A DNA stretch of 47,006 nucleotides from Clostridia bacterium (GTDB taxonomy: Bacteria > Bacillota > Clostridia > Christensenellales > UBA1242): NCBI GenBank assembly GCA_017467895.1, contig JAFUKB010000036.1, positions 1 through 47,006 of the forward strand, read 5' to 3'. Below, one piece after another: positions 1-47,006 of this stretch. The translations under genes were made by a program, and so were the position numbers. The notes under the pieces were generated by a model. The model did not search any database, was not told the origin of the DNA, and saw nothing but the letters and a program-made list of their open reading frames with translations. Position 1 is the first letter of the stretch. Each line of letters begins with the position of its first letter.

Positions 1-1
1 A

Positions 2-181
2 GCAGATTTAATTACCCAAACATTCCGCCAAGGGGTAAATGGCTTTTGGTGGCTCCGCTCTCCTTACGCTGTCAGCGGCTACAATGCGTGGTTTGTCCGC
101 GACTCTGGCGATGTGGACACCAGCGGTGTGTGCTCTTCGTACGGCGCGCGCCCTGCTTTCCAAATCAACTTTGCGGTGTAG
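2..181 (+). CDS. DGR target protein, C-terminal end (partial)
   Basis: The frame is open from the window edge and codes 59 residues before a TAG stop; the N-terminus lies outside the window. The residues run FWWLRSPYAVSG, then a diversified stretch, then SYGARPAFQINFAV. WWLRSP followed by a GARPA/GVRPA-type ending is typical of C-type-lectin-fold DGR targets (DUF6273-like). Nearly the whole visible protein is the variable repeat at 41-155, identical to the template at 1681-1795 except at template adenines. The reverse transcriptase gene converges on it 190 bp downstream. By homology to the complete relative at 6741 it is probably an exported surface protein whose ligand-binding face is rewritten, but its ligand is unknown. 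Confidence 0.9.
   Translation, partial: ADLITQTFRQGVNGFWWLRSPYAVSGYNAWFVRDSGDVDTSGVCSSYGARPAFQINFAV
41..155 (+). repeat. DGR variable repeat (VR1)
   Basis: This 115-bp stretch aligns without gaps to the reverse complement of 1681-1795. I count 21 mismatches. Each is at one of the 32 template adenines, and all 83 non-adenine positions agree. Most hit AAC/AAT codons, which became CGC, GAC, TCT, GGT, TGC and others. The 3' part (137-155) is GC-rich and identical in both copies, fitting the initiation-of-mutagenic-homology end. A 7-bp inverted repeat, GCGCCCT at 148-154 and AGGGCGC at 196-202, spans the VR end and might correspond to the hairpin found downstream of other VRs; its long loop makes that uncertain. 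Confidence 0.97.
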
Positions 182-305
182 GGTAACCAAACCGTAGGGC
201 GCTTAGAATTTAGTGTTCGCACAAAGTTGAGTTGCAAATTTTTAAAATCAAAAAATTGAAGTATGCAAATTGGCAAAAAATGTTAATATTGCAAACAAAG
301 CAAAT

Positions 306-331
306 AAAACTCCCCTTATGGGAGTTTTTTT
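306..331 (+). terminator. Rho-independent terminator after the DGR target gene
   Basis: A 9-bp stem (AAAACTCCC/GGGAGTTTT) with a 5-nt loop is followed by a T run. It ends the target transcript between the convergent target and reverse transcriptase genes, and it is nearly symmetric, so it may work in both directions. Confidence 0.8.
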
Positions 332-351
332 GCAATATTAAAATCATATTT

Positions 352-390
352 ATGCAAATGCTTTAGCCCCTTATGGGCGAGCATTTGCAT
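352..390 (-). other. Hairpin over the 3' end of the reverse transcriptase gene
   Basis: ATGCAAATGCT at 352-362 is perfectly complementary to AGCATTTGCAT at 380-390, and an inner GCCC/GGGC pair closes the loop. The reverse transcriptase stop codon lies inside. No good T run follows on the minus strand, so this may be an mRNA 3'-end structure rather than a classical terminator. Confidence 0.5.
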
Positions 391-1447
391 TCTTCTTTTT
401 TGCGGGTTTTGGAGTGTTAATTAAATTTTTTAGCATGCCAATATATTTTACATTTAAGCCATTTACAGTTAATCTTTTAATATTACCTTTAAAACCAGCA
501 AGGCTTTGATTAATCACAAACTTATCAATCTTGCCTGCTTCAAAATCATTTTTCAAATCTTTTATTCTTTTTAACATTCGGCGCTTGCTTTGAGTTTTCA
601 TTCTTTTTAAAATTTTCCCTGATGGTAAAATTTTGTAATGCACTCCTAAAAATTCTATGCCGTTTTTTATTGGTATGATTTCAGATTTTTTATTTACCTC
701 TAAATTTAGGCTGATTATTTCTTTTTTTAGTAATGCAAACAAATCTTTTAAAAATTGTTTGTTATTATGTAAAATTAGCAAGTCGTCCATATATCGGACA
801 TAATATTTAATTTGAAATTTTTCTTTTATTATCCTATCTATATTGTTTAGATAAAGCAAAGCAAAAATTTGGCTTGACTGGTTACCCATGGGGACACCCT
901 TGCCGGGACTGTGTTCATAACTATCAATAACATGATAAACTAAGTTTTTTAAGTCTTGGTCATGAATTTTGCCTAATTTTTGCTTCAAGATTTCATGGTC
1001 TATGTTATTAAAATATTTTTTTATGTCTAATCTTAAAAAATAACCATTATTACCATATTGTTTAAAATATTGGCTCATAAAGCCCTCTAGACGAGAACGA
1101 GTAAAATGTGTACCTTTTTGTTTTCGGCAGGCGCCGTTATCGAAAATTAGTTTTTTTGTATAATATGGCACCAAAAAGTTATAGCACAAGCAGTTTTGCA
1201 CGACTCTATCTCTATATGCTAGGGCTTGAATTTCTCGTTCTTTGGGGTCGTATATCATAAATCGCTTATATGATTTAATTCTGTATGTTCCGTTTTGCAA
1301 AGCAACAGACAGATTGTTAATATGATAAAACATATCTATCTCAAATTTTACAACTTCGTTTTTATAGCGTTTGCATTTTCTTGCTCTTAAGTGTGCCTCA
1401 TAAAGTTTTTCATATGTTGCTATATTTTTTAATTCGTATTTAATCAT
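371..1447 (-). CDS. DGR reverse transcriptase
   Basis: This 358-residue protein is the error-prone reverse transcriptase that copies the TR RNA into adenine-mutagenised cDNA for transfer to the VR. Visible motifs are LRLDIKKYFNNIDH (motif A, catalytic D141), GVPMGNQSSQIF (motif B, about 184-195) and YVRYMDDLLIL (motif C, Y219-D222). GNQSSQ, ending in SQ where group II intron and retroviral enzymes usually have SP, is characteristic of DGR enzymes. No maturase or endonuclease domain follows, and the length suits the family. The ATG has AAGG upstream on the minus strand. It is the last gene of the minus-strand order avd-TR-RT. The active-site residues are all present, so it is probably functional. 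Confidence 0.95.
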   Translation of the reverse strand: MIKYELKNIATYEKLYEAHLRARKCKRYKNEVVKFEIDMFYHINNLSVALQNGTYRIKSYKRFMIYDPKEREIQALAYRDRVVQNCLCYNFLVPYYTKKLIFDNGACRKQKGTHFTRSRLEGFMSQYFKQYGNNGYFLRLDIKKYFNNIDHEILKQKLGKIHDQDLKNLVYHVIDSYEHSPGKGVPMGNQSSQIFALLYLNNIDRIIKEKFQIKYYVRYMDDLLILHNNKQFLKDLFALLKKEIISLNLEVNKKSEIIPIKNGIEFLGVHYKILPSGKILKRMKTQSKRRMLKRIKDLKNDFEAGKIDKFVINQSLAGFKGNIKRLTVNGLNVKYIGMLKNLINTPKPAKKKNANARP

Positions 1448-1680
1448 TTTTTAACCTTAATAATTAATATCGTTAATTCTAAAAAAAACTATCGGGCGGT
1501 ATTTGATTTTAATCAATTCCGCTAAAGCCCGAAAACTGCCTTAGATTTCATGCAGCGTTAAGGCTTCCGATAGCATTATTTACCCCGAATATATTCTCGA
1601 GGCAGGAGAATGATTCCTTTACCCTAAAACACGGCGGTGCTCAACAGCAGAGCACCGAACTGGCTATACTTAGGGTATAT
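1448..1680 (-). ncRNA. Structured spacer RNA between TR and reverse transcriptase
   Basis: This 233-nt spacer is packed with complementary segments. Next to TR, TACCCTAA (1620-1627) pairs with TTAGGGTA (1670-1677) and encloses the hairpin CGGTGCTC/GAGCACCG (1635-1642 with 1650-1657). Nearer the RT gene, CTATCGG (1489-1495) pairs with CCGATAG (1567-1573) and encloses two hairpins. One is CGGGC/GCCCG (1493-1531), which holds an inner TTGATT/AATCAA. The other is GCCTTA/TAAGGC (1538-1564). In the Bordetella phage DGR the RNA just 3' of TR is needed for cDNA priming and Avd binding; I infer the same role here. Confidence 0.7.
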
Positions 1681-1795
1681 CAGGGCGCGCGCCGTACGAA
1701 TTGTTCACATTGTTGTTGTTCACATTGCCATTGTTGTTGACATACCACGCATTGTTGCCGTTGTCAGCGTTAGGAGAGCGGAGCCACCAATAGCC
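1681..1795 (-). repeat. DGR template repeat (TR)
   Basis: Read on the minus strand this would code GYWWLRSPNADNGNNAWYV and then a stretch rich in Asn, ending SYGARP. It carries 14 AAY codons. Mutating the adenines of AAY can give many amino acids but no stop codon, which is the classical DGR design. It lies between avd and the reverse transcriptase on the same strand, and it is the invariant source for VR1. The alternating GC 3' end stands out in this AT-rich DNA. Confidence 0.97.
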
Positions 1796-1851
1796 CGGGC
1801 TAATTGCCTTAAACCATACCCCTACAATAGTTGGCTTAGCCAACTTATTGC

Positions 1852-2340
1852 CTATTCAACGCGACGCTTATCGCTCGCAATCCAATTATTAAGCAGAATT
1901 GTGCATTCTGCACCTAATTTCCCGATATTCATATATTGCTTTTTTATTATGCATTGTTGCTTAAACGCTATTTCGGCGGTATATTCTAGCATCCGTATAA
2001 TGTTGAGTGCTTTTATTTGATAGTCTAATCTTTTTTTATGTTTTTCTTCTTCGCCTTTTTTTATTAAAACAGAATTAGCGGAATATAAATTGTCAATAAG
2101 GTCTAAGCACAAAGAATGCATTTTAGCAATTAAAGTATATCTAAAATGCTTTGGTGACTTTGCTGTTACTGTAAATACATAAAGCGATAGGTCTTTGCAT
2201 TTTGTTATAACAAACAATTCGCCTGCGTCGTCGCGTATGTGTATATTGCGAGAGTTTGTTTTTGTTTTATTAGAAGTGTCTGCATTTTCTTGCTCGTTCT
2301 GATTTGATTTATAATTTTTATTTTCGTTTGTTTCTATCAA
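1852..2340 (-). CDS. avd: DGR accessory variability protein (Avd-like)
   Basis: This 162-residue protein sits directly upstream of TR and RT on the same strand, the usual place for Avd. Avd forms a basic pentameric four-helix barrel that binds the reverse transcriptase and TR RNA and is required for mutagenic retrohoming. The first 35 residues are polar (Asn, Lys, Glu and Thr rich). From about residue 60 onward the sequence reads as long amphipathic helices rich in Lys and Arg, fitting the S23/four-helix-bundle Avd family. The start appears to be TTG, with AAGAGG 8 nt upstream on the minus strand. I recognise the family by context and helical pattern rather than by a catalytic motif. Confidence 0.8.
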   Translation of the reverse strand: MIETNENKNYKSNQNEQENADTSNKTKTNSRNIHIRDDAGELFVITKCKDLSLYVFTVTAKSPKHFRYTLIAKMHSLCLDLIDNLYSANSVLIKKGEEEKHKKRLDYQIKALNIIRMLEYTAEIAFKQQCIIKKQYMNIGKLGAECTILLNNWIASDKRRVE

Positions 2341-2563
2341 CGGGTTAACCTCTTTTCTTTTGTGATAACTTTTGCTTAAAATTTTATCAAATATGATTTT
2401 GCATTGTCTACTAATTTATTATTCATAAAAAAGTTAAAGATATATGTTAATTTTATTATATTATACCTTTAAGTTTAATTTTAAATTTATAGCAAAAACA
2501 ACCATGCGAGATATACATTCATTTTTTAATGCGTTGATACAAAACATTGCTCTATTTTGAAAG

Positions 2564-2587
2564 CCACCTGCAATTAGTTGCAGGTGG
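2564..2587. terminator. Strong hairpin beside the hipA remnant
   Basis: CCACCTGCAA and TTGCAGGTGG form a perfect 10-bp stem with a 4-nt loop. It overlaps the end of the minus-strand hipA-like remnant. T-rich DNA follows on the plus side (TTATTTTCTC), so it may end transcription in either direction. Confidence 0.55.
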
Positions 2588-2725
2588 TTATTTTCTCTTT
2601 GATTCTTTCAATAATTTTTTTACACTCGGTTTGTGAAAGGTTAAATTCTTTTGCCAAGGTTAAAAGGTCGTGTGTCCAACAACCTTATTGTTATATTTTA
2701 CTATTAATTTTTTTATTGTTTCCAT
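2574..2725 (-). pseudogene. HipA-like kinase remnant, internally deleted and frameshifted
   Basis: An ATG overlapping the stop of the upstream HTH remnant opens a short frame reading METIKKLIVKYNNKVVGHTT before a stop. This resembles the first strand of HipA proteins (a KVYYNGKKVG pattern). A shifted frame continues with LAKEFNLSQTECKKIIERI, which resembles the HipA C-terminus. The whole kinase core is missing. It is therefore read as a toxin gene reduced to its two ends. The match is by pattern only, and these could be chance short frames. Confidence 0.45.
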
Positions 2726-2922
2726 TAGTTAAAAAAGTCCTTTAAATTTGTTATTATTTGATTTTGAAAAAGATGATTAAAATCTTCAAGCGATTTTAGC
2801 ACGATTGCAATTTTAATAAGAGAGTTTAATGATATATTTCCTGTTGCCTCAAATCGCCTAACTGAAGCATAACTAACACAAAAATAATTTTCTTTAAAAA
2901 AATCAAAAAAACCGTTGACATA
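2725..2922 (-). pseudogene. XRE-family HTH (HipB-like antitoxin) remnant without N-terminus
   Basis: The frame after the upstream TAA reads SYASVRRFEATGNISLNSLI and continues LKSLEDFNHLF before its stop. This is the second half of an XRE helix-turn-helix of the type found upstream of HipA. No start codon or first helix is seen. The tRNA-Ala promoter now overlaps its 5' end on the other strand. Its stop overlaps the ATG of the HipA-like remnant, as in intact hipBA operons. Confidence 0.55.
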
Positions 2923-2943
2923 TTACGGCAATAGTGATAAAAT
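2915..2943 (+). promoter_or_regulatory. Promoter of tRNA-Ala
   Basis: TTGACA (2915-2920), a 17-bp spacer and TAAAAT (2938-2943), ending 20 bp before the tRNA. A TG precedes the -10 box by one base. Confidence 0.85.
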
Positions 2944-2962
2944 CAATTTCGTTATCAATTTT

Positions 2963-3039
2963 GGGGGTGTAGCTCAGCTGGCTAGAGCGCCTGCCTTGCA
3001 AGCAGGAGGTCATCGGTTCGATTCCGTTCACCTCCACCA
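2963..3039 (+). tRNA. tRNA-Ala (anticodon TGC)
   Basis: The 7-bp acceptor stem (GGGGGTG with CACCTCC) includes one G-U pair. The D arm is AGCTCAGCTGGCTAGAGC, and the anticodon stem CCTGC/GCAGG carries loop CTTGCAA with anticodon TGC. The T loop is TTCGATT. The CCA end is encoded. It stands alone, with its own promoter and terminator. Confidence 0.97.
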
Positions 3040-3042
3040 AAC

Positions 3043-3070
3043 AAAACCTTCGCTATATGCGAAGGTTTTT
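3043..3070 (+). terminator. Terminator of tRNA-Ala
   Basis: AAAACCTTCGC and GCGAAGGTTTT form an 11-bp stem followed by T residues just downstream of the tRNA. Confidence 0.85.
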
Positions 3071-3155
3071 TAATGAATAGTGAATAATTATGATTATTTA
3101 ATTAAATGCGGGTCAAAGGTAAAATAAATAATATTTTAATTAAAGCATTTTTTAT

Positions 3156-3184
3156 GTATACTTTCACAATTTTGTGTCAACAAT
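3156..3184 (+). promoter_or_regulatory. Possible sigma-F-type promoter of spoIIR
   Basis: GTATA, a 15-bp spacer and GTCAACAAT resemble the forespore sigma-F pattern (GYATA and GGNNANNNT) with one mismatch in the -10. spoIIR is a classical sigma-F gene. The elements are short and could be chance. Confidence 0.35.
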
Positions 3185-3216
3185 CATTTTGCAACAGCAA
3201 AATGGGGAGGTTATGC

Positions 3217-3744
3217 ATGAAAAAGTTGGCGGTTTTAGGGGCTGTGATTATTATTGTTTTGGTTATTATATTGGGCACAACTTACAAACAGACAAGCACG
3301 GATTATTTACGCATACACATTAGGGCAAACAGCAATTTAGAGGTTGACCAAGCGGTTAAATACAAAATTAAAGACCAAGTGGTTTTAACACTTACTCCGC
3401 TTGTGGCAAATTGTGACAGTTTTGACAGTGTTAAAAGTGTTATGGCTAACAACTTAGCATTAATAGACGGCGTAGCAAACAGGGTGTTAAGAGAGAATGG
3501 TTTTTCTTACACTGCAAAAAGCAAGTTGTGCGAAGAGGAGTTTCCAACCCGTGCATATGGAGAGTTTGTTTTAGAGGCGGGTTTTTATGATGCCATAATA
3601 GTTGAACTTGGCAAGGCAGAAGGCGACAACTGGTGGTGTGTGGTATATCCACCGTTATGTTTTGTAAATTCGGGTGCGGGTAACAATGTTGTTTATAGGT
3701 CACGCATTTGGGATTTAATTGAAAGTTGGAAAAACTCTCATTAA
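3217..3744 (+). CDS. spoIIR: Stage II sporulation protein R
   Basis: SpoIIR is made in the forespore and exported to the intermembrane space, where it triggers SpoIIGA to cleave pro-sigma-E in the mother cell. The 175-residue product has a short N-terminal membrane or signal segment (about 3-23). It then shows family blocks LRIHIRANSN, FPTRAYGEFVLEAG and NWWCVVYPPLCFV. The frame stays open further upstream, but the ATG at 3217 follows GGGGAGG by 6 nt and begins the signal segment, so I chose it. The gene is monocistronic, lying between the tRNA terminator and its own terminator. Identification is firm from the conserved blocks. Confidence 0.93.
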   Translation: MKKLAVLGAVIIIVLVIILGTTYKQTSTDYLRIHIRANSNLEVDQAVKYKIKDQVVLTLTPLVANCDSFDSVKSVMANNLALIDGVANRVLRENGFSYTAKSKLCEEEFPTRAYGEFVLEAGFYDAIIVELGKAEGDNWWCVVYPPLCFVNSGAGNNVVYRSRIWDLIESWKNSH

Positions 3745-3795
3745 ACATTTTAAAAAACATATATTTGGTTTATTAAAAAACATTTACAATAACAA

Positions 3796-3824
3796 AATGC
3801 TCACAATCTTGTGGGCGTTTTTTT
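3796..3824 (+). terminator. Terminator of spoIIR
   Basis: TGCTCAC and GTGGGCG pair around AATCTT, with G-U pairs, and a run of seven T follows. Confidence 0.7.
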
Positions 3825-3852
3825 GTATATTTTTTTAAATTTGCACATACTA
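3825..3852 (+). promoter_or_regulatory. Possible sigma-G-type promoter of sleB
   Basis: GTATA (3825-3829) and CATACTA (3846-3852) lie 16 bp apart, resembling late-forespore sigma-G elements (GHATR and CATNHTA). SleB genes belong to the sigma-G regulon in Bacillus. The spacing is a little short, so this is tentative. Confidence 0.35.
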
Positions 3853-3875
3853 GGCATAGCAAAAGGGAGAATTTT

Positions 3876-4571
3876 ATGGAAACAAAAAAGCAAAAAATAT
3901 CTTTTTCAAAGTTTAAAAAGTTATTTGCATTATGTCTTGTTTTAATGTTTGCTTGTGTTCTTGGTGGAACGCTTTATGCGGTTAACTACAACGCAACCGA
4001 GCAAGTAACTGTTGTTGCAACCGTATCAGAAAACAAGCAAGTTCAGCAAAAGTTAAAAGATTTGGGATATTACAACGGTGCTGTTGATGGCATTTTTGGT
4101 GCAAAAACCGTTCAGGCAGTTAAAAACTTTCAGCGTGATTACGGATTAACAGTTGATGGCATTGTAGGCAAAAACACTCTTGCAAAATTGGGGCTTGGCT
4201 CTGCCAGTGGCAAATATTCGTCAAACGACATTTATTTGCTTGCAAAATGTGTGCATGCCGAGGCGCGTGGCGAGCCTTATGTTGGGCAAGTGGCAGTTGC
4301 TGCGGTTATTTTAAACAGGGTTAAAAATCCAAACTTTCCTAACACAATTTCGGGCGTGGTTTATCAGCCATGGGCGTTTACTGCAGTGCACGACGGGCAA
4401 ATTAACTTAGAGCCAAACAGCACGGCTTACAGCGCTGCTCAAGACGCAATGAACGGCTGGGACCCAACCTATGGTTGCATTTATTATTACAACCCACAAA
4501 CAGCAACAAGCCAATGGATTTTTTCTAGGCAAACTGTTGTAACTATTGGGCAACATGTGTTTGCGATTTAA
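3876..4571 (+). CDS. sleB: Spore cortex-lytic enzyme SleB
   Basis: SleB cleaves cortex peptidoglycan during germination. The 231-residue protein has a signal or membrane segment (about 14-36), then a peptidoglycan-binding domain (about 52-106, with LKDLGYYNGAVDGIFG and VKNFQRDYGLTVDGIVG), then a hydrolase_2 (SleB/CwlJ) domain (about 118-231). In the catalytic domain HAEARGEPYVGQVAVAAVIL contains the conserved glutamates E129 and E133. AAGGGAGA precedes the ATG. It is followed by ypeB, its usual partner. The combination of domains and neighbour makes the call firm. Confidence 0.93.
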   Translation: METKKQKISFSKFKKLFALCLVLMFACVLGGTLYAVNYNATEQVTVVATVSENKQVQQKLKDLGYYNGAVDGIFGAKTVQAVKNFQRDYGLTVDGIVGKNTLAKLGLGSASGKYSSNDIYLLAKCVHAEARGEPYVGQVAVAAVILNRVKNPNFPNTISGVVYQPWAFTAVHDGQINLEPNSTAYSAAQDAMNGWDPTYGCIYYYNPQTATSQWIFSRQTVVTIGQHVFAI

Positions 4572-4584
4572 AAAGGCAAAGCAT

Positions 4585-4740
4585 TTTTGAGTGAATAGTG
4601 AATAGTGAAGAAGTAATAGTGAAGAGTTAAGGACAACGCTATCGCGTTGAAATACAACTTCTTAACCAACAACTTTTTGTACTATTCGCAAAAATATTAT
4701 TTATTAAAAATTATCCATAACTATTCACTATTAACTATAA
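4585..4740. repeat. AT-rich inverted repeat made of GTGAATA-type units between sleB and ypeB
   Basis: The left side repeats AATAGTGAA-like units (about 4590-4625) and the right side repeats their complement, ACTATTCACTATTAAC (about 4720-4740). A related unit, GAATAGTGAATAA, occurs near 3074. It resembles a small intergenic palindromic element; a central hairpin AACGCTATCGCGTT is also present. No gene is seen here. Confidence 0.5.
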
Positions 4741-4776
4741 CTTATTAACTAAAAATTTTTTAAAGGGAGTTTTAAA

Positions 4777-6141
4777 ATGGCACAAACAAAAACAAGAACC
4801 AGAAACAAGGCGAACATTGGTTTAATTATTGCGCTATGCATTGTTAGTGGGTTGTTGATTGTTACTTCAATAATGTTACTTTCTAACATGCAAAAGGCTA
4901 ACGGCATGGGGCTGACCATTGAAAGTGTTTATTCGCGCAACTTTTATGACCTTATGGACAATGTAAACAACAGCGAGGTTAAAATGTCTAAGGTGCTTGC
5001 GTCTAACTATGATTTATATGCCCGCAAACTTTTGGGCGAAATTAGTAAAAATGCCTACAGTGCAAGTTACAACTTAAGCAATTTGCCAATTTCGCTAAAC
5101 GGAATTGACGAAACCAAAAAATTTATTAACCAAGTAAGTGGTTACACGGGTTACCTATGCGACAAAATTGACCGTGGCGAAAAGTTGACAACCGCCGAAA
5201 TTGACACACTTGAAAGCATTTATGAAAGTTTGGCAATTTTAAAAAACAATTTATCGCAATTTAATGAGGACTATATTGCTCAAGGCTTTAACATTTTTAA
5301 CAATGGCAATTTAATTGACGGCGATTATAACAACTTTACACAAAAAATTCAGGGCATAAAGGCGAGTGATGTTGAATATCCGACAATGATTTATGACGGG
5401 CCTTTTGCCGACAGCACATTAAACAAAGAAGTTAAAGGCTTAAACGGAAGCATGGTTGCTGTTGATTATGCAAAACAAGAAATTAAAAAACTATACGCTG
5501 ACATTTCTGACGAAGATATAACCTTTAAGGGTGAAGCAACAGGAATGTTTGACACTTTTGATTTTGAAGTTAACTTGGCAGACTATTCTACTGTTTATGT
5601 TCAAATTACAAAAATTGGGGGCAAGTTATTAACGGTTAGTGGCTATGGTGACCAAAAAGGCGAGGCCATGACTTTATCTAATGCGGTAAGCAAGGCAAAA
5701 GAGATTGCTCAAAAGCAAACTGGAGTTACTCTTGATTGCGTTTGGAGCGATGTTGTTGGACAAGACGCTTACCTTAACCTTGCTCCAGTGCAAAACCAAA
5801 TTGTGTTATATCCCGACCTTATTAAAGTAAAAATTGACCTTGCAACTGGCAACTTAATTGGTTACTCGGCTAGTGGATTCTACACAAACCACACAAACCG
5901 CACGCTCGGCAGTGCTTCATTTGCTAAAGCAGAAGCAGACGCCATGATTCCACAAGGCTTTAAGGTTGAAATGTCACGCCTTTGCCTTGCTCCGCTAGAT
6001 GTAATGGAAGAAAAGTTATGCTATGAATACATGTGTGGCAAAGACGGTTCAACCTATTATATTTATATAAATGCTCAAAACGGAATTACCGAGAATATTT
6101 TAAAGGTTATTGAAACAAACGACGGAAACAAACTTATGTAA
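4777..6141 (+). CDS. ypeB: Germination protein YpeB
   Basis: YpeB is a spore inner-membrane or cortex protein needed for stable incorporation of SleB. The 454-residue product has one N-terminal membrane segment (about 14-35), a long helical N-domain, and C-terminal PepSY-type repeats. The block VEYPTMIYDGPFADS at about 205-219 is the family signature (EYPT-IYDGPFSD), and FKGEATGMFDTFDF begins the PepSY region. AAAGGGAG precedes the ATG. It follows sleB by about 200 bp, so it could be cotranscribed or have its own promoter in the repeat-filled gap. Length matches Bacillus YpeB. Confidence 0.93.
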   Translation: MAQTKTRTRNKANIGLIIALCIVSGLLIVTSIMLLSNMQKANGMGLTIESVYSRNFYDLMDNVNNSEVKMSKVLASNYDLYARKLLGEISKNAYSASYNLSNLPISLNGIDETKKFINQVSGYTGYLCDKIDRGEKLTTAEIDTLESIYESLAILKNNLSQFNEDYIAQGFNIFNNGNLIDGDYNNFTQKIQGIKASDVEYPTMIYDGPFADSTLNKEVKGLNGSMVAVDYAKQEIKKLYADISDEDITFKGEATGMFDTFDFEVNLADYSTVYVQITKIGGKLLTVSGYGDQKGEAMTLSNAVSKAKEIAQKQTGVTLDCVWSDVVGQDAYLNLAPVQNQIVLYPDLIKVKIDLATGNLIGYSASGFYTNHTNRTLGSASFAKAEADAMIPQGFKVEMSRLCLAPLDVMEEKLCYEYMCGKDGSTYYIYINAQNGITENILKVIETNDGNKLM

Positions 6142-6232
6142 AACAAAAAAGAGTCAATGGCAATTAAAAGCAGAAAAACAGCGTTAACAACATTTAAAGG
6201 TGCAATAATTATAACGGCAGGCTGTTAACAAA

Positions 6233-6263
6233 AAATATGAGTTCGTTATTGAACTCATATTTT
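6233..6263. terminator. Hairpin between ypeB and the convergent HTH gene
   Basis: AAATATGAGTTC and GAACTCATATTT form a 12-bp stem with a 6-nt loop. It lies between the convergent ypeB and XRE genes and overlaps the XRE stop. It lacks a long T run but probably ends both transcripts. Confidence 0.6.
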
Positions 6264-6597
6264 AAATGGCTTGCGACTCAGTGTTTGCGGTTGAATCTTC
6301 TAACAGTTTAATTATTTTTATTGCTGTGGTCTTGTTTAATGGGGTTAAGTTTCTAAAAACCTCCAAAAGTTCGTGCTCTTGCTGGGTTTGAATATCGCTT
6401 TGGTTTTCCGCAAAAAATTGGCTAAGTGAAATATTTAATCCTTTACATAGCGCAATAAGGGTGGTTAGCGATGGCAGGCTTTTGCGTACATACATATTTG
6501 TTATGGTTGAAAGGGGCAAAGCGCTTTCTTCTGCAAGTTTATAAAATGTCCAGCCTTTTTCAATTCTTAGTTTATCAATTTTTTCAAGTATCTTCAT
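6262..6597 (-). CDS. XRE-family HTH transcriptional regulator
   Basis: This is a 111-residue protein with an N-terminal helix-turn-helix (about 4-60: IDKLRIEKGWTFYKLAEESA, then LPSLTTLIALCKGLNISLSQF) and a C-terminal helical tail. I chose the ATG at 6597 because the HTH begins there and TACAAT ends exactly 6 nt upstream on the minus strand. There is no ribosome binding site, so the mRNA would be leaderless. The gene is divergent from the DGR target at 6741 with about 140 bp between starts, so it may regulate that target or itself. The DNA-binding role is clear; its operator is not known. Confidence 0.85.
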   Translation of the reverse strand: MKILEKIDKLRIEKGWTFYKLAEESALPLSTITNMYVRKSLPSLTTLIALCKGLNISLSQFFAENQSDIQTQQEHELLEVFRNLTPLNKTTAIKIIKLLEDSTANTESQAI

Positions 6598-6644
6598 AAT
6601 TACATTGTATATCAAAAAAAAGTATGAAATGTGTCGCAATTTGG

Positions 6645-6673
6645 TTGCAAATGATTTACAAAGGAGATATAAT
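6645..6673 (+). promoter_or_regulatory. Promoter of the DGR-type target gene
   Basis: TTGCAA (6645-6650), a 17-bp spacer and TATAAT (6668-6673). It lies in the divergent region shared with the XRE regulator gene. Confidence 0.7.
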
Positions 6674-6740
6674 TACCCCAAAGCAACTCAAAATGTGGAA
6701 TTTTAATTCAAAATAGGGGCTTTTGAAAGGAGAGAAAAAC

Positions 6741-8066
6741 ATGAAAAACAAATTCAGATTGTGGCTCAACATAGTAACCATCTGCTTGTGCGTATGCGCA
6801 ATAGCAATAGGTGTTTACTCGGCAACCACAGCCACATTAAATGTTGGTGGCAAGATTGCCTTTACTGCTCACGGTTGCACGGGCACAGTAAGTGGCACAA
6901 TAGTAGGGCATGCCGAAGGAAGCACTGATGCTGAGAAGGAAAATGGCTATCCAACTACAGAAGCAGTAGACTTAAATGGTGGCACAGCGGTAGCCTTTGG
7001 CGACGCCAATGGCTTGCCATTAGGAAACCAATACTTTAGTGATATGGCGTCAGCAGACGGCAGTGTTGAAGATATAACAATCACATTAACAATAACCAAC
7101 ACTTCAGCATTTGCAATAACTGCATACATAGATGACGAAAACACAACATTGCCAACAAATGTTGTAACAAACAATGACACAACACCAAGTGTAAAAATTG
7201 AAAAAGGCAACACTGGCACATTAACGATTGGCTTAACACTTCAAAAAGCAGGCTCAAACGGCTCTTATGCTTATGTAAACATGTCTTTAAGCACCTTAAA
7301 CATTCAACTTGGCTTTGATAAATATGTAGACCCAACTTATACAATAACCCCTGCAGGCGGTTTAACAGTTGGAGAATCAACAAGTGCATATTCATATTTA
7401 ACAACAACAATGGGCAAAGACTCAGAGGGTAACGATATTCGTTGGTATGCAATAGCAAAATCAACTGATGGCGGAGCAAACTTCACATCAATTGCAAAAA
7501 CAAACACAACTGAAGTTGCTTCAGGCACATATATCTTTATCTCAGAATATATCTTGCCAATACAAAACACAACTTTAGGTTCTAGTGGACGTATAGCATT
7601 TACGCATAAAAATAATCCAAACTATGCAGAGGCATATGGAGTAAACTACAACGGTTCAACAATCCAACAATATTTAAATGGACATGGTGCAAACACATTT
7701 GCCAAAGAGTATAACATAAGCGATTCAAGCGTATATGCAAATATATCAGCAGTAGACTTGGCAGGTGAATCGTGTGATGATTATAGAGATAGCACAACTT
7801 ATACAACGCAAGACACAGACAACCAAAAACTTTGGCTTTTGAGTTACGGTGAATTCAATAAATACTTTGGCGAAGGCGACTCTTCCGGCCTAGGGTACTT
7901 TAACGGCTCCGCTGATTACTGGTGGCTCCGTTCTCCCTACGAAGTCTATTCTGGCTTCGCTGTTGCGTGCTGTGTCGACAGCAAGGGTGGTGATTTGAGC
8001 GGCTACGATGTTTACTACGACTACTACTGCGGGGTGCGCGCGGCTTTTGAAATAACAATATCATAA
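6741..8066 (+). CDS. Exported DGR target-family protein with DUF6273-like variable C-terminus
   Basis: The 441-residue protein begins MKNKFRLWLNIVTICLCVCA and continues AIAIGVYSATTATLNVGG, a signal or anchor segment reminiscent of SipW/TasA-type exported proteins. The middle (about 40-215) is Thr/Asn rich and beta-like. The C-terminal domain (about 225-441) has features of DUF6273/C-type-lectin-fold DGR targets: STIQQYLNGHGANTF, KLWLLSYGEFNKYFG, DYWWLRSPYEVYS and GVRAAFEI. Many residues between WWLRSP and GVRAA are Tyr, Asp, Ser, Gly and Cys in codons reachable from AAY. I chose the ATG at 6741, after GAAAGGAG. The related gene at 46840 shares its first 30 codons almost exactly. Confidence 0.85.
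   Translation: MKNKFRLWLNIVTICLCVCAIAIGVYSATTATLNVGGKIAFTAHGCTGTVSGTIVGHAEGSTDAEKENGYPTTEAVDLNGGTAVAFGDANGLPLGNQYFSDMASADGSVEDITITLTITNTSAFAITAYIDDENTTLPTNVVTNNDTTPSVKIEKGNTGTLTIGLTLQKAGSNGSYAYVNMSLSTLNIQLGFDKYVDPTYTITPAGGLTVGESTSAYSYLTTTMGKDSEGNDIRWYAIAKSTDGGANFTSIAKTNTTEVASGTYIFISEYILPIQNTTLGSSGRIAFTHKNNPNYAEAYGVNYNGSTIQQYLNGHGANTFAKEYNISDSSVYANISAVDLAGESCDDYRDSTTYTTQDTDNQKLWLLSYGEFNKYFGEGDSSGLGYFNGSADYWWLRSPYEVYSGFAVACCVDSKGGDLSGYDVYYDYYCGVRAAFEITIS
7917..8045 (+). repeat. Second variable repeat (VR2), not matching the local template
   Basis: TAC-TGG-TGG-CTC-CGT-TCT-CCC then diversified TAC, GTC, TTC, TGC, GAC, AGC and GGT codons, ending GGG-GTG-CGC-GCG-GCT. The layout equals VR1, but it differs from the local TR at non-adenine sites (CGC/CGT, CCT/CCC, GCT/GAA) and in the GC-rich 3' end. 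It was therefore probably written from another template outside this window, or is an old copy. Confidence 0.65.
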
Positions 8067-8099
8067 ACCCAGTTTTGCAAATATCTAAATTTATTTAAT

Positions 8100-8181
8100 A
8101 AGAAAACACTCATTACATTCGTGTTATTCTTGCATTCTTAAAGAAAACACTCATTACATTCGTGTTATTCTTGCATTCTTA
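8100..8181. repeat. Two tandem copies of a 41-bp dispersed repeat
   Basis: Positions 8100-8140 and 8141-8181 are identical. Each holds AACAC and GTGTT arms around CATTACATTC. Inverted relatives occur at 44789-44820 (close) and 29941-29976 (degenerate), always between genes, so this is a small dispersed element of this genome. Confidence 0.8.
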
Positions 8182-8183
8182 AA

Positions 8184-8212
8184 AAAACGAGCAAAGGCAT
8201 TGCTCGTTTTTT
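8184..8212. terminator. Bidirectional terminator after the target gene
   Basis: AAAACGAGCAA and TTGCTCGTTTT form an 11-bp stem with a 5-nt loop, A-rich before and T-rich after. It serves the target gene and the convergent gene at 8243. Confidence 0.85.
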
Positions 8213-8242
8213 GTATTTGTCTTTTAATAATATGATAAAAAC

Positions 8243-8980
8243 CTAAAATTTATCAACCTTTTTCTTTTCTTTAACTTTTGGCTGAATTACAATTGGTTTG
8301 GTTACTTTAACTGCCCAGTCGTATTGGTTTTCGTCAATTAACATAAACTCTTTACAGTTTTTTTGAATTTGGCGGTTAAGTTCTTCAAAATCTTTTAAAT
8401 ATAGGCGAGTGTTTTGGTTTTCTAGTTTAATTGTCATGCTTTGCACTTTATATGTGCGTTTTGTTTCATAATTTTTAACAGTTTTATTTTCAAGTGCAAG
8501 GCGGGCACGCATGCCTGTTCCACCAATAATTTCATACACTTGAGCATTAATTGCAATGTCGATTGTTGGCACTGCGCTGTTAATAACATTTTCAAGGTCA
8601 ACCGAGAACTGAGTTGAATAAAGTGAGGTTATGCCGTCTTTTACATAAAAGGCGTGGTCGGCAAGTTTGTCGCCATAGCCAACTTTGTGAACAAACACTT
8701 CTTTATCTAGTTTGTTTAGCACTTTAGAAAGCGATGACGCGGTTTCAACTTTAAAAAACACATTGCTTCCTTCTTCAAACCTTGAAAGAATTATGCCCGA
8801 GCGAGAAAGCAAGTGGGCAGGGGTGTCATAATAGGTTTCGTGGCAGGTGTCGCCATCTACAAAGTTTAATTTTTGAAACTTAAGCCCGCGAGCATACGCC
8901 AAAAAGTTTTTAAATGCTTGGTCGCTTACCGCCTCATATTTTTTTGTTGTTTCATTATTTATTTTAACATAGTAACCCAT
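8243..8980 (-). CDS. Hypothetical protein with CYTH-like motifs
   Basis: This 245-residue soluble protein has no signal peptide or membrane segment. The block ETYYDTPAHLLSRSGIILSR at about 48-67, followed by VFFKVE, resembles the core of CYTH/triphosphate-tunnel proteins (YYDTP..LL..G..LR.R and a following lysine strand). The N-terminal ExExK signature is not clear, so catalytic activity is doubtful. The Lys-rich C-terminal tail (PKVKEKKKVDKF) is unusual. A strong AAGGAGG lies just before the ATG on the minus strand. It is a single gene between two terminators and the rpsL promoter. It could alternatively be an unrelated beta-barrel protein. Confidence 0.45.
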   Translation of the reverse strand: MGYYVKINNETTKKYEAVSDQAFKNFLAYARGLKFQKLNFVDGDTCHETYYDTPAHLLSRSGIILSRFEEGSNVFFKVETASSLSKVLNKLDKEVFVHKVGYGDKLADHAFYVKDGITSLYSTQFSVDLENVINSAVPTIDIAINAQVYEIIGGTGMRARLALENKTVKNYETKRTYKVQSMTIKLENQNTRLYLKDFEELNRQIQKNCKEFMLIDENQYDWAVKVTKPIVIQPKVKEKKKVDKF

Positions 8981-9131
8981 TTTGCCTCCTTATGTTTTGG
9001 TTTAAACAGGTCAATTTAAACTGCATATTTACTTTTAGAATATCAAATACGGCAAAAATAATCAAACTTTTTGTTATGTTTTTAAACCATTAATTAGTGG
9101 TCTTTCCAGTGGCAAAATAAAGATAATTCTC

Positions 9132-9160
9132 TTGACAATTTGGTGCGCCCGTGGTAATAT
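9132..9160 (+). promoter_or_regulatory. Promoter of the str (rpsL) operon
   Basis: TTGACA (9132-9137), a 17-bp spacer and TAATAT (9155-9160) make a near-consensus promoter. It starts a leader of about 340 nt before rpsL. Confidence 0.8.
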
Positions 9161-9507
9161 GCTCTTGGTATGCTCTCGGCGTGCGCCATTTTTTTGTGTA
9201 AATGGTGCAAAACGCATGCGCATACACAAGGTTTTGAGGTTGCTGGCAAAACCTTTTAAAAGCGACTAGCACAGGTGGAGCAACCATAGCCACCGAATAA
9301 GATGTTTTGTTTTTGATGCTGTTAACAGGCAAACCAATAAAGCATGAGGGCAAAAGCAAAGCATATGTAACTTTCGCCTCGGGCGATTAAATTGCCTTAA
9401 AAATTTGAAGGCGAAATGGTGTGTTACTCGCAGTAAACTTTAAGCAAAAGGCAAAAAGCATGGGTTGAAGTTATTTTGCCAAAAAAATTTAGACAAGGAG
9501 GAAAAGA
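9161..9507 (+). other. Long 5' leader of the str operon
   Basis: About 340 nt separate the promoter from rpsL and hold no convincing gene. Two hairpins are visible. AAGGTTTTG/CAAAACCTT (9228-9236 with 9247-9255) is followed by TTTTAAAAG. TTTCGCCT/AGGCGAAA (9372-9379 with 9409-9416) encloses a smaller GGCGA/TGCC hairpin. The leader may carry autoregulatory structure for the ribosomal operon, but I do not recognise a known family. AAGGAGG at its end is the rpsL ribosome binding site. Confidence 0.5.
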
Positions 9508-9885
9508 ATGCCAACCATTAACCAATTAGTTAACAAGGGTCGTAAAACTTTTGACAAAAAAAGCAAATCACCACTTCTTGAAGAATGTCCTCAAAAACGC
9601 GGTGTGTGCTTAAATGTTAAAACTACAACACCTAAAAAACCTAACTCAGCGCTTCGTAAAGTTGCCAGAGTTAAACTTTCAAATGGTTCAGAAGGTACAT
9701 GCTATATTCCAGGAATTGGGCACAACCTTCAAGAGCACAGTGTGGTTCTTGTTCGTGGTGGTCGTGTTAAAGACTTGCCAGGTGTTAGATATCACATTGT
9801 TCGTGGCGCTTTAGACACTGCTGGTGTTGCTAAGCGTAACCAATCTCGTTCAAAATATGGCGCAAAACGCCCAAAGAAACAATAA
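9508..9885 (+). CDS. rpsL: 30S ribosomal protein S12
   Basis: This 125-residue protein, at the small end of the family, shapes the decoding centre of the 30S subunit and governs accuracy. Conserved blocks are [33 protein letters not shown], and [20 protein letters not shown] with the aspartate (KDLPG) that is often methylthiolated. The lysines where streptomycin-resistance changes occur are the usual Lys in TPKKPNSA and the Lys of KDLPG, so the sequence looks streptomycin sensitive. AAGGAGG sits 7-8 nt before the ATG. It is the first gene of the str operon. Confidence 0.98.
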
Positions 9886-9961
9886 TTTGAACAAAATTTA
9901 ATTAAATAGCCAGTCGAAATTTATTAGGCTATGTTTCATTTTTTAAAAGGAGATACTTATA

Positions 9962-10435
9962 ATGCCAAGAAGAAAAGGTAATTTTGGTCGCAAGGTTTTG
10001 CCAGACCCAAAATATAAATCGGTTCTTGTTGCTAAATTCATCAACCAAGTTATGCTTGATGGCAAAAAGAGTTTGGCTCAATCAATCGTTTACAACGCAT
10101 TTGATATGGCAGCAAGCAAAACAGGCACAGACGCTCTTGAAGTTTTCACTCAAGCGGTAGAAAATGTTAAACCAGTGTTGGAAACAAAAGGTCGCAGAGT
10201 TGGTGGTGCAACATACCAAGTTCCAATGGAAATTCGCCCTGCTCGTCGTCAAACACTTGCAATTAGATGGATTGTTGACTTTGCTCGCAACCGCAATGGC
10301 GAACGCACTATGGAAGAAAAACTTGCAGGCGAACTTGTAGATGCTTTCAATTCAACAGGTGCTTCTATTAAACGCCGTGATGAAATGCACAGAATGGCTG
10401 AGGCTAACAAGGCTTTTGCTCACTACAAATGGTAG
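9962..10435 (+). CDS. rpsG: 30S ribosomal protein S7
   Basis: This 157-residue protein nucleates assembly of the 30S head by binding 16S rRNA. It starts [20 protein letters not shown] and includes [20 protein letters not shown], with the C-terminal block [20 protein letters not shown]. The length is standard. AAAAGGAGA precedes the ATG. It follows rpsL by 76 bp in the usual order. Unusually, fusA does not follow directly: a 395-bp gap and two extra genes intervene. Confidence 0.98.
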
Positions 10436-10830
10436 TATGAATTATTTTTGGTTTGGACTGCTTCGTTTCATGCCATTTGAAATCCGCGAGTCATTTAGGA
10501 AACTAAACTCCTGCGAATTTCAAATGGCGAGCCTTGCATTCCTGTCCAAAATTAATTCATACTCCTTTGGATATTTTTTGGAGATGTTTCTATAAATTTC
10601 GAGCCTTGAAATTCTTAGCAAAATCCTTCAAAAATACCCTTATGCAAATTTGTTGTTTTTACAAAGGAAACTAAACTCGTGCTCGTCTTATGTGTGCCGA
10701 GCCTTGTAATCTTTTGCAAAAGTTAAGAAATTTGGCTTAGCGTTTAAAATCTTTAATTAATTTCAAATGGCGAAGTTCGCATAAATTTCAAAATGAATTA
10801 AAAAACAAAAAGCTTAAGGAGGGCTTTAAC
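10436..10830. repeat. Repeat-rich, structured gap after rpsG
   Basis: No gene is seen in this 395-bp gap. GGAAACTAAACTC occurs at 10498-10510 and 10666-10678. CGAGCCTTG occurs three times (10528-10536, 10600-10608 and 10698-10706). GCCATTTGAAAT at 10472-10483 is complementary to ATTTCAAATGGC at 10517-10528, and a third ATTTCAAATGGC lies near 10761. These look like degenerate tandem modules, possibly an RNA-level element. Confidence 0.55.
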
Positions 10831-11154
10831 ATGTTTGTTGAAAGACTTAATGAAGAAGATATTCGCAAATTTTTAGGCGATAATATTAGAATGGATATCA
10901 AGAGCATTGAGATGAAAGAGGGTCAAATTGATGTATGTCTTGAAGGTGTTAGTTCTGATTTGAATTTTACTTTTACAGATTTTGGTGTAGAGGGACACGA
11001 TATTTTTGCAAAAGCAGGAGCAAGCATTGTTGCTGAAAAATGGTCAGGTCTTATGCATGCTAAGTTTGGAAGGGAATATGTTGAAGCATGGCTTCATGAA
11101 AAACAATCAACTCGCGCAGATAATGCAAGAACATATTCCGGCAGAGATTGTTAA
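10831..11154 (+). CDS. Unknown small protein, paralogue A, inside the str operon
   Basis: This is a 107-residue acidic soluble protein without signal, membrane segment or known motif. It begins MFVERLNEEDIRKFLGDNIR and ends with GRDC. The gene 47 bp downstream codes a related protein: both start M-[FY]-[VI]-E-[RK]-L-x-E-[ED]-D-I-R, both have an F-T/L-DF-V/E core, a central EKW motif, and the same GRDC end. AAGGAGGG lies 7 nt before the ATG, indicating strong translation as befits the operon. The pair lies between rpsG and fusA, an otherwise very conserved junction. A role tied to translation is possible but unproven. Confidence 0.7.
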   Translation: MFVERLNEEDIRKFLGDNIRMDIKSIEMKEGQIDVCLEGVSSDLNFTFTDFGVEGHDIFAKAGASIVAEKWSGLMHAKFGREYVEAWLHEKQSTRADNARTYSGRDC

Positions 11155-11200
11155 AAATTTTAACCGTTTAGACTTTTAAAATCAAATAGAAGGAAAGTTT

Positions 11201-11545
11201 ATGTATATTGAAAAACTTGAAGAAGATGACATAAGGGCATTTATTCATAGGCGTTACAAATTGCATATGGACATTGACAAACTTGAAAGACACGATGATA
11301 GAATTTTTGTAAAGCTTAGACTAGATGATAATGTTTATGAATTTTCATTAAAAGATTTCGAAGTTATAGCACATAATTCGCTTGCACAAGCAGAGAAGTT
11401 AAACTTTGAAGAAAAATGGATTGCGTTTATGGGTAGCAACTTCAATTACGAAAATAATGCATTTTTCGGAATTAAGCATACAAACAAGTATTCTCAAGAC
11501 CGTCAAGATTTTTTAAGAGCAAAAAACGGAGGCAGAGATTGTTAA
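11201..11545 (+). CDS. Unknown small protein, paralogue B, inside the str operon
   Basis: This is a 114-residue protein related to the preceding one: MYIEKLEEDDIRAFIHRRYK, a central FSLKDFEVIAHNSLAQAEKL, EEKWIAFMG, and a C-terminal GGRDC. The EKW and GRDC positions align with paralogue A. No known domain is recognised. AGAAGGAAAG is the ribosome binding site. It precedes fusA by 86 bp and is probably cotranscribed with it. The duplication suggests the family has been kept and diverged here rather than being a chance insertion. Confidence 0.7.
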   Translation: MYIEKLEEDDIRAFIHRRYKLHMDIDKLERHDDRIFVKLRLDDNVYEFSLKDFEVIAHNSLAQAEKLNFEEKWIAFMGSNFNYENNAFFGIKHTNKYSQDRQDFLRAKNGGRDC

Positions 11546-11631
11546 TTTGAACAATTTTTGTCAAAAAATAAAATAGTTTTGTACATTTTTTAAAAATGTT
11601 CATATATTCAAAATTTAATAAGGAGAAAAAA

Positions 11632-13710
11632 ATGGCAACCGATTTACATCAAACCAGAAACGTTGGTATCATGGCTCACATCGATGCTGGTAAAACTACA
11701 ACTACTGAACGTATTTTGTACTATACTGGTATCACTCACAAAATTGGTGAAGTTCACGATGGCGCTGCAACAATGGACTGGATGGTGCAAGAACAAGAGC
11801 GTGGTATCACTATTACCTCGGCTTGTACAACATGTAACTGGAAAGGAAAAAAGATTAATATCATTGACACCCCAGGACACGTTGACTTTACAATCGAAGT
11901 TTTGCGTTCATTAAAAGTTTTGGACGGTGCGGTTTTAGTTTTATCTGCAAGAGATAAAGTTCAACCACAAACCGAAACAGTTTGGCGTCAAGCAACACAA
12001 TGTAAAGTTCCTGCAATCATCTATGTTAACAAAATGGATAGAGATGATGCTTACTTTGACAAATGTATTGACTCAGTAAGAGACAGGCTTCATACAACTC
12101 CACTTCCTCTTCAAATGCCAATTGGTATGGCTGACACTTTCCAAGGTGTTATTGACCTTTTGACCATGAAAGCATACATTCCTGAAGATGATATGGGTAA
12201 GATTATTGAAGCAAAAGAAATTCCTGAAGATTGCAAAGAAGAAGCTTTAAGAAGACATGATGCTTTAATCGAATCTATTGTAGAATTAGACGATGCTTTA
12301 CTTGAAAAATATTTTGGTGGCGAAGAAATTTCTTTAGATGAATTAAAGAAAACTATTCGTACTGCAACAATCGACAAACGCATTACACCTATGCTTTGTG
12401 GTTCATCATATAAAAACAAAGGTGTGCAAAACTTGCTTGATGCTATTGTGGATTATTTACCATCTCCACTTGACATCGCAGAAATTAAAGGTGTTAATCC
12501 AGACACAGGTCTTGAAGAAGAAAGGGTGGCAGACGAAGACGCACCATTTAGTGGTCTTGCATTTAAAATTGCAACCGATCCATTTGTTGGTGGCTTAACT
12601 TATTTCCGTGTATACAGCGGTAAATTGAAAGCAGGTTCTTATGTTTATAACTCAATTACAGGCAAACAAGAACGCGTTGGTCGTTTAATTAGAATGCACT
12701 CAAACAACAGAACAGAAATTGCTGAAGTTGGTGCAGGTGATATTGCGGCAATCGTTGGTTTAAAAGACACAATTACTGGTCACACTCTTTGTGATGAAAA
12801 ACACCCAATACAACTCGAGAGTATGGTGTTCCCAGAACCAGTTATTCAACTTGCTATTGAACCAAAAACAAAAGATCAACAAGAAAAAATGGCTCTTGCC
12901 CTTGCAAAACTTTCTCGTGAAGATCCTTCATTTAGAGTTTCTACTAACCAAGAAACAGGCCAAACAATCATCGCTGGTATGGGCGAATTGCACCTTGACA
13001 TTATTGTAGACAGACTACTTCGTGAGTTTAAAGTTCAAGCAAATGTTGGTGCTCCACAAGTTTCTTATAGAGAACGCTTAAGAAAACCTGTTGAAGCAGA
13101 AGGTAAGTATGTTCGTCAATCTGGTGGTAAAGGTCAATACGGTCACTGCTGGGTTAAGTTTGAACCACTTGAAGAAGGCAATGACGCATATGAATTTGTT
13201 GACAAAACTGTTGGTGGATCTATTCCAAAAGAATTTATTCAACCAATCAACAACGGTATTAACGAAGCAAGAATGAATGGTATCTTGGCAGGTTATGAAA
13301 CCGTTGGTTTACGCGCTACTGTATTTGATGGTTCGTTCCACGATGTTGACTCATCTGAAATGGCGTTCAAAATTGCAGGTTCGCTTGCATTTAAAGAAGC
13401 AGCGGCAAAAGCAGACACAGTGCTCATGGAGCCTATTATGAAGGTTTCAGTTGAAGTTCCAGATGATTATCTTGGTACCGTTATGGGCAACTTGACATCT
13501 CGTCGTGGGCTGCTTCAAGGAACAGAAAGCATTTCAGGTTCTCAACGCATTAACGCAGAAGTTCCACTGTCTGAAATGTTTGGTTATGCAACCGACCTTC
13601 GTTCTCAAACTCAAGGTCGTGGCGTGTTTGTTATGGAACCTCTTAAATATGCAGAAGTTCCAAAATCAATCGCAGAAAAAATTATGACTAACCGCAAAAA
13701 AGACAACTAA
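11632..13710 (+). CDS. fusA: Translation elongation factor G
   Basis: EF-G is the GTPase that drives ribosomal translocation and helps recycle ribosomes. The 692-residue protein begins [20 protein letters not shown], the last residues starting the P loop [20 protein letters not shown] and NKMDRDD give the G3 and G4 motifs. Domain IV carries [15 protein letters not shown]. The frame extends 12 codons upstream, but the ATG at 11632 follows AAGGAG and matches the family start. It is the translocase copy and not a tetracycline-resistance type, judging from its place between rpsG and tuf. Confidence 0.98.
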
Positions 13711-13811
13711 TTTTTGTGCTTTTATAAAAAAAGTGTTTAAAATGCTTTGAAAAAAAAATTAAATATGATATATTCATATTCGTAAATTAAAATTTAAAGG
13801 AGATAATTACA

Positions 13812-15014
<1,203 letters not shown>

Positions 15015-15154
15015 TTTAAACTAAATGCTCATAAAGTTAATTATGAGTAAACTGATTTAATAAAAATGTTTTAACCTTAACCCAATTAAAACTATTATTA
15101 TAATCTTACACAATGCATTTGGTTTCTTAACCCAAAACCTTTGCAATGATATTA

Positions 15155-15190
15155 AAAAAATATGCGGAATAACCCACCGCATATTTTTTT
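15155..15190 (+). terminator. Terminator of the str operon
   Basis: ATATGCGG and CCGCATAT pair around AATAACCCA, with A residues before and a long T run after, about 140 bp beyond tuf. Confidence 0.85.
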
Positions 15191-15247
15191 TATTTAAGTT
15201 ATTTAATTATTTGCTATATTACAGTATCTAATAATTGATAATTATTT

Positions 15248-15276
15248 TTGACAATATATACTAAAAATTGTATAAT
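15248..15276 (+). promoter_or_regulatory. Promoter of the rubrerythrin gene
   Basis: TTGACA (15248-15253), exactly 17 bp, and TATAAT (15271-15276): a perfect consensus promoter, suggesting strong expression. Confidence 0.9.
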
Positions 15277-15311
15277 GTATGCATAAATTAAAAAATAAAA
15301 AGGAGAAAATA

Positions 15312-15845
15312 ATGGAACTAAAAGGTAGTAAAACCGAAGCGAATTTATGGAAAGCATTTGCAGGTGAAAGTCAAGCCCGCAATAAATATACATATTTTGC
15401 ATCAAAGGCAAAAAAAGAAGGCTATAATCAAATTGCAGCAATTTTTGAAGAAACTGCAAACAACGAAAAAGAGCACGCTAAATTATGGTTTAAGCATTTG
15501 GGTGGCATTCAAGACACATATGAAAACCTTTTGTCGGCTGCTGCTGGCGAAAACGAAGAGTGGAATGAAATGTATCGTCAAATGGCTATTGAGGCACGCG
15601 AAGAAGGGTTTGAAGCCATTGCTCGTCAATTTGAAGGTGTGGCGGAAATTGAAAAACGCCACGAAGAGCGTTATTTAAAACTTGCTAAAAATGTTAAAGA
15701 AAATCAAGTTTTTGTTAAAGAGGGAGAGCAAGTTTGGATTTGCTCAAATTGTGGTCATATTCATGTTGGAAAAGAGGCTCCTATGGCATGCCCAGTATGC
15801 GTTCACCCACAAGCATATTTTGAAATTTTGAAAGAAAATTATTAA
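15312..15845 (+). CDS. rbr: Rubrerythrin
   Basis: Rubrerythrin is a cytoplasmic non-haem diiron peroxidase that protects anaerobes from hydrogen peroxide. The 177-residue product has an N-terminal four-helix ferritin-like domain with the iron ligands in AFAGESQARNKY, ETANNEKEHAK, AREEGFEAIARQF and AEIEKRHEERY. A C-terminal rubredoxin domain has the two pairs WICSNCGH and ACPVCVHP. I chose the ATG at 15312 after AAAAAGGAG; an earlier in-frame ATG lacks a ribosome binding site. It is a single gene with a consensus promoter and its own terminator. Confidence 0.96.
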   Translation: MELKGSKTEANLWKAFAGESQARNKYTYFASKAKKEGYNQIAAIFEETANNEKEHAKLWFKHLGGIQDTYENLLSAAAGENEEWNEMYRQMAIEAREEGFEAIARQFEGVAEIEKRHEERYLKLAKNVKENQVFVKEGEQVWICSNCGHIHVGKEAPMACPVCVHPQAYFEILKENY

Positions 15846-15862
15846 AATATAATATTAAATTA

Positions 15863-15903
15863 AAAAAATTGGCTAAGTTAAAGGGTTTGGCCAAATTTTT
15901 TTA
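15863..15903 (+). terminator. Terminator of the rubrerythrin gene
   Basis: TTGGC and GCCAA pair, extended by A-T pairs with one mismatch, followed by a run of T. Confidence 0.65.
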
Positions 15904-16020
15904 AATTATAAATAGATTTGATTTTATTTATTTAATTAAAAATAAATATTAATTACTTTTTTTAATTTTGCATAAGAAACACTTGTTTCGCCCGACTTGT
16001 TCTAGCATGCTTATAGAATA

Positions 16021-16056
16021 AAAAAATATCGCAATAAAATCTGCGATATTTTTTTT
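16021..16056. terminator. Bidirectional terminator beside the small membrane protein gene
   Basis: AAAAAATATCGCA and TGCGATATTTTTT form a 13-bp stem. It lies just downstream of the minus-strand gene ending at 16069 and can act in either direction. Confidence 0.8.
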
Positions 16057-16068
16057 GTTAATATTAAA

Positions 16069-16290
16069 TTAAACATTTAATAATCTTAGGATGCGACCGT
16101 TTAAAATCATTAAAACAATGTCAACAACCCAAAGAATAAAGCCAAGACCAATAAGGCGAATGATGCCTGCAACAATTTTGCCTTCTTTGAACCTAGTTAA
16201 TGCACCTAAAATCCATGCAGTTACAGGAATAATAGCAAGAATAATGCTTACTAGTCTGCCAAGGCCAAAGTAATCTGAGTTTTTTGCCAT
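16069..16290 (-). CDS. Small two-helix membrane protein
   Basis: This 73-residue protein has two hydrophobic helices, about 12-30 (VSIILAIIPVTAWILGAL) and 42-62 (IIRLIGLGFILWVVDIVLMI), joined by a short basic loop TRFKEGKI. AAGGAGG lies before the ATG on the minus strand, and the gene has its own terminator, so it is probably real and translated. I do not recognise a characterised family, and the function is unknown. Confidence 0.75.
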   Translation of the reverse strand: MAKNSDYFGLGRLVSIILAIIPVTAWILGALTRFKEGKIVAGIIRLIGLGFILWVVDIVLMILNGRILRLLNV

Positions 16291-16398
16291 GATAAATCCT
16301 CCTTGTTTGTATTATACTATAAATGTATGCAAAAAATCTACAAAAATAATGCAATTTTTGTAGATTGATGTTATAATAATAAAAAAGTTAAGAGGCGT

Positions 16399-17244
16399 AT
16401 GATGAAGAAAATAGAAATAGTAGCAAAAAAGTCGGATAGAATTTTAAAGATTTTAGAAAAACAGTGTCAAGACATTACTTATTCTGCATTTGCTTTGGCT
16501 CTTAGGAAAAAAGATATTTTGGTTGATGGCGAGCGCATTAAAGAGAATATTGTTGTTTCGCAGGGTGTGCGTATTAGTGCCTTTGTTCCTGATAATGCAG
16601 TTAAAAAAGATAAGTTTAAAATTGTATATGAAGATGAAAATGTGTTGTTTGTAAACAAAGACAGTGGCATTGAAACATGCGATGGTGACTTTAATGTTGT
16701 TGATGAGTTATTTAAAATGAACAAAAAGGTTTTTGCCGTTCATAGGCTTGATAGAAACACTTTGGGGCTGTGTGTTTTTGCAAAGACTCCTGAGGTGATG
16801 AACAAACTTGTTGCTCAATTTAAAAAAGGTAATGTAGAAAAATTATATTACGCCGAAGTGTGTGGTGAGGTAAAGGCGAACCATACAACTTTGCATGGAT
16901 ATTTAGTAAAAAATAAAGAAGATAGTTTGGTTAAAATATTTAATAATAAAATTGCTGGAGGTCAGGAAATTTTTACAGAATATACTTTGATTAAACAGGC
17001 GGGAGGCGTTAGTTTGCTCTCGGTAAAAATTAAAGAAGGAAAAACTCATCAAATAAGAGCACATTTGGCTTTTAATAAAATGTTTATAATTGGCGATGGA
17101 AAATATGGAAAAAACGAAATAAATTCGAAATATAAAGCAAAAACTCAACATTTAAAAGCGTATAAAATAATTTTTAATTTGCCTAAAAATTCCGATTTGG
17201 CGTACTTAAACGAATTAAATTTGGAATTAGATAACAAATTTTAA
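16399..17244 (+). CDS. RluA-family pseudouridine synthase
   Basis: The product converts specific uridines in 23S rRNA or tRNA to pseudouridine. It has an N-terminal S4-like RNA-binding part (about 10-55, with ALRKKDILVDGERIKE) and the catalytic domain with HRLDRNTLGLCVFAKTPE, where the Asp of HRLDR is the nucleophile. The late motif EGKTHQIRAHLAF is also present. At about 281 residues it is slightly short for RluC/RluD. Two ATGs lie side by side (16399 and 16402); AAGAGG better suits the second, changing only one residue. The target uridine cannot be told from the sequence. Confidence 0.9.
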   Translation: MMKKIEIVAKKSDRILKILEKQCQDITYSAFALALRKKDILVDGERIKENIVVSQGVRISAFVPDNAVKKDKFKIVYEDENVLFVNKDSGIETCDGDFNVVDELFKMNKKVFAVHRLDRNTLGLCVFAKTPEVMNKLVAQFKKGNVEKLYYAEVCGEVKANHTTLHGYLVKNKEDSLVKIFNNKIAGGQEIFTEYTLIKQAGGVSLLSVKIKEGKTHQIRAHLAFNKMFIIGDGKYGKNEINSKYKAKTQHLKAYKIIFNLPKNSDLAYLNELNLELDNKF

Positions 17245-17264
17245 ATAAAAAGCAAATATTAATT

Positions 17265-17292
17265 TTGATTTTTTTGTTAAATATAGTAAAAT
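17265..17292 (+). promoter_or_regulatory. Promoter of the VirB4-like gene
   Basis: TTGATT, a 16-bp spacer and TAAAAT, followed by TTAGGAG as the ribosome binding site. Confidence 0.6.
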
Positions 17293-17313
17293 TCAATTAG
17301 GAGTTTATATTTT

Positions 17314-20037
17314 ATGCATATTATTCCAAGAACCACTAAGGTTAAAACTGAAATTATTAAGGGCATAAGTGCGTCTGATTTGGTGTTTGCTGGTCTGTGT
17401 GTTGCGGGTGCAATCGCACTTTTTGCTGCAAACTTTATGTATCATCAATATGTGGCTTTTGCTTGGCTTGGTTTTGCCTTGGTTTTTTATTTTTGTAAAA
17501 CTGGTGATGAAACAAGGCTTTATCAAACGCTTGTTTATTTGTTCAAATTCTTTGCTCAAACAAAATATTATTCAAAAGAAGCAAAGCGTCGTGCCGCTCC
17601 AATAAATCGTATTATTCCTTTTGAAGGGTTATATCAAGACCGCTTTATTGATTTTGGTGAATATTATGCTCAGGTTATTGAAGTTAACCCTATTGTTTTT
17701 GGTCTTTTAAATCCCGAGAGGCAAGACCTTGTTATTAGTTCGGTTCAAAAAGCGTTGACCCGTATTTCAAACGACCAAACAGCAAGCATTATAAAACTTA
17801 ATAAAGCCATGATTTTGGACAATTATATTTATAACGAAGATAAAAAATATAACAAACTTATGGATATGCAGTCTGAGGGTGAAATGACTCAGGCGGAAGT
17901 TGAAGTTCGTGCTGGGGTTTTTGAAGAGCGCGTTGCTACTATGGAGCGCATGAACAGGCAAGAAAAAATATATAAAGATTACTTTTATATTGTTGTTTAT
18001 GACAAAGACCGCGAAACTCTTGAAACAACTGCTAATGGTATAATAAGCACACTTTCTAATGCGGTTACACCAATCAACTGTACGCTTGTTAGGGGTAACG
18101 ATTTGCTTGTTTTTCTTCGTGCAAACTTTGGTAAAGAGTTTGATGAGCGTGAACTAGAAACAATATCAATGAATAAACACTATGACTGGATAACTCCGAG
18201 CGAAATTAAATTTCAGGCATCAAGAACTTTTATTGATGGAAAGCCTTATAGACATTTTGCCATAACTGACTTCCCAATTCAAGTTGGCAACGCATGGGCT
18301 GCACCATTTTATATGCTTGACCGTACAAAAGTTATAACAAAGTTTAAACCTATTCCAAGGCATGAATCTGAAAAGGCGATAGATAAAGCCATTATGGAAA
18401 TGGAAAGTAAACTTGCAAAAGGTGGTTCGTCTAGTAGACAGATTGAACTTCAAACGCATATGCAAACATTGCAAGCACTTTTGGTTCAACTTAAGAATAA
18501 TAACCAACAACTTTTTGAAACAAGTGTATATATTACATGTGAAGAACCAGCAAGAAAAGATGTGCGTGCAATTTTAAAACAAGAAGGTTTTAAATTTAGC
18601 GAAATGTTTGGTCGTCAAGTTGACGCATTTGTTAGCAGTAACATTTCAATGCGCAATGCTTGCAAAGAGGCAAAAAGAGGTATTCCAACCGATACTCTTG
18701 CTGCTATGTTCCCATTTATTTCTTCTGCATTGCAAGATAAAGAAGGCTTCTATATTGGCGACAACGAGTTCCCTGTGTTTGTAGATTTCTTTAAGCGTGA
18801 TAGAGAACGCGTTAATAGTAATATGATGGTTATTGGTAAATCTGGTTCGGGTAAATCTTATGGCACCAAAACTCTTCTTAGTAACTTTGCTGCCGACAAT
18901 ACCAAAATATTTATTCTTGACCCTGAAAACGAGTATACCAACTTAGCCTTAAACTTGAATGGTAAGGTTATTGATGTTGGTTCTTCGGCAATGGGTATTA
19001 TTAACCCTTTCCATGTGTTTACAACTTTGAAAGATGAGTCTCTTATATCGCAAGTTAAAAAGCGTAATAAGTCCGCTGAAGAAATTGCTCAAGCCAAATT
19101 TGAAGCAGAACAAGAGGGTCGTGCATACGAAGAAGAGGAAGCGGAAATTGACACCTCTGACACATTTGCTCAACACTTGCAGTTTTTGGAACAATTCTTT
19201 AGGGTTATTATGGAGGGAATATCAAGTGATGCTTTTGAAAAATTAAACTCGTGCGTTGCAGATGTTTATAGGAAAAAGGGCATTACTGACCACTCTGACT
19301 TTGCTAATATGTCGCCAGAAGAATTTCCAACATTTGATGATTTATATGAATTGATTTTGGATCAATTATCAACCGAAACAAATGAATATGTTAAAACAAA
19401 CCTTATGGTTATTGAAACTTATGTTAAAAAGTTTGCCAAAGGTGGTCGTAACAGTAAACTTTGGAATGGCCCAACCAGTTTGGAAACAAAAGAAAACTTT
19501 ATTTCATTTAACTTCCAAAGTTTGCTTGGTAACAATAACCAAGTAATTTCAAATGCACAAATGCTTGTTATTTTTAAATATTTGATGAACGAAGTTATTA
19601 AAAATAAAGACTTTAATGCAAAATATAAAATCAACCGGAAAATTATTGTTGTTGTTGATGAAGCTCATATGTTTATTAATCCCAATTATCCTGTTGCGCT
19701 TGACTTTATGGCGCAAATGGCTAAGCGTATTCGTAAATATGGTGGTATGCAAATTGTTATTACACAGAACATTAAAGACTTTGTTGGTTCGCCAGAAATT
19801 GCTCGTCAATCTACCGCTATTATTAATGCTTGTCAATATTCATTTATTTTCTCACTTGCTCCTGCCGACCTTAATGACCTTGTTGAACTATATAGCAAAT
19901 CGGGTGAAATTAATAAAGAAGAACAAAATAGTATTATTACAGCCGGTGTTGGTCAGGCGTTTGTAATTACAAGCCCAACCAACCGTACAACAGTGCAGAT
20001 TACCGCTAATGATTATGTTAAAAAGATATTCTCATAA
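17314..20037 (+). CDS. VirB4/TraC-like ATPase with N-terminal PrgI-like membrane part
   Basis: This 907-residue protein begins with a PrgI-like segment holding two membrane helices (about 20-62). A VirB4 N-terminal domain and an ATPase follow, with Walker A VIGKSGSGKSYGTK (about 505-518), FILDPENEYTNL, Walker B IIVVVDEAHMF (about 776-786), and ITQNIKDFVGSPEIARQST. VirB4 proteins energise type IV secretion and conjugation. Here no relaxase, VirD4, VirB6 or pilin gene is adjacent, and the flanks are chromosomal housekeeping genes. It may therefore be an orphan or a domesticated export ATPase. TTAGGAG precedes the ATG. The next gene, 90 bp on, is the best candidate partner. Confidence 0.85.
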   Translation: MHIIPRTTKVKTEIIKGISASDLVFAGLCVAGAIALFAANFMYHQYVAFAWLGFALVFYFCKTGDETRLYQTLVYLFKFFAQTKYYSKEAKRRAAPINRIIPFEGLYQDRFIDFGEYYAQVIEVNPIVFGLLNPERQDLVISSVQKALTRISNDQTASIIKLNKAMILDNYIYNEDKKYNKLMDMQSEGEMTQAEVEVRAGVFEERVATMERMNRQEKIYKDYFYIVVYDKDRETLETTANGIISTLSNAVTPINCTLVRGNDLLVFLRANFGKEFDERELETISMNKHYDWITPSEIKFQASRTFIDGKPYRHFAITDFPIQVGNAWAAPFYMLDRTKVITKFKPIPRHESEKAIDKAIMEMESKLAKGGSSSRQIELQTHMQTLQALLVQLKNNNQQLFETSVYITCEEPARKDVRAILKQEGFKFSEMFGRQVDAFVSSNISMRNACKEAKRGIPTDTLAAMFPFISSALQDKEGFYIGDNEFPVFVDFFKRDRERVNSNMMVIGKSGSGKSYGTKTLLSNFAADNTKIFILDPENEYTNLALNLNGKVIDVGSSAMGIINPFHVFTTLKDESLISQVKKRNKSAEEIAQAKFEAEQEGRAYEEEEAEIDTSDTFAQHLQFLEQFFRVIMEGISSDAFEKLNSCVADVYRKKGITDHSDFANMSPEEFPTFDDLYELILDQLSTETNEYVKTNLMVIETYVKKFAKGGRNSKLWNGPTSLETKENFISFNFQSLLGNNNQVISNAQMLVIFKYLMNEVIKNKDFNAKYKINRKIIVVVDEAHMFINPNYPVALDFMAQMAKRIRKYGGMQIVITQNIKDFVGSPEIARQSTAIINACQYSFIFSLAPADLNDLVELYSKSGEINKEEQNSIITAGVGQAFVITSPTNRTTVQITANDYVKKIFS

Positions 20038-20054
20038 AAGAGAATATTTTTTTT
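20026..20054 (+). terminator. Terminator overlapping the end of the VirB4-like gene
   Basis: ATATTCTC and GAGAATAT pair around ATAAAA, followed by eight T. The stop codon lies in the loop. Confidence 0.8.
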
Positions 20055-20066
20055 AAAAATTTACTA

Positions 20067-20095
20067 TTGAATAATCAAATTAAATATGATAATAT
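20067..20095 (+). promoter_or_regulatory. Promoter of the acidic unknown gene
   Basis: TTGAAT, 17 bp and TAATAT, with TG one base before the -10. It gives the gene its own transcript despite the close VirB4-like gene. Confidence 0.7.
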
Positions 20096-20127
20096 ATTAG
20101 AGAAAAAATATATTAGGAGTGTTATTT

Positions 20128-22155
20128 ATGGTAAAAGACGAACAATTAACCCCTGAAGCACTAGAACAGTTGCAGGCTCTTACAAAAGGCAAAACAAACG
20201 CATTTGATTTGCTTGTTCAAAATTATAAGTCTAGTGGTGAGATAGAACTCTCATCTGCACTTGTTGTTGCTCGTTTGCAGGCACAATATTTTGCTTTGTC
20301 ACGCACAGAAGCGTCGTTAAAAACAGCCAATGCCTGGGGGCAGAATGAATATAATGAGCCAAACGAAGTTAATTTTGCAATTCCTGCAGTGGTAACTGGC
20401 AAATATTCTTCTTTTGCACTTAAAGATATTCATGAGGATTTTGAAATTAATTACCCTCTTGATAATGATTACGCTGATGTTGGCGTGCCTTTTGCTGGAG
20501 CAGATATTCCATCAACACAACTTAACATTGCACTTAGAAATGTTGAAGAAAAACTTGGTCTTAGCATAACACAAAGTTCGGTTGCGTCACAATCAACTTA
20601 TAAAAGCAAAAATAATTTTGCTCGTCGTGTAGTATTAAAAATAAAAAATATCTTTTTAAAATTGGCTAAAAAGCCACCTTTGGTTGCATCAATATTTGAG
20701 GGCAAAATTACACTTCAAACTCAAGTGGGCGGTTATAATGTTAGCAATGTTGAAAAACTTATTAAAGTTTATGACATGATTTTTAAAAAATCAATTTTGC
20801 GTGAAGCACAAGCATCTAAAAAAGCAACAGGCAAAAAAGTTCCTGAGCAAATTCAATATGCGGCAAGGCTGTTTGCTGATGTTTTAATGGCTCGCGTAAA
20901 TGATTTTGGGAGTGTTGCAAATAATCAAAAAGCAGAACAATGTTTGTGGCTTCAATTTGCAGGTGTTTTAAATAGATATAACTTTAATAGTGAAGAACTT
21001 AAACAAATAACCACACTGGGCACAAGCGCAGTTGCAAGCACTTGTCAAGAACTTGGTATTACAAAAGAAAAAATTATTTTGCGAATGACTGCTTTGGGTT
21101 ATTCTTATAGTGCAGTGCCTGCAGATATTACTCAAGCATTGTTAAACGTTAAAGAAAGAGATTACAACCGTTATGCAGAGGGTGCAAGCGATGAAGTTGC
21201 TCACGAAACCGATGACCCTGTTGTTACAGGAATTACTGATGCTGTAGTAGACACGTCTGTAGCCGATGACGACAAGGACGACTCAGCGGTAACTGATACT
21301 GTTACTGAAGTAACTGAAACTGATGTAACAACAACCGAAACCGACGACGAAACTACAACAGATGTTGTAGATGATTCAACAACTGTTGCCGAAACGCGCA
21401 TTGTTCCTGTGGGCGGTGGAGATGCAACAGATTCTGATGAAACTTCGTTGGTTGATACAACCAAAACAACAAATAACATTAAGCCTTCTACCGTTGAAAA
21501 GTCTATTGATAAAATTATTGTTAAATTTTTATCAGATGTTGCAACTGCACTTGCAGATAAAATTGACGCTGGCAAACTTAAAGGTAAATCCCTTGAAAAA
21601 GCACATGCTCAATTAAGATTATATAATTTGACTTTAAGTTATTATGTTAAAGCAACAAACTCTCGTTCTATGACAGTAAAAGATGGAGAATATACTGAAT
21701 CCGAAATCTCAAAGGCAAGAATGTTAGTAAAAGGCTTAATAAAACATAAAACTCAAATTGCAAACATGGTTGTTGAATCTACGATTGAAAGAAGAGAGGG
21801 GCAAACACCAAAATCATATATTAATGCTGTTTGTAAATCTAATTTGAACTATTCTTTAAGAGATTATTTCTTAAAATTAATTAAAGGTTGCATAGATTAT
21901 TGTGTAGCACAACAATTTGGAACTGGAAAAAAGAAAGCAACAGAAACAACGGCAGATGACACTGTTCAAGATGAAATCATGGGGCTTTTAAATGAGGCAG
22001 AAACTGCAAAACCAGCAGAATATGTGCCTGATTTTGTAATTGTTGGAGATGGTGCCCTTCAAACGCCTTACAAACCAAATTTCGTGGTTGTGGGAGAACC
22101 GGTTACTGTTTCTGAAACAAAAAGACCAGACAAAGGCGACCAAGGAAAAGAATAA
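20128..22155 (+). CDS. Large unknown protein with a Thr/Asp-rich linker
   Basis: This 675-residue soluble protein has no signal peptide or membrane segment. Residues 1-355 read as a mostly helical domain. About 357-450 is a low-complexity linker of Thr, Asp, Val and Glu (VTEVTETDVTTTETDDETTT is part of it). A second helical domain spans about 455-610. The C-terminus repeats a short motif: YVPDFVIVGDG and then YKPNFVVVGEP. The ATG at 20128 follows TTAGGAGTG; an upstream in-frame start lacks one. It follows the orphan VirB4-like gene and may function with it, for example as an adaptor or substrate, but nothing in the sequence proves that. Confidence 0.75.
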   Translation: MVKDEQLTPEALEQLQALTKGKTNAFDLLVQNYKSSGEIELSSALVVARLQAQYFALSRTEASLKTANAWGQNEYNEPNEVNFAIPAVVTGKYSSFALKDIHEDFEINYPLDNDYADVGVPFAGADIPSTQLNIALRNVEEKLGLSITQSSVASQSTYKSKNNFARRVVLKIKNIFLKLAKKPPLVASIFEGKITLQTQVGGYNVSNVEKLIKVYDMIFKKSILREAQASKKATGKKVPEQIQYAARLFADVLMARVNDFGSVANNQKAEQCLWLQFAGVLNRYNFNSEELKQITTLGTSAVASTCQELGITKEKIILRMTALGYSYSAVPADITQALLNVKERDYNRYAEGASDEVAHETDDPVVTGITDAVVDTSVADDDKDDSAVTDTVTEVTETDVTTTETDDETTTDVVDDSTTVAETRIVPVGGGDATDSDETSLVDTTKTTNNIKPSTVEKSIDKIIVKFLSDVATALADKIDAGKLKGKSLEKAHAQLRLYNLTLSYYVKATNSRSMTVKDGEYTESEISKARMLVKGLIKHKTQIANMVVESTIERREGQTPKSYINAVCKSNLNYSLRDYFLKLIKGCIDYCVAQQFGTGKKKATETTADDTVQDEIMGLLNEAETAKPAEYVPDFVIVGDGALQTPYKPNFVVVGEPVTVSETKRPDKGDQGKE

Positions 22156-22190
22156 GCAATGTAAAATAACTTTGCAAATCAATAAAACTA

Positions 22191-22223
22191 AAACACTAGG
22201 CAAATATGCTTGGTGTTTTTTTT
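22191..22223 (+). terminator. Terminator of the acidic unknown gene
   Basis: AACACTAGGC pairs with GCTTGGTGTT, including G-U pairs, followed by eight T. Confidence 0.75.
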
Positions 22224-22329
22224 GGATTAAAAAACATTGTTTTTAATATTAAACTTTATAAGTTTTGAAGATTATAAAAATCATTTTAACCATCTTCACT
22301 AAAAACAAAAAATATTCATATAAAAGCCT

Positions 22330-22788
22330 ATGAATAAATTAATTATTAAACCAAATGGATATTATGAGGGAATTGTAAAAAATTTATATTCGGGCAACGA
22401 GGGCGAGGTTTTGACTTTTTTGCAAGAAATGTATCAAGCAAATATGGTTTTTCCTTTTGAAAAAGAACAACATGAATTTTTGTTAAAATTATATTCAGAT
22501 GATATTGAACATACAAAACGCCTTGCCGAAATTTTGGTGCTTATGGGCTCGGACCCTAAATACCTTAATGTGCAAAATGTTTGGTTGTCGGGCAAAAGTG
22601 TTGATTATGTTAAAAGTTATAAACAAATGCTTTATTGCAATTTGGAATTAAAAGAAAAAATTATTATTGATTATAAAACGGCAATAAATAAAATTTCGGA
22701 TAATAATATAAATATGATATTAACATTAAATCTTGAAGATGAAATTTTGCATAAACAAATGATTTTAAGACAAATAGAAAAATTGTAA
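22330..22788 (+). CDS. Ferritin-like helical protein
   Basis: This 152-residue protein is predicted to be nearly all helix. Two segments recall the diiron ligands of ferritin-like proteins: SDDIEHTKRLAEILVLMGSD (about 51-70) and LEDEILHKQMILRQIEKL (about 135-152). Each has an acidic residue three or four positions before a His, and LGxxP-like spacing follows the first. It might bind iron or manganese, but the ligand set is incomplete in my reading. No ribosome binding site is seen. TATAAA ends 5 nt before the ATG, so the transcript may be leaderless. It sits alone before secA. Confidence 0.5.
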   Translation: MNKLIIKPNGYYEGIVKNLYSGNEGEVLTFLQEMYQANMVFPFEKEQHEFLLKLYSDDIEHTKRLAEILVLMGSDPKYLNVQNVWLSGKSVDYVKSYKQMLYCNLELKEKIIIDYKTAINKISDNNINMILTLNLEDEILHKQMILRQIEKL

Positions 22789-22966
22789 ATGAATAATAAA
22801 ATTGCTAACTTTTGTTGGCATTTTTGTTTGTTTTTAATATTTTTTGTCACTACCGATGAAATAGTTTAATTTGCTTTGTTTTTTTAAAAAATTGTAGTAG
22901 AATAAAACGGTTAAAAGTAAAGTTTTTAAAACATTACATAATGAATAAATTTATTAGGGGATTATT

Positions 22967-25660
22967 ATGGGACTTTTTTCTCGTGACAGCAAAAGTATTA
23001 AAAAATTAAAAAAAATAGCAGACCAAGTTGTTGCTTTAGATAACAAATATTCCGCAATGACTGACGCCGAATTAATTTCACAAACAGACATTTTAAAAGG
23101 CAGGCTTGCAGATGGCGAAACTCTTGACAAAATTTTGCCAGATGCATATGCAGTTGTTAGAGAGGCAGCATATAGAGTTTTGAATATGAAGCATTTTTAT
23201 GTTCAAATTATGGGCGGTATTGCACTTCATCAAGGCCGTATTGCAGAAATGGCAACTGGTGAAGGTAAAACATTGGTTGCAACTTTGCCCGCTTATCTTA
23301 ACGCACTTGCTGGCAAGGGCGTGCACATTGTAACAGTTAACGAATATCTTGCAAAGCGCGACGCAGAGCAAATGGGAAAGGTTCATAGATTTTTGGGCTT
23401 AACCGTTGGTGTGTCAGTTAGTGGAATGGATGAAAATGCAAAACGCCAAGCATATGCGTGTGACATAACATACTCAACCAATAATGAACTTGGCTTTGAT
23501 TATTTGCGTGATAACATGGTTAATCAAGCACAGCGTCGTATGCAACGCGGACATGCATTTGCCATTGTCGATGAAGTTGATAGTATTTTAATTGACGAGG
23601 CTCGTACACCATTAATCATCTCTGGCAAGGGCGTAAAATCTTCTGATGACTATTATACTGCTCAAAAATTTGCAAAGACCTTAATTGCTGATGAGGATTT
23701 TGAAATTGATAAAAAAATTAAAACAATTCACTTAACCGAGCAAGGCACTGCAAAAGCAGAAAAATTTTATAAAATTGATACACTTTCAGATGTAAAACAT
23801 ATGGAATTAAACCATTATATTTTAAATGCTTTAAAAGCAAATTATATTATGGTTGCCGACGAAAATTATATTGTTAAAGATGATGAAATTTTAATCGTTG
23901 ATGAATTTACTGGTCGTTTAATGCAAGGAAGACGTTTTTCTGACGGTTTGCACCAAGCAATCGAGGCAAAAGAGGGCGTAAAAATTAAAGATGAAAATAA
24001 GACTCTTGCAACAATTACATTCCAAAACTATTTCCGTTTATATAAAAAACTCAGCGGTATGACTGGTACTGCAAAAACCGAAGAGGCGGAATTTAATGGA
24101 ATATATAAATTAGATGTTATTAAAATTCCAACCAACAAGCCTTGTGTAAGAATTGACGAACCAGACATTGTTTATAGAACCGAAAAAGGCAAACTTAATG
24201 CTATTATAGAAGAAATTAAAGAGCGTCACGAACAAGGTCAGCCAATCTTGGTGGGCACGGTTAATATTGATAAGTCGGAAGAATATTCAAGGGCTCTTAC
24301 TCGCGCAGGCATTAAACACACAGTTTTAAATGCTAAAAACCATGAAAAAGAAAGCGAAATTGTTGCTCAGGCTGGTCGTTTGGGTGCTGTTACTATTGCA
24401 ACAAACATGGCTGGTCGTGGAACCGACATTTTGCTTGGTGGTAACCCAGAATTTATGGCTGTTAAAAAGATGGAAAAAGAAAAGTTTGAACCTGAAGAAA
24501 TTTCTTTTGCAACTTCTTTTGTTTCATCTGATGACGAAAAATTAAATCATGCTCGTGAAATTTATAAAAAATATTTGGCAGAGTTTAAAAATATTACCGA
24601 TGCAGAAAAACAACAAGTAATTGAAGCAGGCGGTTTGCATATTATTGGCACCGAGCGCCATGAATCTCGCCGTATTGATAACCAGTTAAGAGGTCGTGCG
24701 GGGCGTCAGGGTGATGTTGGAAGTTCTATTTTCTTCCTCTCACTTGAAGATGATTTAATTATGCGCTTTGGTGGCACAAAACTTCAAACCATAGCTGACG
24801 CGTTAAAAATTGATGATAGCACTCCAATTCAAATGCGCTTAATGGCACGCCAAATAGAAGGTGCTCAAAAGAAAATTGAAGCACAAAACTATGGCTCTCG
24901 TAAAACAGTACTTCGTTTTGACGATGTTATGAATACTCAGCGTGAAATTATTTATGGCGAGCGTAACAAGGTTTTGGACGGAGTTGATATTCATGACCAA
25001 GTTATGCAAATGATTCCTGCGGTTATTGGCAGAATTGTTGATCAACAGGTTGACGCGGACAAACCAAGTTATGAATGGGATTTAAATGCAATTAATTTAG
25101 GTCTTGAAGATAAGTTGTTCCCAAAAGGTACAAACTTAATTACGCCAGAATTCGTTGATGATTTAGATGCCGAAGAACTTAAAGAAAAATTGGTTAAACA
25201 TATAACCGAGCGATATCAACAATTATGTGATAAAACCAAAGAGTTTGGCTTTGACTTTAGTAACATTGAACGCTTTATGTTGCTTAGAGTTGTTGACTCG
25301 CTTTGGATGGATCATATTGATGAAATGAGCATGCTAAAAAATGAAATTATTATCCAGCAATATGGCCAACATGACCCAGTGCTTATGTATAAGCAAGAAG
25401 GTTTTGAAATGTTTGATCGTATGGTTGAAAGAATTCAAGAAGATACCATTGCATTCTTGTTAAACAGCAAAATTGAAATTAAAATGCCAAAAGAAATGGC
25501 AGAAAAATTAATGAAAGAACATCCAGAAATGGCAGAAAAATATAAACCTGCACAGGTTGTAAATCACACTCCAGTAAGGGTAGAAAAAGAGCCAAAACGC
25601 AATGAGCCTTGCCCATGTGGAAGTGGCAAAAAATACAAAGACTGCTGTGGTAAAAAATAA
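22967..25660 (+). CDS. secA: Preprotein translocase ATPase SecA
   Basis: SecA drives export of signal-peptide proteins through SecYEG. The 897-residue protein has MATGEGKTLVATLPAY (Walker A, 98-102), the DEAD-like VDEVDSILIDEARTPLIISG, TNMAGRGTDILLGGNPEF, and the HIIGTERHESRRIDNQLRGR block with GRAGRQGDVGSS. The C-terminus carries the zinc-binding tail EPCPCGSGKKYKDCCGKK, which contacts SecB or ribosomes. Length is normal. The last 46 bp are repeated at 28069, suggesting that the gene's 3' end was used as an integration site; the protein remains intact. Confidence 0.97.
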   Translation: MGLFSRDSKSIKKLKKIADQVVALDNKYSAMTDAELISQTDILKGRLADGETLDKILPDAYAVVREAAYRVLNMKHFYVQIMGGIALHQGRIAEMATGEGKTLVATLPAYLNALAGKGVHIVTVNEYLAKRDAEQMGKVHRFLGLTVGVSVSGMDENAKRQAYACDITYSTNNELGFDYLRDNMVNQAQRRMQRGHAFAIVDEVDSILIDEARTPLIISGKGVKSSDDYYTAQKFAKTLIADEDFEIDKKIKTIHLTEQGTAKAEKFYKIDTLSDVKHMELNHYILNALKANYIMVADENYIVKDDEILIVDEFTGRLMQGRRFSDGLHQAIEAKEGVKIKDENKTLATITFQNYFRLYKKLSGMTGTAKTEEAEFNGIYKLDVIKIPTNKPCVRIDEPDIVYRTEKGKLNAIIEEIKERHEQGQPILVGTVNIDKSEEYSRALTRAGIKHTVLNAKNHEKESEIVAQAGRLGAVTIATNMAGRGTDILLGGNPEFMAVKKMEKEKFEPEEISFATSFVSSDDEKLNHAREIYKKYLAEFKNITDAEKQQVIEAGGLHIIGTERHESRRIDNQLRGRAGRQGDVGSSIFFLSLEDDLIMRFGGTKLQTIADALKIDDSTPIQMRLMARQIEGAQKKIEAQNYGSRKTVLRFDDVMNTQREIIYGERNKVLDGVDIHDQVMQMIPAVIGRIVDQQVDADKPSYEWDLNAINLGLEDKLFPKGTNLITPEFVDDLDAEELKEKLVKHITERYQQLCDKTKEFGFDFSNIERFMLLRVVDSLWMDHIDEMSMLKNEIIIQQYGQHDPVLMYKQEGFEMFDRMVERIQEDTIAFLLNSKIEIKMPKEMAEKLMKEHPEMAEKYKPAQVVNHTPVRVEKEPKRNEPCPCGSGKKYKDCCGKK

Positions 25661-25661
25661 T
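25616..25661. repeat. 46-bp direct repeat, left copy (3' end of secA)
   Basis: This 46-bp stretch covers the codons of the final CGSGKKYKDCCGKK and the stop, and it is identical to 28069-28114. The copies bracket the LysR and radical SAM genes. This is the arrangement left when an element integrates at the 3' end of a gene and restores it. Confidence 0.9.
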
Positions 25662-25673
25662 CTTAAATCCTTG

Positions 25674-25700
25674 AAAATGCCGTATGTTGCGGCATTTTTT
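25674..25700 (+). terminator. Terminator after secA
   Basis: AAATGCCG and CGGCATTT pair around a 7-nt loop (TATGTTG), followed by T residues. If the cassette model holds, this terminator came with the inserted DNA. Confidence 0.8.
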
Positions 25701-25745
25701 AATGCTTGTTAACACCCCGAAATTTTCTCCCAAAACAGCAAATAA

Positions 25746-25781
25746 TGTCCAAATGTCCACCGATTTTAAACTTGGTGGACA
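25746..25781. repeat. TGTCCACC-type repeats at the left end of the cassette
   Basis: TGTCC at 25746-25750, TGTCCACC at 25754-25761 and the inverted GGTGGACA at 25774-25781. The same motif occurs three times at the right side (27897-27925). They may be recombinase or regulator binding sites. Confidence 0.6.
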
Positions 25782-25830
25782 TGTTTTGTAAATTTAGAAA
25801 CATATTCTAGTATATTACAAAAACTTTTAA

Positions 25831-25859
25831 TTGAATCTTGTTTGTTTGTATGATATAAT
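25831..25859 (+). promoter_or_regulatory. Promoter of the LysR-type gene (leaderless)
   Basis: TTGAAT, 17 bp and TATAAT with TG one base before the -10. Only CTTTGT separates the -10 from the ATG, so transcription should begin at or next to the start codon. Confidence 0.75.
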
Positions 25860-25865
25860 CTTTGT

Positions 25866-26771
25866 ATGATATTAGATGATTTAAATTTAAATTTGCTTAA
25901 AACTTTCTATAATGTTGCAAAAGAAGGTAGTATTACTAAAACAGCTGAAAAATATTTTACTTCTCAACCTGCGATAAGTAGGTCTATAAAACAATTGGAA
26001 GAGATTTTTAATACTAAGTTGTTTTATAGAAGTTTGCAAGGGGTAAAACTTACTGAAAAAGGAACCATTCTTTATAGTTGTGTAGAGAAGATCTTTGAAA
26101 ATATAAATCAGTCTGAAGTAAAAATTAAAGATGTTGATACACTATTAAGTGGGAAGTTATCAATTGGAATCCCAAGCCAAATAGGAAGTATTTATTTGTT
26201 TGATAAAATTGCAAAATTTCATCAATTATTTCCAAATATTGAGATAACCATAGTTAGCAAAACAACTACCGAACTTTTGAAACTACTAAAAAAGCACGAG
26301 TTGAATTTTATAATTGATACAAGTCCCATAATTACATCTCTTAAAAATATAGAAATTAGACACGTTTGTTATTTAGAAAATTGTTTTTTTGTAAATGATA
26401 AATTTCCTTTTAATGAATACGAAAAAATAACCTCTTTAAATAACATAACAAATTATCCACTAATACTTCCAATACCTAATACTGCAAATAGAAAAGCTCT
26501 TGACGAAGAACTTTTAAAGTTAAATATTAAGTTTGAAAATGTAATGAATATTCATACTAGCGAAATGATTATAAGTGCAGTAAAAAAAGATGCAGGTATT
26601 GGCTATACTATTAAGGATTTAATAATTGATGATATTAAAAATGGAAGATTATTAGAATTAATGATTAGTGAAGAATTGCCACAAACTGAAATTTGTATGG
26701 TTTATGAAAAAAACACATTAAGTAATGTTTCAAAATATTTTATTTCAAATTTTTTAAAACTATCTTTATAG
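25866..26771 (+). CDS. LysR-family transcriptional regulator
   Basis: The 301-residue protein has the standard length. Its N-terminal winged helix-turn-helix (about 5-63) includes LLKTFYNVAKEGSITKTAEK, SQPAISRSIKQLEEIF and FYRSLQGVKLTEKGT. A substrate-binding-like effector domain follows (about 90-295). LysR proteins usually control a neighbouring gene in response to a small ligand. The only neighbour inside the repeats is the radical SAM gene 84 bp downstream on the same strand. No ribosome binding site is visible, fitting a leaderless mRNA. The codon use is very A/T rich, compatible with acquisition. The ligand is unknown. Confidence 0.92.
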   Translation: MILDDLNLNLLKTFYNVAKEGSITKTAEKYFTSQPAISRSIKQLEEIFNTKLFYRSLQGVKLTEKGTILYSCVEKIFENINQSEVKIKDVDTLLSGKLSIGIPSQIGSIYLFDKIAKFHQLFPNIEITIVSKTTTELLKLLKKHELNFIIDTSPIITSLKNIEIRHVCYLENCFFVNDKFPFNEYEKITSLNNITNYPLILPIPNTANRKALDEELLKLNIKFENVMNIHTSEMIISAVKKDAGIGYTIKDLIIDDIKNGRLLELMISEELPQTEICMVYEKNTLSNVSKYFISNFLKLSL

Positions 26772-26855
26772 TATATCAAAAAAGATATGGAATCCTAAAA
26801 AAAATAGAATTTTACAAAATTTGCAATTTGTATTACCTTTCAATAGGAGGTAATT

Positions 26856-27863
26856 ATGTTGCAAAATAAATTAATTAGTTTAGGAGTTTTTAAGGATTTT
26901 TCAGATGATTCAATTAAATCAGTTTTCAAAGCAGAAAATAATGGTATTATTGAAATGACATTAATTCAGAATAAAAAATATGATGTTGTATGTGTTCCAA
27001 CTCATCACTTTTGTAATTTGGGTTGTAAAATGTGTCATTTAACCAATAATAAATTAAATAAAAAAATGATACCAATTAAAGCAAATGATTTTATAGAAGC
27101 ATTGTGTAAAAGTACTTGTCTTCAAACTGGTTACTTTAAAAGAAGGACAGAAAAGAAAAATGTATTAATTTCATTTATGGGGGTTGGAGAACCGCTGTTA
27201 AATCAGCAGTTAATTTTAGATGTATTTAAGAATGAAAGTTTGATAAAAAAGACATTAGGTTATATTGATGTTTCGTACGCTTTATCAACAACGATACCAA
27301 ACTCTAATTTGTTTAATAATTTATTAACAATGGTTGATAAGAATAATATACCATTAAAAGTTCATTTTTCTTTACATACACCATTTGATCATAAGAGGCT
27401 TGATTTACTGCCATCTGCGAAAACAACGGTAAATGAAGCAATACTTTTACTTAAAACTTACAATAAAAAAATACAATGCAATAAAGCAATAATCAATGAA
27501 TATATAAAATTTCATAATAGCTCAATTCCAATTGAAATACATTATACATTAATAAAAAATGAAAATGATAGCGAAGAAGAGTTGAATAAAGTTTATGATA
27601 TTATCAGAGATAATCAAATACCTATTAAGTTTTTAACATTTAATCCAAAAGATAATTTACAGGTAAGCGACAAACAAGAAGAATGGGTGGAAAAACTTAA
27701 ACAAATACCAAATATAATAATAAAAACATATTCTCCGCCGGGAAAAGAAATTGGAAGTTCTTGTGGAGAGTTTACAAAACATTATTATCATGAAGAAATA
27801 GAAACTGAAGAAGAATATCTTGAGTTTTTAAATTGGCGTAATAGGCACAAAATAGATTTTTAA
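26856..27863 (+). CDS. RlmN/Cfr-like radical SAM RNA methyltransferase
   Basis: The 335-residue protein has the radical SAM cluster motif CNLGCKMC (C53, C57, C60), seven residues after C46 in VVCVPTHH. In RlmN and Cfr the equivalent cysteine lies at the same distance. A second catalytic-type cysteine, C303, sits in GSSCGEF, matching the family CGQL site. Other family blocks are MGVGEPLLN, FSLHTPFDHKRLDLLP and HYTLIKNENDSEEEL. RlmN and Cfr methylate A2503 of 23S rRNA (RlmN also A37 of some tRNAs). The region before the cluster is about 65-70 residues shorter than in E. coli RlmN, so much of the accessory domain is missing. ATAGGAGG precedes the ATG. The substrate cannot be told here. Confidence 0.8.
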   Translation: MLQNKLISLGVFKDFSDDSIKSVFKAENNGIIEMTLIQNKKYDVVCVPTHHFCNLGCKMCHLTNNKLNKKMIPIKANDFIEALCKSTCLQTGYFKRRTEKKNVLISFMGVGEPLLNQQLILDVFKNESLIKKTLGYIDVSYALSTTIPNSNLFNNLLTMVDKNNIPLKVHFSLHTPFDHKRLDLLPSAKTTVNEAILLLKTYNKKIQCNKAIINEYIKFHNSSIPIEIHYTLIKNENDSEEELNKVYDIIRDNQIPIKFLTFNPKDNLQVSDKQEEWVEKLKQIPNIIIKTYSPPGKEIGSSCGEFTKHYYHEEIETEEEYLEFLNWRNRHKIDF

Positions 27864-27896
27864 TTGTTTACAAAGTGCACATTTGCTATTTCAAAT

Positions 27897-27925
27897 TGTC
27901 CACCGATGTCCACATTTTGTCCACC
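27897..27925. repeat. Three TGTCCAC(C) repeats at the right side of the cassette
   Basis: TGTCCACC at 27897-27904, TGTCCAC at 27907-27913 and TGTCCACC at 27918-27925, all in one orientation. The same motif lies at the left side. The rest of 27864-28068 holds no gene that I can see. Confidence 0.65.
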
Positions 27926-28068
27926 GCTGTATAAATTTCATTAAATATTTGTAAATGTTTCTAGGTGTCAAAAAATGATTGTAATTCCTTGAACCCTTTT
28001 ATTTTTAAGGGGTTTAGGGTGATGATGGGTTATGGGAAATGTTGGTGGAAACTTGAATTGCTGATTCT

Positions 28069-28114
28069 TGTGGAAGTGGCAAAAAATACAAAGACTGCTG
28101 TGGTAAAAAATAAT
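28069..28114. repeat. 46-bp direct repeat, right copy
   Basis: This is identical to the last 46 bp of secA (25616-25661) but sits in noncoding DNA with no secA sequence before it. It is probably the original gene end, displaced by the inserted 2.4-kb segment. Confidence 0.9.
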
Positions 28115-28154
28115 TTTTAAATATTAATATTATAATTAAACAATTGGTCAAAAT

Positions 28155-28198
28155 AAGGCAAAATTTCGTTTAAATACAAAATTTTGCCTTGTTTTTTT
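28155..28198 (+). terminator. Terminator after the right repeat
   Basis: AAGGCAAAATT and AATTTTGCCTT form an 11-bp stem followed by GTTTTTTT. If the right repeat is the old secA end, this was the original secA terminator. Confidence 0.8.
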
Positions 28199-28292
28199 AA
28201 GTATGCAATAACAACACAAATGAAATTAGTATTTTCTTTTGTGATTTTGTTAGTTTATGTTTAATTTTATTTTTTAAGATTTTAACATATTT

Positions 28293-29459
28293 TTAATTTT
28301 CAAAAAAATAGTTTGCAAACGCGGTTGCACAGGCAATAAATTGTGCTTCGTGGGTTGTTAAGTTTATGCCTAAGGTGTTACAAAAATATGTTATTAAAAA
28401 GTTGTTTTTTAATCTTGTCATGATGTCTGTTACCATTTGGCTGGCATTGGAATAAGTTTTGCCAAAGACATTTTGAATAAACTGTGTTTTTCGCTCGGCT
28501 TTGCTGGTTGAAAAATAATAATCGGTTAACACTTGAGAGAATGTTTTGTTTGTACTGTTATAATAGTTTTGCATAATGTTAACAGCATCTAAATCTGCCA
28601 CTAAATCTTGACTGCCAAAGGTGCTGGTGTTACTGTTAAATTCTTGACTTGCAAGTTCTTGAATTTGTGAACCTGTTGCACCTGCATTAACTATTTCTTG
28701 AACTAAAGTGCAAAGGTCTCCAGCCCAACCTGCGAGATCTGCCGAACCCGAGTTTATAGAACTTGTATTTTCAATTCCATTAATTACCGCAAACATATGA
28801 ATAAAATCAATAAGTTCGTTAGAAACAGGAGAGGTTAGCGTTGCTGTTTCACGCAGTGAAGCAACATTAATATTGCCTTGGTTCTGGGTGACATAAGTTA
28901 TAAAATTTTCATCAATGTTTCCGCCAACAATGTTCCATGCATTGGTTGTGTATTTTGCTGTGCGAATATATTGAGTTGCACGCAACAATACATTTTCGGA
29001 AGAATAGTTTTTAGAAAGTTCTAATAACTTTTCAAATTTGGCAACAATATTTAAACAGTCTTTTTCTGCCTGTGTGTATGCTTGCCAAACCAAAGTAACA
29101 GTAGTGCTGTTTAAAACTGTTTGGTTTGGTGTTAGATTAACATAGTTTACAATTTTATAATCATTTGTGTTATCAATCTTTTCAAAAACAGAACCAAGAG
29201 CAACAATTTTTGATGCGATTTGAGGCAATGATGATGGGGAAACGCTGTTGCCTTGAGAGGTGCTTTCAAAAGAAATTAAACAAGTGTAAGTGTCATCATA
29301 AAACTCACCGCACTCGCATGAATGGCGTGTGTAGCCATTGGTTGTTTTTGTTGGATTTATGACTGTTGTTGAATAAGCGTGAGAATGCCCACAGCCAACA
29401 ACCCCAATGGAAATTACAAATAAAAAAATTAAAACAAAACTACTTAAAAACTTTTTCAT
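28293..29459 (-). CDS. Unknown lipoprotein
   Basis: The 388-residue product has a signal peptide with lipobox (FVISIGVVGCGHSH, lipidated Cys about residue 23). A small Cys/His motif follows, HAYSTTVINPTKTTNGYTRH then SCECGEFYDDTYTC, of the type seen in extracellular proteins of Clostridia (H-x-Y ... C-x-CG pattern). The rest is helical and unrecognised, rich in Asn, Ser and Thr. It would be anchored to the outer face of the membrane. No ribosome binding site is seen. On the minus strand TACAAT, with TG before it, ends 6 nt before the ATG, fitting a leaderless mRNA. The function is unknown. Confidence 0.8.
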   Translation of the reverse strand: MKKFLSSFVLIFLFVISIGVVGCGHSHAYSTTVINPTKTTNGYTRHSCECGEFYDDTYTCLISFESTSQGNSVSPSSLPQIASKIVALGSVFEKIDNTNDYKIVNYVNLTPNQTVLNSTTVTLVWQAYTQAEKDCLNIVAKFEKLLELSKNYSSENVLLRATQYIRTAKYTTNAWNIVGGNIDENFITYVTQNQGNINVASLRETATLTSPVSNELIDFIHMFAVINGIENTSSINSGSADLAGWAGDLCTLVQEIVNAGATGSQIQELASQEFNSNTSTFGSQDLVADLDAVNIMQNYYNSTNKTFSQVLTDYYFSTSKAERKTQFIQNVFGKTYSNASQMVTDIMTRLKNNFLITYFCNTLGINLTTHEAQFIACATAFANYFFEN

Positions 29460-29688
29460 GCTAATATTGTAGCATATTTAAAAACTTTTGTATATGTTTT
29501 GTGCGTTTTTAACAAATTACAACTAGTAACAAAAATTAATAATGGTTTTAATAATACCAATAAAATTTAACTTTGCCGATAAATTATTAGTTTGTTGTCT
29601 TTGCTGTATTACAAGTTAATCCTTAAAAATACTTTAAACTTTTTACTTCAAAAAAAATCATAATGGTGAAAAGTGAAAAATAGCAAAC

Positions 29689-29722
29689 AAAAAAATCCGT
29701 GCCTTTCGGTTCGGATTTTTTG
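29689..29722 (-). terminator. Terminator of tRNA-Arg
   Basis: On the minus strand AAAAAATCCG pairs with CGGATTTTTT around a loop containing CCGAAAGG, directly after the tRNA. Confidence 0.85.
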
Positions 29723-29724
29723 TT

Positions 29725-29801
<77 letters not shown>

Positions 29802-29825
29802 ATATTAAATATAAAAGACCTGCAT

Positions 29826-29854
29826 ATTATACAACTTGTAAATGTTTTTGTCAA
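29826..29854 (-). promoter_or_regulatory. Promoter of tRNA-Arg
   Basis: On the minus strand TTGACA, 17 bp and TATAAT: a perfect consensus, with the -10 ending 24 bp before the tRNA. Confidence 0.9.
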
Positions 29855-29940
29855 CAACAAAAATGTTTTTATTTGTTAATGTAAATTTAGAAAAATAAAA
29901 CAAAAACACGCCATTAGTGTGGCTGTTTAATTTAAGGATA

Positions 29941-29976
29941 CAAGAACAACTGCGAATGAAATGAGTGTTTTCTTGC
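29941..29976. repeat. Degenerate copy of the 41-bp dispersed repeat
   Basis: CAAGAACAACTGCGAATG followed by AAATGAGTGTTTTCTTG resembles the inverted unit of 8100-8181 with a few substitutions and one inserted base. The rest of 29802-30047 holds the tRNA promoter and no gene. Confidence 0.55.
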
Positions 29977-30047
29977 AATAACAATATGCTCCGTGCTTGG
30001 CTCTCTCGCTTGTTATATGTTGTATGTTTGATAATAAAGGTTATTCT

Positions 30048-30737
30048 TTAATCAATGTTAATTTCGTTGGGGGCAAGTTCTCTCCATTCTCCGCGTTTTA
30101 AGGATTGGTCTAAAATAATTTTACCCTCTTGCAGTCTTTCTAAATACACCACTTTGTTTCCAACCGCACCAAACATTCTACGAATTTGATGATATTTTCC
30201 TTCTGTTATTGTTATTTTGCCACATTTTGTATTTTGCATGTTAATTTTGCAAGGGAGTGTAGTGTAACCGTCTTTAAGTTCAATCCCTTGTTCGATTTGC
30301 TTAATTTTTATTTCATCTATTTCGTCAGCCAATTCAAATTTATAAACCTTTGACACGTTGCTTTTGGGAGATATAACGCGATGGCAAAAATTACCATCGT
30401 TAGTTAATATTAAAAGCCCCATAGTTTCTTTGTCTAATCTGCCAACGGGGAACAGGCCTTTGTTTTGTAAGGTTTCAGGCAACAGAGAAATTACTGTTTT
30501 TTGAGTCTTGTCATCGGTTGCACTTAAAACACCTGCAGGTTTGTTTAACATGATGTAAACATATTTTGAGTATTTTAGCATTTTGCCGTCAAGACAAATT
30601 ATGTCGTTAACCTCATCAACTTTTTCGTCTTTTTTGAGTGCGACTTGATTGTTTATGGTTATGCGCTTTCTTTTAATAAAAAGTTCTGCGTCTTTTCGAG
30701 TGTAACCCATTTCGGAAATAAATTTATCTAATCTCAT
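30048..30737 (-). CDS. RsuA/RluF-family pseudouridine synthase
   Basis: The 229-residue protein has an N-terminal S4 domain (about 1-48, MRLDKFISEMGYTRKDAELF then INNQVALKKDEKV) and the RsuA-type catalytic domain with VGRLDKETMGLLILTNDG. The Asp of GRLD is the nucleophile. The late block EGKYHQIRRMFGAVGNKV is also present. It modifies a uridine in small or large ribosomal RNA; the RsuA type, acting on 16S rRNA, is likeliest by length. No ribosome binding site is seen. TATAAT, with TG one base before it, ends exactly 6 nt before the ATG, fitting a leaderless transcript. Confidence 0.93.
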   Translation of the reverse strand: MRLDKFISEMGYTRKDAELFIKRKRITINNQVALKKDEKVDEVNDIICLDGKMLKYSKYVYIMLNKPAGVLSATDDKTQKTVISLLPETLQNKGLFPVGRLDKETMGLLILTNDGNFCHRVISPKSNVSKVYKFELADEIDEIKIKQIEQGIELKDGYTTLPCKINMQNTKCGKITITEGKYHQIRRMFGAVGNKVVYLERLQEGKIILDQSLKRGEWRELAPNEINID

Positions 30738-30829
30738 AAAGTTATTATAGCATAAATTAAATAAAATTTATTGTTTTTTTTAACATTATTATATATTTTT
30801 AAATTAATTTTAATTAAAAGTAATTAATA

Positions 30830-30858
30830 TTGAAAAATTCATGTGAGCGTGTTATTAT
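30830..30858 (+). promoter_or_regulatory. Promoter of the GNAT-like gene (leaderless)
   Basis: TTGAAA, 17 bp and TATTAT. Only TTTGAT lies between the -10 and the ATG at 30865. Confidence 0.7.
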
Positions 30859-30864
30859 TTTGAT

Positions 30865-31359
30865 ATGTTAATTGAATGGAAAGAAATTAATGCCCAAGAT
30901 TATGAAACATTAAATAGTTGGTTATCTGTGCAAGATAAACACAACTTGTGTATGACCATAAAGGGCTGGGAGCAAACAGCGTTAGACATAGCCGATTGTT
31001 TAAAATATATGCATAATGCTCAATTTAAAAATATAATGGGCTTTGTGAATGGCAAGCCTGTTGTAGCACTAATGTTTGGAATAGAACAAATCGAGGTGCT
31101 TAATTTATATAATATTGTTGTTAATCCTGCATGCAGAAATCACGGTGTCGCAAAGGCGGTTATTTTGCAGTTGTTAAAAAATAACAAGTCTTTAGAAATA
31201 GTTAAACCATATAAAAAGATGGTGGTTTCCACACTGCCCGACAATGTTAGTATGCACAATTTGCTAAAAAATCTTGGCTTTGCAAACATGGGCTTCAATG
31301 GCGAATATGTTGTGTTTGAAAAAAGTGCTTTTAAGACCGATGAAAGAACTCCTGTTTAA
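30865..31359 (+). CDS. GNAT-like N-acetyltransferase
   Basis: This 164-residue protein fits the GNAT fold. The segment LNLYNIVVNPACRNHGVAKA (about 76-95) resembles motif A, where R/Q-x-x-G-x-G/A binds acetyl-CoA; here it is CRNHGVA. The following helix and the late VSMHNLLKNLGFANMGFNGE match the usual N-x-x-x-x-x-LGF ending. The substrate is unknown. It lies 67 bp before holB with its own promoter. The start codon has no ribosome binding site. Confidence 0.65.
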   Translation: MLIEWKEINAQDYETLNSWLSVQDKHNLCMTIKGWEQTALDIADCLKYMHNAQFKNIMGFVNGKPVVALMFGIEQIEVLNLYNIVVNPACRNHGVAKAVILQLLKNNKSLEIVKPYKKMVVSTLPDNVSMHNLLKNLGFANMGFNGEYVVFEKSAFKTDERTPV

Positions 31360-31391
31360 GAAATTAAAATTGTTTGCCTTTTATAAAATAA

Positions 31392-31420
31392 TTGTAAAAA
31401 GAATATATTTGTGTTAAAAT
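31392..31420 (+). promoter_or_regulatory. Promoter of the holB operon (leaderless)
   Basis: TTGTAA, 17 bp and TAAAAT, with AATTTC and then the GTG start codon. Confidence 0.65.
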
Positions 31421-31426
31421 AATTTC

Positions 31427-32395
31427 GTGGAATATAAAACTTTGATAACCAAATTAAAAGTTTATAATGATATAAAGCAATACGCTTTAACAGGCAAACT
31501 TGCACAAGCGTATCTTTTTTTGAGTCCAGATAAATTTACTAATGCCGAACTTTTGTTGGCTTTGTCAAAGTTGTTGCTTTGCAAAAACGGTTCTGCATGT
31601 GGAGTGTGTGAACATTGCGCAAAAATAAATGCCGGCACACACCCAGATGTTTTGGTGTTTCCAAAGGACAAAAATTTTGTAGTAGATGACGCTTCAAAAA
31701 TTTATGATACAGTTCAAGTTAAACCAATGCTCTCCAACAAAAAAATTTATATTATTAATGGAATTGATAACGCAACCGAGCAGGCTCAAAACAAACTGTT
31801 AAAAATTATTGAAGAGCCACCTCAAAATGTAATTTTTTTAATCTCGGCTAACACTGAAGAAAAAGTACTCTCAACCATTTTGTCTAGGGTGTTTAAACAT
31901 CATGTTGAAAAATTTGATGAAGATGTTTTGAAGATGACCCTTAATGGAGTTGAAAAGCAAACTGCAAACATTGCCATAAGTTTTGGTGATGGATATTTGG
32001 GCAAAACATTGGAACTTGCAAGCAACGCAAATTTTATTGAATATTATAAAAATATGAAAAATTTAATTTGCAATTTAAAAAAAAGTGAACAAATTCCATA
32101 TTTTTCAGGCTATTTTTCTAAAGATAAAACATGCTTTGAAGAGTCATTAAAAATTTTAAATGATTTTTTCAGAGATGTTTTAATGATAAAAATCGATCAA
32201 CAACAAGAGGTAAAAAACAAAGATCTGCAATTTGAGTTTTTAAATTTAAGCGCGGAGTATTCAATTCAAGCATTAACAAAAATTATAGAAAACTTAACAC
32301 AAATAAAAAAGAAATTAGATAGCAATGTTAATTTAACAGTTTTGGCAGATAACCTGCTTTTTGATATTTTGGAGGTGAAATTTTTATGCAAATAA
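31427..32395 (+). CDS. holB: DNA polymerase III delta-prime subunit
   Basis: Delta-prime is the stator of the clamp loader that places the beta clamp on DNA. In this 322-residue protein the N-terminal AAA+ domain has the zinc motif CGVCEHCAKINAGTHPDV and the block AQNKLLKIIEEPPQNVIFLI with LSTILSRV, the SRC/SRV arginine region. A GxxGxGKT P loop is absent (YLFLSPDKFT stands in its place), as delta-prime need not bind ATP. GTG is the start and there is no ribosome binding site. It heads the conserved run holB-ricT-trmN6-rsmI, overlapping ricT by 10 bp. Confidence 0.92.
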   Translation: MEYKTLITKLKVYNDIKQYALTGKLAQAYLFLSPDKFTNAELLLALSKLLLCKNGSACGVCEHCAKINAGTHPDVLVFPKDKNFVVDDASKIYDTVQVKPMLSNKKIYIINGIDNATEQAQNKLLKIIEEPPQNVIFLISANTEEKVLSTILSRVFKHHVEKFDEDVLKMTLNGVEKQTANIAISFGDGYLGKTLELASNANFIEYYKNMKNLICNLKKSEQIPYFSGYFSKDKTCFEESLKILNDFFRDVLMIKIDQQQEVKNKDLQFEFLNLSAEYSIQALTKIIENLTQIKKKLDSNVNLTVLADNLLFDILEVKFLCK

Positions 32396-33207
32396 AAGCG
32401 GTAAAAGTGTGCTTTGTACAAAATGGCAAACAGTACACTTTTAATGTTGATGGAATATATGTTAAACTCGGGCAACAAGTTTTGGTTGAGACTTCAAGGG
32501 GCGTGGAACTTGGCACAATTTGTTCTAAGGTGTTTAATTGTGATGATAACGAATTTGGCGAGCCCATGAAAAAAGTTTTAAGCATTGCAACCGAAAAAGA
32601 TTTGGCTCAAAAAATATCAAATCAAAAAAAAGCAACAGAAATCAAGCGTGCTTGTGAAAAGCATGCCAAAGAACTTAAACTTGACATGAAAGTCACAGGT
32701 GCCGAACTTAACTTTGAAGCAACAAAAGTTTTAATTAGTTTTACTGCCGACAGCAGGGTGGATTTTAGAGAACTTGTTAAAGTTTTGGCTGGTCGTTTTA
32801 AAATGCGAATAGAACTTAAACAACTAGATGTAAGGGAGGAAACAAAAACTCTTGGCGGGCTTGGTCCGTGTGGCAGAGAGTGTTGTTGCTCAAACTTCTT
32901 GCAGGAGGCTACACACACTAGCATAAAAATGGCAAAAACTCAGGGGCTTTCGCTAAACCCAACAAGCATAAGTGGTTTGTGTGGAAAGTTAAAATGTTGC
33001 CTTGCGTATGAAAGTGATTACTACGCAGAAACCTATAAAATTATGCCACAAATAAACACCGAGGTTGAAACTCCAGATGGCAAAGGCTTGGTTGTTTATA
33101 ATAATATGTTAAAGCGTATTGTGTCGGTTAAATTTATTTTGCCTGATGGCTCAACAAATATTAAAGAATATGAAGTTGCTAAAATTAAATCTTTAAAAAG
33201 AATATAA
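32386..33207 (+). CDS. ricT: PSP1-domain protein RicT (YaaT)
   Basis: RicT (YaaT) belongs to the Y-complex with RicA and RicF. In Bacillus the complex binds iron-sulfur clusters, promotes RNase Y-dependent mRNA maturation and affects sporulation and competence. The 273-residue protein has the PSP1 core, with VDFRELVKVLAGRFKMRIEL and the cysteine-rich GLGPCGRECCCSNF. ISGLCGKLKCCLAYESDYY gives further conserved cysteines. TTTTGGAGGTG precedes the ATG, which lies inside the end of holB, so translation is coupled. ricA and ricF are not in this window. Confidence 0.94.
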   Translation: MQIKAVKVCFVQNGKQYTFNVDGIYVKLGQQVLVETSRGVELGTICSKVFNCDDNEFGEPMKKVLSIATEKDLAQKISNQKKATEIKRACEKHAKELKLDMKVTGAELNFEATKVLISFTADSRVDFRELVKVLAGRFKMRIELKQLDVREETKTLGGLGPCGRECCCSNFLQEATHTSIKMAKTQGLSLNPTSISGLCGKLKCCLAYESDYYAETYKIMPQINTEVETPDGKGLVVYNNMLKRIVSVKFILPDGSTNIKEYEVAKIKSLKRI

Positions 33208-33235
33208 CAAATAAAATAAAGGAGAAAAGGCAGAT

Positions 33236-34003
33236 TTGCAAAATGGCAAAATTTGCCTTTTAAACAAATTGAAACTAGAAAATGATGAGCGTTTAGACGA
33301 CCTTAATTTAGACGGTCTTAAAATAATTCAAAAAGTTGATGGCTATGGGTTTACAAGCGACGCGGTTTTGCTTGCAAATTTTGTTAAAACCAAGCATTTA
33401 GATGTTTGTGTTGAAGTAGGTGCTGGTTCGGGAGTGATTTCAATTCTTGTTAACCATAAAGAAAACCCCAAAAAAATTTATGCGTTTGAAATTCAAAAAA
33501 CGCAAGCACAACTTGCAAACAAAAATATTGAACTGTGCCAGATGCAAGATAAAATAACTTTAATTAATGACAAGGTTCAAAATTGGAATACTTATTTGCA
33601 AACGGGCGAGGTGGATGTTGTTTTTTCTAATCCTCCATATTTTAAATATGATAGCAAAGTCTGCGGAAATAATGAGCAAAAAGTGCTAAGTCGATTTGAT
33701 AAAGAGTTGTCATTAGATGACTTTTTTGAAAGCATAAGCAAAATGTTAAAGTTTGGTGGTAAACTGTTTTTTGTTCAAAACTCTGCACGGCTGTCGGAGT
33801 GTTTTGATATCATGGCTAAACATGGATTAGTGCCAAAACGAATATATTTTGTGCATCCAAACAACACAAAAGACTCAACGGTGTTTTTGTGTGAAGCGGT
33901 TAAGGGCGGAAAACATTCTTTGATAGTTATGCCTCCGCTGTTTACAAACGATTTGGACGGAAACTATATTCAAACAATTCAAAAGTTATATAAAAAAGGA
34001 TAA
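33236..34003 (+). CDS. trmN6: tRNA1(Val)-type adenine-N6 methyltransferase family (YabB)
   Basis: This is a class I SAM-dependent methyltransferase of 255 residues. VEVGAGSGVISILV is the SAM-binding loop, and VVFSNPPYFKYDS holds the NPPY catalytic motif of N6-adenine and related methyltransferases. The early block GYGFTSDAVLLANFV matches the TrmN6/YabB family (Y.f..DavLLa.F). The apparent start is TTG at 33236, after AAGG. It lies between ricT and rsmI as in Bacillus, where yabB takes this place. The exact modified base in this organism is inferred from family only. Confidence 0.88.
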   Translation: MQNGKICLLNKLKLENDERLDDLNLDGLKIIQKVDGYGFTSDAVLLANFVKTKHLDVCVEVGAGSGVISILVNHKENPKKIYAFEIQKTQAQLANKNIELCQMQDKITLINDKVQNWNTYLQTGEVDVVFSNPPYFKYDSKVCGNNEQKVLSRFDKELSLDDFFESISKMLKFGGKLFFVQNSARLSECFDIMAKHGLVPKRIYFVHPNNTKDSTVFLCEAVKGGKHSLIVMPPLFTNDLDGNYIQTIQKLYKKG

Positions 34004-34006
34004 TTT

Positions 34007-34816
34007 ATGTTATATTTTGTTGCAACTCCAATAGGCAATTTGAAAGATATTACGCTACGGGCTATTGAAGTTTTAAACTCGGTTGACATTATTGCATGCG
34101 AAGATACAAGAAACTCGTTAAAACTGTTAAACCATTATAATATTAGTAAAAAACTTATTTCTTATCATAAATTCAACGAAGACAACTCAGCAGATGGCAT
34201 TATTGCGCTTTTAAAACAAGGTAAAAACATTGCATTAATTAGTGATGCTGGCATGCCTGTAATTTCTGATCCGGGCGAAAAAATAATTGATAAATTAAAG
34301 CAAAACAACCTAGAATATACTGTTGTTCCGGGGGCAAATGCTGGGCTTTGCGCACTCTTGCTAAGCGGACTAGATGCAAGCAGGTTTACTTTTGTTGGTT
34401 TTTTGCCGGATAACAAAAAAGAGTGCAAAAGAATATTAGATGAAATAAAAACTTATAAAACAACTTTGGTGTTTTATGTTGCGCCTCATGATGTGGCTCA
34501 AATAAATAAAAAACTCTTTGAGGCGCTTGGGGCAAGACGAGCGGTGTTTGTTAATGAAATTACAAAATTATATGAAAAAACAAATGTTATTACTCTTGGC
34601 GAGCCACTTACTTTTGAGCCAAAAGGAGAATACGTTCTTGTTGTTGACGGCGACAAAAATGCCGAACAAAATGACCTTTTAGAACTTTCTTTAGAAGAAC
34701 ACTTTAATTATTATATCGGCCTTGGCATGCAAAAAAATGAAGCAATAAAAAGAGTGGCAAAAGAAAGAGGAATAAATAAAAATGAGGTTTATCAAGTTGC
34801 AATTCAAAAAAATTAG
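34007..34816 (+). CDS. rsmI: 16S rRNA 2'-O-methyltransferase RsmI
   Basis: RsmI methylates the ribose of C1402 in the 16S rRNA decoding centre. The 269-residue protein begins with the tetrapyrrole-methylase fold signature LYFVATPIGNLKDITLRA. IIACEDTRNSLKLLNHY, ALISDAGMPVISDPG and VPGANAGLCALLLSGLD follow. The stop of trmN6 lies 3 bp before its ATG, so the two are cotranslated. AAAAGGAT is the ribosome binding site. It ends the holB operon. Confidence 0.95.
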   Translation: MLYFVATPIGNLKDITLRAIEVLNSVDIIACEDTRNSLKLLNHYNISKKLISYHKFNEDNSADGIIALLKQGKNIALISDAGMPVISDPGEKIIDKLKQNNLEYTVVPGANAGLCALLLSGLDASRFTFVGFLPDNKKECKRILDEIKTYKTTLVFYVAPHDVAQINKKLFEALGARRAVFVNEITKLYEKTNVITLGEPLTFEPKGEYVLVVDGDKNAEQNDLLELSLEEHFNYYIGLGMQKNEAIKRVAKERGINKNEVYQVAIQKN

Positions 34817-34830
34817 AATATCCTAGCCTA

Positions 34831-34859
34831 TTGCAAAAAGGTTAAATGTGTGATAAAAT
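34831..34859 (+). promoter_or_regulatory. Promoter of the exported-protein pair
   Basis: TTGCAA, 17 bp and TAAAAT with TG one base before the -10, 21 bp before the ATG at 34881, which has AAAGGGAAG. Confidence 0.75.
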
Positions 34860-34880
34860 ATTGCTAAAGGGAAGTAAAAT

Positions 34881-35774
34881 ATGAAAAAATTTTTAAAAGT
34901 GCTTATTTCTTTGGTTGTTATTGCAGGGTTGGCAGTGGGTGCTTACTTTTTGTTTGTTAAAAAAGACCATGCAAAAATGACTTATGATAATGTTTATAAT
35001 TTAACATATAACATAATTGATGAAAAAGAGCATTTGAACATTGTTGATAACATTAATTCCACCGTTTCAGAAATGAAAAATTTAATAACATTATATTCAA
35101 TGGATATTGATGAGGCTTCTGTGGGCTTGCAACTTTATTTAAAATTAAATTCTTATTATAATGTTGTTAATCAACATGTGCTTGCAAATGGCAGTTTTTT
35201 AGTAGACAATAATATTTCACAGTATGCAAACTTGGCTTCAGCAAGTTATGGAAAAATGGTTGAAATTTATAAAACCGCTTATGCTTATTTGGTTGACACT
35301 TATTATAAAATTGAAGATAAGTCGGCTTATGTAAACACGGTAAAAGATTATATTCAAAATTTTTATAATATTTTTCAACCAATCTTGGCTGAACTAAATA
35401 GTTTTGGTTATAACACGGGGCTTGCATATGCATATGGGCTTGAAAATACTATGCAAAAAAATAATTTTTATAAACTTAAGTTTCAGTATTATGTAGAAAC
35501 GGTTAATCAATATTATTTAAGTGAATCTAATAAAACAGCACTATTAACTCAAATTTATGTAACAAAAGCAAGTTTGGACGGAGACTTTGCTGAAGAATAT
35601 TTTGCTAACAAAGACATTTATGACCAACTAATAACTCAAACACAAAACTTAAAAGTCGGCGAAATTGCCTTAAAAATTGCAACATTGCAAATAGACGATT
35701 ACATTAGTCAGTTGTCAACAGAGGCAGAGCGCATTGTGGCTCAAAATTATGTAAACTATGTGGCAAGAGGTTAA
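34881..35774 (+). CDS. Unknown membrane-anchored protein
   Basis: The 297-residue product has one N-terminal membrane segment (about 4-26, LKVLISLVVIAGLAVGAYFL) and no lipobox. The extracytoplasmic part is predicted to be nearly all helix, rich in Tyr, Asn and Ala. I recognise no known domain. It overlaps the upstream frame of the next gene, and the two ATGs are coupled across 5 bp. Both products are exported helical proteins of similar size, so they may act together. Confidence 0.75.
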   Translation: MKKFLKVLISLVVIAGLAVGAYFLFVKKDHAKMTYDNVYNLTYNIIDEKEHLNIVDNINSTVSEMKNLITLYSMDIDEASVGLQLYLKLNSYYNVVNQHVLANGSFLVDNNISQYANLASASYGKMVEIYKTAYAYLVDTYYKIEDKSAYVNTVKDYIQNFYNIFQPILAELNSFGYNTGLAYAYGLENTMQKNNFYKLKFQYYVETVNQYYLSESNKTALLTQIYVTKASLDGDFAEEYFANKDIYDQLITQTQNLKVGEIALKIATLQIDDYISQLSTEAERIVAQNYVNYVARG

Positions 35775-35778
35775 AATT

Positions 35779-36813
35779 ATGAAAAAAATTATTACATCGG
35801 TTTTGTTGCTTGTTTGTTGTGTGTTTTGCTTTACAGCATGTGGCAGTGTTTTGGGCGAAGAGTATTGGCTTGAAACATCAACTGCTTTAACTGAATACTT
35901 TGAAACAGAAAACTACAAAAAGGTGTCAAACATAACATTTAATAGCAATATTACAGCCTTAATGGGCGAAAGTTATGGCGTGGAATATGCTGAACTTACA
36001 AACTTGTATGCACCATTATTTAATGCGGGAATTTTTTGCGCAGAAAAGTTTGCAAATGTGCTTACTGTTACCCCTGTAAATAAAGGTGGCAACTTTCAGA
36101 ACAAAATCGAACAGGCTTATCAAAATTTGCAAAACTTTAAAACACAAGTAAACGAGTTTTTGTCTGCTAAGGCGGTTTATGAGGCTCGCATTGATTTTAC
36201 TGATGAACAAAACGCAACCTCAGCAATAGAAAAGTCTAGACTTGTAAAATTTAAGATTGAATATATTGATTTGATTGAAAGTGCATACACACTATCAAAC
36301 AGTTTATATGACGCATATACCATTGGCTATTATAATTTTAGTGACTTTAAAAACATTGAAGAAGCAGATTTTTCTGCTGATGAAATTGAGATTAACCGCA
36401 GGCTTGCGTTGAATGGCTCTAACTTAAAACTTGTTGATTCTGCTATAAGAGTTTTAAAAATATATAATGCAAAAGAGATATATAACGATTATAATAACTA
36501 TTGGCAAATATCAAAACGCTTTTTTGAAGAAGTTGTTAAATATGCATATGAAAACACGCTAGATTCGTCTTCTTCATTGCTTGCTAAGTTTGCAATATGG
36601 AAGGGTGTTTATGATGAGTTTGTGCAAGATACAAATGCTTTTGCTAATGTGGTTTCAACCTTGCAATTAGATTTGTTAAAAAAACATAATAATGACACAT
36701 ATGAATATGCAAAGGCAACTGGAAACCCTCAAGATGAAAGCAACGCAAATTTCTTCTTGAATTATTATAAAAATGTAAATCTTCTTTTTGATTACACAAA
36801 AGCACTAGTGTAA
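35779..36813 (+). CDS. Unknown lipoprotein
   Basis: The 344-residue product has a signal peptide and lipobox (LLLVCCVFCFTACGS, lipidated Cys about residue 20). The rest is helical and resembles the preceding protein in composition and length. I chose the ATG at 35779 because AAGAGG precedes it and the signal peptide starts there. It is probably cotranscribed with the previous gene and ends at a strong terminator. The function is unknown. Confidence 0.78.
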   Translation: MKKIITSVLLLVCCVFCFTACGSVLGEEYWLETSTALTEYFETENYKKVSNITFNSNITALMGESYGVEYAELTNLYAPLFNAGIFCAEKFANVLTVTPVNKGGNFQNKIEQAYQNLQNFKTQVNEFLSAKAVYEARIDFTDEQNATSAIEKSRLVKFKIEYIDLIESAYTLSNSLYDAYTIGYYNFSDFKNIEEADFSADEIEINRRLALNGSNLKLVDSAIRVLKIYNAKEIYNDYNNYWQISKRFFEEVVKYAYENTLDSSSSLLAKFAIWKGVYDEFVQDTNAFANVVSTLQLDLLKKHNNDTYEYAKATGNPQDESNANFFLNYYKNVNLLFDYTKALV

Positions 36814-36830
36814 AAATAAAAAAATCGGGC

Positions 36831-36860
36831 GTAAAACTTGTTAAAAATGCCCGATTTTTT
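36831..36860 (+). terminator. Terminator of the exported-protein pair
   Basis: AAAATCGGGC and GCCCGATTTT form a 10-bp stem with an 8-nt loop and a T run. Confidence 0.85.
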
Positions 36861-36943
36861 TTATTGCGCTTCTAATAATTTGTTTCGTTTAATTGTCTTT
36901 ACTTTTGTAAAAAAATATGATATTCTTTGCTAAAAAGGTGTAT

Positions 36944-37951
36944 ATGGAAAAGTATAGCAAACAAAATTTGGAACAACTTGGAATATATGAGTTAAGAGCA
37001 AAGGCAAGAGCGGTCGGAGTTAAATCTCCAACTACTAAACGCCATAGCGAACTTGTTGAATGTATTTTAAAAATTCAAAAAGGTGAACAGCAGGCTTTTT
37101 CAACAAAAAAGGGGCGTCCGCCTAAAATAATTAATTTTGCTAATTCGTCGTTTGATTTGGAGCAGGCTGAAGGAGTTGTGCCCAATTACACATACGCCAA
37201 AGATTCACTAAACTCAAATACTCTTTGTGATGACCAATATGTAGAGTCAGTATTAAAAACAACATATCCTTGTGTTGGCTTGGTTCGCGAGTTGAACGGC
37301 AGGCAATATGTTTTTGATTATCACAACCCTGTTCATTTTGTGTTAATTGAGGAACAGCGCATTGCGGACGCAAAACTTGTTGTTGGAGATTTTGTTAGAG
37401 GCAGGGCTTTTAGTGTTAACCCTGTAACGAGCATTTTAGACAGTGTGATTGATATTAATCTTGGCTCTGTTGAATCTTGCTCTGATGATTGTGTGGCAAC
37501 TATTAGCGTGCAAACAATAGATGATGTTGCTCGTGCTCATGAACAAGTTGTTAATCAAAAAAATGATTGTTTAAAAATAGCACTTGAACTTGAGGTTGGC
37601 GATGCAAGCATTATTGAAATGAGAGATAAGTGCATTTATTTGCATTCTAGCGAATATGATGATGTTAAACGCTCTTATAATGCAATTATGGATTGCATGA
37701 ATATTGTCAAAAATCTTTCTGCAAAGAAAAAACCTTTTTTAATTAATTTAATAGATATTGACTATATTTTTTCTTTGCTAAACGCATATATGATTTCTGA
37801 TGGCAAAAGGCAAGATGTTGATGCTGGGCAATTTTTGCGAGACATGTTTTTGTGTGTGAAAAATAGCAACTGTGGCAGTTTGGTTATTTTTGACAAAATA
37901 GGCTATAAACGCAACTCATATTTGGACGCAATTATTAATAAATGTTTGTAA
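36944..37951 (+). CDS. Rho-like protein without P loop or C-terminal third
   Basis: This 335-residue product reads as a reduced transcription terminator Rho. Residues about 1-45 (YSKQNLEQLGIYELRAKARA, then RHSELVECILKIQKG) match the Rho N-terminal helical domain. Then LIEEQRIADAKLVVGDFVRG resembles the RNA-binding fold block (V.PSQIR...L..GD.V.G). Later segments resemble the Rho ATPase: SEYDDVKRSYNAIMDCMNIV, PFLINLIDIDYIFSLLNAY and CGSLVIFDKIGYKRNSYLDA (compare GGSLT..A......S..D). The Walker A segment GxxxxGKT is missing, and the protein stops before the arginine-finger region. It cannot be a normal ATP-driven terminator. I chose the ATG at 36944 after AAAAAGGTG. Confidence 0.6.
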   Translation: MEKYSKQNLEQLGIYELRAKARAVGVKSPTTKRHSELVECILKIQKGEQQAFSTKKGRPPKIINFANSSFDLEQAEGVVPNYTYAKDSLNSNTLCDDQYVESVLKTTYPCVGLVRELNGRQYVFDYHNPVHFVLIEEQRIADAKLVVGDFVRGRAFSVNPVTSILDSVIDINLGSVESCSDDCVATISVQTIDDVARAHEQVVNQKNDCLKIALELEVGDASIIEMRDKCIYLHSSEYDDVKRSYNAIMDCMNIVKNLSAKKKPFLINLIDIDYIFSLLNAYMISDGKRQDVDAGQFLRDMFLCVKNSNCGSLVIFDKIGYKRNSYLDAIINKCL

Positions 37952-38014
37952 TAAATTAACTTTTTGATTGATAAAAAATTGAAATGTTTATATACTTTAC
38001 TTTTGGAGGGTAAT

Positions 38015-40195
38015 TTGGAAAAAAAGACTAGAAGATTTAATTTAACTTATATAATACTCTTAATTTTAGTTATATCGGTTTGTATTTATTTAGGAACACA
38101 GCGCTCTGGCGATGCGGGCGAAAAAATCACTACATTTGAAGCAGTTCAAATGATAGAAGACGAAAAAGTTTCTCATGTGTGGTATCAGGGAACTGAGTTT
38201 AGAATAAGATTAAAAGTTGATAGCAAAGTCGAAAAGGCGGAAGATTTCCCATTGTTTGCTGATTATAACTTTTCTATTGGCACAGAGGCCGAGCAAGAAC
38301 TTATTATGCAGGCAATAAATGGCGTAACTTTTGCTGATGGCACAAAAATTATTTTAACTCATGATGATGTGGTTGATTACTGGTCATATATTATTCCTGT
38401 GCTTTATGTTGGCGGTGGAATATTGCTAATAGTTGTCTTCTATAAAATGATGAACAAATCTAATAATAGTGCTATGACATTTGGCAGAAGCAAAGCAAGA
38501 CAAACAAGTAACATAAAAGTTCGTTTTTCAGACATTGCTGGCGCCGATGAAGAAAAAGAAGAACTTGCTGAAATTGTAGAATTTTTGAAGAACCCACGCA
38601 AATTTACTAATTTGGGTGCAAGAATACCAAAGGGTGTGCTTTTGGTGGGTAATCCGGGTACGGGTAAAACATTGCTTGCAAGGGCGGTTGCTGGTGAAAG
38701 TAATGTCCCATTCCTTTCAATTTCAGGTTCAGACTTTGTTGAAATGTTTGTTGGTGTTGGTGCAAGTCGTGTGAGAGACTTGTTTGATCAAGCAAAAAAG
38801 AACGCACCGTGTATTGTGTTTATTGATGAAATTGACGCTGTTGGTCGTCAGCGTGGTGCGGGTCTTGGTGGCGGAAATGACGAACGCGAACAAACTCTAA
38901 ATCAACTTCTTGTGGAAATGGACGGGTTCGAAGCAAACGAGGGCATTATTGTTCTTGCCGCAACAAACCGTAGCGATGTTTTGGATCCTGCGCTTATGCG
39001 TCCGGGTAGATTTGATAGGCAAATTTATGTTCATGCACCAGATGTTAGGGGCAGAGAAGGCATAATAAAAATTCATGCTCGCAATAAACCTATTGATAGC
39101 GAAGTAGATTTTAAAACTCTTGCTCGAATTACAAGCGGATTTACAGGTGCTGATATTGAAAATATGCTTAACGAAGCAGCCATTTTGGCAGCGAGAGCAG
39201 GCAGAGCAAAAATAGTAATGGAAGACATAACCGAGGGTATAAATAAAGTTATTATGGGACCTCAAAAAAAGAGTCTTTTGGTTACTGAAAAAGATAAAAA
39301 AATTACAGCATATCACGAAAGTGGTCATGCTATATTGGCAAAAAAATTAGAGCATTGCGAAGATGTTCAAGAGGTGTCAATTATTCCTCGTGGTATGGCG
39401 GCTGGTTATACAATGAGCAGACCAGACAGTGACGATAACCATTTAACATATGGCAAACTTAATGACGAAATTGCAATGATTATGGGTGGAAGAATTGCCG
39501 AAGAAGTGTTTATGGACGACATTTCAACTGGTGCTTCAAACGACATTCAAAAAGCAACTGAAATTGCAAAGCGTATGGTTACTGAATGGGGTATGAGCGA
39601 TAAGTTTGGCTTTATGAATCTTGGACAAAAAGAAGAGATTTTTGTCGGAAGAGATTATCAAACAAAAAATAGTTATAGTGAAAAAACCGCGTCAGAAATA
39701 GATGCTGAAATTCATAAAATTTTGCAAAATAACTATGCTCGTGCTAAAAAAATTATTGAAAGCAATAAAGATGTTTTAATTGAAATGGCAGAAATTTTGC
39801 TTGTTAAAGAAACAATCTATAAAGAAGAGGTTGATTTAATTATATCAGGCAAAACAAAAGATGAAGTAGTGCAATATATGGAGCAAAAACTTGCCCAGCA
39901 ACGCGAAAAAGATAAAAAAAGAAAGCAAGAGCAAGAAATAGCAATAAGGCTTGCTGATATTGAGCAAAAGGTTAGAACTGCCGAATTCTACTATAAAAAC
40001 GGAAAAATTTCTGAACAAGACTTGCAAAAACTTTTGCAGGCAAAAAATGCAATGCTCGCAGAAATAAAGGCCTTGGAACAAGACATGCAAGTTGAGCAAA
40101 ATGAACAAGAAAATGTAGATAACAACTTAAAAGAACAAACAGCACAAGAGTCTAAAGAGACAGAGCAAAAGGAGAATAACAATGAAGAAAATTAG
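38015..40195 (+). CDS. ftsH: ATP-dependent zinc metalloprotease FtsH
   Basis: FtsH is a membrane AAA+ protease that degrades misassembled membrane proteins and regulators. It has two membrane helices (about 9-27 and 125-145) flanking an extracytoplasmic loop. The AAA+ domain has [20 protein letters not shown] (Walker A about 210-217) and [33 protein letters not shown] is the second-region block. The zinc site is HESGH at about 434-438. The C-terminus is an unusually long Gln/Glu-rich tail (about 640-726). I chose TTG at 38015 because GGAGGG precedes it and the membrane helix follows; a longer start at 37964 lacks that. It overlaps the next gene by 14 bp. Confidence 0.95.
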
Positions 40196-40769
40196 TCAGT
40201 TTATTGCATATGCAATATTGGGTGTTGTGGTTATAGGCTTGGTTCTTACGGCAGTGCTTAAAAAAAGTTTTGCGCCAAATATAGCAATTCCAACATGTGC
40301 TTCGGGCGGGGTTGGAATAGAAGTTCCTAATATGGCAAAATATGACACGCTTGGCACTGAAGATGAAGATATGTATAACGAATTTGTTAGTATATATAAC
40401 AGGAGTTTTGAATTAACAATTTTATATTCATTGTTCTCTGGCAAAATTAGTCGTGAGCAATCAATAGAAAATGTTGGCAAAACAGCACCAAATTATACTG
40501 CAGGTTATGTTGTAAAGTTCTCTTACCCAGAAGCACAAACTCTTAAAGTTAACGGCGAAGTTTGGCATGAAAGCATCAATTCGGATAGCGAAACATTGTA
40601 TAAAAACGTTGTGTTTGCAGTGTTTGAGGGTAAGGGTTTAACTTCTACTTATATTTATTTTTATGATGATGTAAATAATAATTATTATAAATTAACAACT
40701 CTTGCTAATTTTGATAATTTGTATAACTTTATTTCTGAAATGCCAATGTTTGCAGAGGAAGAAGAATAA
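40182..40769 (+). CDS. Unknown membrane-anchored protein after ftsH
   Basis: The 195-residue product has one N-terminal membrane segment (about 8-27, [17 protein letters not shown]) and an extracytoplasmic domain without a recognised family. AAAGGAG lies in the end of ftsH, and the ATG overlaps it, so translation is coupled. The tight link suggests that it may be an FtsH accessory protein or substrate, but there is no motif to prove it. Confidence 0.75.
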
Positions 40770-40810
40770 TATTTGCCGCACATTGATAATTCTTAAATTA
40801 TTAAATAAAA

Positions 40811-40846
40811 AAGCATTCTCTTTTAACAATAGAGAATGTTTTTTTT
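40811..40846 (+). terminator. Terminator after the ftsH operon
   Basis: CATTCTC and GAGAATG pair around about 11 nt, followed by eight T. Confidence 0.75.
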
Positions 40847-40886
40847 GTAATGTTGTGTTTATTGTATACTCATTTTATATAAAAAC

Positions 40887-40915
40887 TTGAAAAAAGTGTG
40901 GCTATGTTGTAAAAT
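40887..40915 (+). promoter_or_regulatory. Promoter of queH
   Basis: TTGAAA, 17 bp and TAAAAT; the -10 ends 10 nt before the ATG at 40926, so the leader would be only a few nucleotides. Confidence 0.7.
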
Positions 40916-40925
40916 AAATGTGTTT

Positions 40926-41516
40926 ATGAATAAAATCAATTACGAACTAAAATATTTAGATATAATAAATAAACTGGAAAACAAACCAAAACTTTTGTTG
41001 CATTCGTGTTGTGCACCTTGTTCAAGCGCGGTTCTTACAAGAGTGTGCGAACATTTTGATGTGACCGTTGTTTATTATAATCCAAACATATTCCCGCAAG
41101 AAGAATATTTGTTAAGAAAAAATGAGCAAATTAAATTATTAAAAAAATTAAATGTGAATTTTTTGGATTGTGAATATAACTATTTTGATTTTAAAAATTT
41201 TGTTGCTGGACTAGAAGATGAACCTGAAGGCGGAAAGCGTTGTAATAAATGTTTTTTGTTAAGGCTTGATTATGTTGCTAAAAAAGCAAAAGAGTTGGGC
41301 TTTAATTATTTTGGAACAACACTGACAATTAGTCCGCATAAAAATGAACAAATAATTAATCAAATTGGCGAAAATTTGCAAGATAAATATAAAATTAATT
41401 ATTTATTTGCCGATTTTAAAAAGAAAAATGGATTTTTAAATTCAATTAAATTAAGTAAACAATATAATTTATATAGGCAAGATTATTGTGGTTGTGAATT
41501 TAGCAAAATAAATTAA
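40926..41516 (+). CDS. queH: Epoxyqueuosine reductase QueH
   Basis: QueH makes queuosine from epoxyqueuosine in tRNA, replacing the cobalamin-dependent QueG. The 196-residue protein (DUF208 family) has LLLHSCCAPCSSAVLTR with the family cysteine pair, YYNPNIFPQEEYLLR, GKRCNKCFLLRLDYVA, TLTISPHKNEQIINQIG and the ending YRQDYCGCEFS. The cysteines bind an iron-sulfur cluster and a second iron. I chose the inner ATG at 40926, where homology starts. A ribosome binding site is not evident. lepB follows 10 bp downstream. Confidence 0.93.
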   Translation: MNKINYELKYLDIINKLENKPKLLLHSCCAPCSSAVLTRVCEHFDVTVVYYNPNIFPQEEYLLRKNEQIKLLKKLNVNFLDCEYNYFDFKNFVAGLEDEPEGGKRCNKCFLLRLDYVAKKAKELGFNYFGTTLTISPHKNEQIINQIGENLQDKYKINYLFADFKKKNGFLNSIKLSKQYNLYRQDYCGCEFSKIN

Positions 41517-41526
41517 AAGGAATAAT

Positions 41527-42174
41527 ATGCAAAAAAAATCAAACAAGGCATTAAAAATTATTGGGCGCATTTTGGGTGCGATTTTTGTTGCTGTTTGTTT
41601 TGTTGTTATTTTCTTTAATTTAACTCACGAATATCATGTTATAAGTGGCGAATCAATGACTCCAACTTTAAATGCCAACTCAACCGATGGAGTGTTTGTT
41701 AGCAAAATTAAAGGCTATGGCAGGGGTGACATTATTGTCGTTAATAAGGGTGAAAAAGATGAACATGGCAACGACATTTTGGTTATTAAACGACTAATTG
41801 CAATGGCTGGTGATAAAATTTGCATTAAAGAAATAAATGGAGAATATAGAATTATTATTGTTTACGCTGGGCAAGATGAACAAACTGTTTTAGATGAGCC
41901 ATATTTGTCTGGTTATGAACAAAATGCTAGTCTTATGGCAAATTTTAATTATATGATAACTAAAAATGGCTATGAATTAGACTCTGACGGTTTTTTTGAA
42001 ATTCCACAAGAAGAAATATTTTATTTGGGCGATAACAGGCTTGTTAGTAAGGATTGCTCAACCTATGGCACAAAAAAACAGAGTTTGGTTATTGGTGTGG
42101 TAGATTATATTGTTTATGGCAACACAAATCCTTATGGGCAAGTGCTAAAACAAGTGTTTGGTGGTGGCGCATGA
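41527..42174 (+). CDS. lepB: Signal peptidase I
   Basis: This protease removes signal peptides from exported proteins. The 215-residue protein has one N-terminal membrane helix (about 10-31) and the S26 motifs: VISGESMTPTL with nucleophile S43, DILVIKRLIAMAGD with general base K88, and YLGDNRLVSKDCSTYG. AAAAGGAA precedes the ATG. Its stop overlaps the recF start as ATGA. Whether it also handles the SipW-like signal peptides of the DGR targets is unknown; the lysine identifies it as the ordinary bacterial type. Confidence 0.95.
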   Translation: MQKKSNKALKIIGRILGAIFVAVCFVVIFFNLTHEYHVISGESMTPTLNANSTDGVFVSKIKGYGRGDIIVVNKGEKDEHGNDILVIKRLIAMAGDKICIKEINGEYRIIIVYAGQDEQTVLDEPYLSGYEQNASLMANFNYMITKNGYELDSDGFFEIPQEEIFYLGDNRLVSKDCSTYGTKKQSLVIGVVDYIVYGNTNPYGQVLKQVFGGGA

Positions 42175-43241
42175 GGGTAAAAAAAATAGAACTATATAAC
42201 TACCGAAACTATATGCTTAACCAAATAGAGTTTGGCGATGGTTTGAATGTTATTGAAGGGCAAAATGCTCAAGGCAAAACAAATTTAATTGAAGCGGTGT
42301 ATTTTTGTGCGGTTGGCAAAAGTTTTAGGGCAACACGAGAAAAAGAAGTGTTAAATTGGGACAAAGATATTGCAAAAATTCGCCTCACGCTTGAAAAAGA
42401 AATTGGCACAAAAATTATTGAAATAATTTTTTCAAAAAGTCAAAAAAAGACGGTTAAAATTGATGGTATTCCAATTAAGAAAATTGGCGAACTTATGGGC
42501 GAACTTAACGCGGTGTTTTTTGCTCCCGACGAGTTGAAACTTATTAAAGAAAGTCCAGAAGATAGACGCAGGTTTATGGATGTTTCGCTTTCGCAAACAT
42601 ATAAAGATTATTTTTATACTTTATCTAAATATAACAAAATTTTGCAAAGCAGAAACAAGTGCTTAAAAAGTTATACTGACGAGCAAACTTTAAAACAAAT
42701 GCTTTGCATATATGATGCACAAATGGCAGATTTGTGTGTTAAAGTTAAAAAATATAGACAAAATTTTATTGAAAAATTGGCTCCTTATGCAAAAATGGTG
42801 CATGAATATTTAACAGATAAAAAAGAAACCATTTCGTTAGAATATGTTGGCATTGCCGAGAACACTAACGAAGAAGTTAAAAAGGCGCTTTTAACCAACT
42901 TTGAAAAAGACTTAAAACTTGGTTACACAACTTATGGCATTCATCGCGATGACATAAAGGTTTGCGTAAATGACATAGATGTTAGGGCTTATGGCAGTCA
43001 GGGGCAACAACGCACATGCGCACTTTCTATGAAACTTGCCGAACTTGAAATAATAAGGCAAAACACAGAGGCGGTGCCGGTGCTGTTGCTGGACGATGTT
43101 TTAAGTGAGTTGGATGATGGTCGAAAATTAAAACTCATTAAGTTTTGCACCAAAGCACAAACGCTTTTAACTTGCACAGAGTTTAAGTTTAATGTGCCTT
43201 GCACAAAAATTATTATTGAAAAGGGCAATATTGTTGATTAA
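42171..43241 (+). CDS. recF: DNA replication and repair protein RecF
   Basis: RecF binds gapped DNA and helps load RecA. The 356-residue protein has VIEGQNAQGKTNLIEAVYF (Walker A), the signature YGSQGQQRTCALSMKLAELE, and VPVLLLDDVLSELDDGRK (Walker B and D loop). I chose the ATG at 42171 since it starts the family sequence MRVKKIELYNYRNY and overlaps the lepB stop. The frame is open further upstream only by chance. recF commonly sits with dnaA, dnaN and gyrB; here it is placed between lepB and mnmE. Confidence 0.95.
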   Translation: MRVKKIELYNYRNYMLNQIEFGDGLNVIEGQNAQGKTNLIEAVYFCAVGKSFRATREKEVLNWDKDIAKIRLTLEKEIGTKIIEIIFSKSQKKTVKIDGIPIKKIGELMGELNAVFFAPDELKLIKESPEDRRRFMDVSLSQTYKDYFYTLSKYNKILQSRNKCLKSYTDEQTLKQMLCIYDAQMADLCVKVKKYRQNFIEKLAPYAKMVHEYLTDKKETISLEYVGIAENTNEEVKKALLTNFEKDLKLGYTTYGIHRDDIKVCVNDIDVRAYGSQGQQRTCALSMKLAELEIIRQNTEAVPVLLLDDVLSELDDGRKLKLIKFCTKAQTLLTCTEFKFNVPCTKIIIEKGNIVD

Positions 43242-43249
43242 ACTTGTGG

Positions 43250-43323
43250 GTTTGGAAGCAGTGCTAATCGCACTTGGCACTTGGCAAAAGCCAAGCGCCC
43301 TCGCTTTGCTCGTGCTTCCAAAC
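43250..43323. ncRNA. Branched hairpin element between recF and mnmE
   Basis: GTTTGGAAGCA (43250-43260) pairs perfectly with TGCTTCCAAAC (43313-43323). Inside lie GTGC/GCAC (43261-43264 with 43270-43273) and CTTGGC/GCCAAG (43280-43285 with 43290-43295, loop AAAA). The result is a cloverleaf-like structure unlike a simple terminator, and no T run follows. It is GC-rich for this genome and could be a palindromic repeat or an RNA element. Confidence 0.6.
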
Positions 43324-43373
43324 AAGGCAAAGCCAAGTTGACATTTTAAAAAATTATTAACGAGTGGAAATAT

Positions 43374-44702
43374 ATGGATACAATAGCACAAATTAGCACT
43401 CCGCTGGGAAGTGGAGGAATTTCGGTTATAAGAATGAGTGGCAAAAAGAGTTTGCAGTTTGCAACCTCAATTTTTTCGTTTAAAAACCCACCAAAACAGG
43501 TTGAGCCAAGACATATGTATTTTGGCTCGATAAACTATAAGGATTTTACTGAGCAGTGCCTTATGGTATATTTTAAAGCACCGTTTTCTTATACTGGTGA
43601 AGATGTAGTCGAGTTTCAGTGCCATGGCGGAGAGTATTTAACTTCGCAAATTTTAAATGCTTGCTTAAATGCTGGTGCAAGACTTGCCGAAAATGGCGAG
43701 TTTACAAAACAGGCGTTTGTTAATGGCAAACTTTCTCTTGACGAAGCCGAAAGCGTAATTGATATGATTAATGCATCAAGCGACGCAGAACTTAAAGCAA
43801 ATAGCAAAGTTCTTAAGGGCGAATTGTATAAAAAAATTAGCAACATTCAAAAAGAAATAATGGACGCGGTTGTTAATTTGGAAGTTTCAATAGATTACCC
43901 AGAGCATGATGACGAGGCGCTTGGCGTAGAGAATTTAGAGCGGGTGCTAGAGCAAAGCAAACAACAACTTTTGCAACTTGCACAAACCGCTTCGCAAGGG
44001 CAAATTATTAGGGCGGGTATAAATGTTGCAATTATCGGTAAACCCAATGTTGGAAAAAGTAGCCTTTTAAATGCACTTCTTGGTCAAGAACGCGCAATAG
44101 TTACATCAGTTAAGGGCACAACGCGTGATATTTTAAAAGAGACAATAACCTATAAGGGCATAAAAATTAACTTTGTTGATACCGCGGGAATTCACGAAAG
44201 CGATGATCAGGTTGAGCAAATTGGCATATCAAGAGCAAAAGAATGTGTACAGCAGGCGGATATTGTTTTGGCGGTTTTTGATTCTAGCCAAAAATTGGAT
44301 GAAGAAGATAAGCAAATTATTGAATTGTGCAAAACATGTAAAACAATTAATATTATAAATAAAACCGATTTGGCAGCAAATGTTACAGGGCTTACAGGAA
44401 TTGAAATAAGTGCTAAAAATTCACAAAATATTGAACAAATTAAAGAATGTATATTAAATATGGCAGTAAAAAATAAAATTGATTTTTCTGGTTTGATAAT
44501 TACAAACATGCGCCACGAGGAAGCAATTAACCAAGCAATAGAGCAAATTAATAATTTGCTTGTGGAATGCAAAACACAAACGCTTGATATTTTAGACATG
44601 CTTGCAAAAAACATTTGGAAAACATTGGGCAAAATTACTGGCGAAACCGAAAACGAAGATGTTATTTCGGGAATATTCGCAAAATTTTGTCTGGGTAAAT
44701 AA
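43374..44702 (+). CDS. mnmE: tRNA modification GTPase MnmE
   Basis: MnmE with MnmG adds the carboxymethylaminomethyl group to the wobble U of certain tRNAs. The 442-residue protein starts MDTIAQISTPLGSGGISVIR and has the folate-binding N-domain (FSYTGEDVVEFQCHGG). The GTPase domain has IIGKPNVGKSSLLNAL, the G2 loop VKGTTRDILKE, DTAGIHES and NKTD. The C-terminal FCLGK holds the family cysteine (C-[IL]-GK). Length is standard. No strong ribosome binding site is seen (GAGTGGAAATAT). A terminator follows. Confidence 0.96.
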   Translation: MDTIAQISTPLGSGGISVIRMSGKKSLQFATSIFSFKNPPKQVEPRHMYFGSINYKDFTEQCLMVYFKAPFSYTGEDVVEFQCHGGEYLTSQILNACLNAGARLAENGEFTKQAFVNGKLSLDEAESVIDMINASSDAELKANSKVLKGELYKKISNIQKEIMDAVVNLEVSIDYPEHDDEALGVENLERVLEQSKQQLLQLAQTASQGQIIRAGINVAIIGKPNVGKSSLLNALLGQERAIVTSVKGTTRDILKETITYKGIKINFVDTAGIHESDDQVEQIGISRAKECVQQADIVLAVFDSSQKLDEEDKQIIELCKTCKTINIINKTDLAANVTGLTGIEISAKNSQNIEQIKECILNMAVKNKIDFSGLIITNMRHEEAINQAIEQINNLLVECKTQTLDILDMLAKNIWKTLGKITGETENEDVISGIFAKFCLGK

Positions 44703-44740
44703 AAAATATATTATATAAAAAAATATTTATTATTAAATAA

Positions 44741-44778
44741 AAAACTCTCAAAAATAAAGGCACTTGAGAGTTTTTTTG
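44741..44778 (+). terminator. Terminator of mnmE
   Basis: AAAACTCTCAA and TTGAGAGTTTT form an 11-bp stem with a T run. Confidence 0.85.
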
Positions 44779-44788
44779 TTTAAAAATT

Positions 44789-44820
44789 CAAGAATAACAC
44801 GAATATAATGAGTGTTTTTT
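44789..44820. repeat. Copy of the 41-bp dispersed repeat, inverted
   Basis: The 32 bp match the reverse complement of the unit at 8100-8140 except for two bases. It lies between the mnmE terminator and the convergent VanW-family gene. The rest of 44703-44902 is AT-rich without a gene. Confidence 0.75.
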
Positions 44821-44902
44821 TAAATTAATGTAAAAATAATAATTATTATTATATTTAATTTTAAAATAATTAAATATTTTAAATAATCAATTTTTAAAAA
44901 AT

Positions 44903-46420
44903 TTATGGGTTATATTTTTCACCGGAACTTCCTGAAATTTTATTATTTACATTTTCTTTTGTTGTGCTTGAACCGCTTTGTGGGGGAATAAATTTAACTT
45001 TGTTTTCGGGTAGGGTTATGCCCTCATAAATTTCTTCGTTGCCTTCAATAATTATTCCTTCTTGAGCATTATATGTTTCGTGACGAATTAATATTTCTTC
45101 CAAAAGCACTCCGTCGGCAGAATATTTTTGTAAATATGCCTTGGCTTCGTAGCCTTCTTGAGGATATTTTATCCTTAAATATTCGCCTTTAAATGTTACT
45201 TTGTTAGAATATTCGCCAGTGGTGTCAGCAACAATTCGGTCGCCGGGGTGAGGAATGGAACGAATGAACTCACTGCGGGTTTTGTAATACTCTCCGTTTG
45301 GTGTTTCAATTCCATATATTTGCACATAAATGTTGTTGTTGTCACCCCATGTTTTTATGTAAAGCGGAAAACCAGTGTTGTTTTTAAATTTAAGGTCAGA
45401 TACACCTTCGCTAACCATTGCGTCCAAGCCAAGCGGAACATATGATGCAGGCAGGCTGTGCTTGCTAACTTCTAAAATCTCAACTCCTGCCAAAAGCAGG
45501 GCATTGTATAAGGTTGTAGATGCTTGACATACACCGCCACCAGAGCCTTCAACATATACTCCGTTTAAAATAATGTTTGCTGGCTTGTAACCATTTTCTT
45601 TTGTTCTTGCTCCTGTTGTTTGATTAAATGAGATTTCTGCTTCATTCTCAACTATTTGACCATTAAACGCCGAAAGTGCTGTTTTAACATTGCTTTTGCG
45701 GTTTGGACTAGAATTTTTGTAAGAGGTTTGAAACTCACTGCGCAAAACAGTTTGCTTTTTTAAATCGTCTATTTTCAGGCTAGTTTTAACCTCTTCAAAT
45801 GGAACATATACAACAATTTTTTTGCTTGTTAAAAATGCATTGTCAATTAGAGTCTCAAACTCTTGTTTGTTTACGCTTATTTGATTTTGACCACTTGTGT
45901 ATGAAAATGTGTTTTTACTGCTGGGGTCAAAAATTATTTCAGGTTCTTTTAATTCTTGCTCAATTTCAGATATAATCATGTCTATTTTTTCATTGAATCC
46001 ACCAAGCATATTTCGATATGAAATGCTAATGTTTCCATTATTGTTTCTTAATTCGCGTCGTTTTAATTGCCTGTCAAAAATATTGCTAGAACTAATTTGC
46101 GAGTAGGCATTTTCTATGACCATGCTAAAGTCGTCAACTATTTCAAAGTCCTTAGAAGTGTAGTGCCATTCCTTTTCTTTATACTTAAATGTCATTTCAA
46201 TTTGATTCGCCGTGTTGTTAAATTCTGCTTGTAAAACATTTGTTGCATCTAGCAAATTCATTCCGCCAACATTTATGCCGTTAATTTTTGTGTCGGAATA
46301 AAAAGTGTTAGCAGGGTAAAACGCCCCCATAAGAGCAAACCCACTTATTGCAACAATAAATATTGCAGAAATAACTATTAGCGAAATATAAACGCCTTTA
46401 TATGACCTTTCTTTTTTCAT
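44903..46420 (-). CDS. VanW-family protein with putative peptidoglycan-binding domain
   Basis: The 505-residue product has one N-terminal membrane helix (about 10-33) and then a PG_binding_4-like region (about 40-230: TKINGINVGGMNLLDATNVL). The VanW domain (about 235-375) shows NRKSNVKTALSAFNGQIVE, FNQTTGARTKENGYKPA, GGGVCQASTTLYNALLLAG and NNTGFPLYIKTW. A C-terminal extension ends in a Ser/Thr-rich tail. VanW proteins are common cell-surface proteins of Clostridia; the name comes from a vancomycin cluster, but resistance is not implied. AAAGGGAG precedes the ATG on the minus strand. It is a single gene. Confidence 0.9.
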   Translation of the reverse strand: MKKERSYKGVYISLIVISAIFIVAISGFALMGAFYPANTFYSDTKINGINVGGMNLLDATNVLQAEFNNTANQIEMTFKYKEKEWHYTSKDFEIVDDFSMVIENAYSQISSSNIFDRQLKRRELRNNNGNISISYRNMLGGFNEKIDMIISEIEQELKEPEIIFDPSSKNTFSYTSGQNQISVNKQEFETLIDNAFLTSKKIVVYVPFEEVKTSLKIDDLKKQTVLRSEFQTSYKNSSPNRKSNVKTALSAFNGQIVENEAEISFNQTTGARTKENGYKPANIILNGVYVEGSGGGVCQASTTLYNALLLAGVEILEVSKHSLPASYVPLGLDAMVSEGVSDLKFKNNTGFPLYIKTWGDNNNIYVQIYGIETPNGEYYKTRSEFIRSIPHPGDRIVADTTGEYSNKVTFKGEYLRIKYPQEGYEAKAYLQKYSADGVLLEEILIRHETYNAQEGIIIEGNEEIYEGITLPENKVKFIPPQSGSSTTKENVNNKISGSSGEKYNP

Positions 46421-46548
46421 GTTTTCTCCCTTTTATATTGTTACATAATACATTTTGTGCAAATTTAACAATGTTATGCGAAACAAAAAAAGATGAAATT
46501 GTGTCATAAATATTTGACCATTTTTTAAAAATTGTATAATATTAAAAT

Positions 46549-46569
46549 ATATACTCAAAATGAGTATAT
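46549..46569. promoter_or_regulatory. Candidate operator: 9-bp palindrome
   Basis: ATATACTCA and TGAGTATAT flank AAA in the gap between the divergent VanW-family and DGR target genes. The symmetry and length suit a dimeric repressor. On the minus strand a TTGAGT-16-TACAAT promoter candidate for the VanW-family gene overlaps it. The rest of 46570-46781 shows no gene that I can support. Confidence 0.45.
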
Positions 46570-46781
46570 TAACAAATTTAAGTATACCATAACCCATAAG
46601 GCTTGGGCATGAACCCACAACGGCAAAAATAATAACGAGCAACGGCAAAGAACAACCTGCACGAGCAAAAAGCAAATTTTAATTATACATAACAATTTGC
46701 CCACAAAACTAATTATGCCCATAAAAAATACAAGCCAAAATGTGGTCAAGCAAAAAAGTTTTTGTAATTATTAAAATTTGT

Positions 46782-46809
46782 TTGACAACTTTGCGGGGGG
46801 GGGTACACT
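46782..46809 (+). promoter_or_regulatory. Promoter with a nine-G spacer tract (possibly phase variable)
   Basis: TTGACA (46782-46787) and TACACT (46804-46809) are 16 bp apart. Nine of the spacer bases are an unbroken G run (46795-46803). Slippage by one base would give the optimal 17-bp spacing. Long G tracts are exceptional in this AT-rich DNA. Confidence 0.75.
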
Positions 46810-46839
46810 TAAGTAGAAAAGTGAAAAAGGAGAGAAAAC

Positions 46840-47006
46840 ATGAAAAACAAATTCAGATTGTGGCTCAATATTGTAACCATCTGCCTATGCGTATGCGCAA
46901 TAGCCATAGGCGTTTACTCAGCAACCACAGCAAACCTCAACGCCAGTGGTAAACTAGGCTTTACAGCCCATGGCTGTGATGTAGATGTAAGTGGTACAAT
47001 AGTAGG
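46840..47006 (+). CDS. DGR target-family protein, N-terminal part (partial)
   Basis: The gene runs off the window after 55 codons. It begins MKNKFRLWLNIVTICLCVCA, then IAIGVYSATTANLNASG, LGFTAHGCDVDVSGTIV, nearly identical to the start of the gene at 6741. The ribosome binding site AAAAAGGAGAG is also shared. It is thus a paralogue with the same signal or anchor segment. Its C-terminal variable domain, if present, lies outside the window. Unlike its relative it is driven by the promoter with the G tract. Confidence 0.85.
   Translation, partial: MKNKFRLWLNIVTICLCVCAIAIGVYSATTANLNASGKLGFTAHGCDVDVSGTIV

Follow-up and report, generated by a model that had tools for sequence, protein, structure and literature searches.

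The closest described systems to the locus studied here are four. The first is the diversity-generating retroelement (DGR) of phage BPP-1, comprising brt, avd, a template repeat (TR), and a variable repeat (VR) in mtd. Nine loci with 15 targets (NTPase and conflict proteins) have been described in the 7.95 Mb of Thiohalocapsa PB-PSB1 (PMC10907252), and cyanobacterial DGRs comprise 219 C-type lectin (C-lec) genes in 21 genomes, whose products are mostly cytosolic (PMC7517822). In the gut phage DGRs nd4/nd12 and the tentaclins, the VR is borne by a DUF6273 C-lec domain, and DUF6273 is thereby known as a domain that DGRs target (PMC10743442). Earlier reports also cover DGRs with more than one VR, with remote targets, with incomplete loci, and with inverted cassettes (PMC3521204, PMC6642488, PMC7517822, PMC10907252), and phage DGRs commonly, though not by definition, carry a GC-rich 7–10 bp hairpin with a 4-nt GRNA loop past the VR (PMC3240598).

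We analyzed a stretch of 47,006 nucleotides (the window) from an uncultured bacterium, whose genome assembly (G000) amounts to 871 kb on 48 contigs and is ~90% complete. The locus at its start shares with BPP-1 the avd–TR–reverse transcriptase (RT) order, TR/VR changes confined to adenines, a GC-rich VR 3' end, a predicted C-lec target fold, and an RT related to PDB entry 8ub7. Unlike BPP-1, it is chromosomal, its target gene is convergent to the RT, it has several remote targets, and a GC-rich GRNA-loop hairpin past VR1 is lacking. Several DGR loci and classes per chromosome, incomplete loci, a proposed action in trans, and C-lec targets are common to this genome and PB-PSB1; however, we found two cassettes and ~25 genes for probably secreted DUF6273 proteins in only 0.87 Mb. 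As in cyanobacteria, the VRs of dispersed paralogues can be matched to a distant TR and some paralogues are devoid of a VR, whereas here the family is probably secreted and the assembly offers no template for most VR classes. The DUF6273 domain bears the VR as in nd4/nd12, where it belongs to phage receptor-binding proteins rather than to a chromosomal, probably secreted family. The cassette itself is textbook, and neither DGRs as such nor remote targets or inverted cassettes are new; the unusual features are how many targets there are and how densely they lie, the missing templates, and a TR without RT in a sister genome. We read the locus as an intact cellular, not prophage, DGR (probability of about 0.92), which would diversify C-type-lectin-fold targets under guidance of TRs in cis and in trans, with targets that were duplicated and dispersed and templates that were either left unassembled or lost.

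On the minus strand, the cassette runs in the order avd, TR1, RT, and the DUF6273 target gene lies convergently on the plus strand at the window start. TR1 (1681–1795, minus strand, 32 adenines) and VR1 (41–155, plus strand) align without gaps over 115 bases. Realignment confirmed the preliminary description, which had reported 21 differences, all at template adenines and none at the 83 other positions. By type, the changes are A→G 9, A→T 8, and A→C 4, and 11 adenines are unchanged. The chance that 21 of 21 differences hit the 32 adenines is 2.5e-15 (hypergeometric). In the target frame, the TR1 adenines occupy codon position 1 (n = 14) or 2 (n = 18), but never position 3. Accordingly placed, they make 18 codons variable and a stop codon impossible, with ~7e18 possible proteins. 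Variants of TR1 or VR1 were not found in IMG/VR.

The invariant 3' end of VR1 (137–155, plus strand) is GC-rich and IMH-like, and by analogy with BPP-1 may serve the corresponding role. It directly abuts CTTTCC, the counterpart next to TR1 being ATATACC, and ends 26 nt upstream of the end of the last sense codon. Just past VR1 lies an imperfect 17-nt inverted repeat (157–238, plus strand; arms 157–173 and 222–238), which is long-spaced and not a hairpin of the BPP-1 type; a search for the latter after VR1 yielded a best stem of 4 bp, and its absence counts against our reading. Within this region, positions 183–207 (GGTAACCAAACCGTAGGGCGCTTAG) resemble the 5' box of TR2 on contig C44 (AAACCGTAGGGCTTAGG), and may be what is left of a TR once located here.

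RTs of the DGR clade are characterized by the motifs (I/V/L)GxxxSQ and YxDD. The intact RT reading frame (371–1447, minus strand, 358 aa) contains YMDD and MGNQSSQ, as the preliminary description had stated for YMDD and GNQSSQ, with the methionine in first place as a small departure. The protein matches RVT_1 and scores 304 bits against a phage RT family in PHROGs. Among solved structures in the PDB, 8ub7 scores best (E 1.8e-35) and leaves group II, DRT3a, and retron-type RTs well behind; the PDB search labels this entry merely "Reverse transcriptase", and it is the BPP-1 DGR complex. NCBIfam and PADLOC also report lower-scoring matches to group II, Drt3a, and UG models, which could raise the suspicion of an RT of a different class (group II intron, DRT defence RT, or retron) with incidental repeats. 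However, these NCBIfam matches are all under the cut-off, 8ub7 reaches 126 bits versus 42 bits, and TR, VR, and Avd are present together with an adenine-only pattern of the improbability given above. We regard this possibility as negligible, since it is ruled out by the TR/VR pattern.

The Avd reading frame (1852–2340, minus strand, 162 aa, TTG start as listed) is likewise intact and encodes a basic protein (pI ~9.2). Its match to the PHROG 'Avd protein of DGR' (E 6.5e-14) agrees with the Avd-like gene described before; that it stays under the curated cut-offs of Pfam and NCBIfam counts against our reading, and a sequence search of the PDB returned no match. Avd is common but not universal in DGRs, and relatives of the protein are present in most of the related DGR loci examined. 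Furthermore, adenine-only TR/VR pairs adjoin RT relatives in Lachnospiraceae, Treponema, Kiritimatiellae, and Bacteroidetes. The identification as a DGR is therefore supported by the adenine-only differences, by the DGR-type RT and Avd matches, and by these pairs beside related RTs elsewhere. In contrast, the claim of a complete DGR with its target does not hold within the window, because the target gene is truncated by the left edge and only its last 59 codons (2–181, plus strand) are present.

The 5' part of the target gene most likely lies on contig C36, where an open reading frame (2748–4007) reads in frame into the window and the contig end is identical to window positions 1–28. The join depends on this 28-base overlap in a fragmented assembly, a point that counts against our reading. 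The joined gene would have a product of 470 aa and can be aligned to an intact 462-aa paralogue on contig C22, the body of which is 95.2% identical over 1,248 aligned bases. The C-terminus of the target is a DUF6273 domain. As direct reading shows a segment resembling a signal peptide at the start of the targets (MKKKFSLWLNIVTICLCVCAVAIGVYA), DUF6273 target proteins are probably secreted. AlphaFold2 modelled the full-length target only poorly (mean pLDDT 48), and we therefore used only a model of the C22 DUF6273 domain (46 sequences, mean pLDDT 67). Matches of this domain model in the PDB at Z 5–7 were almost all C-type lectins, including 2y3c, the DGR variable protein of T. denticola (Z 5.7), and the top match was 9qa6 (Z 12.0). 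This moderate-confidence model suggests a C-type-lectin fold for the target.

The C22 paralogue also allowed for a comparison of VRs within the genome. Of the 115 positions of its VR, 22 are unlike VR1; 21 of these coincide with TR1 adenines and the remaining one with a T. This extends the adenine pattern to a related copy, and the C22 VR keeps 82 of the 83 non-adenine positions of TR1. A second cassette with RT2, TR2, and VR2 was found on contig C44 (L009, 680–2794). Here, TR2 and VR2 differ at 20 of 39 adenines and at none of 85 other positions, and TR2 also fits remote VRs on contigs C21 (83 of 85 non-adenine positions kept) and C35 (79 of 81). Five VRs are thus explained by two templates, TR1 fitting VR1 and the C22 VR, and TR2 fitting VR2 and those on C21 and C35.

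In the C44 cassette, the RT is encoded on one strand while TR2 and VR2 lie on the other, and the contig ends in rRNA-like sequence. We do not count the inverted TR/RT order as new, because it is known from other DGRs (PMC3521204); it may also reflect misassembly of this 3.3-kb contig. An avd gene is missing from C44. An orphan Avd is encoded on contig C12 (L011, 4163–4651, minus strand), without RT or TR nearby, is 48% identical to the Avd of the window, and could supply C44 in trans. Contigs repeatedly begin or end within near-identical DUF6273 gene bodies, as seen for C44/C21 and for C36/window/C22, and gene counts and joins are therefore somewhat uncertain.

The preliminary description had further called the system active or recently so. 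Recent activity is supported by the absence of drift in the cis VR and by the 95%-identical paralogue, but present activity is not proved, as an undrifted VR tells when homing last took place and not whether it still does. On these sequence comparisons, it is likely that the cassette is active or was recently active. Alternatively, it might be a recent relic, in which RT and TR persist without diversifying VRs and the paralogues inherited old variation. The one or two non-adenine changes in each of the remote VRs (C22, C21, C35), which count against our reading, would fit a relic, as would the lack of a template in the assembly for most VR classes. However, the RT and Avd reading frames are open and intact, drift is zero at the 83 (VR1) and 85 (VR2) non-adenine positions, and the VRs of 95%-identical paralogues differ at 21 template-adenine sites, so that we consider a relic unlikely.

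The DGR footprint in this genome extends far beyond the template-matched VRs. After removal of two TR matches, we counted 28 DUF6273 genes, ~25 of which show such a footprint: besides the five template-matched VRs, ~20 genes have VR-like ends. Between 12 and 15 of the unmatched VRs fall into three classes, in which hypervariable codons are NNC or NNT with a fixed third base. Differences at codon positions 1/2/3 number 116/131/12, 143/115/18, and 14/12/4 in the three classes, position 3 contributing 5–13% versus 62% in the 60 nt upstream (class 3). Furthermore, GC3 rises from ~0.30 in gene bodies to ~0.67 in VR cores. The genes on C34 and C1b lack this rise and are probably ordinary DUF6273 members, and C23 seems to be another. 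The window itself holds a second gene of the family (6723–8066, plus strand), whose VR-like C-terminal part (~7920–8063; Y3 0.85, GC3 0.59 versus 0.31 in the body) matches neither TR1 nor TR2.

Neither inferred consensus TRs nor a covariance model of the TR spacer detected templates for VR classes 3–5 in the assembly. They may be unassembled or lost, because the genome is ~90% complete and several contigs break inside DUF6273 genes. With no template at hand for them, the ~20 unmatched ends might instead have arisen by conventional positive selection acting on the surface of a lectin. This would account poorly for codons with a fixed third base and a position-3 share of 5–13%, for the jump in GC3 between body and VR, and for the fixed blocks between variable codons within classes, which resemble those of matched VRs. 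We consider it quite improbable, even somewhat more so than a relic, and favor an origin of the unmatched ends by DGR action.

Comparison of TR flanks between this genome and Clostridiales bacterium SIG415 (G071) of the same genus revealed a common 5' box and a common 3' spacer. In the window, the box (GTAGGGGTATGGTTTAAGGC), recognized by eye as common to the TRs of the genus, lies at 1806–1825 and the structured spacer 3' of TR1 at 1591–1684 (both minus strand). The predicted fold consists of a UACCCUAA...UUAGGGUA stem around an inner hairpin, followed by a hairpin (AGGA...UCCU in the window feature, AAGGA...UCCUU in the common fold), with compensatory changes in 9 of 25 pairs among five sequences. 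The spacer covariance model matched only TR1 and TR2 in G000 and three places in G071, and had no match in three other genus members. It also matched beside TRs of DGRs outside its training (L059, 3e-6; L176, 2e-5; L066, 2e-5; L173, 0.007; L163, weakly), and the TR RNA had no match to an Rfam family. One of the three places in SIG415 is a TR that stands alone between glnS-like and rplQ-like genes (contig C10, L162, 4140–4373, plus strand); it keeps the 5' box and the spacer fold, with no RT within 4 kb and no RT match on the contig.

Of the 118 family genomes that were sampled, 17 encode RTs of this kind. Within the genus, the RT-bearing G000 and G071 have 27 and 26 DUF6273 matches, and G010, G048, and G091, which are without RT match, have 0–1; expansion of DUF6273 thus accompanies the RT across these five genomes. 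Four RTs of the genus form one clade (100/100), the third RT of G071 falls elsewhere, and the nearest sampled relatives of the genus clade are Treponema RTs (82/89). Phage records contain distant RTs only, with at most 38% identity, the closest phage RT being that of nd12 (38%), and IMG/VR contains no close relatives. In the window, the neighbors are chromosomal (SpoIIR, a SleB-like hydrolase, and YpeB), and the C22 target adjoins TypA and DnaB. The distant phage RTs together with the chromosomal neighbor genes argue against a prophage location.

The footprint, the intact genes, the conserved TR-RNA fold, and the fit of one template to several targets are seen in the sequences themselves, whereas RT–Avd binding, adenine-specific misincorporation, homing, and display have been taken over from established DGR work. 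RT and Avd would bind a transcript comprising the TR and the structured spacer 3' of it, and the RT would copy the TR RNA with random bases opposite adenines. The cDNA would home at the GC-rich VR end and take the place of the corresponding 3'-terminal sequence in targets, both in cis and in trans. As an outcome, a C-type-lectin-fold surface on secreted proteins would be reshaped in a receptor-like display. Target genes would have been duplicated and then dispersed, and ~20 VR-bearing copies would be left with no recognizable template in the assembly as their TRs are unassembled or lost. More tentatively, in this small-genome Clostridia lineage with sporulation genes, a shared pool of RT and Avd might diversify ~25 secreted lectin-like proteins in trans via interchangeable TR RNAs, defined by 5' box and 3' spacer fold and some of them without RT as on C10 of G071, and gain and loss of TRs might create and strand VR classes; we think this broader scheme possible, but rather less than even odds would be fair. 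The setting is unusual, with ~25 hypervariable, probably secreted proteins in less than 1 Mb as compared to the 15 targets of PB-PSB1 (PMC10907252). The matched pair formed by the cis VR and its remote paralogue (95% identical), together with the conserved TR-RNA fold, makes two questions testable, i.e., how far DGR action reaches in trans and what turns an RNA into a template.

Regarding the 3' flanks of other targets, those on C3, C8, and C39 (and C9) have an AT-rich 7–9 bp hairpin with a 4–6 nt loop ~25 nt past the VR end. This hairpin is absent after VR1; it shows a compensatory change (C3 versus C8/C39), and its shuffle p-value is ≤0.02.
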